From Cladocopium goreaui (lineage: Eukaryota; Sar; Dinophyceae; Suessiales; Symbiodiniaceae): DNA of 64,000 nt. The stretch is from NCBI GenBank assembly GCA_947184155.2, contig CAMXCT020000458.1:434001-498000 (forward strand). Direction: 5' to 3'. Numbering within the stretch: the first letter of the stretch is position 1; every line of letters begins with the position of its first letter. Positions 1 through 64,000 of this stretch are shown piece after piece. The notes beneath the pieces are model-generated. The model was not told where the DNA came from, made no database searches, and saw only the letters and a list, made by a program, of their open reading frames with translations. The translations under genes and the position numbers were made by a program.

Positions 1-474
1 TACAAACACACACATATATATATCAACATATATATATATACAAACACACACACATATATATATAAACATATATATATATAGACATATATATGTTTATATA
101 TATATATACATAAATATATATACAAACACATATATATATATATAAACATATATATATATATAAACATATATATATATACAAACACACACATATATATATA
201 AACATATATATATATATACAAACACACGTATATATATAAACATATATATAAACATATATATATATATAAACATATATATATATAAACATATATATATATA
301 AACATATATATATATAAACATATATATATAAACATATATATATATAGACATATATATAAACATATATATATATACAAACACACATATATATATAAACATA
401 TATATATATTATATATATACATAGACATATATATATATATATAAACATATATATATATACATATATGTATATTT
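1..474. repeat. AT-rich microsatellite (TATATA/AACATA)
   Basis: The stretch is an almost unbroken mix of TATATA runs and AAACA units with no unique sequence. Long ORFs read through it on the minus strand only because the repeat lacks stops in some frames; they encode Tyr/Ile/Val low complexity and are not genes. The repeat runs off the left edge of the window and stops about 55 bases before the first exon candidate. Confidence 0.95.
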
Positions 475-528
475 GCTGGGTTTTTACTCTTCTTGGGGGT
501 TGCCCCCAAAAAAATCCATGACATTCAG

Positions 529-589
529 GTGACTCCTCCTCGCTGGCCGCGGCTTGCACGCACTTGGCGCGGATCTTGGGGGATGAGGC
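529..589 (+). CDS. F-box/JmjC protein, exon candidate 1 (F-box helix)
   Basis: A GC-rich 61-nt island follows a clean acceptor (TTCAG, then G). Read as GT + 19 codons + GC it encodes [19 protein letters not shown], which resembles the second half of an F-box: a Leu/Ala helix with Cys, then a D/E-rich turn before the conserved LWR. It ends at a GC donor (590-591). Joined to the exon at 1792 it gives GDEAPSLWRLPALRR, matching the F-box turn plus LWR. In the plant and animal F-box/JmjC family this unit lies N-terminal to the oxygenase domain and would bind a SKP1-type partner. The gene start lies upstream of the window or upstream of this exon. The minus strand of the same island is also open, so this is homology by eye only. 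Confidence 0.55.
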
Positions 590-616
590 GCGTGTTGACC
601 GTGTTGAGCCGTGGAT

Positions 617-720
617 TACCCTCTGGCAAAGTAACATAGCTATTGAAAATGACCATTTATAGTGGATTTTCCCATTAAAAATGGTGATTTTCCATAGCTA
701 TGTTAGTTTACCAGAGGGTA
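617..720. mobile_element. MITE family 1, copy a
   Basis: The 104-bp unit begins TACCCTCTGGCAAAGTAACAT and ends ATGTTAGTTTACCAGAGGGTA, so its ends are inverted repeats of about 25 bp with a few mismatches. The middle carries two smaller inverted modules around CCATTTATAG and CCATTAAAAATGG. It sits 27 bp downstream of exon candidate 1. At least ten other copies lie in this window. It has no coding capacity and would depend on a transposase in trans. Confidence 0.9.
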
Positions 721-1271
721 TATGATGATTATACACTATGATAAACATGATCATAATCCAAATAATATTAGACTACGATAATCTATTATATAATCATCTG
801 TAATACGACCATAATCCCAATATAATCCCAATATAATCCAAATATAATCCAAATATAATTCAAATACAATACCCCATAAATAGCTATAGTACCCAGGTTC
901 ACATAGCTGTTTATCGAAAGTTGATAGTAGGGGATGTATTGAGAACTACTGTACTCAGGAATAAATAGGGCTTTGTATCCATTGATAAAGGTGAACACTA
1001 GTGGTTAGCAACTGGACATTTCAGGTTGGTGAGTATAATTCGCTCATCATCATCATCATCATCATTTTCTTGATATATCACCTACATAATTCATGCTTCT
1101 ACCCATCAGATGCCATGTGACCGTCCAGCGGATCAGGCTGCCTGGCGCGAGGCTCTCTTGGAGCAACAGCGTCGGGGGAACCAGGGGATTCCATGGGCAA
1201 GTCATGGGACAAGGACCGATAGATGGGCATAAAGTGGACATTTAATTATTGGGAATACTCTGTATCTACCG

Positions 1272-1415
1272 TACCTATCTATCTATCTATCTATCTATCT
1301 CTCTATCTCTCTATCTCTCTATCCCTCTATCCCTCTATCTCTCTATCTCTCTATCTCTATCTCTCTATCTCTATCTCTATCTCTACCTCTATCTCTATCT
1401 CTGTATCTATCTATC

Positions 1416-1446
<31 letters not shown>

Positions 1447-1452
1447 ATCTAT
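1272..1452. repeat. TCTA/TCTC microsatellite
   Basis: About 180 bp of CTAT and CTCT units that grade into CTTT near 1432. The two overlapping plus-strand ORFs here encode only Ser/Leu/Tyr low complexity. Confidence 0.95.
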
Positions 1453-1791
1453 TTCTGCACGGATTGGGATTTTTCCAATCAACGACAAAAGAAGGTAACA
1501 GGGACCCCACAGCCTTCAATGTCCAAATCTCAAATAAAAGGATCCTAGAAGTGTTTAATTTTCAACCCAACTTGGAAAAACAGGGTGGTGCCCTCAAGTT
1601 ATAAGTTGCTCTATAAACCCACAACGATGGATATATTGACATAGTTGCCATAAATCCATTTCTAAATAACAAGATTCATCCAACTTATAAACCAACTTAG
1701 CTGGGATTTTTCTAGACTTAGAGTGCCAAAACCCACTTATAAACAAACAAACACAACTTAGTCGACTTGCACATGGACTCGGCACAGTCAG

Positions 1792-1863
1792 GCCGAGCCT
1801 GTGGCGGCTGCCTGCGCTTCGAAGGTACTTGGCGGCGCAGCTACCTCTGCGTCCATCGGCAAG
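1792..1863 (+). CDS. F-box/JmjC protein, exon candidate 2 (LWR)
   Basis: A 72-nt GC-rich exon follows the acceptor AG at 1790-1791 and ends at a GC donor (1864-1865; AAG|GC). In the phase set by exon 1 it encodes PSLWRLPALRRYLAAQLPLR plus three residues; LWR followed by a basic helix is the F-box C-terminal signature. A second open frame contains GTWRRSYL, which resembles the GSWK/R-T-Y segment that follows the F-box in this family, so the frame choice is not beyond doubt. The phase match with exons 1 and 3 favours LWR. Confidence 0.55.
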
Positions 1864-3108
1864 GCAGGGCCGCCATGGGGAGCAACGTCCCATTTTTTTG
1901 GGACGGAAGAGGGGAGCAACTCTGTTGAATCGTTTCTTTTTGTGTTGTGTTGAATCGCTTTCCCTGCCACATATTTGCGAATAGCTGCAAAAAATCTCAG
2001 ACAATAGATGGGTTTGTTTGGAAATCAGGTACCACTCAATCCTCTGGTTGATGATGGTTTTCCCTTTTCGAATGGTTGTTGGAGTATGGAGTATACCCTG
2101 TTTTGAGACCAACCCATATGCAACTTGATTTTCCACCAACAAAAACTGTTGATTGTTACAGAAAAGAACGACATACATATTCGATTAAAAATCATCATTC
2201 TATGGGCCTAACCAGCTTGCCAGGTATTTATATTTGTAACAGTATTCAACCATCAAGGAATAGAGATGATTTTAAGTCTTGTAGAAATACCAAACAGTGA
2301 TAGATGGTTTATTACCATATGATTCATTCATAACTTAGTCGATTTAACCAATGAATGATACTTTGGATTAGGTCCCAACTTGTGAACGTGGGTTATACTA
2401 GCTGTTCATTGTTGGATATACGGTTTTCACCATTATTTCGCCCATTTGTGCGATGGTTAAATTAAAACCTCTATTGGATTAATTGGTGAAATGAATGAGC
2501 TGGCATCCCCGTTTGGATAGTTAATTGGCACTGCCTTTCAATAGGGATTCAATGATCATTTCACCAATTTATGTGTACCCTCTGGTATTCCAACATAGCT
2601 ATGGAAAATAGATGATTGACCTGTTAAAAAGGTTGGATTTCCAGTTGCAAAGTGTTTGATTCCAGAGGATAATAGACGCTTAACAGTGGATATACGATCG
2701 ATGGTGAAAGGTCTTAAAATAACATCAGACAACAAAAAAACATAATCCATGAACATAATAGTAATCCATATAGCAGTGGATAATAGATGGTCAATGGACT
2801 CTAGCTGGTACTAAGAACGGAACAATCGTAACAATCTTATGATACTGTTGATGGTTGCGAAATCCTGCACCCCCTTGGCTGCTTGAAAGCCTATAAATAA
2901 TGGGATGTTTACCACCTATCAACTGGTGCAAATAACTCCAATAACTATGGTTTGTGGTACTTATAACTATAGTTACTGGGGCTTATAAACCAACTTATAA
3001 CTGAGGGGCACCACATTGTATCAACTGGTGCAGGATTTCTTCCATCAGTAGCAACTGATGGTTATCATTTGACCTATCCATTTGCCTCGACCGACTCGTT
3101 TTTCCGAG
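1864..3108 (+). other. Intron 2 (GC donor)
   Basis: Non-coding, AT-rich sequence. It holds a decayed MITE copy at about 2576-2672 whose ends read TACCCTCTGGTATTCCAACAT and TGATTCCAGAGGATA. Nothing else is recognised. Confidence 0.45.
2576..2672. mobile_element. MITE family 1, copy b (degenerate)
   Basis: The left end TACCCTCTGGTATTCCAACAT and right end GATTCCAGAGGATAA preserve the family ends. The centre is diverged and the right end has lost one G. This is probably an old copy. Confidence 0.7.
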
Positions 3109-3194
3109 GCTGCCCTGGCCGTGGCGCCGCAAAGCCGCGGTGGTCAGCGAGATGGGCTCTGCAGCCTTCGCTGCCGAAAGCGAGCTGGGCAGAG
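3109..3194 (+). CDS. F-box/JmjC protein, exon candidate 3
   Basis: A GC-rich island starts after the acceptor TTTCCGAG (AG at 3107-3108). In the phase carried from exon 2 it encodes LPWPWRRKAAVVSEMGSAAF and continues into an Ala/Glu-rich stretch. WPWRRK would correspond to the Trp-Lys/Arg-rich segment that follows the F-box in F-box/JmjC proteins. I place the end at an AGAG|GC donor (3195-3196), which gives the one-base phase needed by exon 4. A GC donor at 3189 would do the same. All three frames are open, so support comes mainly from phase and context. Confidence 0.42.
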
Positions 3195-3224
3195 GCGGGC
3201 CAAAAAAATGGTGGGCTGGATGGG

Positions 3225-3410
3225 TACCCTCTGGTAAACTAACATAGCTATTGAAAAAAACACCATTAATAAAACATCTATAAATGGAACATCACCATTT
3301 TAATAGGTAAAACATCTATAAATGGAAAATCACCATTTTAATAGGTAAAACATCTATAAATGGATATAAATGGTCCATTTTCCATAGCTATGTTGAATTA
3401 CCAGAGGGTA
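3225..3410. mobile_element. MITE family 1, copy c (internally expanded)
   Basis: The ends are the family TACCCTCTGGTAAACTAACAT and ATGTTGAATTACCAGAGGGTA. The unit is 186 bp instead of about 105 because an internal module of about 40 bp (AACATCTATAAATGG ... CACCATTTTAATAGGT) is repeated about three times in tandem. Confidence 0.9.
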
Positions 3411-3433
3411 GTTTACCCGAGGGGAAACGAAGA

Positions 3434-3499
3434 GTTCGATGTGGAACGCCACTGAAAGATCAGGACACCTTGATAAACTATGGGTTTTCCACATCGAAC
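3434..3499. repeat. 13-bp perfect inverted repeat
   Basis: GTTCGATGTGGAA (3434-3446) is exactly complementary to TTCCACATCGAAC (3487-3499), with a 40-base spacer. Looser outer arms extend to TTTACCC/GGGTAA. It abuts the MITE copy at 3225-3410 and may be a separate small inverted-repeat element. Confidence 0.75.
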
Positions 3500-4183
3500 T
3501 GTTAGTTTACCCCAGGGTAATCAGTTTTTTGCTATAAATGGAAAATAAACATCATCAGCAAAAGATTAATTTGTTGAGTACCAAAGATTGACCATGAGTT
3601 ATGGCAATTTCATGGGGAAAACGATGGTGATGAATTCCATCAAATTTGTTGCTTTGGCAAACAAGAATCAGACAAAACCCAGGTTTTTTGGGTTTTGTCG
3701 TGATGGGCCATGAATTTCAAGAGACCATGCCGCACCCCATTTAGCATAATTCACCCAATTCTACCATTGGTGTGTGTGTGTGTTAAAAACAATACCTTGG
3801 GTTATCGGGATGTACCACCTATAACGTGATAAGTACAACAGTAAAGAATGCCATCGTCGTTTTTGCCGAGGAGTCATCAACCTTACCATACCTTACCTGG
3901 TTGGCGATCATCCAAGTGGAGAGGAAAATCCATGAGCTTCCCTATAACTTATGACTTTTGATGTAACAATGTTCTGTTACTGCCAGCAACAAATGGGTTT
4001 TATTTGATCGGTTCTGAACTGGTGGTTAGCACCTGGAAACGCTTTTTGCTTGTAATCCCGTCCCCCCTATCTGAAAAACACCTCCTCAAGTCCCGATGTC
4101 GATTTCATCCATTGCATCTCCACCTTGATGTCTGGCTGTTCAATATTGACAGGAATTGACGCGGGATGAATTCACCATTTCAG

Positions 4184-4287
4184 GGATCAGCTGCTCCCCA
4201 TATGACTCAACAGAGGTCTTGCAGCGTCGCAAGTGGCTGGAGGGTGAGGTGCCCATCCTTTCTCCAGAGAAGCCCTACTTGTTAGAT
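4184..4287 (+). CDS. F-box/JmjC protein, exon candidate 4 (entry to JmjC)
   Basis: The acceptor CATTTCAG is followed by GG and an open frame encoding ISCSPYDSTEVLQRRKWLEG, then EVPILSPEKPYLLD. If the exon ends at the GC donor 4288-4289 (GAT|GC), joining to the next exon gives EKPYLLDALLPQYFAAWPG, the shape expected at the start of a JmjC domain (K-P-hydrophobic ... W-P). The frame stays open to 4401, so a GT donor at 4294 (AAG|GT) would also keep phase 0 and add two residues. The other two frames are less protein-like. Confidence 0.5.
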
Positions 4288-6129
4288 GCCAAGGTCAGGG
4301 CCATGTTCGACTGGAAGAGTCGGTTGGATGACCTTTTTTTGCGGTCAAAAGCGATGAACTTCATCCCCCATATTTTTGTGGATGAAGATTACCGGCTCTG
4401 AAAATTTGTGAACTACAGAATATTCGGATTTTCGGGTTTTGACCCATAGCCATAGACAGTATATGCTTCTATTTTAGGGATTCTATGAGTATGGATGATC
4501 ATAGTCCATATGAATTCCCATGCCCATGATATCCCGTGATATCTCTTGATGTGTTCCACTGCAAGAGATCGGCGCAGGTGGCCACTCTGACTCTGTTGCT
4601 GGTACTATGATGATTATTCTCATCATTATATTATCATCATTATAACATGACTACATTATACTATAATGTATATTTATATATGTATATATATATATATATA
4701 TTGTCTTATATCACAGTTTTGGATGCGATATCACAAGATGTCACGGGGTATCATGGGATATACCGTGAAATTCATGCATATCCACCAAATACAGGAACAT
4801 GTTGATACACCAAAACTGGCCGATAATCCCCATATTATCCCGATGATGTTCAATATTTGCCATTTGCATGTAGATTTCACAAAATGACCTATGCACTTGC
4901 TTTGAGCATCCACAACTTCGTAGTTAATCCCACTATATATCCCCATTAGATATACCTATACCATTAGCAGTATTATATATATATATGCATCCTCATTCGA
5001 TATACTATTATTATTAGTCCCACTTAAAACCATAATATTTCATCATGTATCAGTTCGAATATAATGAATTGGTTTATAAGCCCCATTAACTAGTTCGATG
5101 TATGTATCATAAACCCTGACCCAGTGAAATTGGAGTTATTTTTACCAACTTAGCGATTCCGAACTGGGGCACTACTTTGTGTTAACCAATAAAGCCATCA
5201 TAAAATCACCATAGAATCACCATATAATCACCAGTTTGGAGGTTTCCTAAAATGGTGGTACCCCCAATAATCCAAGTCATGGATGTCCATTTTAACATTG
5301 AAAAATACGGTGACTTGGGGATCCAAAGCATTTTATTCCTCAAGCCAGCATTTATATTAATCCCAATGAAGAATGGATATGATGGATATAACTATATATA
5401 TAGATACATATATATATATATATAACTATATATATAGATACATATATATATATGTATATATATATAATCTCACAATACTGCCCATTTATTTATTCTCATT
5501 ATAATCCCCCTATAATGGTTTATAATCCCCAGAAATGGATTATATATTCCCATGATGCTCCCCATTGGAAGCGCCTGAAGAGCCTGAATGGGCCTATGCC
5601 GTCTGAAAAAATGGTCGCAAGTTGTGGAAGATCCCCATTTTTTTTTTGGGATGACATGGCTTATAGATGAATTACAAACCAAGAAGATCGGTGGATTATA
5701 ATGATTAAAATTATACATGGCTTACTAAGTGATTTTTTTCACTTCGAAGTTATACCCATATAACAGTGAACTACAGTGAACATGTGAACAGTGAACTTAT
5801 ATATGGCTTATCATTGTCACTCTATATTCTCCGCTTATCATCATTATTACTCTGTATGGCTTAATATCAATATTATCATTAATCTATATTAATATTATGA
5901 ACTAAAGAAGCCGAATGGGGCCATTTATAAACCAGTGATACTATTCAATGGCGACTAATTAAATTATCAGCAACTAAGATAACTATTAACAAATAGATAT
6001 TATTAATCACCAGTGAATAGTGATAACTATGAAAATAAAAGTTCACGCCCTATTATTCATCACTGGTTATTAATAACTATTCACAGGTACATCATCAATT
6101 TTAGTAACATTATTAATAATTATGATCAG

Positions 6130-6290
6130 TTTATTAATCACTATTAATCACTATTAATCTCTATTTATCACGATTAATCACTATTAATCACGATTAATCA
6201 CTATTAATCACTATTAATCACTATTGATCACTATTAATCACTATTGATCACCATTAATCACTATGAATCACTATTAACTTTGATTATAAG
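6130..6290. repeat. CTATTAATCA tandem repeat
   Basis: About fifteen imperfect copies of a 10-11-bp CTATTAATCA unit, some with TTGATCA or CGATTAATCA variants. It is intronic. Confidence 0.85.
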
Positions 6291-6594
6291 CTCACTATTC
6301 ACAGAAAGGCGGATAACAGATATTTATCACTCTCTGGCGAGCTGTTTAACAACTATTGGGGGATTTATATCATATCATTAATCCCACTATATATGACATA
6401 AATCCCCCATTCGTTATTAATCACTGGTGATATATCATATCACTGGTGAGCTGATTTATACAATATATCAGCAATATAGAGATATTAATATGTTATTACA
6501 ACTCATTATTAACTATCAATCCCTATGAATCACTATTGATTCTTATTATATATCATTATCAATCCGTATTAATCGCTGTTAATCCCTATATGAA

Positions 6595-6698
6595 CCTGGT
6601 TGGTGGTTTCAAACTTTTTATCATCTTTTTATACACAGGATGTCATCCTTCCCATTGACTTTCATATTTTTCAAGATGGTTCAAACCACCAACCAGAT
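6595..6698. mobile_element. MITE family 2, copy a
   Basis: The ends CTGGTTGGTGGTTTCAAAC and TTCAAACCACCAACCAG are inverted repeats of about 18 bp. The middle includes GACTTTCATATTTTTCA, a stretch also found in the related copy at 48478-48566. The element is non-coding. Confidence 0.8.
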
Positions 6699-6859
6699 AT
6701 AAATCAAGATATATAAATCAACATAAATCCACATAACTCCATATAAACCCATAATAAATCAGATAATAAATCATATAATAAATCAGATAATAAATCATAT
6801 AGTAAATCAGATAATGATTAATCACCAGTGAACTTTCCTCCCACTTTTTCTTCGGCCAG

Positions 6860-6970
6860 GCGCTGCTGCCGCAGTACTTCGCCGCGTGGCCGGGCGCTTG
6901 GCAGCTGCCAAGGCTGCGGCGACGCTTCGCGCGGCGGCGTTTCAGCGTGGCGCTGCCGGGTGCCGGGGAG
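6860..6970 (+). CDS. JmjC protein, exon 5 (WP motif)
   Basis: A very GC-rich exon follows a clean acceptor (CGGCCAG, then GCG). In phase 0 it encodes ALLPQYFAAWPGAWQLPRL followed by an Arg-rich helix and FSVALPGAGE. The W-P followed by W and L-x3-F corresponds to the N-terminal part of JmjC domains, where a helix follows the 'K-P-V-L-L ... W-P-A' strand and turn. I place the end at a GAG|GC donor (6971-6972), which keeps phase 0 into exon 6. A GGT|GC donor nine bases upstream is the alternative. Confidence 0.78.
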
Positions 6971-8369
6971 GCGGGAAGGTGGGGAGATCATGCGTGAATA
7001 GTGGGTGAATAGTGGGTGAATGTTGGTTAATAGTGAGTGAATGTTGCTTAGTGATGGTTGATAGTTCATGATGTTTAATCTTGGGTGAATAGTGGGTTGA
7101 TAATGGTTCATGAAGGTTAGTTGATAGTGAATGATGCTTAAGACTGGTTGTTCATAGGAACTTTCCATGGAAATTGAACCTCCATAAGTTGGGATAAGAC
7201 CCCAAGAGTTATGGCAGTTATGGTAAGTTTAGTTAGTAGTTAGTACCCTCTTAAAGACCCGGTGCCCTGCATTGGATTTACTCATTTTCGGGCATCCCAC
7301 GAAAATCATTTTCATGAAATACATTTACAATCCCACTAATGCATCCCCTAATTAATACATTTTCAAGGGTGCCCCCCATTAAAATTTTGGGCATCTTGAA
7401 AGTGTATCAATTAGGGGATTGGAAGATATCCCCACGAAAGGTGGTGCCCCCCAGCTATAAATGTCATAAGTTGGTGTGTTAAACCATCGGACTATAGTTA
7501 TAATCAACCCTTAAACCCAAACCCTAGCTAATCTAGTTGTAAACCAACTTAGCGATCTATGGGGCACCAGCTTGTGGGGATAAATCATTAGAAATGGGAT
7601 TAACATAGATTAACTGGATAAGACTTCATTTTTGTGGGGAGAAAAAGAGAGAACACTTTTTGAACAGGTTTTCTGCAAACACATGCAAAGCCCACGTGTG
7701 CCCACGTGTGCCCACCACAGATTCCGCATATCCTTCGACATGCTCAAATCCTTGCGTAGAGCTAGCGTTGCTTTGATAAAACCCTGAACCCCTACTGTAC
7801 TGTAAGCCCTGAAATCCCAACAACCTAAGCCCTAAAACCCTAGATCCTGAAAGCCTAAAGTGTTTTCGTTCATCCTCTGGTGACAAGTAAATTGTTTGGG
7901 TACGGTATTTGGAAGTGGTCGAACACAGGAAAGCCGGTGCGAAGAGGTTGAATTGACCCTTCCATTTTATGGGGATTTTACTTGAATCACGTATATTTTT
8001 CTGGGGTTGCTACAAACTGGAAGAAATATGCAAGTGGGGTTAACTGATGGCAATTTACCTGTTTGGAACCTGGGATGGATTTTTTTCCCACGGAATGCCA
8101 ATGTTTTTTTGTGAAAACCCAATGTTTGTCAGTGAAACCAGATGTGTTTTTGCAAAATCCTGATTTGTAGTTGCCATACAAGGGCCGTGTTTGTTTCTCA
8201 AGTCCAATTTTGCCAACGGTTGGATATCCACTTTTCACAGACAGCTCGCACCATTTTATAGCTACACGTTTGTTACGGTTACACGGTTACACGTTTGTTA
8301 CGTTGAATCCGCCACTTTCGTGAAAAACGTGTTCTCCATGTTTGTTACTGAGTTATCAACAAGTTCAAC

Positions 8370-8473
8370 TACCCTCTGGTAGTTTAACATAGCTATTGAA
8401 AATGACCATTTATAGTGGATTTTCCCATTAAAAATTGTGATTTTCCATAGTTATGATAGTTTACCAGAGGGTA
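8370..8473. mobile_element. MITE family 1, copy d
   Basis: The ends are TACCCTCTGGTAGTTTAACAT and TAGTTTACCAGAGGGTA. The interior is almost the same as copy a at 617-720, including TATAGTGGATTTTCCCATTA, so the two copies share a recent source. Confidence 0.92.
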
Positions 8474-8858
8474 ATCATGCAAAGAGTCCATGTGGGTTAA
8501 CTATCTGCATTTCTTGGGAAACCCATGTTGTGTAAAAATTTCTCTTGCATGCAATACTACCTGGTGAACTGATATTTCTACTGACAACTCCCCCCTTGAA
8601 CATTTTATAGTAATATAGCCATATGTTCATGTATTATATCTCCATTGTGTCTCCCATTATATATATACACATCATCCTGAGAATATATGCCACGTATCCT
8701 AATTATGGTTTCTTAATGTCCCCCACATATTTGTCCATGTGGATGAAAAAAACACAACGAGAGAAGCCTTTGGCGGTGCTGGAATGTCTGGGATTGGGGG
8801 GTAACCATCCCTAAATGGCCGAACAGACTCAGCCGCTTTGTGTGGTTTCTTTTCAGTA

Positions 8859-8965
8859 TACCATCTGGCTATGACTAACAGTTCGCCATGGAAAATCACC
8901 ATGCTATTAATAGGTAAACCATCTATAAATGGGCCATCTATACCATGTTAAATAACCAGAGGGTA
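8859..8965. mobile_element. MITE family 1, copy e
   Basis: A variant copy with the left end TACCATCTGGCTATGACTAAC and the right end ATGTTAAATAACCAGAGGGTA. The interior TAATAGGTAAACCATCTAT is shared with the copy at 44873-44977. Confidence 0.8.
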
Positions 8966-9509
8966 ATTATGTAGATACCATTAGATACCCATAAGTCCCA
9001 AAATTAATGCACATGAGTCCCATTTCCACTATATAATATGACCATTTAAAATGCCTTTAGATTCCAAGTATATCCTTGGTTTTATTCCATTATGGCTATT
9101 TGGCTGTGGCTCAAAATTATTGAGCTCCATTTTTGCATGATTAAATTGGTTCAAAATGTGTCCGGTATGTGGTACCTCCATTGTGAGTCAGATGGTTTGG
9201 TGAAAAACCCCTAGATGCTTCCAAATATCTCCAAATCCCCGAAACAACCTCTGGTTTCTGGGGGGTTGTAAACTGAAAAATCAGAACCGGGGGCTGGGAG
9301 GAAAAAAACACATGAAATCTGTATGGTTTTCCCACTATTTTCACATAACAAATCTCCATGATCTCCCATGAAATCACCACGAAATCCACCATTTTTGGTG
9401 AAAATCACTGAATCACCTGGTGAAAATCACCTGTTTCTTGTAGCTTTTCCCATGGATATTCCCATTTCCTGCTGGATTTTTCCCATGAACAGTCCCCTGC
9501 CCCGCGCAG

Positions 9510-9604
9510 GTCTTCCGCATGGAGCTGTGCCACTTCCTCCGCTACGCCTCAAGCGGCGCGGGCGCGGGCGACGCGCTGCCGCCCCGCTGGGATGCTGAGC
9601 CCTT
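9510..9604 (+). CDS. JmjC protein, exon 6 (ends inside PLYLFD)
   Basis: The 95-nt exon follows the acceptor CCGCGCAG. It encodes VFRMELCHFLRYASSGAGAG and ends ...RWDAEP plus TT. The R-M-x-L-x2-F-L-x-Y segment is typical of JmjC domains just before their D-x-x-PLYLFD motif. The donor is GC (9605-9606). Joining TT to the G that opens exon 7 rebuilds Leu and continues directly as YLFDPLPP, so the motif EPLYLFD is restored exactly. That seamless rebuild is the strongest evidence for this gene model and for the size of intron 6. Confidence 0.88.
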
Positions 9605-10368
9605 GCCGCGTGGCGTGAGAAATGGGATGCAGTGGGTAAAACAATATGGAAAAACTATGGAAAACTATGGAGGGGAAAACTTTTTCTGGGACAAGGGAGG
9701 AAAATTGATGAAAATGGACTGTTTTCTGATGTTTGCTGCTTACTCTTCGTCAGTGAAAGCCTCATCATTGTCAAAGATCTGAAGTGGTGAAATAATCATC
9801 CCTGGTACACCAGCGGTTTAAATCCCCAAAAACTAGACTCAAAAGGCTCCTCATCATAAACTCAAAAAACGAACAAAACATAGCAAAGATATGGTTTAAA
9901 TGTTCATCAACACGATCTTGGCTGGGCATTCTTTAAAGCCTATGGAGTCAAGCATCATGCTAGCACAAACTTTTGACTGAAGCTGCTAAATATGTGGCAT
10001 GCCAACTATACACTTGAATATTTCTTTGCTGCAATAAAATGTACCAGTCCAGCCACTGTGAGCCCAGAAGAAAACAAACGTAAGTCATTGCATGGTCATT
10101 ACATGGTCACTTCTGCTTATGCAAAGTGTTCTGCCCAATGTGGTGCAGGCTGTGGTTCACAAGCTGTTTGTGCTTTCAACATGTGTGCTTTCATTTCACC
10201 TGACCGACCCATACTAATATTTCCCATTACCCTCCAGTAAACTAACATGGCTATGGAAAATCACCATGTTTCATAGGTATATAAACTATAAATGGCAATT
10301 TTCAATAGCTATTTTGACATAACCAGAGGGTAGATGGCAATGTTCTAGGTATCACGGGAGCCTTTGTG
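9605..10368. other. Intron 6, 5' stretch
   Basis: Apart from the MITE at 10228-10332 I see no gene, RNA or repeat here. The short plus-strand ORF at 9992-10240 has no recognisable domain. Confidence 0.5.
10228..10332. mobile_element. MITE family 1, copy f
   Basis: Ends TACCCTCCAGTAAACTAACAT and TTTTGACATAACCAGAGGGTA. The right end carries the same TTTTGACATAACC variant as the copy at 39855-39961. Confidence 0.85.
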
Positions 10369-10385
10369 CTCAAGAGTTTTTTCAG

Positions 10386-10443
10386 CTCCGATCTCCTGTG
10401 AATCTCCTCAATGGGCTGCGGTGCGAGTGCCACCAGTGCCAAG
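10386..10443 (+). pseudogene. Exon-like Cys motif, copy A
   Basis: After TTTTTCAG an open frame encodes LRSPVNLLNGLRCECHQCQ and ends at AAG|GT. Copy B (24374-24443) encodes a longer version ending LLRNGLRCECDECQ. The two differ by one in-frame 3-base indel and several substitutions, which suggests they once were coding. C-x-C-x2-C after a hydrophobic helix recalls the post-SET Cys cluster of SMYD-type SET proteins, but this is one short motif and no SET domain is visible. It lies inside the JmjC intron on the same strand. Confidence 0.3.
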
Positions 10444-10828
10444 GTACGACTGGGCAGAGCTGTTTTGTTGGCCATTAACCTCCACCAGGGATGGAGGTTT
10501 CACTCAAAATGGTGATTTTTCACTAAAAAATGGTGATTTTCCACTAAAAATGGTGAATTGACCAAGAAAGATGGTGGATTTTTCAGTAACTTGCGAGGTT
10601 ACAATGCCTTGTTCCTGAAAAATGGAATTGACTCGGGCTGTTGCGGCTTTTTCTAGTGATGAATGAGTGTCAAGACATAGCAATCTTCTGAAACATCAGC
10701 TACCAACCCCCAAAAAAGTGGCTTTAGGCACAGCCTCCCGCACTGATGATGATGCCTGCGGTTGTGCTGCTAGCATCTACCAGGTATAGATCGGCAGAAC
10801 AGGCTCCAGCCAAGATCGGCATTCTATA

Positions 10829-10937
10829 TACCCTCTGGTTATTTAACATAGCCATGGTATAGATGACCCATTTATAGATGGTTTACCTATTAATAGCATG
10901 GTGATTTTCCATGGCTATGTTAAATAACCAGATGGTA
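10829..10937. mobile_element. MITE family 1, copy g
   Basis: Ends TACCCTCTGGTTATTTAACAT and ATGTTAAATAACCAGATGGTA, almost perfect over about 22 bp. It is absent from the collinear position in copy B (about 24640), so it either inserted after the duplication or was lost there. Confidence 0.9.
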
Positions 10938-12447
10938 TATAATTATCACCCAAATAGCTTCAAGCATCTTCAAGCCAAGTAGTATGAGGGCATGACTCCT
11001 GCAGGTTTTAGGCACTTCTTGTTTGGCTGTGCTCTTTCAGTATCCTTTCAGTATCCTATTTCAGTTTAACAGCTGGACAGATTCATATCCTTTAACTGGC
11101 TGCAAGGGCTCCTGAAGCTATTGATGTATAATTAAGATTAATTAAGTATCTAAGTCTGTACATCCATTCATGAACACACCTTCACAGCATCATTTCATGA
11201 ATTTCGTTCTCGGTGATTGATCCCCATCTTGAATAGACGTACTGCAGTGATGCGCAGTGATTTGCAGGAACATAAATGTGTTAGCAATGAGTAGTATCAA
11301 GATTCTTGGAAAAACGTGATGACTATTGCATGTACTATTGTTTTGTTTTTTTAAACATTCCTGCCATATATATAAAATTTTGCTGCCATGTAATTATATA
11401 ATTGTATACTTGTCAATTTGAGTTTTTTTTATTGCCATTTTGGTTCGTTGTTAAAATTGTAATCATGTCATATTTTTAAACAACAATCACAATGTTGTTA
11501 CTTATGGATTTGTAGTTATTTCATGTTATTTCTATTTTTTTAAACATGATAATGCTACTGTGTTTTACAAGTAATTATAAAAGGCAACTAGAGTATTGGA
11601 ACTATGCGGCAACGATATTTAAATATGTGAAGGGCCGGAGGTAGTATGAAACATTAGTTTCATCCGTATATTTAAATGTATGTTTAAATAAATTGGATTC
11701 CGTATGTTTAAATGGGGCCAAGGAAAACCTTCCCGGAGGTAGTCTAAAATACCAATTCGTATATTTAAAAAAACCGTATATTTAGATGTAGTTACGATAT
11801 GGCTTAAAAGTAACTATGGAATCTCTTTTAAGTAATGTAACAACCATGAACAAGTCCAAAGGTAACTATAATGTACTACAATATAAGTAATTCCTCCGTT
11901 TTTTTTTGGCAGCTACTTTTGATATCCAGAAAGCAACAGCGGCTACACGGCGGGCGCGCCGACGCGGCAGGTCATGGACTTTGATCCGGTGAACTCATTG
12001 CTATTATTGTTTGGTTAAATCATAGGAATTGTACGGGGGGGATTTAAGATGATTTTAAAAAGATACTTCACTATGAAATTAATGGGTTGTAGATGGTTTT
12101 AGCCATTAAGAATGGATTTTGAGTGGGATTCTAACCATGGACCATCCATCAACTGTCGGGGTCTTACGTGGCTTTAGCTATGAAACATGTGGAAATCATT
12201 GATAGATGATGGTTTGTTTTGATCTACCTGATTTTACGGGATTGTGAGAACCAGTGATTGAGGAGATACTGTTCTTAACCAACCCGTATTTCATCGGATT
12301 GGAGAGGAGTATTTTTCATGGATCACCTGTCATTCTTGCTTGGAAAATTGGGACTTAACCATCCATGAATGGGGATGCACGCATCCATGGGACTAACTGC
12401 AACCATTATATACTACAGTGAAGATTGAACCGGCAAAGTATTGCAAC

Positions 12448-12708
12448 TGCAATTCATTCAGAGTTGTCACACTTATGTGCAGTTGATTGAGTTCTGGCCT
12501 GTTTTTGTCCTTGGGCCCAAACATTCAGGGGGCCCTCTTGTGCAGCCAACTCGTTGCGCTACGCGATGGAAATGGGTCGCTTGTGACCGCGTTGTGAGGT
12601 GGCTTTCAGTAAGCCTTGGAGGACGATTTGTGTTGTGTATATCATTCTCTTTTTGGAACATCCAACGTCTGATTTTCAGTCGCAATCTCAGTTCCGATCT
12701 TGCTACCT
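12448..12708 (+). repeat. 5' LTR of truncated element
   Basis: 261 bp beginning TGCAATTCATTC and ending CTTGCTACCT. Compared with the 3' LTR it shows four substitutions over the shared 232 bases and carries an extra 29 bp (about 12534-12562). Confidence 0.88.
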
Positions 12709-12777
12709 GAATTGGTAGCGGAGCGAGGTGCTCCAAGACCCGCTCAATTCGCTCCACTGTGTGCTCTGCGGTAGCTG

Positions 12778-13077
12778 ATGAATTCAAAGGAACGAGATTC
12801 AAGTGTTTCAACTTGGGATGGCTCATCAAGAACGTGGCGGAGGTATGTGAAGGAAATTGGTTGGTTTGTAGGATCGACAAAGTCGTCGCAACGGAAATAT
12901 GTTGCCAACAAGCTGATCAGTAAACTCACAGGCTCTGCGAGATTGCTTGCGACGTCATGGTCCTTAAGGGACTTTGAAGGTGAACGAGGTGTTCCCTTGC
13001 TTCTCCAAAGGTTTGCATCGTCGCCATTGGTGAGATTTTCTGGTGAGGGAGACTTTGGGATTCGAAGAATTTTCTGA
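12778..13077 (+). pseudogene. Gag N-terminal fragment
   Basis: A 99-codon ORF contains STWDGSSRTWRRYVKEIGWF and then KLISKLTGSARLLATSWSL. The W-x-G-x4-W-R-x-Y-x-E-x2-W and K-L-x-G-x-A-R-x2-A patterns are what I associate with the Gag of copia-like elements in dinoflagellates. The frame closes early. The continuation (FEEFSEAVIQLKEELDGVD) lies in another frame from about 13055, so a frameshift broke the gene. Confidence 0.65.
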
Positions 13078-13103
13078 AGCTGTGATTCAACTCAAGGAAG
13101 AGC

Positions 13104-13583
13104 TTGATGGCGTGGATCCTGCCAAGCGAGTGTTTGATTTGCCCTGGCTCGGATGATGAAGACTGGAACTGGCGTAACTATGGTGGTTGGCGTAATTGGT
13201 CACAGTATCAACAAGACAATGACAATCAGTACGAAGATCCAGATCGCCCTGACCGTGGTGATTACAAACAAGTTCCACAACAGTCAGAGCATGGTTCGGA
13301 GACCAAACCAACCGCAGGTTCTCTGAAGGGTCCTGGTCCTTCATCACCGTCGAGAGGGGTACCATCACATAAATCTGTTGTTGATCCTCCCAAACCTGAT
13401 GCTGGCGGCCTTAGCACTATGGATTCATTCATCCTCGACGTTTTGAGGGGATGGAGACTTCTGGTAGCGGCTTCACCTAGTCCTGATGAATGGAGAGATG
13501 TTTTGGCAACTACTGGTAACAAACTGGATTATCTCAGTGTGTCTGCAGCTCTTCAAACACTTTGGGATGAACAGTTGAGTTGA
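13104..13583 (+). pseudogene. Gag middle fragment
   Basis: A 159-codon ORF, hydrophilic, with an acidic Trp-rich stretch (DDEDWNWRNYGGWRNW) and then DVLRGWRLLVAASPSPDEWR, a helix-rich segment. It overlaps the next ORF by four bases in another frame. I read it as the middle of the same broken Gag; the function is not separately recognisable. Confidence 0.5.
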
Positions 13584-14014
13584 GTGGTAGCGCCAAGTGG
13601 CATGGATCATCTCAGTCTCACAACGGTTTCTGGACGGAAAGGTCATGGCCCGCTGACCCATGGCAAGATTTATATCTAGCATGGAATGACTGGTCATACG
13701 ATGATGAGTCTGAATGGTGGTCCGGTGCTTGTGATGCAGCGGCTTCAGAACTTCCACCTCCTCCCAATGATGACAAGGAGATGGACATGGATCCGATGTT
13801 AGCTGAAGCAGTTGAAGCGGAAAAGGCCGCTGAGAGCTTAGCCATGGAAGCTAAGAGGACATGGGCCCAGGCCCAACAGGCCACACAACAACTTCGTAGG
13901 GATCGTGGTTTTGGAAAATCTGGTTCATCATCATCCCAATCTATTCGTGGTTACTTGTGTGGGGGACCTCATCTCAAAAAGATTGTCCAGATCGTCAACA
14001 TCCATCATGTGTAA
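13580..14014 (+). pseudogene. Gag C-terminal fragment with broken zinc knuckle
   Basis: The ORF holds an Ala/Glu-rich helix and RTWAQAQQATQQLRRDRGFG, followed by LCGGPH. The expected zinc knuckle (C-x2-C-x3-H-x4-C) is damaged twice: the first Cys position is Gly, and a frameshift after PHLKK moves the last Cys into another frame near 13985. The polypeptide then runs into unrelated residues and stops. Confidence 0.6.
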
Positions 14015-14069
14015 ATCTCTTTCTCCTGCAGAACTTGATGCGTATTTGACTGGAAAATAAAAGGGTAAG

Positions 14070-15191
14070 ATGGGTGCTTCCTTCAAGGGCAAATCCAAAG
14101 ATGGCATGTACACGTACTGGGATGGTGGAAACTGGGAAGCGGACCTCTATTTCTCCAACAATGGCAAGGGCAAGCATATGAAGAGTAAGATGAAACCCTC
14201 CGCAAATTTTTATGGTATGGGTTTGTATTCCCTTCCATTTGATGATTTTGGTGTATGTCATGGTGATCCTTCTGAACCCCTTCAACTACATCCTTTGGAA
14301 CTTTATTCAGAAAATGATGTTGGTCCTGTTCATCGGTCGGTTCCTCCTGGTTTTGGGATGTTGGACTGTGGAGCAACGGCTTCAGCTGGTCCAGAGGGTT
14401 CAGTCAAAAGGCTCATTGGGGCTTTGCGCAAACATGACCCGGAACTTCAAGTTAGCTTCAACTATGAGAAACGCCCCTTCTTTCGATCTGGTTCAGGCAA
14501 ATGGGGTCAAGCACTATACCACATGGTCATTTCCAGTTCTTTGCCAAATGGTCGCTATTTTGACATGTATGTCCTGGAGAACCCCAAGGAATTCTTTGAG
14601 GATTGGTTTGCCGATGACATGCTAGTCCCCATTTTGGTTGGCATGGATCACATGAACAAGGTTGGTCTCATCTTGGACTTTAGCGATGGCCATGCGGTGA
14701 ATGGTAACGAACCCCCTTGCAATCCCTACAAGTTGGAGAAAAACACCAAGGGTCACTATATGGTGAACATTGCCCACTACCTCTTTGACTCCATCACGGA
14801 ATCCGAGGCGGGCATCCAGCAGCTTGCAGCAGCAACTTGCCACGAGGTGCCAACCATGGATGGGCACCACATGTTTGGGGAAGATTGGTATGAACTAGCC
14901 GTGTTGTCAAATGGTGTTGAACTTCAAGTACATGAGCATGAAACACAACATGGCAGTGCACGTTTTCAAATGTTTCAGCAAGTTGTTCAGCGACGTTTGC
15001 AAATCAATGCTTCTTCAATCTCAGAAGCTGTTGGCGGTCAAGTTCACGAGGGCGGTGGTGATCTAACCCATGGCCCCGAAGAAGCCATTAGCTCCTCTCG
15101 ACCACTTCAAGGAGAAGCTGGCAGATCCTCGCGATCCCCGCTCATGCAGCACGTCTTGGCCAGGCCATGGACATGTTGCAGAAAGATCTGA
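14070..15191 (+). CDS. Retropepsin-like protease ORF of truncated element
   Basis: The 373-codon ORF contains GFGMLDCGATASAGPEGSV at about residues 93-111, an aspartic-protease active-site pattern (D-C-G-A-T), and later LVPILVGMDHMNKVGLILDF, which fits the second half of a retropepsin fold. It would cleave the element's polyprotein. The C-terminal third is low-complexity and overlaps the next ORF in another frame, suggesting a frameshift near 15070-15190. No integrase follows. Start is the first ATG of the open frame, and the natural product was probably fused to Gag. Confidence 0.65.
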   Translation: MGASFKGKSKDGMYTYWDGGNWEADLYFSNNGKGKHMKSKMKPSANFYGMGLYSLPFDDFGVCHGDPSEPLQLHPLELYSENDVGPVHRSVPPGFGMLDCGATASAGPEGSVKRLIGALRKHDPELQVSFNYEKRPFFRSGSGKWGQALYHMVISSSLPNGRYFDMYVLENPKEFFEDWFADDMLVPILVGMDHMNKVGLILDFSDGHAVNGNEPPCNPYKLEKNTKGHYMVNIAHYLFDSITESEAGIQQLAAATCHEVPTMDGHHMFGEDWYELAVLSNGVELQVHEHETQHGSARFQMFQQVVQRRLQINASSISEAVGGQVHEGGGDLTHGPEEAISSSRPLQGEAGRSSRSPLMQHVLARPWTCCRKI

Positions 15192-16023
15192 CTCCTCTCA
15201 AGAAGCTCCCCAACAAGAAGCTTGTCGAAACGGCGATCGAGGTCATGGAAACGAAACCACGGATCGCATCTCCAACCACAAGATCCAGCTCAAGGCCATG
15301 GAACTTCACCAGATGTCCCTCAAGCAGTCCTACCTGGCCATGATGAGCGGCGATCCAGCAACTTCGAAGTCGTCACCGGCAAGCGAAGTGGACACTGTGT
15401 GGAGCACTCTGACCGACATGGAGAAGGAGGAGCTCAAGGCGATCACCAAGAAGCGCCAAGCAGCCCTCGAGGAGGACGATGTGGAGCTGGTGTCGGAACA
15501 TCACACGACACCCCAGTGAATGAGGCCGTCATGGATGATGGGTCTGAGATTGAAGATGTCACGAAGAAGGGCAACTGTTAATCCTGGCGAAAGAGCTGAT
15601 TTTCTTCATGCCTCAGAAGAAGAAGAAGCGAAGCTCGTTCTTGGATTGCTTGGCACAGATTCGAAGGGTGGTTATGACTCCATTATGGTGAATGAGAGCC
15701 CCATGCTTGGTTTGTCAAACACTCGCTCTGCCATTCAAGCCTTCCAGCTGAAAGCGGCCATTCCACGATGTTTGACTAGACTCTTATGGCTGGCCAGTGA
15801 CTGGAATCTCTCCGATGAATGCCGGAAATCCATGGAATTCTTTTTGAAACGCCGTGTTTGGATGTTGAAATTCGATCCAAGCTTTATACAATCTGCTAGG
15901 AAAGAACGTGCAACAAAGGGCACACCAATCCAGCAGTTGCAAGGACTACAGACCAAGAACTCACAAAAATTTTGGGGTGATGCAATTCATTCAGAGTTGT
16001 CACACCTATGTGCAGTTGATTGA
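15070..16023 (+). pseudogene. Downstream ORF remnant (one internal stop)
   Basis: One frame is open from 15070 to 16023 except for a stop at 15517-15519. The N-terminus has MAPKKPLAPLDHFKEKLADP and then RDPRSC ... WPGHG, a segment I recall between protease and integrase in dinoflagellate copia-like elements. The rest (…LLGTDSKGGYDSIMVNESPM… and a basic helix-rich tail) is not recognised. The frame ends inside the right LTR. No integrase residues are present, so integrase-RT-RNase H was lost or never present. Confidence 0.45.
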
Positions 16024-16212
16024 GTTCTGGCCTGTTTTTGTCCTTGTGCCCAAACATTCAGGGGGCCCGATGGAAATGGGTCGCTTGTGACCGCGTTGTG
16101 AGGTGGCTTCCAGTAAGCCTTGGAGGACGATTTGTGTTGTGTATATCATTCTCTTTTTGGAACATCCAACATCTGATTTTCAGTCGCAATCTCAGTTCCG
16201 ATCTTGCTACCT
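15981..16212 (+). repeat. 3' LTR of truncated element
   Basis: 232 bp, same ends as the 5' LTR. It lacks 29 bp relative to the left copy at the GGGGGCCC/GATGG junction (16064-16072). Confidence 0.88.
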
Positions 16213-16386
16213 AAATAAACCCAGTAAATGTTAGCACCTCTTTTGGGGCATATGATTCTTTTTTTTTCATAGCACCCTTTCAACGGTAAGTCATAGGGCA
16301 GATCGACAATGAAGAGAGTCATTGTAAGGTTTGGGAGCTTGGATACCTTGGAAAACTTCAGCCCAGTTGGTTTAGAATCCAGAGGG

Positions 16387-16547
16387 GATATTCCATAATA
16401 TACACAATATATATATATATATATATCCATATATCTCAGGATTCTGGTGATATTCCACAATAACTTAAGAACTAAGATTTTCATCTTCATATTCATATAT
16501 ATATATGTGTGTGTGTCACATATCATATATCATATATCATATTTTAT
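16387..16547. repeat. AT/GT microsatellite stretch
   Basis: Runs of TATATA at 16408-16426 and 16496-16504, then GTGTGTGTG and CATATCATATATCATAT. No coding content. Confidence 0.85.
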
Positions 16548-16919
16548 AAAAACTCCTTTCCAAGGCATACACAGTTCTTCACCAATGTCCAGGAGAGCTT
16601 GGAAAGCAGTTGACTCTGCGTTCCTGGACTGCGACGCCCATTCCGGGAAGGCCATGCCCACCGAATCGCTCCTTGGCTGCGAAGAAATCGACACCCGGGG
16701 CCCATGGCTTTATAGAAATCTTTAGAAGGTATTGATTAGCTTCATATTATGACTTACTGGTGCTAAACGCAGGGAATGAGGGAATGATCCACTGGCTCAC
16801 TAGTAATAATCATCCCATTCCCCCATTCCCATCCATTCCCTACTAAGCACCAGTAATATGAAATAAATTGGAACCAAGTGTTGGTTCCAAGTTGAATTTC
16901 TGATTGCTTTCCGCATGCT

Positions 16920-17414
16920 CATGGACACTATATACCCCCCCCCCTACCCCCCCCCCCTGAAATCACAGGTTGGGAAATGAGTTGGCTGTTTGGGACTACT
17001 TTTCGCAAGGTTGGTTTAAACAAGGAGCCAAAACATCATTCGGATGTAAGATTCGATTTGTGTTTTTTCCGGATTCTATTGCAGCTCACCGAAGCCCCCA
17101 CTGAGCCCTTACTAAAGCCTTGCTAAGGCCTTACTAAGGCCTTACTAAGCCACTGCTGCGTGTTTACTGAAACTCCTGAGACGTTTTTTCTTAGAGGATC
17201 CTGTTCCTCTTTTCCGCCTTCCCCACTTTTCGCAAACACATGAAGTCTTACTAAGGAGTCCAGGGTACTTAGTAAGCATTCCTGACCTGGGTAAGTGGCT
17301 AGGAAGTAGATCCTAAGGTGTAAAGGCTGCTAAGACCTTACTAAGTAGGTAGTAGCTACTTAACATATATGCTAGTAGGGGGGGGGTCTAGGGGGGGGTG
17401 GTATAGTGTCCATG
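16920..17414. mobile_element. TIR element with C/G tracts
   Basis: The left end CATGGACACTATA (16920-16932) is exactly complementary to the right end TATAGTGTCCATG (17402-17414). Just inside lie a poly-C block (CCCCCCCCC TA CCCCCCCCC) on the left and two poly-G blocks on the right, extending the inverted repeat. The interior carries many TTACTAAGG/CTTAGTAAG words in both orientations and no ORF. It is absent from the collinear site in duplication copy B, near 34525. This is a non-autonomous DNA element of unknown superfamily. Confidence 0.75.
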
Positions 17415-17447
17415 CCCGTTTCGGTAGTGATTGTAGCTTGTACCCAA

Positions 17448-17531
17448 ATGAGCCAAGGCGCTATGCACGAGATGCACCTGATAAGGATGGAGAAGTATGC
17501 GGACAAGATTGAGAAACCCGTCCATGACTGA
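17448..17531 (+). pseudogene. Conserved short ORF, copy A
   Basis: Encodes MSQGAMHEMHLIRMEKYADK then IEKPVHD and stops. Copy B (34567-34647) encodes the same frame with five replacements in 27 residues and stays open longer. The frame is conserved between diverged copies, which hints at past coding, but there is no recognised family. Confidence 0.3.
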
Positions 17532-18241
17532 TTGCTGGATTTTTGTGGAAATCCGCTTTGGCTTCAGATAAATTGAAACATTTACGACACGGATACGGCC
17601 AAATGGTTCAATTGTTTTTTGGAGCAGTTTCCTAAAACAACATGGGGTTGGAAAGCATGGGATGAACTGTTTTTTGGATGCTTAAATTCTATCTAATCAT
17701 CATATTCGTTCATATTCCATTTGGGGACTAATCAACCATGTATGCAAGCCTCAAACTTGAAACATCGATGCAGCTTGAGCCAAACGGGTTGCGGTCCGGG
17801 AATGTGGCTATCCCAAATCATTGGGTGTTACGCTGATGCTACGGACAGCTCGCGCGAAAGTCGAGGCTGATAAAGGTCCCTGGAATTCCCACTGATAAAA
17901 TCCGGGATGTTGTTCTTGATGTCTTCAGTTCTATGACTATGCGACCGGACCTAAGATTATCCACTTGGGTTTCTGGCGGGGCAGGTCGGACTGTGTTTGC
18001 CCTGCAACCTCTACCGCAGAAAAATCCCAATGGAAAGCGTTCAAAATGGAAGACCCAGGAGACCACAGGTTTTAGTCAAATTCTAGTATTAAGGTAAGTA
18101 TTGGAGTACCCAATTTTGACTCATACCCATATATATATATATTGGTGAATACGATCAGCAATCTATACATAATGGTCGACCCTTTTCAATGGCACATTCA
18201 CGCCCGACGCCCTCGCAACGTTCAGCCCACATTTTTCTAAG

Positions 18242-18377
18242 GAAAGAACCCCACGAGCTCTTCATGAACGTGGCTTCCAAACGGCTCCATGCTGAGATCC
18301 TGTCCGAACAGATCCTGTCTGAGCAGAAGACAACGTCTGAGCCCACGAGGAAGATTGAGCGAATCCGTATTCGATAG
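18242..18377 (+). pseudogene. Conserved ORF after AG|G, copy A
   Basis: After TTTCTAAG the frame encodes KEPHELFMNVASKRLHAEIL, then SEQILSEQ and a basic tail to a stop. In copy B (35111-35264) the frame is kept and the tail is longer by an in-frame insertion. The repeated ILSEQ comes from a short tandem repeat. No recognised family; it could equally be non-coding sequence with a chance open frame. Confidence 0.28.
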
Positions 18378-19510
18378 TGTCCGGAAACAAAGCCGGTGCG
18401 CCCAAACATGATGCTTTGACTTAAACTGTTGAAGGTGGACTGATCTAATGTGTTATAACCAATAATAAGCTATATAGATATCCTCGACATTACCATAACC
18501 CCCTATATTTGTAGCTTGCCAGCTATCTGGGGAATTAGACAGCATGAGCACGAGAGAAAGCTTTCGGATTTCATTTCTCCAACCATTGTCGCCCTCCGTT
18601 CGTCCAATATGGCGGGCTGGAAAATGGATGAAGATCAGATCCACCAGGCTTTTCGCGAATCCACGGCTTGATTTTTTCCGCAGCTGGCCAGGTTGGAGTA
18701 GCGGAGGGCAACATCGGAGTTTCTTCCCACGGCACAGTACAAAATGCACCGAGGACGCCTTACAACAAACAAGAACCCTGCAGTGAGCAGTGGCAGTCAG
18801 CCAAGGCTGACCATTCCTCAACTGTGGGAAATAGACACTGAACACAGATTCGACCTTGGGCTGCGGCCCTGGTTTATTTTGCAGCAACCGGAGCGGCGAC
18901 CCCGAGAAAGATTGGATGGTTTCAACATGTTTCAGATCTTCAGACTGACGATTTTTTTTGTGGGTCACCAATTTTTTAGGAACCCTGGTGGTTTCATGGG
19001 CCTCAGGTTTCAAAGGGTTATGTAATCTATTTTCCATGTGTTTCCCATTTCGTTCCTGTAGCTTTGACTGAATTTAAGAACATCCCACCAAACCTGAAAC
19101 GGCCTGAACACCCTCCAGGACAAGGTATACCAAAGCTTGGAAGACCCAAGCATACCTGCTGATTTGCCGGCCGTTGACTTGCCGCAAGACTGTCTACAGA
19201 ACAGCACATCCAACGTATGTGCTGGCCCTGCAAATTTGTTGCGGGCTTTTATTTTGCGTGTTTTTCAAGAATACCTCTGTGGTGAGGAAAATTTCCGGTG
19301 GTGAAAACAGCTGAAGGATTGAAACCACCGAAACCACCAGCCCCAGGCAACAAAGGCTGCAGTGCCAGAGCTTTGGCAGCCACTGTGTTTAAAGCTTCCA
19401 AGGTTTGGCTGGCACTGCTAGGGACTGGATCATTTTTAACGTCGCTGGCAACGCAAAGTTGGGAAGCTTTGGTTAAAAAACATTCTAATCCAATCCATTC
19501 AAGTTTCTAT

Positions 19511-21490
19511 TCTCGGTGGAAACCTCAACCTCCCCGCATAATTGCCCACCTTCCTTTGTTTGGCTTAACCGCGACCAGCCCTTCAAACCCTGGGCATTGC
19601 CATGGATGCCATGGGACGCTGAAAATGAATTGGCCGCCCGTGAGCTGCTGAGCCATGCCCATTTGCTGGGTGCGGTATCTCCAATATGACTCAGGTGTTT
19701 ACGACGTTTTGCCCCTTCATTCCACCGTTTCAAGCTAGGATGAATTACCTTTTTCCATCGGGGAGTTGTTAAATCCGTTGGTCTGAAAATAATATGATTT
19801 GCCATCATATTTGAGTCGCTTTGCGACGAGCACCACCACGCCCTGATTATAAGAAAGGCTACTGGCCGGAAGCAGGAAGGGAAATTTTCCGTCAAGGGGA
19901 CTTTTCCAAGTTAAGGAGTATGGTGGCTGGGGATGTGGAGTAAGAACACGGGCCTGCTTGGCCCACCTAAGCCCGACTGGGGGGGCAAACTTGGCCGTCC
20001 TTAACCTTCGAAGCAACTTCAGCCCTTGGGGGGAGCTGCATCCCAAGTTGTGCCCAACATGCCATGAACGTGGGAAAGCGGATGTTTTCAGCATGTCGGG
20101 TTGAGTCGGCACTGTTGGTCTGGCCTTCCCCAGAGGGGCCCAAGGGTCCAACATGGCCGTTTGGCGGCTTCACACCAAAATTGGGCCCGACGAAGACACA
20201 ACATAGGGAACATCGCTCAAACGAGGCTTCATTGTGCTTAATTAAAAACCATGGGAAAAGCATAATATATATAATATAGATACTGGGGAACCGAATCACT
20301 ACAAAAAAAGTGGGTCAAAATCCAATAACTACAGCAGGTTATTTACTGGGCATGCCACAAAAACCATGTTTCACTGAAAAACAGGTTTTCCTCAAAAGCA
20401 CCGCTTTTCCAGAACCTGATGTCGTACCCAACGAAAATTAAGAAGATGTCACAGGCCCTCTACCCTGAGCATGACCGGAAACCGTTTGCATGCTGGCTTA
20501 GAATCAGTTTACAAATTCCCAAAGATTGGGAGGGATTATATAGTTCCCAAGTCAGTTGAAATGGGGGCTCGCAGTTTCAATGCAAAATAGGAAGAAACAA
20601 GTGTGCCATTCAAATAGTGCCTCCTTTGCAGAAATGCGCGGATATAGTTCGATGCATTGGAATACAATATAATATTCCCATAATCGTGCCTGAACCACAT
20701 TTGTCAAAAAATAGTGGATTTGAAGTGAGGAAAAAACCGTATGAAACACGTAGGAACACCGCAAAAACCTGTAGGAAACCCATAGGAACACTGTGAAAGC
20801 CCGTACAAAACCCGTAGGAATGCCGTAACAAAAACGCCCATAAAGGCCCGTAATGGAAAACCATGTTTTTTTCCCCATGCCTGGCTATCCAGGTCTTGGC
20901 GTGTAAAAATCGGTTCGATGCGTCATGCTTGAACTCGGACAGCTGGTTTAGCGGCTCTTTGGATTGCCATTTAGATTTGGATCTAACGGGATTTGGCCCA
21001 AGATAGAAAATATGCCAAAGTAGGCATATTGCCAAAAAGTTCATTTCAAACAGTTTGTCGAAAAGTATGTCGAACAGTTTGGCAAACAGCTTTCTAGGGC
21101 CAGGTTCAAACCGCATGAGAATGTGATGGGCCGCATTGAGCGGCGAGTGATTGACGCACAGCTTGCGAAGCACTTCAAACCCAAACCTGGATAGCCACCA
21201 AAATGCGAAATACATTAAAAACCGAAACATCTGTTTTTTAGGTGGAAAATCGGGTTGTTTTGGACAACCTGTTTTTTTTTCCAGCTTTTCCGTTCCGAAG
21301 GTATATATATATATATTATATATTACAAGTAGTACCGCGCAAGGTGGTGGCGGAAGTTTCAGAATATGAAACCTGTAGGAGAGCTTGGTTGTTGTGAATT
21401 ACGGATGGCAGAGCGAATCCACTGATGGACTGAAAAGGTGGTTGGAGTTGTTTCTTGAAGTTGTTACAATGGTTGCAGTGATCACCTGGC
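19511..21490. other. Inter-duplication stretch, nothing recognised
   Basis: Mixed-composition intronic DNA. A degenerate ~25-bp repeat with CGTAGGAA/CCCGTA words lies at about 20730-20840 and a TATA run at 21301-21325. Several long minus-strand ORFs occur (19485-19895, 19735-20154, 20610-21230) but none shows a domain or consistent coding signal. Confidence 0.5.
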
Positions 21491-21499
21491 CGAACACTT

Positions 21500-22530
21500 C
21501 ACAACTGCTGGATGTAGTGTGGTGTAGTGTGGTGTAGTGCAGCTGTAGTTGTAGGTGTAGTGTAGTGGAGTTGTAGTTGTGGTGTAGTGTAATTAGCGTA
21601 GTGTAGTTGCAGTTGCATGTGTGGTGGTGTAATGAGTGTAGTGCAATGTAATGTAGGGCGATGTAGTGTAGTGTAGTGTAGTCTAGGGTAGTGTAGTGTA
21701 GCCTAGTGTAGTGTAAAGTAGCGTAGTTGTAGTTGTAGCTGTCGTTGTAGTTAGTGTAGTGTAGTGTAGTGTAGTGCAATGTAGTGTGGTGTAGTGTAGT
21801 GTGGTGTAGTGTGGTGTAGTGTAGTGTAATGTAATGTAATTAGTGTAGTGTAGTGTAGTGTAGTGTAGAGTTACTGTAGTGTAATGTAGCGTAGTGTAGT
21901 GTAAGGCAATTAGCGTAGTGTAATGTAATTAGTGTAGTGGAATGTAGTGTAGTGGTAGTTGTAGCTGTAGTTGTAGTTAGTGTAGTGTAGTATAGTGTAG
22001 TGTAGCGTCGTATAGTGTAGTGTAGTGTAGTGTAGAGTTACTGTGTGTAATGTGGCGTAGTGAGAGTTACTGTGTGTAATGTGGCGTAGTGTAGTGTAAG
22101 GCAATTAGCGTAGTGTAATGTAATTAGTGTAGTGGAATGTAGTGTAGTGGTAGTTGTAGCTGTAGCTGTAGTTGTAGTTAGTGTAGTGTGGTATAGTGTA
22201 GTGTAGCGTAGTATAGTGTAGTGTAGTGTAGTGTGGTGTGGTGTAGTGTGGTGTCGTGTAGTGTAGTGTAGTGTAGTGCAATGCGGTTTTGTTGTTAGTG
22301 TTAGTGTAGTGTAGTGTAGCGTTACTGTAGTGTAATGTTGTGCAGTGTAGTGCAATGTAATTAGCGTAGTGTAATATCATTAGTGTAGTGTAGTGGAATG
22401 TAGTGTAGTTTTAGTTGTAGTGTTAGATGCAGTTGTAGTTAGTGTAGTGTAGTGTAGTGTAGGGTTGTAGTCGTAGTTGTACTTGTAGTTGTGGTAGTTA
22501 GTGTAGTGTAGTGTAGGGTAGTGGTGGTTG
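21500..22530. repeat. GTAGT minisatellite (1 kb)
   Basis: About 1 kb built from GTAGTGTA units, with longer nested periods that include GTTGTAGTTGTAGCTGTA and AATTAGCGTAGTGTAATGTA. The minus strand reads as Thr/Leu/His/Tyr low complexity, which gene finders may mistake for protein. Confidence 0.95.
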
Positions 22531-22619
22531 TAGTTGAAACTGCGACAAAACCCTTACGTTTTGCTCGCAAGGTGCACAATCCCGTGCGCCTGCCATGCGA
22601 AACGACATCTGAACGTCCA

Positions 22620-23075
22620 AAGGTGGCCCGAGACCGTCAGTTTTTAACACTTTTCACTTCGAAATGTGGTTCGCGCCACAACGGCGTGCACTTTTTAAAC
22701 GTCGCAAGCCCCAAAAGTGTTCCGAGGCTGAGGTTTTTTTGTATATTTGATTTCGAAATGTGCTTGGCGCCACAACGGCGTGCACTGTTTCGACATCTCA
22801 ACTTCCAAAAGTGCTCTGAACGTGGTGTGTTTTACATTTTGACTTCGAAATGTGCTTCGCGCAACAACGGCGTGCACTTTTTGAACATCGCAACTTCGAA
22901 AAGTGGTCCGAACATGGTGTGCTTTGTACATTTTGACTTCCAAATGTGCTTCGCGCCACAAGGGCGTGCATTTTTTCGACAGCTCAACTTCCAAAGTGTC
23001 CGAACGTGAGGTGTTTTTAGCTTTTTCACTTCCAAACGTGCTTCGCGCCACAACGGTGTGCAACTTTTCATCTCT
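22620..23075. repeat. ~95-bp tandem repeat, five units
   Basis: The word CGCCACAACGGCGTGCA recurs near 22672, 22768, 22860 (as CGCAACAAC), 22956 and 23046, giving a period of about 90-97 bp. Each unit also has GACTTCGAAATGTGCTTCGCG. The minus strand is open through several units and reads CTPLWREAHLEVKM repeatedly. I recall such peptides from predicted Symbiodiniaceae proteins, unverified here. The period is not a multiple of three throughout, so it is probably satellite DNA. Confidence 0.85.
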
Positions 23076-23329
23076 CATCTGGCCAGATGGCCTTGCACCC
23101 GCCACTTTGGCGAGCCTACTTTTCGACCCTCCGAACCCACAAATCACATTGGAAAAACACAGTGAATCGCGACTTTCCTATCTTTTCGCGCACCGACATC
23201 TTCTTCTCACTCTTTCTCTTCTCTGATCTTCTCTCTTTGCTCTTCTCCTCTCTGACTCTTCCCACCTCTGCTTTTCCATCTGTCCATCTGGTCGGAAGTT
23301 TGACTTCTAAATTTCCCTCGGTTAATATT

Positions 23330-24005
23330 ATGTATAATTTATGTATATGTATATATACGAATAATATCTTTCATATTTAACATATAGTTTTTTAATGTAT
23401 CACATGTATAGCATATATATATATATTTCCAAATATAAGATATGGATCTAATTTCTTATGTAATAGAGAACATTTCATATATATTTATATATTATACATA
23501 TTTACACTTTTTTTCAAAAGATAAGTAATATATAGCACATTTAATATAGCATTTAATATATTATATAAAGTTCAGATTTTCTTTAATATATACAATATCA
23601 AATACATACAATTTAAAATACATAGAATACAAAATGTAGAAACAATAATATATATATATAATATGATATACAATACAACATATCTAATAGGTAACATTTT
23701 TTAACAAATAGTATAAATTGTTTTTTTGTGAATACATAATACCAAATACAGTAAATATAGTGAAATAATAAGCTTAACATATTTTAAAATATGAAACATA
23801 TCATGTAATTATTCAATTTTTCCTTTATTATATAATACATATAGTTTTAATTTTATATATTACAATATTGTAATATACAACATATAATATTTCAGATATA
23901 ATCTATGACTTTATTATATAATTCAAAAAAAAGTAATGTGTTATATATAATACACGAACATATACATATACATATACATATACATATCTATTTATATATA
24001 TATAT
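23330..24005. other. Very AT-rich stretch
   Basis: About 680 bp that is overwhelmingly A/T with TATATA and ATACAATA words and no exon, RNA or inverted repeat of note. It is the sharpest composition change in the intron. Confidence 0.85.
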
Positions 24006-24053
24006 CTAGGTGAAAACGCCCCCATGTTGAACCTGAAATTGATCCAAACAGGT

Positions 24054-24094
24054 CCAACTTGGGCCCAAGCTGCACCATGTTGGACCCAAGTTGG
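24054..24094. repeat. Inverted repeat around CCAACTTGGG
   Basis: CCAACTTGGG (24054-24063) pairs exactly with CCCAAGTTGG (24085-24094) across 21 bases. Related half-sites (GTCCAAC, TGTTGGACC) lie around it. Confidence 0.7.
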
Positions 24095-24373
24095 AGTCGA
24101 TGTTGCGACCATGTCCACTCGAAACGGCAAATTTGGACGATGTTGTGTCAATATGCAATATGTGCAAATTACCGCAGCAGGGAACCGACATTTGGCACCC
24201 TGTCCCAGGCAAAAGTGCAGCTGAAGCTGCATGCAATCGGCAATGCATTCATGTGGCCCCCAACTCGGCACCTTCAGTGCAGACGGACTTCGCAAAAGAT
24301 AGCAATCGTGGGGGCCTCCGCCATGTCACATACACATCTATCAACTGTATCACAGGAGCGTTTTTGGCTCCAG

Positions 24374-24443
24374 GAATTATTGCTCAGATCTCTTGGGGGT
24401 CTCCTCCGCAATGGGCTGCGGTGTGAGTGCGACGAGTGCCAAG
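24374..24443 (+). pseudogene. Exon-like Cys motif, copy B
   Basis: Bounded by CTCCAG|G and AAG|GT. In phase 0 it encodes ELLLRSLGGLLRNGLRCECD then ECQ. The Cys pattern C-x-C-x2-C follows a Leu-rich helix as in the post-SET region of SMYD-type proteins. Its better-bounded splice sites suggest this copy is closer to the ancestral exon than 10386-10443. Weak evidence overall. Confidence 0.32.
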
Positions 24444-24871
24444 GTGCAGAATTTTTTGGTGGATTCCCCAACCAGACGAGATTTCATCGGCTAGAGATAG
24501 GGAAATGACCAAGAAAGCTGGCGGAATTTGGTAACTTAGCAGGTTCAGCGATCAAGGTGTCAAGACATACCAATCTATAGCTATTGAATGCTGTTGAAAC
24601 ACCAGGTTCCAACCCCTCGAGCCAAGAGGAGGTTTTCTACAACAAGCAGTATCTAAGCGAATGATTCTTGCAGGTTTTGGCCACTTCTCATGTGGCTGTG
24701 TCTCTTTCCTTCTATCAGCTTGTCGGACTGTATCATCTTCTTTGACTGGCCGCAGCAAGGGCTCCAGAAGCCATGAATGTAAAATGTACTGATGTTGTAC
24801 ATTTTTGGGGTTAATCTCATGCGGCCTCCAAGTCTGTACATCCAAGCAAACACACACACACTCACCAAGTT

Positions 24872-25025
24872 CATTATTACAGTATTATTATTGTTATTTA
24901 TTCTTCCCATGATTGTTTTTGCCATCGTTATTATTGTCATTGTTGTTGTTATCGCTATAATTAGTTATATATCATCATTATTGTCATTATCATTCTGTGT
25001 TGTTATCATCATCATCATCATCATT
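24872..25025. repeat. TTATTATTG/ATCATC low-complexity run
   Basis: Imperfect trinucleotide-like mix (TTATTATTGTTATT ... ATCATCATCATCATCATC). The ORF over it is Ile/Val/Ser low complexity. Confidence 0.8.
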
Positions 25026-25694
25026 TAAATTACTTCTTTGTTCATTTTTTGTAAGGGTGGAGTTGTATTTAACACCACCTCTGCATTGCATAACTGTGCA
25101 ATTCTTTCAGTCAGGGGTTCTGCGAATCTTGTACAACTCTTTCTTTGTGCTCAGGTTGTGTGGAATGATGTAACATGCATCTTGCACTGCTGAGGTTTCA
25201 GGTTTTCTTTTTGGTAGCGTGAAAACTGAAGATATCACAGTTTTACATGTTTTCTGAGGTCACGATGTTTACTGTGAGGCTTACAGGATGAGGCAGAGTG
25301 TGTGTGTGTGCATATTGCATTGGAATTGATTCGGACAGTTGGACAGGGCACGGCGATGTATCAACTCAGCTCATTCAGATTGATTGCTAGTGAGCTTATC
25401 ATGGCTTGTCTATTCATTGTGTCTGCTCAGGTCATGATGCTGGTCTGTGGCACTTGGACAACATGTGCCTTTTACAAATAGCATGAAACAAGTGCTAACC
25501 ACTCACAAACATTTCATGATACAATTCTTGGTGACAGTGATAGATCCCCATCTTGGTGGTTTACATGCAAACATGTAACATGGACATTCAAACTTGTGGA
25601 TCGCTTCCGGGATCTAGGATTTTCCCTTCGATTCCTGGCACGACCAACAACTTTTGGCTTGGGTGGCTCAATCTTCTTAAAGTATATGCGCGTA

Positions 25695-25920
25695 CATACA
25701 CACACACATATATATATATATCATATGTATATGTATACATCTATATACATATACATACACATGCATGCTTGCATGCATGCATACATCCTCACAATCTTAC
25801 AGTCATAGATTCACTCATTTATTCTTTTGTTGTTCGTTCGTTCGTTCGTTCGTTCCTTCATACATACATGCATGCATGCATGCATGCATACATACATACA
25901 TACATACATACACACATACA

Positions 25921-25951
<31 letters not shown>

Positions 25952-26115
25952 GTTACATACATACCTACAGAAACATACACATCCATCCATCCATCCATCC
26001 ATCTATCCATCCATCCATCCATGCATGCATGCAGGCATGCATACATACATGCATACATACATACATACAGACATACATACATACATACATCCGTATATAC
26101 ATGCATACGTGCGTA
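25695..26115. repeat. CATA/CATG microsatellite
   Basis: Long CATACATACATA arrays with CATGCATGC and CATCCATCC blocks. Frames on both strands are open and meaningless. Confidence 0.95.
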
Positions 26116-26639
26116 CGCAATTAGTGCAAGCGTGTTTAGCACTCGCATTAGAGCTAGCAATGGGTAGTGTGAATACTCTGATTATCATGATGACTATTGC
26201 ATGTATTGCACTATTGCTTCACCTGTTTGCGCATGTGTTTCTTTTCCTGTATATATATATGTATGTAGAGGCACGCATTGTTGATGCGTTTGCTTGTCAG
26301 TCATTTTTAAAGGTTGTTATCGAGGTTATTGGGTTTCTTTTTGAATCGCCATCATCGCCATGCTTGAAATGTCGAGTTGAAACTGATATTTACAAAACTA
26401 ACCATAAGAATCACAAGTATTGTAACCATGCAATATATGTTTTTCCACAGCAACAACTTATTGCAGCTTATGATATCGCATTTTGAAAAATAAGGGCAAT
26501 ACTGTTTGTTTTAAAAGTAACTATACACGGTAGCTATTGTGCTTGATGGTATTGCACCGTATTTGCGAAATACAAATGGTAAAACGCAACTTGTTAAAGG
26601 AACCCATGGTAAAATAAGGACACATAAGGAACAAATAGC

Positions 26640-26945
26640 GAAAACTAAGGTGATTGAAACATAAGGACAAAGAAGGACTAATAGTGGCCAATAAGGAAAA
26701 ATAAGGAAAAAATAAGGACAAATAATGACAAATAAGGAAAAATGATGACAAATAAGGACAAATAAGGGCAAATAGTGACAAATAATGACAAATAATTGAC
26801 AAATAAGGAAAAATAAGGAAGAATAAGGAAAAATAAGGACAAATAAGGAAAACTGGTGAAACATAAATTCTAGTTAAAACAGGGACAAAGAAGGAAAAAT
26901 GATGGAAAATAATGGACGACAAGGAGCAAATAGTGAAAAATAAGG
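26640..26945. repeat. ATAAGGAAAA minisatellite
   Basis: About 25-30 imperfect copies of a 9-11-bp AAATAAGGA(C/A)A unit. The minus strand is open and reads as Phe/Leu/Ile/Ser repeats. Confidence 0.9.
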
Positions 26946-28880
26946 ACATTTCAATCTTTCTGACATGTGTGAGAAGGTGTTTGGAACACAGGGCTCGTTT
27001 TGCCTGGGCTGAAATTTGGTCTATGAGATATCGTGACTAGAAAGTTGCAAAAACCGTAAGTATCCCGGCAGGAGACCCCAAACAGCATGGGGGGTAGGAA
27101 TTCCATGTTTGAAATACAAGCAACCCTAGCTACGGAGCATTACAGAACAGAAACTGGTCAGGTTAGTTAGGCACTTTCGTAACTGCAGCAGCAGCAGCAG
27201 GAACTTGTTTGGGGACAAGAACGGACAAATGTCACAAGCTGGTCAAAGAATGACTTTCCATATTTGGAAAATGCCGGGACCAAGATCTGCGAGAATTCTC
27301 AGCAAAACTGCTGCTGCCCAAGACCATGACAAGACTGCGACTGACTGCCGCCCAAGATCGCGACGCACAGTTCGTGCGAGCCCGTGCAGTCGGAATGCAC
27401 ATGACATCGCAGACGAGCCAGTTTATGCTAGAATTTAGAGCAAACATGCCGTGGATCAGATGGAGCCCCCTGATCAAGCACCGGCCCTAGCTCCTACCGT
27501 AAGAGCCCCTCAGTGTGAAATTGTTTGGGGAACTACAGGCAACTGTTTTGGTAAAGACACATCATGACTAACAAATAAATATTCAATACAAACATGTAAG
27601 CCATTACAACCATGGTAAAACCATTCGAATAACTACAATAGTTTTTTTCTTCCAGAATGCATCGGCTCAACGGTGCAGGCCAAGGACTTTGATCCAGTGA
27701 ATCCGTCTGGCAGGGCGCGTGTGGCGCAGCTTGACCTTTCAGCAGGCTGGGCTGGGCCGAGGGCGAGGGGGAAGGCCACTTGAGGCATCAATCGTACCTT
27801 TCTTGATTGGTAAAAATCATAGGGTTTAAAAGCGGATGTAACCATACTGCACCGTCAAATATGGTTCTATCTATGAAGAGCGGAATTTTAGTAGTGGGAT
27901 TTTAACCGTCCATCAGCCGCAGGGGTCTTATGGGGCTTTAGCTATGAAAACTAGGTGGACATCATTGATAGATGATGGTTCATTGGTTGTTCTGAGGGTT
28001 CATTGGCCAACCTGGTTTTTTAGGATTGTGAGAACCAGTGATTGGGGAGATACCGATCTTAATCAACCAGTATTGCATCGGATGGGATAGGAGTATTTTT
28101 CATGGCCCCCCCATCATTCTTGCTAAGAAAGTTGGGACTTAACCATCTTTCAATGAGGGTGCAAGCATCGATCGATGGGCTAACTACAACAATTATATAC
28201 AGTATTTGATTGAACCAATCAGGTAAACAGTTGGCGCCATTTTTGTCGATTTTTGAGATATGTTTTTCACCAAACAATGTGGTCACACTTGGGGTTCCTA
28301 CGGTTGTTAAGGCTTGGCTTCGCTTCAGCGTTCGGGCATCTGTGTCCGGCAAAATTTGGCGACCCTTACGCAAAAGTTCCGCCATCTTCCGCTTTCGAGG
28401 GAGGTCTTGCACGAGATTCTACTTTACCGGCGTGCCGCGCTTGTTTTTTGAGCTATGTCCATGTTTCGTTGCAGGCATGTGACTTTCGGAGCATTTGAGG
28501 AGTGGAGCTTCGTTTTGCGTGACACGCGCAAGGATGGACAAATTTTTATTCGCGTGGCAGGCATGGCGCCTTCTGCGCGTTGCTAAAACGCGTGGTCTGG
28601 GTCGAAATGAGAGATGTGCTTTCGGACGTCATTTTTGTGTGCTCCCTCAACCCTCTCGTCCCTTTGTGCCAGATCGCTCTCGTCGTGGCCTGGTCCTCAT
28701 TTTCATGGTGTCAGATTCCTCTCTCTGTGGCGCGGTTTTGATTTTGAGATTGCTCGCGCAACCCTCTCAGCACTTGCTCCCGGTGCTTTTGAGATCTCTC
28801 TCTCTCTCTCTCTGCACTTTGGGCCTCTCAGATCGCTCTTGTTTTTGCCCTTTGCTCATTTCAATAATCAAGGAAATCTT
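26946..28880. other. Copy B interior and unique stretch
   Basis: 27183-27200 is a short CAG run. The part from about 27650 to 28215 matches 11970-12440. From 28216 the sequence is unique to this copy. Several overlapping plus-strand ORFs at 28210-28965 encode Ser/Leu/Arg-rich chains without a domain. A CTCTCTCT run lies at 28797-28812. Confidence 0.5.
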
Positions 28881-29560
28881 GTGCCCAGAGAATTCTAGAG
28901 ATCTTGTAGTTTCAGAGATTTTGTCTAAAGATCTCTCACGGAATTCTTGTATGGATTTTTCATAAAGACCCTGTACTGAGATCGTGCCAAGAGACCTTTG
29001 ATAGAGAGAGATCTTGTACAGAGACCTATCGTAGAGATCTCTTGCAGAGATCTTGCCAGGAGATCCCTTGCAGAGATCTTGCCAAGAGACCTCCTATAGA
29101 GACCTTGTACAGAAATCTCTTACCGAGATCTTGTCAAGAGACCTCTTGTGGAGAGGTTGTGCAGAGATCTTGCCAAAGGACCTTTTTTTGAGATCTTGCA
29201 CAGAGATGTCTTGCACAGATCTTGCCAAGAGGTCTCTTACAGAGATGTTGCTAGGAGATCTTTTATAGAGAGCTTGGACAGAGATGTTACTTAGAGATCT
29301 CGTACGCAGATCTTGCGTGGGGATCTGTTAGACATCGCGTAGAGAGATCACTGGCAGAGACTCACCACACAAAGATCTCGACGAATGGGACGTTCACAGA
29401 GTCTCTTGCACAGGACCTTCTACAAATATCCTTACAAAGGGATCTTGCACAGCAGCTTCTACAGGGATCGTGTCAAGGAGATCTTGCGCACTATCTTCCA
29501 CAGAGATCTTCGCACACGGAACTTGCAGAATCTGCCCTGGTATCTCTTCGCCATCCCTGC
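28881..29560. repeat. AGAGATCTTG minisatellite
   Basis: Roughly 25 degenerate copies of a 20-30-bp unit built on AGAGATCTTG(C/T)CAAGAGACCT. The palindrome AGATCT recurs throughout. The frame at 29053-29268 is open as a SLTEILSRDL-like repeat, a by-product of the unit. Confidence 0.88.
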
Positions 29561-31260
29561 AACAGTGTTTGGGGCCTCTTGCCGGGATATTGTTTTTCAT
29601 AACCTCCAAGCGGGAAGTAACTCATAGGGCAGGTAGATTCTATGCAAATGAAAAGGCACATCCTGCAGTCATGTTTTGCTTACCAGGGCTAAACGGTGGG
29701 AGAGAATCTGGGCCGTAATAATAAATTAATTTGTCAACCTCAAGGCACGCTGCCCCCCCATCAATTGGATTGATGGGTCATGGTTTGTCGGTTGGTATTA
29801 ATGCAAGCAAGCGGTGTTTCGGATGAACCAACAAAAATTGGATAAAGGGTTTTGGAATGAGTGGTTTCAATGATGGTCAGGGCTGGAAATTTCGACTTTG
29901 ATGTTTATCCCAGTTAGTAGTTGGTTCACAGTACTTAGGTATATATATATATACTTACATACTTATATTTCACATCTATTCCACATATACTCCGTATATA
30001 GCTATGTATTATTTCAAACCTTAGTCTCTTAAATTTGGATTCCTGTGGATTTCATATGTCCAGGGAAAGAACTATGGAAAGAACTATGTAGCAATCCATG
30101 GAAATAAGGGGTGTTTCCACCAAAAATGTCACCCAATGAAGAAACCCACCACTTTGAAAGAAAAACGCATTGCTCCAAGTTCTTGGACAAAAAACCTTTC
30201 AACATCAAGTTAGATGTTACATACAAACTTCGTATTTGAAAATATTGGTCCGTAAGTTGGAAAGGAAAACAGTATACAACAATATACAACATCTGTGTAA
30301 TTCGGGGCCCCATAATTCTTCAAAAAGGAGAACACCAAAGAATGCATGTGCGCAAGCTCCAACTAGAAAAAAGAAGTCATAAAAACAATATTACGATGTG
30401 ACCCTGTATACTGTAAAATTGGTTAACTAGTGCATTGATGAGTGTATGCATGGCTGTGTGCTCATGTGCATGGATGAACTGCAAATGCAAATCCACAGTT
30501 TTTAAGTATTGTTTTCGGTGCTGCGAAGACCATGGTAAAACTTAGGTAAAACATGGTGAAACAAATTTATAAACTGCAAACGGAATCCTACGTATTTGTA
30601 GCAGATCAAAGATGTGTTACTGTATTTCTGTCGCTACGTTGTTGTGCATTGGTCCGTAGCAGTGTTGCAGTAACAGATTACAATCATTATAAATATGTCA
30701 TAATTTTTATCCAAATACAACGCTTAAACTTCATTGTTGCGGTATATACAAACAAACCCCGTCGATATACTTCCAAACTTTCAAACATACACGAACAAAC
30801 AAGAACATATTATTCATCTAAAAACTCAAACAGTCTTATATAAATCATAAATACAAAGCAAGTAAAGTAAAGCAAACATCAAAAATATACTTATAAAGTT
30901 AAACAGTTGAAGTCAAATCGAGAAGTAAAGTCAAAGTTATGTTACAAGTTAAAGGTTCTAAGTTTTAGTTGTAAGTTGTAAGTTCAAAGTTAAAAGGTTA
31001 CACAGTTATAAGTTACACAGTTTTTAGTGTCAAGTCATAACTAGAAGCTCTAAGTTGTAAATTAACAGTTATAACAATGTGTTTCAATTTTAAAACAGAT
31101 CCTAAACCTTATAAATTGATTTATTGAAGTTTGATAGTCAAGAGTTATGGATTATGAGTTGTTTTTTACAAAGTAGCTATAAGCTACAAGTGTGTATATT
31201 TGGTTTTATCAAGTTATATACAAGTATAAAGTAAGTTAACATATAAGCCATTATTTGGGG
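29561..31260. other. Intronic stretch, nothing recognised
   Basis: AT-rich, with a TATATA run at 29940-29952 and, at about 30850-31240, a loose array of GTTATAAGTTA/AAGTTCAAAGT words. No gene, RNA or mobile element is evident. Confidence 0.55.
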
Positions 31261-31261
31261 T

Positions 31262-32022
31262 TTGCAGAACGGTTCGGAACGGTTCCGGAGATTTCCCCAG
31301 AACGGTTCGGAACGGTTCCGGATACTTCCAAAACCTCAGAACTATTTAGAACTATTTAGAACGGTTCCGGAACGGTTCCGGATTCAAAGCCTATAGACCC
31401 CAGAACGGTTCGGAACGGTTCCGGAGACCTCCATATAATAGCATATGTTAACTTGTATAATAGCATATTTTGACTATATAATTATTTAACTTTAATACAT
31501 AGAGTTTGAACAAATAAACACATACTAGTACCATAAGCAATGATGATTCGACACAAGCGATACTTTCAAACGGATATTTCAATACAAACTACACAGTTGT
31601 ATGATTTTGTTAGAACAGATTCCACAGAACAGTTTTCAAGACAGGTAAGATTTTGAAAGGGGCCACGCCTTCCATGAACAAACAGCTGAGAAACTTCCAG
31701 CCTTTTGTAGCTACATCCAGTTTCACCTTCTCCCTTGTGCTCAGCATGCCTTTGCACTGCCTGTTCAAAGACTTAGGTGGAGAAGTTGCCTTCCCTTTGT
31801 CGTTTTTCTGACTCCTTTCTCTTGTAGCCTTGGCCCTTGGAGCCACAGTGCGGCTCTTTGGAAGGTTTTGAAAATGCGAAACAGGAGGAACTGATCTTGA
31901 CCGTTTTTTTGGGGGGGTTGGAAGCTGTGGAGAAATATCTCCGTGCAAAGTTGATGTCTGCAGAACCGTTCCGAACCGTTCCGGAGGTCTGCAGAACCGT
32001 TCCGAACCGTTCTGGAGACCTC
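31262..32022. repeat. CGGAACGGTTCCG palindrome clusters in inverted orientation
   Basis: 31265-31432 carries at least three copies of CAGAACGGTTCGGAACGGTT followed by CCGGA, each containing palindromic GGAACGGTTCC. The reverse complement (CAGAACCGTTCCGAACCGTT) occurs twice at 31961-32014. The pair could be the arms of an inverted-repeat element of about 760 bp or two separate cluster insertions. The interior has open frames on the minus strand with no known domain. Confidence 0.7.
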
Positions 32023-32740
32023 TGCGCTAAGAAAAGTGTCACGTAAATAGGTTCTCTGTGCCAAGAATCCCGGGAATAGGAAGGCACGGACAAGGTTGAG
32101 CAATTCCGGATGCATTAGTCCCAACCTGAAAGTAACCCATCATCACCCTCAAGAACCCCACCGCTAGCGCTATATATATATATATATTCTGAAAAGTATC
32201 AAATCATGGTCCAAGAAATTATCGGCAGCTATATACAATATAGTTTGTTTCTTGTATGGGTAGTAGCACGGTAGTAGCAACAGTCTTGCCAGAGTGACAA
32301 AATACCAACAATATAGCCTGGATGTTGCACTGCTACCGCTACTGCATATTTTTGATCCAGTCCAGAACTGGTGGGGGAAAAGACAGCAATGGGAATGCAT
32401 TCAACAACCAGCATTGCCTTTGTTCTTTTCTTGAAAAGGGAAGTCACATAATCCCAACAGCCTGAACACATTGCAGAAGCCAGCTCAGCGCGCCCAAACA
32501 CACATGGACTGCCTTCCAAATAATTGAAATTACATATTGATAGAATTCGACTTCAGCGCCTGTTCCTTCCACCTAAGTATTTCTCCAATTGCGCTTAAAC
32601 CGCCTGAATCTTCCCTCAAACAAATGCAGCATCATAAATTAAACCCACTATCTGTATGCGGGTTGTGTATTTATTCAAGGTTTCAAGTATTTGGGGCAAG
32701 GTTGTTAAGTAATCAAAGCTGAATTTAGCCCAGTCTCACA
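32023..32740. other. Intronic stretch, nothing recognised
   Basis: A TATATA run at 32170-32188. Otherwise there is no repeat or gene that I can support. Confidence 0.5.
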
Positions 32741-33490
32741 CTAGAAAATTAATTAGCTGCAAATAGAATTCCACTTCGGCGTTTGTTTCTGTCGCCTGAG
32801 TATGTCTCCCATCTTGAAGAAAAAGCAAACCATATTTTCACCCAAATGCCAGCGCCAGACTAGAATTTGGAATGCATAATCTACTTAAGCGCACATAGAA
32901 TTCTACTTAGGCGTCAGTTTGTGACGCCTAAGCAAAATTATGTTTGCGCCTAAGTAGATTATGGATTGTGTTTTCCAACAGCCCCAGACTAGATTTCTAT
33001 TTGCGCATAAGTAGATTATGAATATAAATTATGTCTTCCAACAGCCCCAGGCTAGAATTTGGAAGGCATGGTCCAATTAAGCGCAACTAGTAATAGAATT
33101 CTACTTAGGCGTCAGTTCGTGACGCCTAAGCAGAATTCTTTTTGCGCCAAAGTGGATTATGAATTATGTCTTCCAACAGCCCCAGACTAGAATTCTATTT
33201 GCGCCTAAGTAGATTATGACTATGAATTTTGTCTTCCAACAGCCCCAGACTAGAATTTGGAAGACATGGTCTAATAAGGCGCAAATAGTAATAGAACTCT
33301 ACTTAGGCGTCAGTTCGTGACGCCTAAGCAGAATTCTTTTTGCGCCCAAGTGGATTATGATTTTTGTCTTCCAACAGTTCCAGACTAGAATTTGGAATGC
33401 ATAATCTATCTGGCGCAAATAGAATTCTACTTAGGCGTCAGTTCGTGACGCCTAAGTAGAATTTTATTTGCACCTAAGATTACCTAAGTA
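32741..33490. repeat. Palindromic minisatellite (TTAGGCGTCA hairpin units)
   Basis: About four units of 130-200 bp. Each holds a near-perfect hairpin: CTTAGGCGTCA, a loop of GTTTG or GTTCG, then TGACGCCTAAG (first at 32906-32932; others near 33104, 33302 and 33430). Arms extend with GAATTCTA/TAGAATTC. Between hairpins lie GCGCCTAAGTAGATTATG and CCAACAGCCCCAGACTAGAA. No coding content. Confidence 0.9.
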
Positions 33491-34160
33491 GATTTAGTCT
33501 TCAAAAGAAAGATCGAAACATAAGTTCACCCCAATCTCGAAATCATAATTTTATATCTATAGACTGTGGATCAGATAGGTATATAAAGTATCCATGGCAA
33601 GTTTTTGTTATTAGCAAAACTGAATTCATCACCGGTCCACAATACAAATTCAATTTAGGTCAAGTACTTCACGACTTTGAGTGCAAACCCAGATTGACGA
33701 ATCTGGATGTGTCCTCGCTGTGTGCATTGTTTTGTTTCTTTACTTCTTCAAAAGCTTGCTAATTTTCCCTTGACATGGTTTCTAACATCACCTTCTATAA
33801 GATATCCTTATTGCCCTGGTTTCTTCCATAGTCCCTTCCATAGTTCCCTCCATGGTCCACAAGGCCCACAGGTTAAGAGGCTAAAGTTTGAAATAAACTA
33901 TGTATATATATATATTCCGCGTGTATTCCCTTTACATTCCATATATATATATATATTTATTCATGTATATGTGGAATATAAATAATATATTATATGCATT
34001 TCTATTCCACAAATTCGATATACATACATACATATATATATAATTCCCTTTGCACCCCATTACATACGCAGTCCATATGTATATAAAAATAAATACACTA
34101 ATGCATTCCACATATATATATATAATATAATGTATATTTTATTTCGCAACTATTCCATAC

Positions 34161-34193
<33 letters not shown>

Positions 34194-34309
34194 TATATAC
34201 TTGGCACATATGCCAAATATATTCGACATACATTCCATATTTTTATGTATATATTCCAGGTACATTTCATTTATTGTAAATTGCATAATGCGTTTTCAAC
34301 CCATAGTTT
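33491..34309. other. AT-rich intronic stretch
   Basis: TATATA runs at 33902-33914, 33941-33957 and 34159-34182, with CACATATA words. No gene is seen. Confidence 0.6.
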
Positions 34310-34566
34310 TCAACTTGATGTTCACCCAACTTCAGGAGACGAGGTTGGAAAACAGTTGACTCTTCGTTCCTGGACTGCGACGCCCATTCCTGGTGTGCCG
34401 TGCCCACCAAATCGCTCCTTGGCCGGGATTCATTGGAAACGCACCCAGCAATTGAAAACAAAACAACCAAAAGCTGTTTTAGAAGGTATGATACTTTCAT
34501 CTTGAACATTTGCTTAGTGCTGGGTCCAACCTGATTTTCTGGCAGCATTTGGGGTGCAGCCCCGAA

Positions 34567-34647
34567 ATGGGCCAAGGCGGTATGCATGAGAGGCACTTGA
34601 TGAGGATGGAGATGTACGCGGACAAGATTGAGAAACCCGTCCATGAT
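34567..34647 (+). pseudogene. Conserved short ORF, copy B
   Basis: Encodes MGQGGMHERHLMRMEMYADK then IEKPVHD, matching the copy at 17448-17531 in frame. The frame continues about 15 codons beyond. Unknown function. Confidence 0.3.
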
Positions 34648-35110
34648 AGACAACTGGGATTGCGTTGAAATCCGCTCTGGTTTCAGATAAATTGAAACAC
34701 TTATACGACATGGATACAACCAATTCTTAATCTTGTTTCGAAAAATCACGGGAGTGTAGTAAGCATGGGATGAACTGTTTTTGGATGTTCCCTATCATAT
34801 TGATATTCCATTTTGGGATGGGTTAACCATGGGAACCATTGGACCAGTGTCAGTTGCTGCTTGCTGAAACGCAGTACTTTACAATCCATGTTGCATGGTA
34901 TTACCCGATTTTTCTTGGTAAAATCAAAGATTTTGTTCTTGATTTCTCCCGAATGGGATTTATGCAACCCTCTTTGACATTTTTTTGGACCTCACATCAT
35001 TATCCAACTTGGGGTGTGGCTGGGCAGGTTGGACCGAGTTTGCCCTGCGACTCCTGTGGCACATTCACGCCCCACCATGGACTTGCAACGTTCAACCCAC
35101 GTTTTCTAAG

Positions 35111-35264
35111 GAAAGAACCCCACGAACTCTGTGTGAACGTGGCTTCCAAACGGCTCCATGCTGAGATCCTGTCCGAACAGATCCTGTCTGAGCAGACTTT
35201 GTCGTCTGAGCGGATGACAAGGTCTAAGCCCACGAGAAAGTTTGAGCTAATCCGTGTTCGATAG
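35111..35264 (+). pseudogene. Conserved ORF after AG|G, copy B
   Basis: After TTTTCTAAG it encodes KEPHELCVNVASKRLHAEIL then SEQILSEQ and a basic tail. Relative to copy A it gains 18 bases in frame (TLSSER-like segment). Unknown function. Confidence 0.28.
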
Positions 35265-36760
35265 TGTCCTTTCAAAGCTGGGGTGAAAATTGGTGCTTTG
35301 TAATTCTCTGATTTGTGTTGAAGATGGAAAGACTGATCTGGTAAAACTAATAGTAAAATAGTAAACCATCCTGAATATGATCATAGACTCCAGATAGCCG
35401 TGGTGTCAGTACCCTGCACAGCACCCTGCGACAGCAGCCTCTCCTGGAGATAGCATGCTGGAGAATTCGCCACCGAGCACGGAACCTATGAGAAGCAAGA
35501 ATCCCTATCCCATAGGATCCATGTATGGTATATATATATATGCTAACATTTGGGGTATATTGATGGTAAATGTTACCATATATAGCATACATGGATCCTA
35601 TGGGTATAGCTTGCCAACCATTTTGGGAATGAGAAAGCATGAACATGAGAGAAAACTTTAGGATTTCAGGTCGACCATTGTTACCCTGCGGCGGTAGTAC
35701 AATATGGCAGCCCGGAAAATCCATGATCAGATCCACCACGTGCAGATCATCTACGGTACGTTTAATTTTTGAAGCAGCTGGCCATGTTGGAGTAGCGGAG
35801 GGCAGAAAAATTGGAGTTTCTGCCCACAAAAAACACAGTACAAACAAAGTACAAAAGCACCAAGGACCCCCCGCTTGCAACAACAACCCCCAAGTGAGCA
35901 GTGGCCAGTGAGCCAAGGCTGACCACTGCTCAGCTGAGGGAAATAGCGACTGAACACAAATTCCACCTTCGGCTGCGGCCCGTTTGGTTTGCAGGTAGCG
36001 GCGATTTTCTTTGGAGAAGCGTGTGCTGCCCTGGCGATTCTTGCAGAGGTTTCGAGCCTGAGGTTTCAAAAGACAGAGCACTTTGCATATGGGGATGGGT
36101 TAAAACTGATTATATATTACCATATTTGGAGGAATAACCATCCAAGAATCAGATTATATGTTGTTCTCAATGCTCTGAATTTAAGAACATCTTCAAACAG
36201 CCCTGCCCTCTAGGAGAAGTTTGTACTTCACAAGGAATACCAAAGCTTGGAAGACCCAGGCATGGTTTTTTTACGTGTCGTGAGGCCGTCAGCAGGTTAT
36301 CACTGCGAAAAGCAGTTTATCCCTGCAAGAGTTTTTCAAGCAGTTTATCCCTGCGAAGGGTTGCAGGTGTTAATTTGTTGAACTTCCCAATAGATGCTGG
36401 TTAGTGCTTTCAACTCTGTTTTTTTGTGCATCAAAGCCTCGAATTTCATGTTTTTTCTGGTGATAAAAACAGTTGACGCGAAGGATTGAAAGCACCAACC
36501 AGTGCAGTTTAGGCGCCGTGCGAGGGCTTGGGCCCGCTAGTGTCAACATCCAACTTGGATGATTCTGGACGTGAACTGTGAGCGGGTGAGGGTCACCTGG
36601 GTCAAAACTGGCAACGCTAAACTTTGGGAAGGTTTGGTTATATTATACACATTAACATCTGTATATAATATCATATCAGACATCCACAAGAATTGAAGAT
36701 CCCGTTAAGAACACATTCCAAGTCTCTATTGCCAACCTCCCAGATCTTCCAGTAGACTCA

Positions 36761-38115
36761 GTAGACCAACTGTCAGGCTCAACTGTGTTCATCCCAACGC
36801 GGGGTGACACGAGGAAAATGCGCATTGGCCGCTGCTGGGTAAATTATAAGAACGTCACCGCGACGTCACTCGAAATGATGGTTAGTAGGCAACTACACCC
36901 AAAATTGCCTTGGAAGGTGTGAACAATTATATATATAAGTTTGAAAGTCATGGTGAATATTTACAGCTGAATCATATTGAATCATATTGATTCATGCTCA
37001 TTTTATTTTAGGAAGGGTCGATAGCTGATGAGTGAATATCTCATACTTCTCATACTCAGCATGGTTGCCAAGATCAGCCACATCAATCTTTGTGAAGGAT
37101 AGGGCTAGCAATTTGGGTCTGAACATGTGGGGAAAAACCCGTCGAAATCCCGCTCCAAATCCCATGGGTTGCCATTCTATAGCTATCCCGAAATCAAGGC
37201 TCCGAAGCGCTTGGCGTAGCTTCGGAAACCGGTCCCAATCAAAAGACAAACACTCTATGCCAACCCAAACATTAACCCTGAAACTAGCAATTTTGGTGGA
37301 CACAAATCTTCCAAACCCCAAGTTCGTTTAATTTTTAATGTAACAGTTGCTTGGTGTAAAAGCTGGTTGTGTGAAAACCAGTTGTTGTAAGAACTAGTTG
37401 GTGCAAAGGCTAGTTGGCGTATGAAATTTCTTCGTGGGAAACCTGGTTGGTCCCAAAAAAGGGTGTTTGTGTGTGTGTGTTTGTGTAAAAGCTAGTTGAT
37501 ATAAAATCAGATCCCTTGCAACAGTTTCTTGTGTTAAGAAAGTAGTTGGTGTAAGAATCACATTGACATGGCTTCAGAGGTGGTCCTACACAACCCTCGG
37601 CGTAAAACTTGGCCAATGACCACAGGAGGTAGTTCTTAAAATGGTTTGGATCCCAAAAAACTAAAATGATCATCCATGACTTGGATGATTTGGGGGTAAC
37701 ATGTCAGGAAACCTCCTTACTCGAATACACTGGCATATACAATATATCATGAATTTCACTTGACAACAACAATGGCTACAGGTGGTCAAAAGTAACAACC
37801 AGAAGTGTGCAAAGATGCGGCAGCTATCCTCCTGATTTTTGCGACCGCTGTCCAGTGGGAGTTTCAAGCATCGAAGTGGGGTATTGGAAGGGTTGGGAAG
37901 CTCCGCCTTTCAGGGATAGCCCCTGTCAACCACTAGTATCCACTAGAAACCATTAGTAACCATTAGTAATCATTGGTTTCTAGTAATAACCATTAGTAAC
38001 ATCATGGTTAGTCATTAGCAACCATTAGTCATTGATAACCATTATTCACCAATATTCACCATGACTAATCCATCTCACATCCCCATCTCGCCGTGTGGCA
38101 CGTGGCGCATCTCAG
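36761..38115. other. 3' end of intron 6
   Basis: A degenerate GTTGGTGTAAAAGCTAGTTG repeat occupies about 37340-37560, and an ACCATTAGTA repeat about 37925-38060. The ORF pair at 36998-37331 is open on both strands without a domain. The stretch ends at the acceptor CATCTCAG (AG at 38114-38115). Confidence 0.55.
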
Positions 38116-38258
38116 GTACCTCTTTGACCCGTTGCCCCCGATGGCGCTCCGCCCGCTGCGGCAGCTGCGGCTCTGCGCGCAGCCGGATCTGGCGCGGGAG
38201 GTGCCCTCGCTGGCCGAAAGGGTGGCGGAGGTGACGCGTGGGTGGCTGCTGATTGGAG
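38116..38258 (+). CDS. JmjC protein, exon 7 (starts inside PLYLFD)
   Basis: A 143-nt, very GC-rich exon. After the leading G it encodes YLFDPLPPMALRPLRQLRLC, a stretch of helix, and VTRGWLLIGG. YLFD finishes the JmjC PLYLFD motif begun in exon 6. WLLIGG is the strand just before the iron-binding HxD in this family (R-W-L-x-I-G-x-x-x-S-G-x-x-x-H). The exon ends at GGAG|GC (38259-38260), one base into a Gly codon that exon 8 completes. The enclosing open frame on both strands is an effect of GC content; the plus-strand motif and phase decide the strand. Confidence 0.9.
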
Positions 38259-39374
38259 GCAGGACATGTTTGATGGGAATCTCACTGGTGGATCGTAGGG
38301 ACATAATCATATACTTAATCATTGGGAATATCAGTAGCTAATATCAACAGTTACTATAGAGTATGTATATTGAAAGATGATATCATCGCAATGATATAGT
38401 AATCCCAGTGATGATTTCTTTATATATATATATACACATATAAGTTCCAAAAAATATGCTTCTGCGGCGGGTTCTCAAGTCATCATCATCATCATCCTCC
38501 TCCTCCTCCTCCTCCATATGTTGTGTTCCCTTGAGCATTTTGTAGGTCTAATGCAGATTAGGGCCTCCATTTGGGGAGTGGTTCTGATTTGGGATCTTGT
38601 TCTTTTTCTGCTCAAAAGTTTCCCGAGAGACGATTGCCGCATTGTGGGTTTCTCGCTTGCTGGACCCAATAGACATTGCAACAATACAACAACCCTGCTA
38701 GTTTCGTACCTCGCCCTGGCCTCAAGTAGTACGGGCTTTTGCTGCTGGAATTTCAAATTTCCAAGTTTTAAGCAGCCACGTTTTCATCTTGAAATATGTG
38801 TTATGCGCCAGTGTTCAAATCCATTTGTGTTTGGCAAACCACCAATTTCAATTCTTGATTTTGAACCAGTTCATTTAAGGATATTATTTATTTTCAGCGT
38901 TGCCGATCAGTGCAATCCACCAGCTTTGGTGCAAGAACCTCCCCCAGTCATAAGCCTACTCTAGTTTCCCATCCAACCATAGAAAAATGCGTGAAAACTA
39001 CTGGTAAGGTGCAGTTAATCTAGTCACAAAACACTATGATTGTAATTATTCTTCGGTGGGATATCCACAGTTATATGTGGGTCATCAACTAAATATAAAT
39101 TAGGAATAACATCCTCACGAAAAGGGCCCCCGAGGTTACTGAGTAAATTATAAACCCATGTATATAGCTAGTTCGATGTACTCTCCATAAGCCCAACAGT
39201 TAGTACAATTCTCAACCAACGTAGCCAAAAAATGCGGATATCATCACTAAATTCCCAAACTAGACTTAGAGTTTTGATCCCTAGAGCCATCCCCATTTAT
39301 TGTTAAATTATCGCCAAATTCAACAGTGTTGGCAAGTTCCCCCCAAAAAACACAGATCTTATTGATTCTTCCTA

Positions 39375-39501
39375 TATCCTCCGGTAATCAAACGGGGCAA
39401 TGGCGCAATCCATATTTAGTTCGATGATTTTCCCAGCGAACTAAACCTCCATGGCTAGTTCGGGGATTTTCCAGTGGCCATGTTTGATTGCCAGAGGGTA
39501 T
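39375..39501. mobile_element. MITE family 1 relative (divergent)
   Basis: Ends TATCCTCCGGTAATCAAAC and GTTTGATTGCCAGAGGGTAT pair over about 18 bp. The interior has its own inverted words AGTTCGATGATTTTCC/AGTTCGGGGATTTTCC. It shares CCAGAGGGTA with family 1 but not the AACATAGCTAT segment, so it is a sister subfamily. Confidence 0.65.
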
Positions 39502-39854
39502 CCAACTTTTGACTCTTGTCCTTGATACCTAGTGATATTCAAAACTTTGATATCCTTTGGTAATCAAAAACAGCAGGGTATCCAATTTTTGTTATCCCTA
39601 AAACCACCCTAAATTTGCCGAAACATGTTGGTAAAATCTCCCCTACGACGCAGAAATCTTATTGTTGACATCCCATTTTTGTTGCTAAATCCATTGAATT
39701 TCCCATTCAATCCAAGTAAATCACCATGAAAAATCCGCCTTTTTGTTGCAGAAAACTCACCATGAAAAATCACCAGTTTCGCTTTGTGAAATCACCACTC
39801 TTGCTGCTTGATTCACCATTGATTCACCATGAAATCACCATGATGAACCAATAT

Positions 39855-39961
39855 TACCCTCTGGTAAACTAACATGACTATGGAAAATCACCATTTTCAA
39901 TGGGTAAATCCACTATTTCAATGGCCATTTTCAATAGCTATTTTGACATAACCAGAGGGTA
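39855..39961. mobile_element. MITE family 1, copy h
   Basis: Ends TACCCTCTGGTAAACTAACAT and TTTTGACATAACCAGAGGGTA. The interior TTTTCAATGGGTAAATCCAC is shared with the copy at 44260-44363. It ends 55 bp upstream of exon 8. Confidence 0.92.
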
Positions 39962-40016
39962 TCCTGTTACCGGAGGGTACCACTTTCCATTCCTCACCTC
40001 CCGTTGCTAGGCTCAG

Positions 40017-40124
40017 GCAGCGGTTCGCGCTTCCACACGGACGCCTTCGGCTGTGGTGCTTGGAACGTGACGCTGCTGGGCGCCAAGCGCTGGGCGATGT
40101 ATCCGCCCGGAGCACGGCCGCCAG
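40017..40124 (+). CDS. JmjC protein, exon 8 (HTD iron ligands)
   Basis: Follows the acceptor GGCTCAG. With the G from exon 7 it reads GSGSRFHTDAFGCGAWNVTL then LGAKRWAMYPPGARPPG. H (40034-40036) and D (40040-40042) form the HxD iron-binding pair of JmjC oxygenases. AWN and KRW-x-x-YPPG are hallmark residues; the Lys of KRW lies where JMJD6-like enzymes bind 2-oxoglutarate. The donor is GT (40125-40126) after one base of a Gly codon. Confidence 0.93.
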
Positions 40125-40815
40125 GTGGAGTTTGTCCGGAAGATGGAGAAATGATGGGAAAAACATGGGGAAAATGGTGAAACCATGTGGAAAATGGATG
40201 AACATGGGTGATTGATGTATGTGTTACATTGATTTACTGATATCTGACCAGTGAAAATTGCTCAGGTTTGATCTGTTTGAAGGTTTTTCACGTGAGAGTG
40301 AATGCTTTTTTCAAGGACATGTGGCCAGGTTATGTGAAGTTTTAACTGGTAAGGATGCGAATGTCCAAGCAGTTAAAAGTGAGAGTTCTGCGAGGAGAAA
40401 CATAAGTACGGATTCTCCCAACATTTACGCTTCTAGGTTCAAATATATTTTTTTTATCCAGAGAAAAAATCGTCGTGTATCATCTGTTTATCCTTCATCA
40501 AGCAATCCTGGTGATATCCAGAAACAGCCTTGGGGATTTTCAAGTAACAGGAGGAAAACAGTGGGAGTCGGACAGTCGCAAGAACCCCTCAGTCACCACG
40601 ACATCCAAGGCACGGAAACGGTTTGGATTTTTAAACGCCGTTGGAAGTCGGAAGCCCCTAAGGTTTGGGTTTTGAAATTTTCGGTTTCAGATTGAAGAAC
40701 GGTAAACTCACAGAAAACCATGGTATACCATGGTAAAACATGAGTTTCATAGGTAAATCATCTATAAAATGGTCCATTTTCCATGGCTTATTGTAAGTTT
40801 ACCGCGCGTTTGTAG
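40125..40815 (+). other. Intron 8 (GT donor)
   Basis: No exon is required here by the phase. A degenerate MITE-like palindrome spans about 40702-40805 (GGTAAACTCACAGAAAACC ... CATGGCTTATTGTAAGTTTACC). The ORF 40258-40695 is open but has no recognised domain and is skipped by the gene model. Confidence 0.75.
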
Positions 40816-40877
40816 GTGTGTTGGACCTGGGTCCAGAGCGCTTTGCCGCCCCTGCGCCCATTTTCTGGTTCTCTGAG
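40816..40877 (+). CDS. JmjC protein, exon 9
   Basis: After the acceptor GTTTGTAG the exon reads GT (completing Gly) and VLDLGPERFAAPAPIFWFSE, ending at GAG|GC (40878-40879). P-x-x-x-W-F-x-E matches the family segment 'S-P-x-P-x-x-W-F-x-E-x-Y-P' in the JmjC second half. Phase 0 continues in exon 10. Confidence 0.85.
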
Positions 40878-41086
40878 GCTCGTCCCCCATTGGATTCATG
40901 CCCGATGTTGTTTTGAAATGGGTATGGATCAATACCTATGAAAATACCATTTTTAGTGGGATGAACATCCATAAATCCCAGCTATTTTGATGTGAACTAC
41001 AGAGGTACCAGGGTTTTGACACACTGCCAAATGCCGAAGTCTGCGAAAGTTCTGTAGGTTTCTGGTCCTGTTTCAAGTCGTCGCAG

Positions 41087-41137
41087 GTGCTGCCACAACT
41101 GAGAAAGGACCAACTGCCCTTGGAACTCGTGACAAAG
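41087..41137 (+). CDS. JmjC protein, exon 10 (51-nt micro-exon)
   Basis: Seventeen codons, VLPQLRKDQLPLELVTK, between the acceptor GTCGCAG and a GC donor (AAAG|GC). It fits the family segment 'Y-P-x-L-x-x-x-x-x-P-x-E-x-x' that leads into the G-D/E-x-x-Y-x-P strand. It is small but phase 0 on both sides and matched by both neighbours. Confidence 0.85.
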
Positions 41138-42006
41138 GCCCCAACTTGTCGGAGCGACTATCCAAAATGGCAAAAAATGAGGAAAACATGATCCATGGGA
41201 TGGGTGAAAACTGGATCAACACATGTGATTTCCAGGAAAGCCACAACCACTTGCCCGAGATTTTGAAAAAGGGTTGGGAAGCCCTTTATTACTATTGTTA
41301 CCCACTATATATATATGTATACATATATATATATATATTATATATATATATTATATATATATTATATATATATATTATATTACTATAGTTACCATATGTA
41401 ACATTATGTAACCATTATCAATAATGTTACGTAATGTTACTATTTTGAATCTAGTTGGCAGCTTCAACATGCTTCAACCATCTTCAAAATTTTCAACCCT
41501 CGTATAATGATCCCAACTGAGGAGCATATTTTCAGGGGTGAAAACATCAAGTAGTAGTTGCCAATTGTTGGGAAAATCTATTGCAATATAACTACATATT
41601 TATTACCAGTGTTACACACCATGATCTTGCTATAGCATTAATACTATTGTTCAATAAGGATTTCTATGATCTAATTGCTATTAGCTAGTAACCTCAGGCA
41701 ATCAGTCACATGGCTTGCTGGAAACTTCCCCATGATTTTGCCATTTCGATACATGCCAAATTATACAAGGTGGCCCCCCCAGTTATAAGTTGGTTTACCG
41801 ATATGGAGGTTTCCTGAGATGGGGTACCCCTAAATCATCCATTTTTATTTTCGGATTTTCCATTATAAACCATCCAGCTATTGGGGTACCCCATTTATGG
41901 ACACCTCCATATCCATATTATGTTATATCCTCCAGAAACCAAACCCTAAACCGACTAACAACGTGATTCGTGCGACGTGCATCGATTTCGGCATATTTCG
42001 GCCGAG
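41138..42006 (+). other. Intron 10 (GC donor)
   Basis: Holds a TATATA/TTATATAT microsatellite at 41307-41385 and otherwise AT-rich text. No additional exon is seen. Confidence 0.8.
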
Positions 42007-42082
42007 GCCGGGGATGTTCTGTACATCCCACCGGGCTGGTGGCATTGCGTGCTGAATCTCAGCCCTTCTGTGGCCTTCACCC
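42007..42082 (+). CDS. JmjC protein, exon 11 (GWWH, third iron ligand)
   Basis: After CGGCCGAG the exon encodes AGDVLYIPPGWWHCVLNLSP then SVAFT and one base of Arg. G-D-V-L-Y-I-P-x-G-W-W-H is the distal strand of JmjC domains; His 42043-42045 is the third iron ligand. LNLSPSVAFTRN is completed by exon 12. The donor is GT (42083-42084). The frame stays open to 42282, but the residues after FTR lose family resemblance, so the splice is preferred. Confidence 0.93.
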
Positions 42083-42777
42083 GTGGCTCAGTCACGGAGT
42101 TGACGGCCATTGAGATGGGATGGCAATTCCATGCCATTCACGAAGATTCAGATGTTTGTTTCATGAAAGGATGGTTACCTTCCTCTAAAAACTCTCTAAC
42201 TCTGTCGAAGATGGCTTTGCCAGATGAATTTCGGGATCCAAAGGCGGACTCGACACTTTTGGCTTGCGCAAACATGGCATGACATGAATGGTATGAATTT
42301 CAAACATTTTTTCCATGGAAAGTACATGTTCATTAAGCAACGATGTTTTCTGAATTTAAGTCATAACCCAATACCCTCTGGTAATTTAACGTAGCTATTG
42401 AAAGTGGCCATAGAAATAGTTGATTTACATTGATTTACCCATCAAAGATGGTAATTTTCCAGTTCGCTATGTTAGTTTACCAGAGGGTAATTCATCAACC
42501 ATCCCCAGTGTTGCCATGGCTGGTAACCATCCTCAAGGTTTCTGGCCTTCCTGGAAAACCTGGACCCATCTGGAACCATCCAACGATGTGTCAGTCGCTG
42601 ATTCTGGGTGATGAGCACCTTTTATCCCCCAAACATATGGTACTGTAACATTTTCCAACATCTTATAATCAGGCCCCAAAAAGATGGAAAAGTAAAAATC
42701 CGACCAAAATGGTGATGATTTATACTTTTCTATCATTTTGGGTGTTACTATAAATCCATCATTTCCCACATCCCTAG
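42083..42777 (+). other. Intron 11 with MITE
   Basis: Contains the MITE at 42372-42489. Nothing else is recognised. Confidence 0.75.
42372..42489. mobile_element. MITE family 1, copy i
   Basis: Ends TACCCTCTGGTAATTTAACGT and ATGTTAGTTTACCAGAGGGTA. It is slightly longer than average because of extra TTGATTTACATTGATTTACC in the middle. Confidence 0.9.
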
Positions 42778-42869
42778 GCAACGTGGCCTACGGCTGCCGC
42801 GCAGCCCCCGGTGTTTGCTCCGCCCTGGCGGCTCGCGGCGACGCGTCGTCAAAGGTCGCCGTCGAAGCG
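42778..42869 (+). CDS. JmjC protein, exon 12 (domain end)
   Basis: After CATCCCTAG the exon begins GC (completing Arg) and reads NVAYGCRAAPGVCSALAARG then DASSKVAVEA. T-R-N closes the JmjC motif 'A-x-T-x-N', and the following helix is Ala-rich. I end it at GAAGCG|GTGAGG (42870), a consensus GT donor, phase 0. The frame stays open to 42971, so a longer exon is possible. Confidence 0.72.
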
Positions 42870-43446
42870 GTGAGGGGCTTTGTGTGGCGCCAGCATTGCG
42901 AAGAAAATGGCGTGGGGGTTTCAATGGGGGAAGGTTTATTTCATGGAAAAAAACATGAAAACCATGGATGATTTATTTCGGGTACGGCCATGAGTATGGG
43001 AACCTCCATGTGGTGTTTCAATGTGGGAACATGTGGGAAAACAGTGGAAACATGTGGAGTTTAATCTGGAAAATCAAGATTTCACTGGCATGTGGGGTCC
43101 GTGGGTCAATCGTTTCTGATAGTCAAATGATTTTACTGATGCAACTTGATGGTTAGAGCCGCAAAATGGGACATGTAGCCAACAGAATATGGATTTTCAA
43201 TATATAAAGATACTATGGACAGCACACATTGGAGATTTGGCCCAAGCAACAGAATGGGGGACCAACAGGCGGAGATTTCCCAATGATGGTTGCTAGCGCC
43301 AATTGTGAATTAACACACTGATATTAGGGGTATCATTTGCCACTATTAACCATCATTAGCCATTGAATGATCACTACTGACCAGCAAAACATGAGGGGAA
43401 TTCATGATGTTTCGGTAGTTCCACATCACTGGTTTGGTTCCGCCAG
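42870..43446 (+). other. Intron 12
   Basis: AT-rich with repeated ATGTGGGAA and AACATGTGG words at 43015-43060. No feature is recognised. Confidence 0.5.
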
Positions 43447-43484
43447 GCCTATTTCCGCGATCGAAAAGATGCAAGCCGTGTGGT
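43447..43484 (+). CDS. JmjC protein, exon candidate 13
   Basis: After TTCCGCCAG a phase-0 frame reads AYFRDRKDASRVV. An internal GC donor (GT|GC, 43485-43486) gives the phase needed by the next candidate. No conserved motif helps here, so this exon rests on splice sites, phase and codon appearance. The frame is open to a stop at 43522-43524. Confidence 0.35.
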
Positions 43485-44685
43485 GCGCTATCAGTTCCTT
43501 GGCCACACTTCCTATGGAATGTGATATGAATATCACCATTGGTGTCACTATATCCTGGGAACCGCCATTGTTTTCATTGATCAAACTTATGTTCATGGTT
43601 CGTTTACTAGATCATTCATAGTTATTTTTTGTTTACAGATTTATCAAACATGATGATATCTATCAGATCATTAATATATATATAAATTGTATGTATATAT
43701 ATATATATGTTGGATCATTAATATTTATCAAAAACATGCTGATATTATCCCAGACTTTCATCCACTTTCCGAACGGTGTCCAGCGGGAAAGTCGCTGGAA
43801 ACGACCATCGCCACCAGTTTTTTTTTCCCAGGAGAGTCATTGGCCATAAAATCGCCGTAAAAAGTACCACTGAGGTTTTTCCTTCTCAACTAATATTGGG
43901 TATTAATGGGATACTAGTGGTATATTTATGGTATATCATGGTATATTAATGGGATACTAATGGGATATTAATGAGATATTAATGGGATATTATATAATCG
44001 GATACTAATGGGATATTCATGAGATATTAGTGAGATATTAATGGGATCTTCATGTAAATATACGTTGTTTTTTTTGTGCATGGCATTTTTTGTGCGTATC
44101 CCAGGGGGTGATGGATGGATGCAGGTGCCTGGTTTGCGCAACAGACCACGAGTTCCGCATGAGCAAAGGAGCGGCGCCTCGCCGATGCGCCGATGTTGAT
44201 CGGTCGCCGATGTCGGGATTTGGTGCCCCATGACACGTGAATTCCTATGAACAGACCAGTACCCTCTGGTAATTTAACATAGCTATTGAAAATCACCATT
44301 TTCAATGGGTAAATCCACTATAAATGGCCATTTTCAATAGCTATGTTAAATTACCAGAGGGTAATTTTGGGGCTGATGGTTTGGTATGACAAACAGCTAG
44401 GTCAACCCTGATTGAGTAGGTCAATGAGTGAAGTTTAGTCATAACTGGAAGTATGAACCACCCAAGGACCTTTTATTGCAGGGTATCTTTATCCATGACA
44501 AGAAAGTGTCTGTTTCGAATCAGCATTGGATATGATCCAACCTTCACCTGATATATATATATATAATATATATATATATATTGGAAAAGCGTTTGACTTA
44601 ACCATATTTAGCCATTTGTTAGCCCCTATAGATCATTGTTTTTGTCGCTATTTCAGCAAGCTCCTACTTCTGGGGATCAACTGAG
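43485..44685 (+). other. Intron 13 with repeats
   Basis: A TATATA run at 43675-43708, an ATGGGATA(C/T)TA repeat at about 43900-44050 and a MITE at 44260-44363. A GC-rich island at 44125-44215 follows a good acceptor (GATGCAG|G) and reads CLVCATDHEFRMSKGAAPRR in one frame, so it may be another exon, but its phase does not fit the chain given here. Confidence 0.4.
44260..44363. mobile_element. MITE family 1, copy j
   Basis: Ends TACCCTCTGGTAATTTAACAT and ATGTTAAATTACCAGAGGGTA are perfect inverted repeats over at least 29 bp (TAGCTATTGAAAAT continues the arm). This is the best-preserved copy and a good consensus for the family. Confidence 0.95.
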
Positions 44686-44732
44686 GTGGGCGATGGGTGA
44701 GCTGGCTGAGGTGGCGGAGGGGCTGTGGCCGT
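44686..44732 (+). CDS. JmjC protein, exon candidate 14
   Basis: After CAACTGAG the frame reads WAMGELAEVAEGLWP and leaves one base before a GT donor (44733). The amphipathic helix and open frame look like coding sequence, and phases match candidates 13 and 15. The acceptor could instead be TTTCAG at 44655-44656, which would add QAPTSGDQLR in frame. Confidence 0.38.
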
Positions 44733-44872
44733 GTCGTCCTTGGTGGTCGCTGTACATCAAAAAGGGTCAAGGCAACTTGACATTGACATGTCTGATGGCA
44801 ATGATGTAAGATGAACATAGATGAACAGAAAAGCTATCTCAACTGCTATCAGTTCAGAAGGTGTTTTTTGTG

Positions 44873-44977
44873 TACCATCTGGTTACTTAACATAGCCATG
44901 GAAAATCACCATTTTTAATAGGTAAACCATCTATAAATGGGCCATTTCCCATGGCTATGTTAAATAACCAGAGGGTA
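44873..44977. mobile_element. MITE family 1, copy k
   Basis: Ends TACCATCTGGTTACTTAACAT and ATGTTAAATAACCAGAGGGTA, with the interior AATAGGTAAACCATCTATAA shared with copies e and g. Confidence 0.92.
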
Positions 44978-46229
44978 TCCCTGAAGAAATGCCAGCGGCA
45001 AGTTGAGAAGTCGCTGATGCGGCTCATGATATCTCCCAGTTTTGGAAGCGCTGATTGGAGCAGATCACCCTGATCAAATATGCTGCTAAAAAGGCCGGTT
45101 TTGTTTGGCAAACCAATCTCTTTTTCTTACATCATTTGTTCGGAATGTGTAACTAGTATGCAGCAAACGATAATGTAAATGATGTATAATAAATATATTC
45201 CTATAAAGTTACACTCATTGTATATTCTAAGCCAATCGTTTTTCGAAACCTTCAAAGTCCCTGCCTCCACAGCTGGATTCCCAGCAGAAGTCTCTTCCAG
45301 CTCAGCCTGGAATTCTTGGTGAGTTCGCCCCTGGCTGGGATGAAGTAAAGTATCCCCTGGCATGGGTAACGTTACCAGGATGCGTTACGTCATTGGGGGA
45401 AACCCACATTCACTGTTCTGGCAGTTGGTGGATAGTCTATGACTTCAGGGGAAATGGATAGTCAAAGGTGTCTTTATTTGGTTGGTGTAGTTCAGATGAT
45501 GATCCACAGTTGTCTCATGCTTCACGTATCCCCCTCACCAGGCAACACTGGATCTTCAGTTTGGAAAATCTTTACTCTTCACCCAACAATCCCAATCATC
45601 ACCAAAATCAATGGAATTTCAGGCTTTAAATCGTGGCGGGGTTGAACATGGACCGCACAAATCCGCAAAATGCCCATAGACCATCATAGACAAATCCTTG
45701 GCTGAGCCATCACCGTCAGTCCATGCCGAAAACCGGCATCTCTGACACTGGCGAAAAAACGCTAGGCGTTTTGCGAGTCACCTTGGTGGCAGTCTGGATA
45801 CAGTATCCATCATGGTTCAAAGATTCCTGACCATTTTCCCAATGATTCCCAATGAACACGTGGGGTATACCCCAGCGACCGTATATCCCACTGTTGAACG
45901 ACAAGTGTAGACATCAGGTCCATCAGGTCCATCATAGTGGCGTACCGCTGAGATATAACAACACCTTGCTAGATTGTGGTGAAAAGAAAGATGTGTACAA
46001 ATTCATAGAATTGGATGAGGAAATTTACAGGAAATCCGGATATTTGATGGTAAACACCATGGTTTCGTGTAGATTTTCCCTTAACCCATTGACAATTTCT
46101 ACAGAGTTTGGACCACAGCACGTCACTTAATAACCTGAGACGCCTCTGAAATCGTGTGAGATGGTGCGGTGAAACCATCAGTTTTTCATGGCTTTAGATG
46201 TCTTTATATAAAACAGTTTTGGGATATAT

Positions 46230-46353
46230 ATATATACATAATAATAAGATAGATAGATAGATAGATAGATAAGATAAGATTAGATTAGATTAGATTAGAT
46301 TAGATTAGAATAGATAGATAGATAGATAGATAGGTAGATAGATAGATAGATAA

Positions 46354-46389
<36 letters not shown>

Positions 46390-47451
46390 ATAGATGGATA
46401 ATAACGGACAAGAACAGACAAGAACAAATAAACATAGATAAGAATAGATAAGAATGAATAAGAATAGATAAGAATAGATAAGGATAGACAAAACTAGATA
46501 TGAATAGATACGATTAGATACGATTAGAAAAAAATAGATAAGGTTAGACAAGATTAGATAAGAAGATAGTATTAGATAGGATTAGATAAGCTTAGATACG
46601 ATTAGATAAGATTTGATAAGATTAGATAAGTTCAGATAAGATTAGATAAGTTTAGATACGATTAGATAAGTTTAGATACGATTAGATAAGTCTAGATACG
46701 ATTAGATAAGTCTAGATACGATTAGATAAGATTATATAAGAGTAGATAAGATTAGATAAGTCTAGATACGATCAGATAAGATTAGATAAGATAAGATAAA
46801 ATTAGTTTAGATTTGATACAATTAGATAAGATTAGATTAGATTAGATACAATTAGATAAGATTAGATACGATTAGATAAGATTAGATAAGATTAGATAAG
46901 ATGAGATAAGATGAGATAAGATGAGATACAATTAGATAAGATTGGATAAGGTTAGATAAGATTGGATAGATATATAGGATAGATAGATAGATTAGATAGA
47001 TAGATTAGATGGATAAGATAGATTAGATAGATTAGATAGATTAGATAGATTAGATCGATTAGATAGATAATATAGATAAGGTAGGTAAGATAGATAAGAT
47101 AGATACGATAGATTAGATAGATATGATAGATATGATAGATAAGATAGAGAAGATAGATAACATAGATAAGATAGACGAGATAGATAAGATGGATAAGATA
47201 GATAAGATAGATAAGATAGATAAAATAGTTCAGATAGATCAAATAGATAAGATCGATAAGATCGATAAGATAGATAAATTTAGAAAAGATAGAATAGAAT
47301 AGAATAGATATATAGATAATCGATAGATAATCGATAGATTAGATAGATTAGATTAGATTAGATGATTAGATTAGATTAGATTAGATTAGATTACATTTGA
47401 TTAGATTAGATCAGATTAGGATAGATACATAGATAGATAAATAGATAGAAC

Positions 47452-47489
<38 letters not shown>

Positions 47490-47580
47490 CAGACAGATAG
47501 ATAGACAGACAGGATAAGAAAGAAAGAAAGAAAGAAAGAAAGACAGAAAGAAAGAAAGAAAGGAAGGAAGGAAGGAAGAA
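46230..47580. repeat. GATA/GATTA minisatellite (1.35 kb)
   Basis: About 1.35 kb made of GATA, GATTA, GATAAGATTA and GATACGATTA units, ending in GAAAGAAAG and GGAAGGAAG runs. Minus-strand frames are open as Ile/Tyr/Leu repeats. Unit type changes along the array (GATAGATA, then GATAAGATTA, then GATAGATTA, then GATA, then GAAA). Confidence 0.95.
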
Positions 47581-47764
47581 AGAAAGATGTACCCACAACC
47601 CGGGGGGTTCGCCGCTGGCAAACAGCAGTTGACGTGCTCATTTTACCTTCGTTCTTCGCATTTCTGTTCGGAATTAGGCTTGTTTCTTTTTTTGCTTGTT
47701 GTGGCTGTTTGATGACGCTACGTGACTGACGTGAGCAATAACGTTCAATCGGTTGTAAACCTTC

Positions 47765-47975
47765 TCTCTAATGAATTCAAACACACTCTTGATGTTACGT
47801 TTTATACTTTCTCTGGAGAATTCCAAGAGGCTCTTGATGTTACGTTGTAAACGTTCTCCCGAGAATTCTAAGACGCTCTTGATGTTATGTTGTAAACTTT
47901 CTCTGGAGAATTCCAAGACACTCTTGATGTTACGTTGTAAACTTTCTCTGGAGAATTCCAAGACGCTCTTGATCA
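47765..47975. repeat. ~60-bp tandem repeat (CTCTTGATGTTACGTTGTAAAC)
   Basis: About four and a half units with the shared words GAGAATTCCAAGACGCTCTTG and ATGTTACGTTGTAAACTTTC. Both strands are open through it (KLSLENSKTLLMLRC on plus), which is typical of a repeat whose period is a multiple of three. I read it as a minisatellite and not a gene. Confidence 0.85.
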
Positions 47976-48345
47976 ACTTTCAACCGACGGCGAAGGTCCC
48001 GTCCTGTGAGTATATATAATATATATATATATATAAATATTTGTAATAATAATAGTAGTAACTGCAAAAATAATAACAACAACAACAATAATAACAATAA
48101 TAAAAATAGTAATAATAATAACACTAGTAGTAATCAATCATGATAGATAAACAATAAACATAATAATAACACTAATGATAAAACCAGTGTATATATATAT
48201 GTAGTACTTATACTTATATACTTATGGTAGATAATCTGATTGCTCTGGCTGATTTTTCTTGATATCTCAATTTTAGCTGGTAACTCTGGAATTTCTCCAG
48301 GAAAATCTGATTTCCTCTGGAAGATGGTGACTTGGATGCGCCAAG

Positions 48346-48424
48346 GGTCGTCGTGGCGTCGTGACACTTTGCTCTCCAAATGGAGCGCCGTAGGGAGTGG
48401 CGCGTGGATGAGGATCACCCCCAG
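48346..48424 (+). CDS. JmjC protein, exon candidate 15
   Basis: Between GCGCCAAG and a consensus donor CCCAG|GTGG. Only one frame is open: SSWRRDTLLSKWSAVGSGAW then MRITP plus AG. Its two trailing bases join the leading G of the next candidate to make Arg, so the pair is phase-matched across a 173-nt GT-AG intron. It could also be the end of a different gene. Confidence 0.45.
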
Positions 48425-48477
48425 GTGGTTTGTAGGCCAGGGTTGGTTGGGTTCAATATGTTTTGTATTCTTTTTGG

Positions 48478-48566
48478 ATATCTGGTTGGTGGTTTGGAAC
48501 ATTTTTTATTTTTCCAACTGACTTTCATATTTTTCAGAGGTTTTGGCTCAACAACCAACCAGATAT
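48478..48566. mobile_element. MITE family 2, copy b
   Basis: Ends ATATCTGGTTGGTGGTTTGGA and TCAACAACCAACCAGATAT are inverted. The interior shares CTGACTTTCATATTTTTCA with the copy at 6595-6698. It occupies most of the intron between exon candidates 15 and 16. Confidence 0.8.
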
Positions 48567-48597
48567 GTTCTGAATTTCTTTCGATTTTGTTTTCTAG

Positions 48598-48745
48598 GCA
48601 TCTTCGGGGAAGATTTGATCAGCCCGAGTCAGCCGCCACTGGGGGGCTCAGACCGACCGCCGCAGTGCCGAAAATGAGTTGTGTCAGCCCGATCCCAATG
48701 CAGCTGCTGGACATTCTCCCGAGGGAAGGAGGGGGGAGCTGTTAG
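48598..48745 (+). CDS. JmjC protein, terminal exon candidate 16
   Basis: After TTTTCTAG, the frame set by candidate 15 reads HLRGRFDQPESAATGGLRPT, then AAVPKMSCVSPIPMQLLDIL and PREGGGSC, and stops with TAG at 48743-48745. The frame is GC-rich and free of stops over 48 codons, consistent with a C-terminal tail of low conservation. The LTR element starts 277 bp downstream. Confidence 0.45.
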
Positions 48746-49017
48746 GAACTATACGGTTGTATCATGTTGTATCCATATTCCATCATATTCCCCCCAAAAA
48801 ATGTGGAGCCAAGGAGCTTCTGAGAGATCTGAGAGTTTCGCAACTCGAAGTTGGCCACTCTGAAAGCCTGTATTTTTTGGATCGCCATTGAAGATTCCTG
48901 GCGATCCAGCCATTGGGTGGGTCTCTGAATTTGTTTATTTGTGAAAACACCTTGCATATAGCTGATAAACAAGGGTTTCCAACCCCTAGACCCTCTGACC
49001 ATTCACCATTTAATTCA
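48746..49017. other. Spacer between gene end and LTR element
   Basis: 272 bp with no feature I can support. The text around the insertion point is CCATTTAATTCATTAAAA. Confidence 0.6.
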
Positions 49018-49022
49018 TTAAA
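49018..49022. repeat. Target-site duplication, left (TTAAA)
   Basis: TTAAA directly precedes the left LTR and is repeated at 61997-62001 directly after the right LTR. A sixth base (A) also matches, so the true length is 5 or 6. Confidence 0.8.
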
Positions 49023-49341
49023 AGTAGAAATATTACGACCCCTATACCACCACTGTATATACTAGTATTAGTTCACTCCTTACTGTTGCTATGATTCCAA
49101 CTCCACAACAGTATTGTACAGTACTCCAACAGTAGTCGCAACCTATAGCTAGAAGCGTTAGCCATAGGTAGAGCCCGTAGTGTAGGTAGGAAATGGTTAC
49201 CCCTTAACCAGCAGGGTCCGTAACCATAGTAGCCCACCGAACATATCTGGCTCAAGCGCTCCGCAGTAAAAGGAGCGTTTGCAACATCTATGGGACAGGG
49301 GAGATTAATTGGTTGTTTCTTGTTTTTCCCCCTGTTTCTCT
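49023..49341 (+). repeat. 5' LTR
   Basis: 319 bp starting AGTAGAAATATT and ending CTGTTTCTCT. The ends are AG ... CT, not the usual TG ... CA. It contains two stem-loops: CCTATAGCTA/TAGCCATAGG (49142-49168) and CAAGCGCTCC/GGAGCGTTTG (49253-49281). The only difference from the 3' LTR is C at 49109 versus G at 61764. Confidence 0.93.
49253..49281 (+). promoter_or_regulatory. LTR stem-loop (10-bp stem, 9-nt loop)
   Basis: CAAGCGCTCC pairs with GGAGCGTTTG (one G-U) around GCAGTAAAA. It starts inside TGGCTCAAG (49248-49256), which equals the last nine bases of the dinoflagellate spliced leader. The same structure is in the 3' LTR at 61908-61936. Its role is unknown: a packaging signal, a polyadenylation signal or a splice-leader mimic are all possible. 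Confidence 0.55.
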
Positions 49342-49352
49342 GGTTATCAGCC
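49341..49352 (+). promoter_or_regulatory. Putative tRNA primer-binding site
   Basis: TGGTTATCAGCC lies exactly at the LTR edge. It resembles TGGTATCAGAGC, the initiator-Met tRNA site common in copia elements, with an extra T. The first T may belong to the LTR. Confidence 0.5.
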
Positions 49353-49469
49353 GTATTGGCTTAGTGTTCTTTTGCTGGGAAAGTCTTAATCTCCCTTGTC
49401 GGTAACTTAGGCCCCACGCAACCTCGTTCACTGCCTTTCACTTTTCGCTGATTTCCTGTTTCACCTTGT

Positions 49470-52400
49470 ATGGTACCAGAGGGTCTGTTGGAGGGGGCTG
49501 CTTTGAGCGCCTCCGAACCGGTTGCCGAAGGGAACCCGGAAGCAGAGGCGGAAGCTGCTGAAAGCGCTGAAGTCACTGTTGAAGGAAGTACCGGGTTCAA
49601 CTGGGCAGACGCCTCTGAGGACCCGCCCGTGCCGTCAGCTGGTTTTGAAGTGGGAGGGGCTGCATCTAGCGCCCTACAGGACGACGCCGACGAGGACTTT
49701 GACATCTTGAAGTTTGACGCACTGTCTCTTTTGGATCCAAAACCGGAGGAAGTGGTCACTACTGAGCAGTTGTTTGAAGCACTTGAGGCCGACTTCGATC
49801 CCACCGCCGAGCCAGCCGAACAGCTTGAGGCATCCGAACCAATCGAAGCAGAAAATAATCTCGAAGGTGATAACCCCGAAAATCTAATTCCAAAGGAAGA
49901 AACTGATTTTTCCAATAACCCTGATCAGGAAACTAGTGCTGAGGTCGCAGACTCCGCCGCAGATCCGATTGTAGGAAGCTCTCCATCCGTAGTTGAGCCA
50001 GATCCTAATTCGACATTTGCTCCGGTATACGTCCAACACCTTGGAGGGGTAGCGGAAGAGGACGAAGTCGCGCCGCCCCCAACATCTCCGTTTCTTGAGC
50101 AGGAAGGGGCTGCCGCAGGCGCCTCAACAACTGGGCACGTCCAAACAGGCCACTCTCCTGCAGGACCGTCCAGAGGTCCCCGTGTCCGTGGAACCAAAGG
50201 CGGGAAGAAAGCCCAAACCAAAAGGCTTATACAGCGTTGGCAATCCGACTTTGATAAACTAGCTGACTTTCTTTGGAACGAGGCAGAATTTTGGCTCAGG
50301 TACGTCCACCACTCAGAAGCATCCGCTGAACTGATTTGGACTGTCCGTGTCTTTAGAGTCCTCTACAATCATTGTACGCTAAACCAAATCTTAGTCCATC
50401 TTGCTAATACCTTTGCTCCTTATAGAAATTGGGTTTTTACCAACGGATATCGAAGAGGTGAATTACATCTGGCTTCAGATACAGCTGCAAATACTGTGCT
50501 ACCTGATAGGGATCACATTAACTTGCAAGCTTTTGGGGATCCAGATCCACCTAGATCCGTTTGGGACGACTACGATACCTATAGGGGTCCACAACCAAAA
50601 GGTAAGGCAAAAGCCAAAGCTAGCGTATTTACCCAAAATACTGAACTACCATCTGGATCCGAGCAAGCTACAGCATTAGGTGTTGACCCAGCAGTAGATA
50701 GGGGTGTTAGTTCTTCTGAAGAAACCCACACTCCATCACCAAGGGGCCCACCAAAGGCTAAAGCTAGGCCTAAGCCAGTGTCCGAACCTAAGGAACCCAG
50801 TCATCCACCGCCGTGGGTGCCATCCCTTCGACCTGTAGGCCATCAATCCGCTCCGAAGGTTTCAGAATCCGTAGCCAGTGTTCCGCCGCCACGTGCCACG
50901 GGAGGGGCTGCTGAAAAGCGCCCTAAACCTGAAGAGGCTGAGCAAGCATCCGATCCAAAAGCATCCGGCAAAGCATCCGTGCCAGAACCGGCTGAGCCTA
51001 AAGCATCGGACCCCAAAGTTGCTAAGCCCTCTAAGGATAATCCTTTAAAAAGATTAGGATCCCCACCTAGTTATCCAGCACCATCCGTGCCTGCACATCG
51101 AGATTTCCACCAAACTTTAGGACCTCCTCCAAAGCGGCCGCCAAGAGCTGCAACGCCAAAAGGAGAAAGGGCTGCAACAGCGATCCCTCCGCCACCATCT
51201 CATCCACCGCCATCGGCGGCTGATTTGGATAGGGCTGAACGTGGAAGACCACGTGAGAGAGCTGGCACACCCCCTGCCCGAACAGTTAAAGGTGGTAACA
51301 TCGATAAGACCCCAGCTGCATCAGCACCTGCTGCGCCTAAGCCAGTGAGCCGATCTAGATCACGGGTTCCAGCCACTCTCACCCCGAGAGCTGACGGTTC
51401 TTTTGCAGATCAGGACACTGAGGTGTTGCGCCGTGCAAGGGGTGGTAACTTGGGTACCCCTAGTCTTAGTTCCCGACCAATAGCCCTAAGACCCGCTGAT
51501 AGTAATTATCCACCCGTGATAATAAACTCTGAGGGCACTTGGGTGCGTATCTCAAAGCCGTCCGGCTCTGCAGGTAGGGAACCCACAACTGTTCCTGTTG
51601 CCATTCCTGGCACTGCTACATCATCCGTTGACCCCCACGAACTTGCTGACGAAGTTTGGCGTGATCCGTCTTTGGTTGGTAGCAACACTGCATTGGTATC
51701 CTCCCATAATACCCAGGTAATCCCGATCTCAGAACCTGAAGGCCTAGTTGCCGTTGATTCAGAAGCTGTAGAAGGGGTTGAAGAAGAAGAAGAAACTACA
51801 GTTCCTCCACCAAAAAGAAGGGCTATTGTTACAACAACTTCTTCTGGGCGTAGACAGGTTTACCAATCTCGACGTAGATCAATTCCTCAACCCGAACCAA
51901 CATCAACTGCTGCTGCGCCAGGTGGGCCTCCATCTGAACCCGAGGCACCGGACGAGGACCCAGATCCCTTTGAAGGTGAACCAGAAGGTGAAGAGGAAGA
52001 GGATCACTCATCTGACCCTCCTGAAGCCCCTCCCGAGGGCGAAGAGGAAGTTGAGGTTGAAGTAGAAGTTGAGGAAGGGGCTGCTCCATTAGCGCCTCAA
52101 GAACCCAGCACTCCATCGCAGGCATCGCCGAAAGCTCCAACTACTAGAGGTAGTGTTAGTAGGTTTTTGTCACCCAGTGCAGAAGGTGCTGAACGTTCTA
52201 GATCTCGTCACAGGGACACAACCGCTGAGGAAGAGGCTCCAGTTGCCGTAACAACTTCTTCAACAAGAGTTTCAGGTACAATCCAAACCCAAATCTTTCG
52301 AGACGGCACCAAAGCCCAAGTTTTTGCACCTGATATCCCAACACCTAAGACTCCTCCAAAATCTATAGGCCCACCACCACCAAGATCATCGTCACAGCCA

Positions 52401-53543
52401 GCTAGAGTTAAGCCGCCTCCACCCGGAGTTAGTGCAGCAAGTAGGTCCGCATCAGCAGTTCCACCCTGGCGGGAAGGGGCTGCACGTGCGCCCCAAGGAG
52501 GTCCTCCAATCAAAAAGAAGTATAAGGCTCCTCCTAGACCTCCCTATAACTACTCCGTAACTGTTGGCCAAGCTTACGAGCCAGGTGTAGACCCTGATCC
52601 TCCAGAGCCCACAGAGGAGGAACTCAACGCAGCTTGGGCCCGCTCCAAGGAGCATCAAGACAGGGCTTGGGAGCGACACGTAGATTCGCTCGCAGATCGC
52701 AAGCATCGCCAAGCACTCGAGGCCTATAACCAGGCGGAAAAACAGAAGAGGAAGCACAATAAGGTGAAGCCACGTCCAAAGCAGCCTCCAATCGTTGTTC
52801 CACCTAGGCCAGAGAGACCTGTTCCAAAAGCCCATAAAACTGCATCCCCAAAACCTAGTCCACCTGCGACACCAGTGTCGACACCTCCAACACCACCGCC
52901 GCGACCACCTAAGGCGACTTCTACATCAACAGCATCCGTCCCTACTAGCGGTAAGGCAGGTGCTGCGTTTCGCGCGCCAGGGGGTAGAATAGATTTAGGC
53001 CCTTTAATCCGAGCTCGTCAAGAGCGAGGTGTAGGTGGCAGTAATCTAGTCGTGTTTTTCGATTGGCACGACACCCTCGACTGCGCTAGAAACGCCCTTG
53101 GTGTGTTTGATCGTTCTATTGTGGATAAGTTCGTGAACCTTGTACAGCTTGCACAGGGCAGGATCGAGTTCCACATTGTGTCTTTCTCCGGCGTAGCCCG
53201 TGGCCGCCAAACGGAAGAAGACGCCAACAATCTGGCGGAGTTCTGTAGGTCACAAGGCCTTCCATTTAGGTCAGTGACTATAGTTAACGACCCAGTGGGT
53301 CCAGGGGGCAAGACACCTGTCCTTACATCTAGCGGCGCAAACATACATCTTGACGATCGTCAAGACGTCTGCGACGAGGCTGCACGCGCCAACATCTTTA
53401 CGATTTGTGTATACAAGTCCCACACATTGAGTTGGTGGCCCCAATTGGAAAGTGCGGTCAAGGATAAGGGGGTGGATTACTTTTTGCGCAACCACGCGCC
53501 GGTGCCTTTGAGGGGAGACCAATTCTCTCGCCGTAGGAATTAG
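49470..53543 (+). CDS. ORF1: disordered protein with C-terminal HAD-like domain
   Basis: 1357 codons. Residues 1-245 are acidic and Ala/Glu/Pro-rich. About 246-345 is a basic then helical segment (GKKAQTKRLIQRWQSDFDKL ... AEFWLRYVHHSEAS) that could be a globular core. Residues 345-1180 are Pro/Ala/Lys/Glu-rich low complexity with basic RSRSR patches. The C-terminus (about 1190-1330) is HAD-like: VVFFDWHDTLD (Asp1198 as possible nucleophile, but His1200 replaces the usual second Asp), FHIVSFSG (motif II Ser), GGKTPVL (possible motif III Lys) and IHLDDRQDVCDEA (motif IV Asp1295-Asp1296). The HAD family hydrolyses phosphate esters or transfers phosphoryl groups. I know of no copia element with this domain. 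ORF1 starts 128 bp after the LTR and is in a different frame from ORF2, 263 bp upstream. EGAA/GGAA peptides mark the hairpin motif copies. Confidence 0.82.
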   Translation: MVPEGLLEGAALSASEPVAEGNPEAEAEAAESAEVTVEGSTGFNWADASEDPPVPSAGFEVGGAASSALQDDADEDFDILKFDALSLLDPKPEEVVTTEQLFEALEADFDPTAEPAEQLEASEPIEAENNLEGDNPENLIPKEETDFSNNPDQETSAEVADSAADPIVGSSPSVVEPDPNSTFAPVYVQHLGGVAEEDEVAPPPTSPFLEQEGAAAGASTTGHVQTGHSPAGPSRGPRVRGTKGGKKAQTKRLIQRWQSDFDKLADFLWNEAEFWLRYVHHSEASAELIWTVRVFRVLYNHCTLNQILVHLANTFAPYRNWVFTNGYRRGELHLASDTAANTVLPDRDHINLQAFGDPDPPRSVWDDYDTYRGPQPKGKAKAKASVFTQNTELPSGSEQATALGVDPAVDRGVSSSEETHTPSPRGPPKAKARPKPVSEPKEPSHPPPWVPSLRPVGHQSAPKVSESVASVPPPRATGGAAEKRPKPEEAEQASDPKASGKASVPEPAEPKASDPKVAKPSKDNPLKRLGSPPSYPAPSVPAHRDFHQTLGPPPKRPPRAATPKGERAATAIPPPPSHPPPSAADLDRAERGRPRERAGTPPARTVKGGNIDKTPAASAPAAPKPVSRSRSRVPATLTPRADGSFADQDTEVLRRARGGNLGTPSLSSRPIALRPADSNYPPVIINSEGTWVRISKPSGSAGREPTTVPVAIPGTATSSVDPHELADEVWRDPSLVGSNTALVSSHNTQVIPISEPEGLVAVDSEAVEGVEEEEETTVPPPKRRAIVTTTSSGRRQVYQSRRRSIPQPEPTSTAAAPGGPPSEPEAPDEDPDPFEGEPEGEEEEDHSSDPPEAPPEGEEEVEVEVEVEEGAAPLAPQEPSTPSQASPKAPTTRGSVSRFLSPSAEGAERSRSRHRDTTAEEEAPVAVTTSSTRVSGTIQTQIFRDGTKAQVFAPDIPTPKTPPKSIGPPPPRSSSQPARVKPPPPGVSAASRSASAVPPWREGAARAPQGGPPIKKKYKAPPRPPYNYSVTVGQAYEPGVDPDPPEPTEEELNAAWARSKEHQDRAWERHVDSLADRKHRQALEAYNQAEKQKRKHNKVKPRPKQPPIVVPPRPERPVPKAHKTASPKPSPPATPVSTPPTPPPRPPKATSTSTASVPTSGKAGAAFRAPGGRIDLGPLIRARQERGVGGSNLVVFFDWHDTLDCARNALGVFDRSIVDKFVNLVQLAQGRIEFHIVSFSGVARGRQTEEDANNLAEFCRSQGLPFRSVTIVNDPVGPGGKTPVLTSSGANIHLDDRQDVCDEAARANIFTICVYKSHTLSWWPQLESAVKDKGVDYFLRNHAPVPLRGDQFSRRRN

Positions 53544-53598
53544 CTTTCTTGTGGCTTGAACTTCATCGGCATCCAACTTCACATCCGGCGAGGCGGAA

Positions 53599-53621
53599 GG
53601 GGCTTGAGCAATTGCTCGCCC
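53599..53621 (+). promoter_or_regulatory. Spacer hairpin 1
   Basis: GGGGC-TT-GAGC-AATT-GCTC-GCCC. The outer pairs are GGGC/GCCC (53600-53603 with 53618-53621) and the inner GAGC/GCTC. Sequence GGAAGGGGC on the left is the same as the left half of the coding-region motif copies. Confidence 0.7.
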
Positions 53622-53750
53622 TTGTATAGTTTTGCCTGTCAGTGTCTTTCATTTTGCCTGAGGTTGTGCACCCGCACGCCCAGTACCGCGTCTCATTTGA
53701 CACATCCGTGTCTTTGGTCGTCCGTGTCTTGTCTTGTTGTTTCACTGGGA

Positions 53751-53774
53751 GGTGCTTGAGCATCCGCTCGCGCC
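53751..53774 (+). promoter_or_regulatory. Spacer hairpin 2
   Basis: GGTGC-TT-GAGC-ATCC-GCTC-GCGCC. The outer stem GGTGC/GCGCC is complete with one G-U pair, the inner stem is GAGC/GCTC. Compared with hairpin 1 the sequence differs but the pairing is kept, which suggests selection on structure. Confidence 0.7.
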
Positions 53775-53806
53775 AGGACCCACTCGTGCTGGTCCCTTGG
53801 TAAAAG

Positions 53807-56800
53807 ATGCAGTCTGGATTAACTCCACCAAGTGAGAGTTCAGGTGCAGATAGGTCTAGGAGCTCTCCAGAAGACCCCAAATTACCTAGTGGTACTAGAA
53901 TACCTGCCGCTTCCACTATACTTGTTCCCCGAAGAGCATCTGGAAGTAACCTATCCCATAATATTCCCCAAGCTGAATCTTCTGACACCAGTATGGAGGA
54001 TAGGGGTGGGGCTAGGCGGAGAGCACGTTCAGGTCCTGATCCATCCAGTAGCAGCAGTAGGCACAATCCAAATGTTCCCATTGACCTTAATGCCACACAA
54101 GCGTCTTTCTTGGCAGGTGCAGCTGTAACCCAAGCGCATCAAGCGTCCTTAATAGCTAATAATGCTGCCGACGTAGCACTCTCATCACAACTAGAAGTTC
54201 AACATGCCCAACAGGTTGCCAAAGCCATCCATGCCGGGGCCGTGCAACAACAGTCTGATTTTGCTCAGGCTGCAGCGGCGTACCAACAGCAGGCCACACG
54301 TGCCTACTTGGCTCAGCAGGAGGAAGCTCGGGCTGCCATTGAGCAGAGGGATAGAAGTTTCCAACTTTTAGAGATGAGGGCCCACCAACAAGTTCAGGGG
54401 ATTCGTCATGAAGCTGAACGGGAAATATTGGCTAATAGGGGTGTAGTTCAAGAAAGGGCACAACAATGGGTTAATGATAACATTCGACCACTTCAACAAC
54501 AAATTGCAATTGGTTCACAACAGTTGGTTGATCGTGATAATCAGTTAATGGATAGGGAGATAAGGATAGCACGACTCCAATCCCAATTGGATGCCATCCA
54601 GCAACAGGGTGCCCATAACATCCCAGTTGCAACCCCGACCCCAATTCCTGAATCACCAATGACCGTTCATACCGAATTTGATTTGTTTGAGGGCCAAAAT
54701 AACCCTTTTACTTCAGACGTTATGGATGGATCAGCCACACCAATTCACACTCCACCTAGGCAACCAACAGGTATGTCTCCTAGGGAATCCCCTTTGATTC
54801 AGTTTAATCCTGTTTTGCCTGATGCAGCACAACCTGCGTCATCCACCCAAAATATGTCTAGTGTTCCAAGCATCCCCATAAGTTTTGGACCGCCTGTTTT
54901 GGTAGAAGCCCCCGAAGGCCTACCATTATCTTCTAGTGCTATTGTTCCCCTGCAGTCGGGTCTAGTACAACCTAGCCCTGTTCCGGCACCTAGTGCTGTG
55001 CAACTTAATGTTGGTACTGCGGCAAGTGAGCATTGTACAAATGAAGATCGCATTAGTGCGTTACAGGACCAAGTTTCACAACTTATGCAAGCGTTGCACA
55101 CACAGACACAACTTGTAGCACAACTGCAAGCGGCGAAAGCACCAATGCCTATAGCTCCACCACCTAGCACCCCTCAAGCTTTGGCCATGGGAGGTGCTGC
55201 TTTGAGCGCACCAATCGGACAGACTGCAGCATGTTCCGTCGTCGCGCCTTTGCCACAACAGGTGTTGCCACCAGGCCTGCCGCCGTTGCCTCTAAGTAAA
55301 GCTGGTCTTTTACCCCAAGGGTCTCCATATGTTTATAACTCTGGGTCCCAACGTTCTAAGCAGTCGGGTAGTTCCGAGTCCTCATCAGATTCTGATGCTG
55401 GGCCACCCCCACCAAATCCATATACTCAATGTAGGATTTGTGGAGAATTTCATGATGAAATTAACTGCCCATACTTAACTATGAACATGGGGGGAGAAGA
55501 TTTTTCGGACCAAGGGCTTGCGCAACCCCGTCCCGGAGATGCTGAAGTTAGGGACTATGCAGATGAGGAGGATAATACCATTAGAGTAAAATCACTCAAT
55601 GATTTGGTTTTTCCAAACCCTCCCGAAAATGCCGGTCAAGCTAGGGGATATGTTAATCAGGTCCTCATGGCCATCGGTAAGCTACAGAAAACCCCAGGTA
55701 ATGAAGTTTACCAATGGGCCCAAGAATGTATGACATCCACTGAAAATCAGCTAAAAACCGATCCACGCTTCCCACGCACGGATCGAGAAATCGCCTCAAA
55801 GCTTATAAAAACTTGCCGACGGGGTCGATTTGGCTTAATTTTTCAGCAAATGGTTGAATCTGAGCGCCTCTCTTCCGGCTCTATGCCGTGTGGACGCGTA
55901 ATGCTCCAAAAGATCTTTCACTATTTTCAACTGGAACGCGATAGAATTGGCATGTTGGGAGAACGCAACTTGTTATCGCTTCGCATCCCGGGAAATACGC
56001 ACCAAGATCTAGAGGCCTTCAGAGACAAGTATATTTATGTGATGTCTACAATACCAATCCAAGATTTACCGCGAGAGCAAACTCTTTTTAACCATTTAAT
56101 TGACGAACTCGAGCGGACCCCTATCATGGCTGCCAAAGTGTTGAAAGCCCGTGAAGCCCCACTCACCAGCCACCGCAGATCGACTAATTGGTTGTGGGAA
56201 AAAGTAGAGCTAGTTCTCCAACTTGACCAACAACGCAAGAATCGTATTGAGTTTGATAAACAGCTTAAGCTCAAGCCTGCGGAGGGATATCTTGGTACCA
56301 CTAACCCAAAAGTTGCAGGAGCCCCTGCCACCTCTGATCCTAAGGCTGCCCCAAAAGGTAATCCTAAGGCTGGTGTGCCTGGAGCCCCCGCTCCCAAAAA
56401 TGCTAATCCAAAATCTAAGGCAGACAAAGGTAAGAAGGTAGAGGCTGCTCCAGCGCCTCATGCTAAAGCTAAGGCCAAACCAAAGGCCAAAGCCAAGGGC
56501 ACAACCACTACTTCACCACCACCAAAAGCAGGCGCAACCACTCCAAGGAGTGCGGAGGCCAACAGGGTCGCCAATATGACCCCGGCCCAAAAGGCAAAAA
56601 CACCGTGTATGTTCTATGCCTACAACGCCTGCAAGGCGAAGCAGTGCGCCTTCTTGCATTCTGCCACCGAAAAGTATAAGGGGCCCCCACCCCGAGCATT
56701 ATCCAAGTCTAAGTCTACAACTAGCGTTCCTGGCAGTATGGCCACTATAGCTGCTGGCACAGCAGCTGTGCCCATTGTTGACGCTATGCCTTCCAAGCTT

Positions 56801-59800
56801 AACGGAGCAATCCCGTGGCTTTGGGACACTGCAGCCGGTAGGCATCTAATTGGCAAACAAGCCTTAACCCCAAAAATGAAAGAGTTTTTGCAACAATCTC
56901 CAAACCCAGTAGCTTTCGAGACAGGGGGGGGTAGCCAGGCTGGTCAAGAGTCAATCGCTTTTGACGGCAGCAAAATCTTAGAGGGAGAGGAGGTTTATGT
57001 CTTAAAAGATTGTCCACCAGCTCAGAGTATCGGCAAGACTGTTATGGATAAAGGTTATATGTTCGTTTGGGATCCCCGAGAAAATGTTCCATATCTAATT
57101 GCACCTGAGAACATCAATAGATGCAAACTTAAGGTTCCCCGCAATGCTAGGATTTGTGCCTCACGTGTTGTCGAATACGTTCCACAATATGATGAACAAC
57201 TTAGTCCGCGTAACTTTGTTCCAGCAGAAAGGTTAACCCCAGTTTCTACAGCTCTCCCAGCTGATCCTTTGCCGGATGAGGATTCTGGTTATTCACCTAG
57301 TTTTGCAGGCCAAGATGTCGCACGACTTGAAGAAGTTGCTGAGGCCGATGATCCAAAAGATGCAGCTGCATCCAGCAGCCCACATGCAAGTGTACCGGAA
57401 GGTGCTGCTCCTAGCGCGCCACCGCACCCTTTAGATGATAAGTTGCTTGTTGAGTTAGGTGATGGTATCCCTATCAAAGATGAAGTCTTGAAAAAGGAAG
57501 CCACTAGCTTAGAGCATCTTTTGACGCACTACCCCAAAAATCCATATTGCCCATTATGCCATATTGCTAAGGATACTGCAATGCGGGTCTCTCATGTTAA
57601 GGATGGTAAGTCCGATGATAAGATTGATCCACCAAAACAACCTTTTGAGCAATTGGCCACTGATGATGTTATCCTTGCAAAAGGGTCTGAGCATTTTGGA
57701 ACGGGGATAGGAGGGGTTAAAACACACCATGTGGTAAGGGACCTTTATTCCGGTGCACGAATAGCATATCCCCTATCAAAAAGAGATGTTGAATCACATG
57801 CCAAAAATTTTCGACATTTCGTGGGATTGAAAGCCAATGAACTTGCCACCCACACACTTATCAAAATGGACGAAGCGCAGGAATTGGAGCAGGCTGCCCA
57901 TCAGGTCGGCTTCGTTCCTGAGACGTCCCTTCCCAACCGTTGGCCGCACAACGCTCTCTTAGAGCGCGACATCCGGGAGGAGAAAGAGTGTTGCAGGGTC
58001 GTTCATTTACAATCTGGTTTGCCCTATGAGTATCACACATACAGTTACCCATACGCATGTCTTTCCATGACTTTTGATAGACCTTCTATTGTGGACCCTG
58101 AAAAGACCCAATGGGAAGCTCTTACACGTGAAAAGTTTGATGGCAAGCGTTTGTGTTTTGGTCAACTTGTGTACTATCGCAAGAAGCATCCAACAAAAAG
58201 GACCTTAGAACCCAATATGGCTCCTGGTTTGTTTCTTGGTTGGCGAATCGATTCTGGTTTTCGTTATAGGTATGTTGTTCGGATATTAGATTATCAAGAG
58301 TTTCGAACTAGAGGTGCTTCACGTGTTTCCGATGTACCCGAGCCTGAACTATACCTTCCAGATGGTGATGCCTATTTTCCCGTCGGTTTTTCGAAGCATC
58401 AGGCCTTGATCAGGGGGGATGATCCCGATGATGTTAAACTTCCTGAAATAGCCCTGCAAAATGTTCCGTTTCCACCAGACGGCGGTTTAGCTTCCCCATC
58501 TACACCCGGCCCCAAACCTAGATCGGTTTATATCACCTTAGACCGCATCATAAAGTTTAAGGAGACTCCCGGTTGTACAGGGTGTAAGAATAAGACTCGG
58601 TACCACAATGCAGAGTGCCGTAAACGGTTCCAGAAACTAGTTGATGAAGAAAAGGAGCTGGAAGCCAAGTCAAAGCCCATATCAGAGTCGGTAGTTGCAG
58701 AACCTCCGACCGAGGTTCCTAGTGCGCTTGAGGATGCCCCCGTGGGACCACCACCGGAGGACAGTGTATTTGATGATGAAGGTGAAATCACAATTGCTGT
58801 TCCTTATAGCGTCTCTGGTGCTGCCACCTTGCCCCAGACTGCTCCCAGCTGCGCTGAATTATGTAGGGATTCCTTGCCAGTGTTCGGTGCACAGCCCGTG
58901 CCTGCATGCCCCGCAGTTAATCAGCCTCCTAAGAATAACAATAACCGTCGTAAGCGACGTGCCTTGAAGAAAAGCCAGAAATCCAATGAGAGATCAACAC
59001 TGTTTGAGTTTGCATGTTCCCTCAACTCACAGCTTGGGTTGACAAGTGAGCAATGTAATATAAATCACATTGGGTTATGCAAGGAAAGGATAGACTTAAG
59101 TGATGAGAATCAATGTTCCCAACTTGATTATCAAATAGGTGAAGCCGCAAAAGTTGCACCACCTAATCTTTGGTCGTCCATACCATGCACGTCTGGTTCG
59201 CCTTGGCAGTATATCAATAGACGGAAGGGAGGAGCTGCTTATATGAAAAGATTAGCGCTCCAACTCCGAGAATCGAAACGACTTTTCAAAAGCTTTACCA
59301 AAAGGGCAGAATTAGTTTTGAAACTAGGAGGCACTGTTTCTTTTGAATGGCCACGTCCCTCAACTGGCTGGAAGAGACCAGATGTCGTAGCTTTCTTTAA
59401 TTCTCACCCTGAGTTTATGGAAGTTGATTTCGATGGTTGTGCAGTAGGTCTTAAGTCCAAGAAAGGTGTTCCCATCAAAAAGCCTTGGAGAGTCCGAACC
59501 ACTTCCCAAAGAATAGTAGATGTTTTTAAAGATAAAAAGTGCAGTTGTGAACAGCCACATGAAAAGTGTGAAGGTTCGGAAACGGCGCGATCAGCTATGT
59601 ATCCTGCAGAGATGGCATTTTTGATTACCCAAGCGCTGTACCCTGCTAAGTGTTCTCAACAACATGCTCCCGCAATGCCATGCGCTCCACTTTCAACCGA
59701 ACCTCAAGAGCACCGCGAAGTTGAACAACATCTTAAACATGTGTCCCCACTAGCTGGTTTTGAGGATCTTGCAGTTGCCATTGAAACAGATCCAACAGTG

Positions 59801-61630
59801 AACTGCTTAGTGTCGGAGCTTCTAGACCATGAGCGTTTGTTGTCACAAGCTTTCGGGCATGAAGATAACAATGAACCCTCTAAAGAGGTTCAAGCTATGG
59901 TAACTAAGTTGCTGTCCAGGGCCGAGATGTTATCCAACCCCCAAGCCCTTGATGCTGTTAAGGTCGAGGCCGATGGACTGATCAAGGCAGGAACGTGGTC
60001 ACTTGATTCCGTTCGGGAAAAGGAAGATGTACGCGCCGAGGCCAAGCGCACAGGAGTGTCCGTTCATTTCGGGCAACTCATGACCATAGCGTCCATTAAA
60101 TTCTTCGAGCTTGCGCAGCACCTGCAAGAGATGAAGGGCAGGATCGTCTATAGGGGCGACTGCGCAAAGGACGAACATGGCGCTGCAGCGGTCTACCAGG
60201 AGCTAGGGGCAAACCCGACTTCGGTCCAAGGTTTAAATGCTTGTTTGGCATACGGTTCCCTGCCAGGTAATAGCTCATCCGCAGCCGATGCTGTAAAGGC
60301 TTACGTTCAAGCACTCCTGTCTTCAAAGTACAAGACCTGGATAGAACTCCCGCCTGAGCTAAGACCAAAACATTGGCGAGATAAGTTTGTTAAACCTGTA
60401 GTCCTCCTAGTTAAAGCCTTATATGGTCATCCTGATGCCGGTGGCCTTTGGGAGCAGCACCTAAAGAAAATTATCCGCAACCTAGGTGGCCAAGAGGTAC
60501 CTGAATACCCTGGTAACTTCTTTTTCCTAGATACTAAGTTGTTGCTTTCCACCTATGTAGATGATCTCACGCTTGCTGGTCCCACTGACCAACATGACGC
60601 CTTCTGGGCAAAGCTGACATCTGTTGTGGATATTGAACCACCTGAACCAATATACCGAATTTTAGGTCGCAATCATCTAGTAATGCCATTGCCCAAAACC
60701 GAGGGTTCCGAGGAATGTGCTGCGTTTCGCGCACAAGAAGCCTTAGTCTTTGACATGCTAGATTATGCACACCAAACAGTTGATCTTTATAAGTCCATCA
60801 CCAACACCAAAAGTTTGAAGCATGCTGCCACTCCTTTTGTACCTGATGGTTCTGTCTCTGTTGAAGATGAAGAGGCTAAAGGTGAACTGGCACCCAATGC
60901 ATGCCGCATTCTTATGAAGGCGTTGTGGCTTGGTCGGCTGTCCAGACCTGATATAATCAAACCCATAAATGATTTAGCCACTAAAGTGCAGTCTTGGTCC
61001 AGGGGGGACGATAAGAGGTTGTTAAGACTCATCCAATACATAGACTCTACACCCCAATACCGTCTAGTGGGTACCATCAAAGATAATCCCGAAGATCTTG
61101 AGTTACGTTTATACGTTGACGCAGATTTCGCCGGTGATCGTCTTAGTGGAAAATCCACATCCGGTGGGTATTTAGTTCTATATGGGCCTAACTCCTTCTT
61201 CCCTCTTGCGTGGGTCAGCAAACGCCAAACATCCACATCCCGTTCTACAACAGAATCAGAAGTGGTTTCATTGGCTTATTCCCTTTACCAAGAAGGCCTG
61301 CCGGCCCTGCAACTATGGGAGCTTCTCCTAGGGCGCACCGTGACGCTTAGAGTCTTAGAAGATAACCAAGCTACCATCCTGGTAGTACGTAAAGGTTATT
61401 CCCCTAAGCTTAGGCACATCACCCGCACCCATAAGGTTAATTTGTCCGGGCTGTCCGAAGTCTTCCGTGATGACTCAGCCGAGCTTGAGTACTGTCAGAC
61501 CGACAGTCAGGCTGCGGACATCTTCACCAAAGCGTTGCCACCCCAAAAGTGGGCCCCGGCACTGCGCTTGCTTGGCATCCGCGTAGATTTAGGTAGTGAA
61601 CTTAAACCCAAGGGAGGGGCAGCTACCTAG
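53807..61630 (+). CDS. ORF2: Gag-Pol polyprotein (Ty1/copia type)
   Basis: 2607 codons, uninterrupted. Order: Gln/Ala-rich coiled coil (about 115-265); zinc knuckle C542-x2-C545-x3-H549-x4-C554 placed before the capsid-like segment; Gag helices (about 595-850); CCCH finger C934-x7-C-x4-C-x3-H951; aspartic protease with DTAAGRHLIG (Asp1007; Gly expected at the third position is Ala); integrase HHCC-like H1237-x3-H1241-x6-C1248-x2-C1251; integrase core with D1286 or D1287, D1355 and E1386 in HNALLERD; a linker with C1590-x2-C and a Cys cluster at 1912; RT (about 2050-2330) with YGHPDAGGLW (2206) and YVDD (2250-2253); RNase H with YVDADFAGD (Asp2438), RSTTESE and EDNQA (Asp2519); ADIFTKALP near the end. 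D1355-E1386 spacing is 30 residues, not 35. The stop lies inside the last hairpin motif copy. Confidence 0.95.
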   Translation: MQSGLTPPSESSGADRSRSSPEDPKLPSGTRIPAASTILVPRRASGSNLSHNIPQAESSDTSMEDRGGARRRARSGPDPSSSSSRHNPNVPIDLNATQASFLAGAAVTQAHQASLIANNAADVALSSQLEVQHAQQVAKAIHAGAVQQQSDFAQAAAAYQQQATRAYLAQQEEARAAIEQRDRSFQLLEMRAHQQVQGIRHEAEREILANRGVVQERAQQWVNDNIRPLQQQIAIGSQQLVDRDNQLMDREIRIARLQSQLDAIQQQGAHNIPVATPTPIPESPMTVHTEFDLFEGQNNPFTSDVMDGSATPIHTPPRQPTGMSPRESPLIQFNPVLPDAAQPASSTQNMSSVPSIPISFGPPVLVEAPEGLPLSSSAIVPLQSGLVQPSPVPAPSAVQLNVGTAASEHCTNEDRISALQDQVSQLMQALHTQTQLVAQLQAAKAPMPIAPPPSTPQALAMGGAALSAPIGQTAACSVVAPLPQQVLPPGLPPLPLSKAGLLPQGSPYVYNSGSQRSKQSGSSESSSDSDAGPPPPNPYTQCRICGEFHDEINCPYLTMNMGGEDFSDQGLAQPRPGDAEVRDYADEEDNTIRVKSLNDLVFPNPPENAGQARGYVNQVLMAIGKLQKTPGNEVYQWAQECMTSTENQLKTDPRFPRTDREIASKLIKTCRRGRFGLIFQQMVESERLSSGSMPCGRVMLQKIFHYFQLERDRIGMLGERNLLSLRIPGNTHQDLEAFRDKYIYVMSTIPIQDLPREQTLFNHLIDELERTPIMAAKVLKAREAPLTSHRRSTNWLWEKVELVLQLDQQRKNRIEFDKQLKLKPAEGYLGTTNPKVAGAPATSDPKAAPKGNPKAGVPGAPAPKNANPKSKADKGKKVEAAPAPHAKAKAKPKAKAKGTTTTSPPPKAGATTPRSAEANRVANMTPAQKAKTPCMFYAYNACKAKQCAFLHSATEKYKGPPPRALSKSKSTTSVPGSMATIAAGTAAVPIVDAMPSKLNGAIPWLWDTAAGRHLIGKQALTPKMKEFLQQSPNPVAFETGGGSQAGQESIAFDGSKILEGEEVYVLKDCPPAQSIGKTVMDKGYMFVWDPRENVPYLIAPENINRCKLKVPRNARICASRVVEYVPQYDEQLSPRNFVPAERLTPVSTALPADPLPDEDSGYSPSFAGQDVARLEEVAEADDPKDAAASSSPHASVPEGAAPSAPPHPLDDKLLVELGDGIPIKDEVLKKEATSLEHLLTHYPKNPYCPLCHIAKDTAMRVSHVKDGKSDDKIDPPKQPFEQLATDDVILAKGSEHFGTGIGGVKTHHVVRDLYSGARIAYPLSKRDVESHAKNFRHFVGLKANELATHTLIKMDEAQELEQAAHQVGFVPETSLPNRWPHNALLERDIREEKECCRVVHLQSGLPYEYHTYSYPYACLSMTFDRPSIVDPEKTQWEALTREKFDGKRLCFGQLVYYRKKHPTKRTLEPNMAPGLFLGWRIDSGFRYRYVVRILDYQEFRTRGASRVSDVPEPELYLPDGDAYFPVGFSKHQALIRGDDPDDVKLPEIALQNVPFPPDGGLASPSTPGPKPRSVYITLDRIIKFKETPGCTGCKNKTRYHNAECRKRFQKLVDEEKELEAKSKPISESVVAEPPTEVPSALEDAPVGPPPEDSVFDDEGEITIAVPYSVSGAATLPQTAPSCAELCRDSLPVFGAQPVPACPAVNQPPKNNNNRRKRRALKKSQKSNERSTLFEFACSLNSQLGLTSEQCNINHIGLCKERIDLSDENQCSQLDYQIGEAAKVAPPNLWSSIPCTSGSPWQYINRRKGGAAYMKRLALQLRESKRLFKSFTKRAELVLKLGGTVSFEWPRPSTGWKRPDVVAFFNSHPEFMEVDFDGCAVGLKSKKGVPIKKPWRVRTTSQRIVDVFKDKKCSCEQPHEKCEGSETARSAMYPAEMAFLITQALYPAKCSQQHAPAMPCAPLSTEPQEHREVEQHLKHVSPLAGFEDLAVAIETDPTVNCLVSELLDHERLLSQAFGHEDNNEPSKEVQAMVTKLLSRAEMLSNPQALDAVKVEADGLIKAGTWSLDSVREKEDVRAEAKRTGVSVHFGQLMTIASIKFFELAQHLQEMKGRIVYRGDCAKDEHGAAAVYQELGANPTSVQGLNACLAYGSLPGNSSSAADAVKAYVQALLSSKYKTWIELPPELRPKHWRDKFVKPVVLLVKALYGHPDAGGLWEQHLKKIIRNLGGQEVPEYPGNFFFLDTKLLLSTYVDDLTLAGPTDQHDAFWAKLTSVVDIEPPEPIYRILGRNHLVMPLPKTEGSEECAAFRAQEALVFDMLDYAHQTVDLYKSITNTKSLKHAATPFVPDGSVSVEDEEAKGELAPNACRILMKALWLGRLSRPDIIKPINDLATKVQSWSRGDDKRLLRLIQYIDSTPQYRLVGTIKDNPEDLELRLYVDADFAGDRLSGKSTSGGYLVLYGPNSFFPLAWVSKRQTSTSRSTTESEVVSLAYSLYQEGLPALQLWELLLGRTVTLRVLEDNQATILVVRKGYSPKLRHITRTHKVNLSGLSEVFRDDSAELEYCQTDSQAADIFTKALPPQKWAPALRLLGIRVDLGSELKPKGGAAT

Positions 61631-61677
61631 CGCCCTAACCTGTATACTAGTTGCCAGCGTTAGATCGGGTAGGGGGG
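61631..61677 (+). other. 3' untranslated segment and polypurine tract
   Basis: 47 bp between the ORF2 stop and the right LTR. It ends in GGGTAGGGGGG (61667-61677), which is placed as the polypurine tract for plus-strand priming. Confidence 0.75.
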
Positions 61678-61996
61678 AGTAGAAATATTACGACCCCTAT
61701 ACCACCACTGTATATACTAGTATTAGTTCACTCCTTACTGTTGCTATGATTCCAACTCCACAAGAGTATTGTACAGTACTCCAACAGTAGTCGCAACCTA
61801 TAGCTAGAAGCGTTAGCCATAGGTAGAGCCCGTAGTGTAGGTAGGAAATGGTTACCCCTTAACCAGCAGGGTCCGTAACCATAGTAGCCCACCGAACATA
61901 TCTGGCTCAAGCGCTCCGCAGTAAAAGGAGCGTTTGCAACATCTATGGGACAGGGGAGATTAATTGGTTGTTTCTTGTTTTTCCCCCTGTTTCTCT
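61678..61996 (+). repeat. 3' LTR
   Basis: 319 bp, identical to the 5' LTR except G instead of C at 61764. At roughly 0.3 percent difference the insertion is young. Confidence 0.93.
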
Positions 61997-62001
61997 TTAA
62001 A
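61997..62001. repeat. Target-site duplication, right (TTAAA)
   Basis: Matches 49018-49022. The flanking text continues ACATCATAAAA. Confidence 0.8.
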
Positions 62002-63179
62002 ACATCATAAAAAATCAACTAGCGAAAATGATCATAATCTCCGTGGGATTTCTTGGCAGTTTTTTTTTGTCCCAAAGTCACCAAGTTCGAGCATCCACGC
62101 GTGAAGTTTTTCTGCCCTTTGTTGAGTTTAAGCCTCCCAGAAACCATGGTGGATGATGGTGGACCATAAAGGAAATGTGCCATGATCCCAGTGGAGGACA
62201 GCGAGGACAGCTTATCACTGAAGTGGTTGCAGATATTAACCTGCAATGGTATGAACATTAATATAATATGGCATGAGAATCATGACTATTCCAAATATAT
62301 TAAATGACGACCGCGTTTGAAATAATGTGAAGCCACTGAAGAATGAAATAAACTATCCACCTCAAATTACATCAGTTTACGGTAGAAACAGCTGTCAAAG
62401 ATGCAAGTGGAGAACCGCAATTTGGTTGCTGCAGCAATTGATCTGGCTCACCGGTAGCCAGTTTTCCCTGCTGACCGGCCAAGGGGTTCATAGGACCTAC
62501 GGTTCCCAAAAAGCAGGCCATCTTTCGAAGGAACTTCACTCCGACATGCAGAAAAGTAGCCTCCAAAAACATGGAGAATCCTCCGGACATCTGCCGTGAA
62601 CTGCTGGTTTTTTGTTCGGATGGTTCGCCACGGAGTACCCCGGATCCACCTGGCAGCGTCTGAATTCAACTAGCTTTAGATCGCAATGAGACTTGTCTGC
62701 TTGGCCTTGGCGATTCTGCACCTTTCGGCAGTTCCACAGTGTCTTGGCTCTGCATGAGATGAGACATGTCCGGGATTTTGCCAGACCTTTTTTAATTAAG
62801 ATCTGGTAAATGGATGTAAATGGGGCATGGAATTATGATATTTTATGCAATTTTTATGCTAATTATATGGGTTTACCGTTTTTGTTTTCCCAATTGATCA
62901 TCAGGTCCCCGCATTTGTCCGGCTTCCTCCCTTTTTGAATTCCAACAGCCAGATGCAGATACTGTGTGGTTTTTTTTGCGCAGAGCTCATCATGCTGAAT
63001 AGAAAGGTAATAAGGATAAGTTGTCAGAAAAGGACCATGCTTCTTGGTCTTTTATATGCCTACATAATTGAGTCGTCCACCATGAAAATTCACATTGGCC
63101 CAGCATCATGGAAGCCAACACACAAGTCATCATTCAGCTGGGAACATGATTTCTGGGTTTGTGGCTGACATCATTTTAG
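62002..63179. other. Downstream flank, nothing firm
   Basis: No clear exon. A plus-strand frame at 62327-62599 is open for 90 codons and has Cys-x2-Cys near its start, but it lacks a domain. A weak acceptor TCATCAG|G at 62912-62914 precedes a short open frame (PRICPASSLFEFQQPDADTV). Confidence 0.45.
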
Positions 63180-63253
63180 GAAATCCTACGGAGATTTTCT
63201 GGACGAAATCCTGGCTCCTGGACTGGCTCAAATGGATCTTCGTATCAACCAAG
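63180..63253 (+). CDS. Isolated exon candidate
   Basis: Bounded by CATTTTAG|G and AACCAAG|GT. One frame reads KSYGDFLDEILAPGLAQMDL then RINQ, a balanced, protein-like sequence. A second frame is also open. No family is recognised. If real it starts or belongs to the next gene on the plus strand. Confidence 0.4.
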
Positions 63254-64000
63254 GTCCCATAGGTAGTTATATGTTGTTTTCCTGATTTATCATATTTGAT
63301 CTTATGGTCAGATTTTGGATGCGCCTCATTTTATGTCACGTAGAAATCCACGTCTCTTGCGGGGTCCCCATAGTTCCCACCCTGCTCTGCGCTGCTCAGG
63401 AAAGAAACGCCAAGGACCACAATCGGTTGTGCGCATGCTCTTGAATTTGCTTGTTGGCCTGTTGCAGCCTGGCATTCTTCATGAAGGATTGAGGAATGGC
63501 TCGAAACCGGAAAACTCTAAATACATCTCGATTTCTGGAGCATTGAGTACAAAATGACCAGCCATTGTCACAGATTCAACGATCCGTTTGCAGAGGACGG
63601 AATCGGAACATTGGGCGATCCAGAAACAGCTTGAGGCCATCTGAGGACGCCCCCATAAAAAAGCAGATGGCAGTTTAGCAGGGGATAAAATATGATAAAA
63701 CACATCTTTGGAACCATAGAATGGGGGGTATAACATGGTATAACTGATATTGAGGGGATGGGAACGTTTTTTTTTGGTGTCTAATCCTTCGGAGATGTTT
63801 TTTGGGTGCAAGAAGTTGCTACCTGATTCCCCAAATTCATCCAAATTCATCTTCATCCTGTTCGATTTCTGCGTGAAAAGCAACCCTTTTGATGGAATAA
63901 GACGAAAAATCAGCTCCGAGGGCAATTTAGACCAAAAAGAAGGCTTGAGAAACCGAACCTTGCAGGTAAGGGTGTAAAGTGATATTTACTGGTAGTAGAG
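63254..64000. other. Right-edge stretch
   Basis: An open frame at 63315-63557 contains KKRQGPQSVVRMLLNLLVGL after GCTCAG|GA. Another frame at 63750-63977 runs to CTTGCAG|GTAAGG, a perfect donor-like end. Either could hold an exon of a downstream gene, but I cannot support a product. Confidence 0.3.

Follow-up and report, generated by a model that had tools for sequence, protein, structure and literature searches.

A young LTR retrotransposon of copia-like type in the dinoflagellate Cladocopium goreaui carries, upstream of its gag-pol, a long accessory open reading frame (ORF1) that ends in a domain with a predicted HAD fold. The element lies inside the window, i.e., the whole stretch of 64,000 nucleotides that was analyzed (contig CAMXCT020000458.1, positions 434,001 to 498,000 of the forward strand; GenBank assembly GCA_947184155.2). 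The active-site residues of the domain are conserved, an Asp-to-His change in motif I is fixed, the protein sequence is constrained, and the domain is linked to gag-pol. The best explanation as a whole, held tentatively, is that in a clade of copia-like LTR elements ORF1 is an accessory protein whose terminal HAD domain would bind Mg2+ and a phosphoryl group.

Organization of the element

The features of the element are shown in Table 1. With a single mismatch between its LTRs the element is young, as the earlier note had stated, and ORF1, described there as intact, is indeed open over its full length. The 319-bp LTRs and the short target-site duplication (TTAAA) are as expected of a Ty1/copia element, and the conservation of an ORF outside gag-pol in many copies is as expected of an LTR element with an additional ORF. 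The reverse transcriptase (RT) of ORF2 scored 24.4 bits against Pfam RVT_2, under the cut-off of 31.6, and the same Pfam search found no zinc knuckle, gag-like region, protease, integrase or RNase H. All of these were recognized in ORF2 by eye (the protease by WDTAAGRH, the integrase as HHCC/DDE-like), and the order of the HHCC, DDE-like and YVDD motifs, also read by eye, would place the integrase before the RT and the RNase H after it. Because ORF2 carries gag-like, protease, integrase, RT and RNase H motifs, it gives the impression of a complete gag-pol, and ORF1 seems to be a protein in addition to it; as a correction, ORF1 does not resemble the Gag ORF. The layout of ORF1, judged by eye, comprises conserved N-terminal and middle blocks and the C-terminal HAD domain, with Pro-rich stretches between them; the structure model of the N-terminal block is poor (pLDDT 48).

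Table 1. Features of the element in the window (groups A to C are described under Copies in the genome and linkage to gag-pol)
Feature	Position	Strand	Remarks
Target-site duplication TTAAA, copy 1	49018..49022	.	Equals 61997-62001; one base longer possible (TTAAAA)
5' LTR, 319 bp	49023..49341	+	Self-BLAST, 99.69% identity to 61678-61996
ORF1, 1357-aa accessory protein	49470..53543	+	Open reading frame
ORF1 N-terminal conserved block, predicted helical	50064..50627	+	31-35% identity to groups B and C
ORF1 middle conserved block	51366..51707	+	About 38% identity to group B
Predicted HAD-fold domain, ORF1 residues 1189-1338	53034..53483	+	Model residues 19-168
Motif I, D-W-H-D-T, ORF1 1198-1202	53061..53075	+	His 1200 at the acid/base Asp site of HAD phosphatases; invariant in 46/46 distinct copies
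Motif II, Ser 1238, end of FHIVSFS	53181..53183	+	Invariant 46/46, three synonymous codons
Motif III, Lys 1281, in GGKTP	53310..53312	+	Invariant 46/46, both codons used
Motif IV, Asp 1295-Asp 1296, in IHLDDR	53352..53357	+	Invariant 46/46
ORF2, 2607-aa gag-pol, copia-like type	53807..61630	+	RVT_2 E 2.6e-5, below Pfam cut-off
ORF2 stretch with RT YVDD, query for counting relatives	60329..60874	+	150 of 2434 candidates scored
3' LTR, 319 bp	61678..61996	+	Self-BLAST; 1/319 mismatch vs 5' LTR
Target-site duplication, copy 2	61997..62001	.	Flanks of LTRs compared

Elsewhere in the window, a long, AT-rich and degenerate tandem array built of the 10-bp unit ATAAGATTAG and related ones was seen at 46244-47559, about 1.5 kb upstream of the element, and a 373-aa ORF at 14070-15191 with LDCGATASAGPEGSVKRLI resembles, by eye, the aspartic-protease region of other retroelements. 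The spliced-leader 21-mer occurs 172 times in the genome (control: 0), in keeping with a dinoflagellate host. The idea that the LTR holds a relic of the spliced leader was abandoned, as the 21-mer with up to three mismatches had no match in the window; a 12-mer of the spliced leader matches both LTRs with two mismatches, with 14 matches in the window versus 7.7 +/- 2.8 expected, a number reached by 3 of 100 shuffles.

Fold and motifs of the domain

The earlier note had named four HAD motifs from one sequence; conservation was then read in 46 distinct copies out of 51 sequences, and all four motifs were confirmed at their places (Table 1; adding 1170 to the model numbering gives the ORF1 numbering). 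They are placed in the predicted model as a HAD requires: the motif I Asp (D28) follows strand 1 (residues 23-27), the motif II Ser (S68) ends strand 2, the motif III Lys (K111) starts a helix and the motif IV pair (D125-D126) ends a later strand. The Rossmannoid HAD fold is thus present in a predicted model, not a solved structure, and D28, the Thr at +4 (T32), S68, K111 and D125-D126 are each invariant in 46/46 copies. Judged from this model the domain almost certainly has the HAD fold, and from the short spacing between the motifs it is apparently without a cap. The second Asp of motif I, the acid/base of the DxD branch, was looked for as well and is His in 46/46 distinct copies; for this reason the domain is classed by its HAD fold and is not counted among the DxD-branch phosphatases.

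The structural match to a HAD fold called for in the earlier note was found with the predicted model and a second structure aligner, Foldseek alone being weaker. In Foldseek versus PDB the top two rows, and the sole ones with E < 0.001, were universal stress protein (E 2.0e-4 and 2.7e-4). The 50 rows listed by the second aligner included no universal stress protein, and 45 of them are entries which we take to be HADs; protein and small-molecule HAD phosphatases scored equal to or above polynucleotide 3'-phosphatase. Among viral structure models the first row was an unnamed phage protein (E 7.1e-6), and rows named prohead protease or XkdF were interspersed with the HAD-named ones.

Pfam, NCBIfam and PDB sequence searches gave no significant HAD match for the domain, and no curated HAD profile (Pfam/NCBIfam) recognizes it, which argues against placing it in a named HAD family and not against the HAD fold. 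Among the PHROGs, family 420 (function unannotated) gave matches for 7 of 22 members (best E 9e-5; locus L040, 7.5e-5); this link was set aside, and tblastn of L040 versus phage genomes gave no match. No relatives turned up in the viral contigs and prokaryote genomes searched, and there were no significant ones in phages. In a literature search of partial coverage, none of the papers listed dealt with an LTR element that has a HAD domain; a reported study on copia elements activated by heat in S. microadriaticum could describe this ORF.

Copies in the genome and linkage to gag-pol

The genome search (150 candidates scored per query, two queries pooled, fragments and perhaps allelic duplicates included) located the domain at no fewer than 170 distinct places, 43 belonging to group A (that of the window element), 100 to group B, including a few intermediates, and 27 to group C, and a further search adds a few domain fragments. 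Identity of the domain between the groups is 37-52%. In many copies it closes an ORF1 that stays open for at least 1,000 aa. The earlier note had named an ORF1 confined to one copy as fatal to its proposal; the domain is instead present in many copies and several diverged groups. The domain proteins of three pairs of loci (L006/L007, L011/L012 and L026/L027) look identical; these are perhaps duplicated or allelic contigs, and the copy counts are maybe somewhat inflated.

The HAD domain is linked to gag-pol. Of 2434 RT candidates 150 were scored, and 123 of these matches are preceded by the domain, on the same strand and at no more than 20 kb; in 108 of the 123 it lies 7-8 kb away. The other 27 are without a listed domain; two of these have a domain fragment (contigs C5808 and C4355), and five of the 27 are within 7.3 kb of the start of their contig. 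The distance from the ORF1 stop to the ORF2 start is 263-415 nt in seven of nine loci examined and greater in both group-C loci, all three frame relations occur among the nine, and in the window an in-frame stop at 53801 stands two codons ahead of the ORF2 ATG. Fusion of ORF1 and ORF2 by frameshift was rejected because the frame relation is variable and a stop precedes the ORF2 ATG.

ORF1 is common to the groups as a whole, its N-terminal and middle blocks being also conserved among A, B and C. With the window alone standing for group A, identity of the domain versus that of gag is 38.7% vs 79.5% for A-B (11 pairs), 37.5% vs 71.2% for A-C and 52.3% vs 75.1% for B-C. The nearest groups disagree in this comparison, being A and B by gag, and B and C by the HAD domain; exchange of ORF1 between lineages and fast change in A are both possible readings of these sequences.

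Conservation and the Asp-to-His change

Invariant positions in the 46 distinct copies number 28 of 170, and the six catalytic residues of a HAD (D, T, S, K, D, D) all fall on them; the chance that six random positions are all invariant is 1.2e-5, the positions not being strictly independent. D28, W29, H30, D31, T32, S68, K111, D125 and D126 are unchanged in 46/46, with silent codon changes at D28, D31, T32, S68, K111 and D126. Departures close to the motifs are R127 to Cys in one copy, D34 to Glu in one, and a different residue at G71 in two. The comparison of dN/dS type between ORF1 copies that had been proposed was carried out, and pooled pN/pS of the domain within groups was 0.116 in A (26 sequences), 0.209 in B (15) and 0.213 in C (5), values to be read with the sequence pairs not independent and lowered by the exclusion of copies with stops. 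For three other ORF1 pieces, each about 150 residues long, the values were 0.137-0.259 in group A, 0.282-0.515 in group B and 0.162-0.419 in group C. One of the three upstream pieces in group C was below the domain in pooled pN/pS (0.162), as was one upstream piece in group B by median dN/dS (0.109 vs 0.151); the nine-codon tail after the domain, represented by few sequences, gave 0.048 in A, 0.239 in B and 0 in C and was below the domain in A and C. The sequences thus indicate clear constraint on the domain and likewise on much of ORF1. That the domain is maintained, as the earlier note had supposed, is borne out by low pN/pS and by invariant catalytic positions across copies; there is very little doubt that selection maintains it, and the element probably benefits from it through a role that has so far gone undescribed.

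The replacement of the second motif I Asp by His, first noticed in the window, is confirmed: each of the 46 distinct copies read has it. The His1200 codon (53067-53069) is CAC throughout, while neighboring Asp codons vary silently; the codon of the motif IV Asp 1295 is likewise constant (GAC). The pattern DWHDT[L/I/M/F] occurs 179 times in the genome versus 6 for the reversed control, and among the 100 places listed of these 179, 97 are at known copies of the domain; the three others proved to be chance matches on inspection. The Asp form (DWDDT) was found at 36 genome places versus 10 in the control, none of the 36 within 2 kb of a listed element copy. A host donor with DWDDT was sought in 20 of the 36 places, which yielded several HAD-like exons but none with significant similarity to the domain of the element (best E 0.013, from stretches pre-selected for motif I). 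At L070, L074 and other loci host HAD-like exons have a motif I such as IIFDWDDTL, and the cell seems to own a HAD set whose motif I differs from that of the element by Asp for His.

Proposed function and alternatives

In the HADs the +2 residue contacts Mg2+ through its backbone, so His at this position need not break the metal site; the residues in T4 Pnkp are Asp165/Asp167. The kept nucleophile, Lys and acidic pair point to phosphoryl chemistry or at least Mg2+-phosphate binding, and the fixed His to altered chemistry. In the proposed mechanism Asp1198 would be the nucleophile accepting the phosphoryl group, Ser1238 and Lys1281 would hold the phosphate, Asp1295/1296 would bind Mg2+, and His1200 may take over the acid/base work of the missing Asp, a task that falls to the second Asp of motif I in HAD phosphatases (PMC12715507). 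The domain is, on these sequence features, somewhat more probably catalytic than a binding module only. The likeliest substrate would be a phosphoprotein of the ribonucleoprotein (RNP) of the element itself, either Gag or the Ser/Pro-rich part of ORF1, which the long, apparently disordered linkers may let the domain reach; dephosphorylation would then favor RNA packaging or particle assembly. An RNP phosphoprotein is favored by analogy with baculovirus 38K (PMC5899202); nothing points specifically to Gag, and this choice of substrate is doubtful.

Several observations stand against the explanation as a whole: none of the copies read has the acid/base Asp, no curated profile calls the domain HAD and the two best Foldseek rows are universal stress protein, and, at sequence level, the domain is far less conserved between A and B than gag, with other parts of ORF1 also constrained. 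A rival reading is a pseudo-enzyme, in which His blocks turnover and the domain serves as a phosphate- or phosphoprotein-binding module, an adapter whose target would be either a phosphorylated host protein or the 5'/3' phosphates of RNA. Both the unvarying CAC-encoded His and the A-B divergence, which is what a binding surface tracking its partner might give, make this a serious possibility, but over such divergence a module that only binds should have lost one or more of the nucleophile Asp, Lys and motif IV Asp-Asp, all of which are kept, and there are other HAD branches that function with Ala, Tyr or Thr in the +2 position.

The remaining alternatives differ in the target or in the fold. 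Healing of nucleic-acid ends by a 3'-phosphatase like that of T4 Pnkp, which would clean the termini of cDNA or RNA to allow priming or integration, is rather unlikely, given that HAD phosphatases of proteins and small molecules reach equal or higher scores and that the sequence matches are not significant. Still less probable is an SCP/Fcp1-like action on phosphorylated proteins of the host, for example the Pol II CTD, that would favor transcription of the element, for which the level of the match is the same as for many other HADs. A chance resemblance or another Rossmann-like fold, e.g., universal stress protein as in the two best Foldseek rows, is very improbable in view of the second aligner, whose listed rows we take to be mostly HADs, and of four HAD motifs that are rightly placed in the fold and invariant in the copies read. 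It is conceivable, if speculative, that the domain represents a new HAD family missed by named profiles and so far found only in these retrotransposons, a working phosphatase or phosphotransferase with His for the acid/base Asp that controls, through dephosphorylation, either the RNP of the element itself or the host polymerase; no HAD enzyme may have been known from LTR retrotransposons before.

Comparison with known systems

With the capless HAD phosphatases (MDP-1, SCP/Fcp1, HisB-N/GmhB and the phosphatase domain of T4 Pnkp) the domain has in common the fold, the order of motifs, the nucleophile Asp, Thr, Ser, Lys and Asp-Asp; it differs in His for the second motif I Asp, in the absence of significant sequence similarity, and in being retrotransposon-encoded at the end of a 1357-aa protein. 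The cellular HAD-like sequences of the same genome differ from the element in motif I only by Asp/His (DWDDT), but none of the 36 places is at an element copy and 0 of the 20 examined is significantly similar to the domain. In baculovirus the HAD-motif protein 38K (Ac98) is required for nucleocapsid assembly, and a dephosphorylation involving 38K and P6.9 is reported to favor packaging or assembly (PMC5899202). 38K keeps DxD (D140xD142) where the element domain has DxH, and no sequence relation between them is shown.

Captured ORFs are described for bdelloid rotifer LTR elements, with DEDDy exonuclease and GDSL esterase encoded by an additional ORF3 (PMC5408684), and for plant LTR elements with additional ORFs, termed aORFs (PMC7264820). 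Like the present element these combine gag-pol with a captured ORF, enzyme-like in the rotifers, whereas ORF1 lies upstream of gag-pol and has a predicted HAD fold. The domain is constrained within each group (pN/pS 0.12-0.21), in contrast to the bdelloid ORF, for which the departure from neutrality is reported to be not significant (PMC5408684). Retrotransposons with DNA methyltransferases in the dinoflagellate Symbiodinium likewise have an acquired enzyme domain, but are LINE and DIRS elements, the Copia elements being reported to be without a DNMT domain (PMC5890265).

Significance

LTR elements with captured enzyme ORFs (PMC5408684) and dinoflagellate elements with DNA methyltransferases are already known, and Copia are given as the most abundant retrotransposons of Symbiodinium genomes (PMC5890265). 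The present domain illustrates that domains of this kind can escape sequence profiles when they sit in elements of protists, and its DxD-to-DxH change poses a clean, testable question on HAD chemistry. If a copia clade carries a maintained phosphatase-fold protein, the proteins of these elements may be regulated by phosphorylation, or the elements may act on host phosphoproteins.
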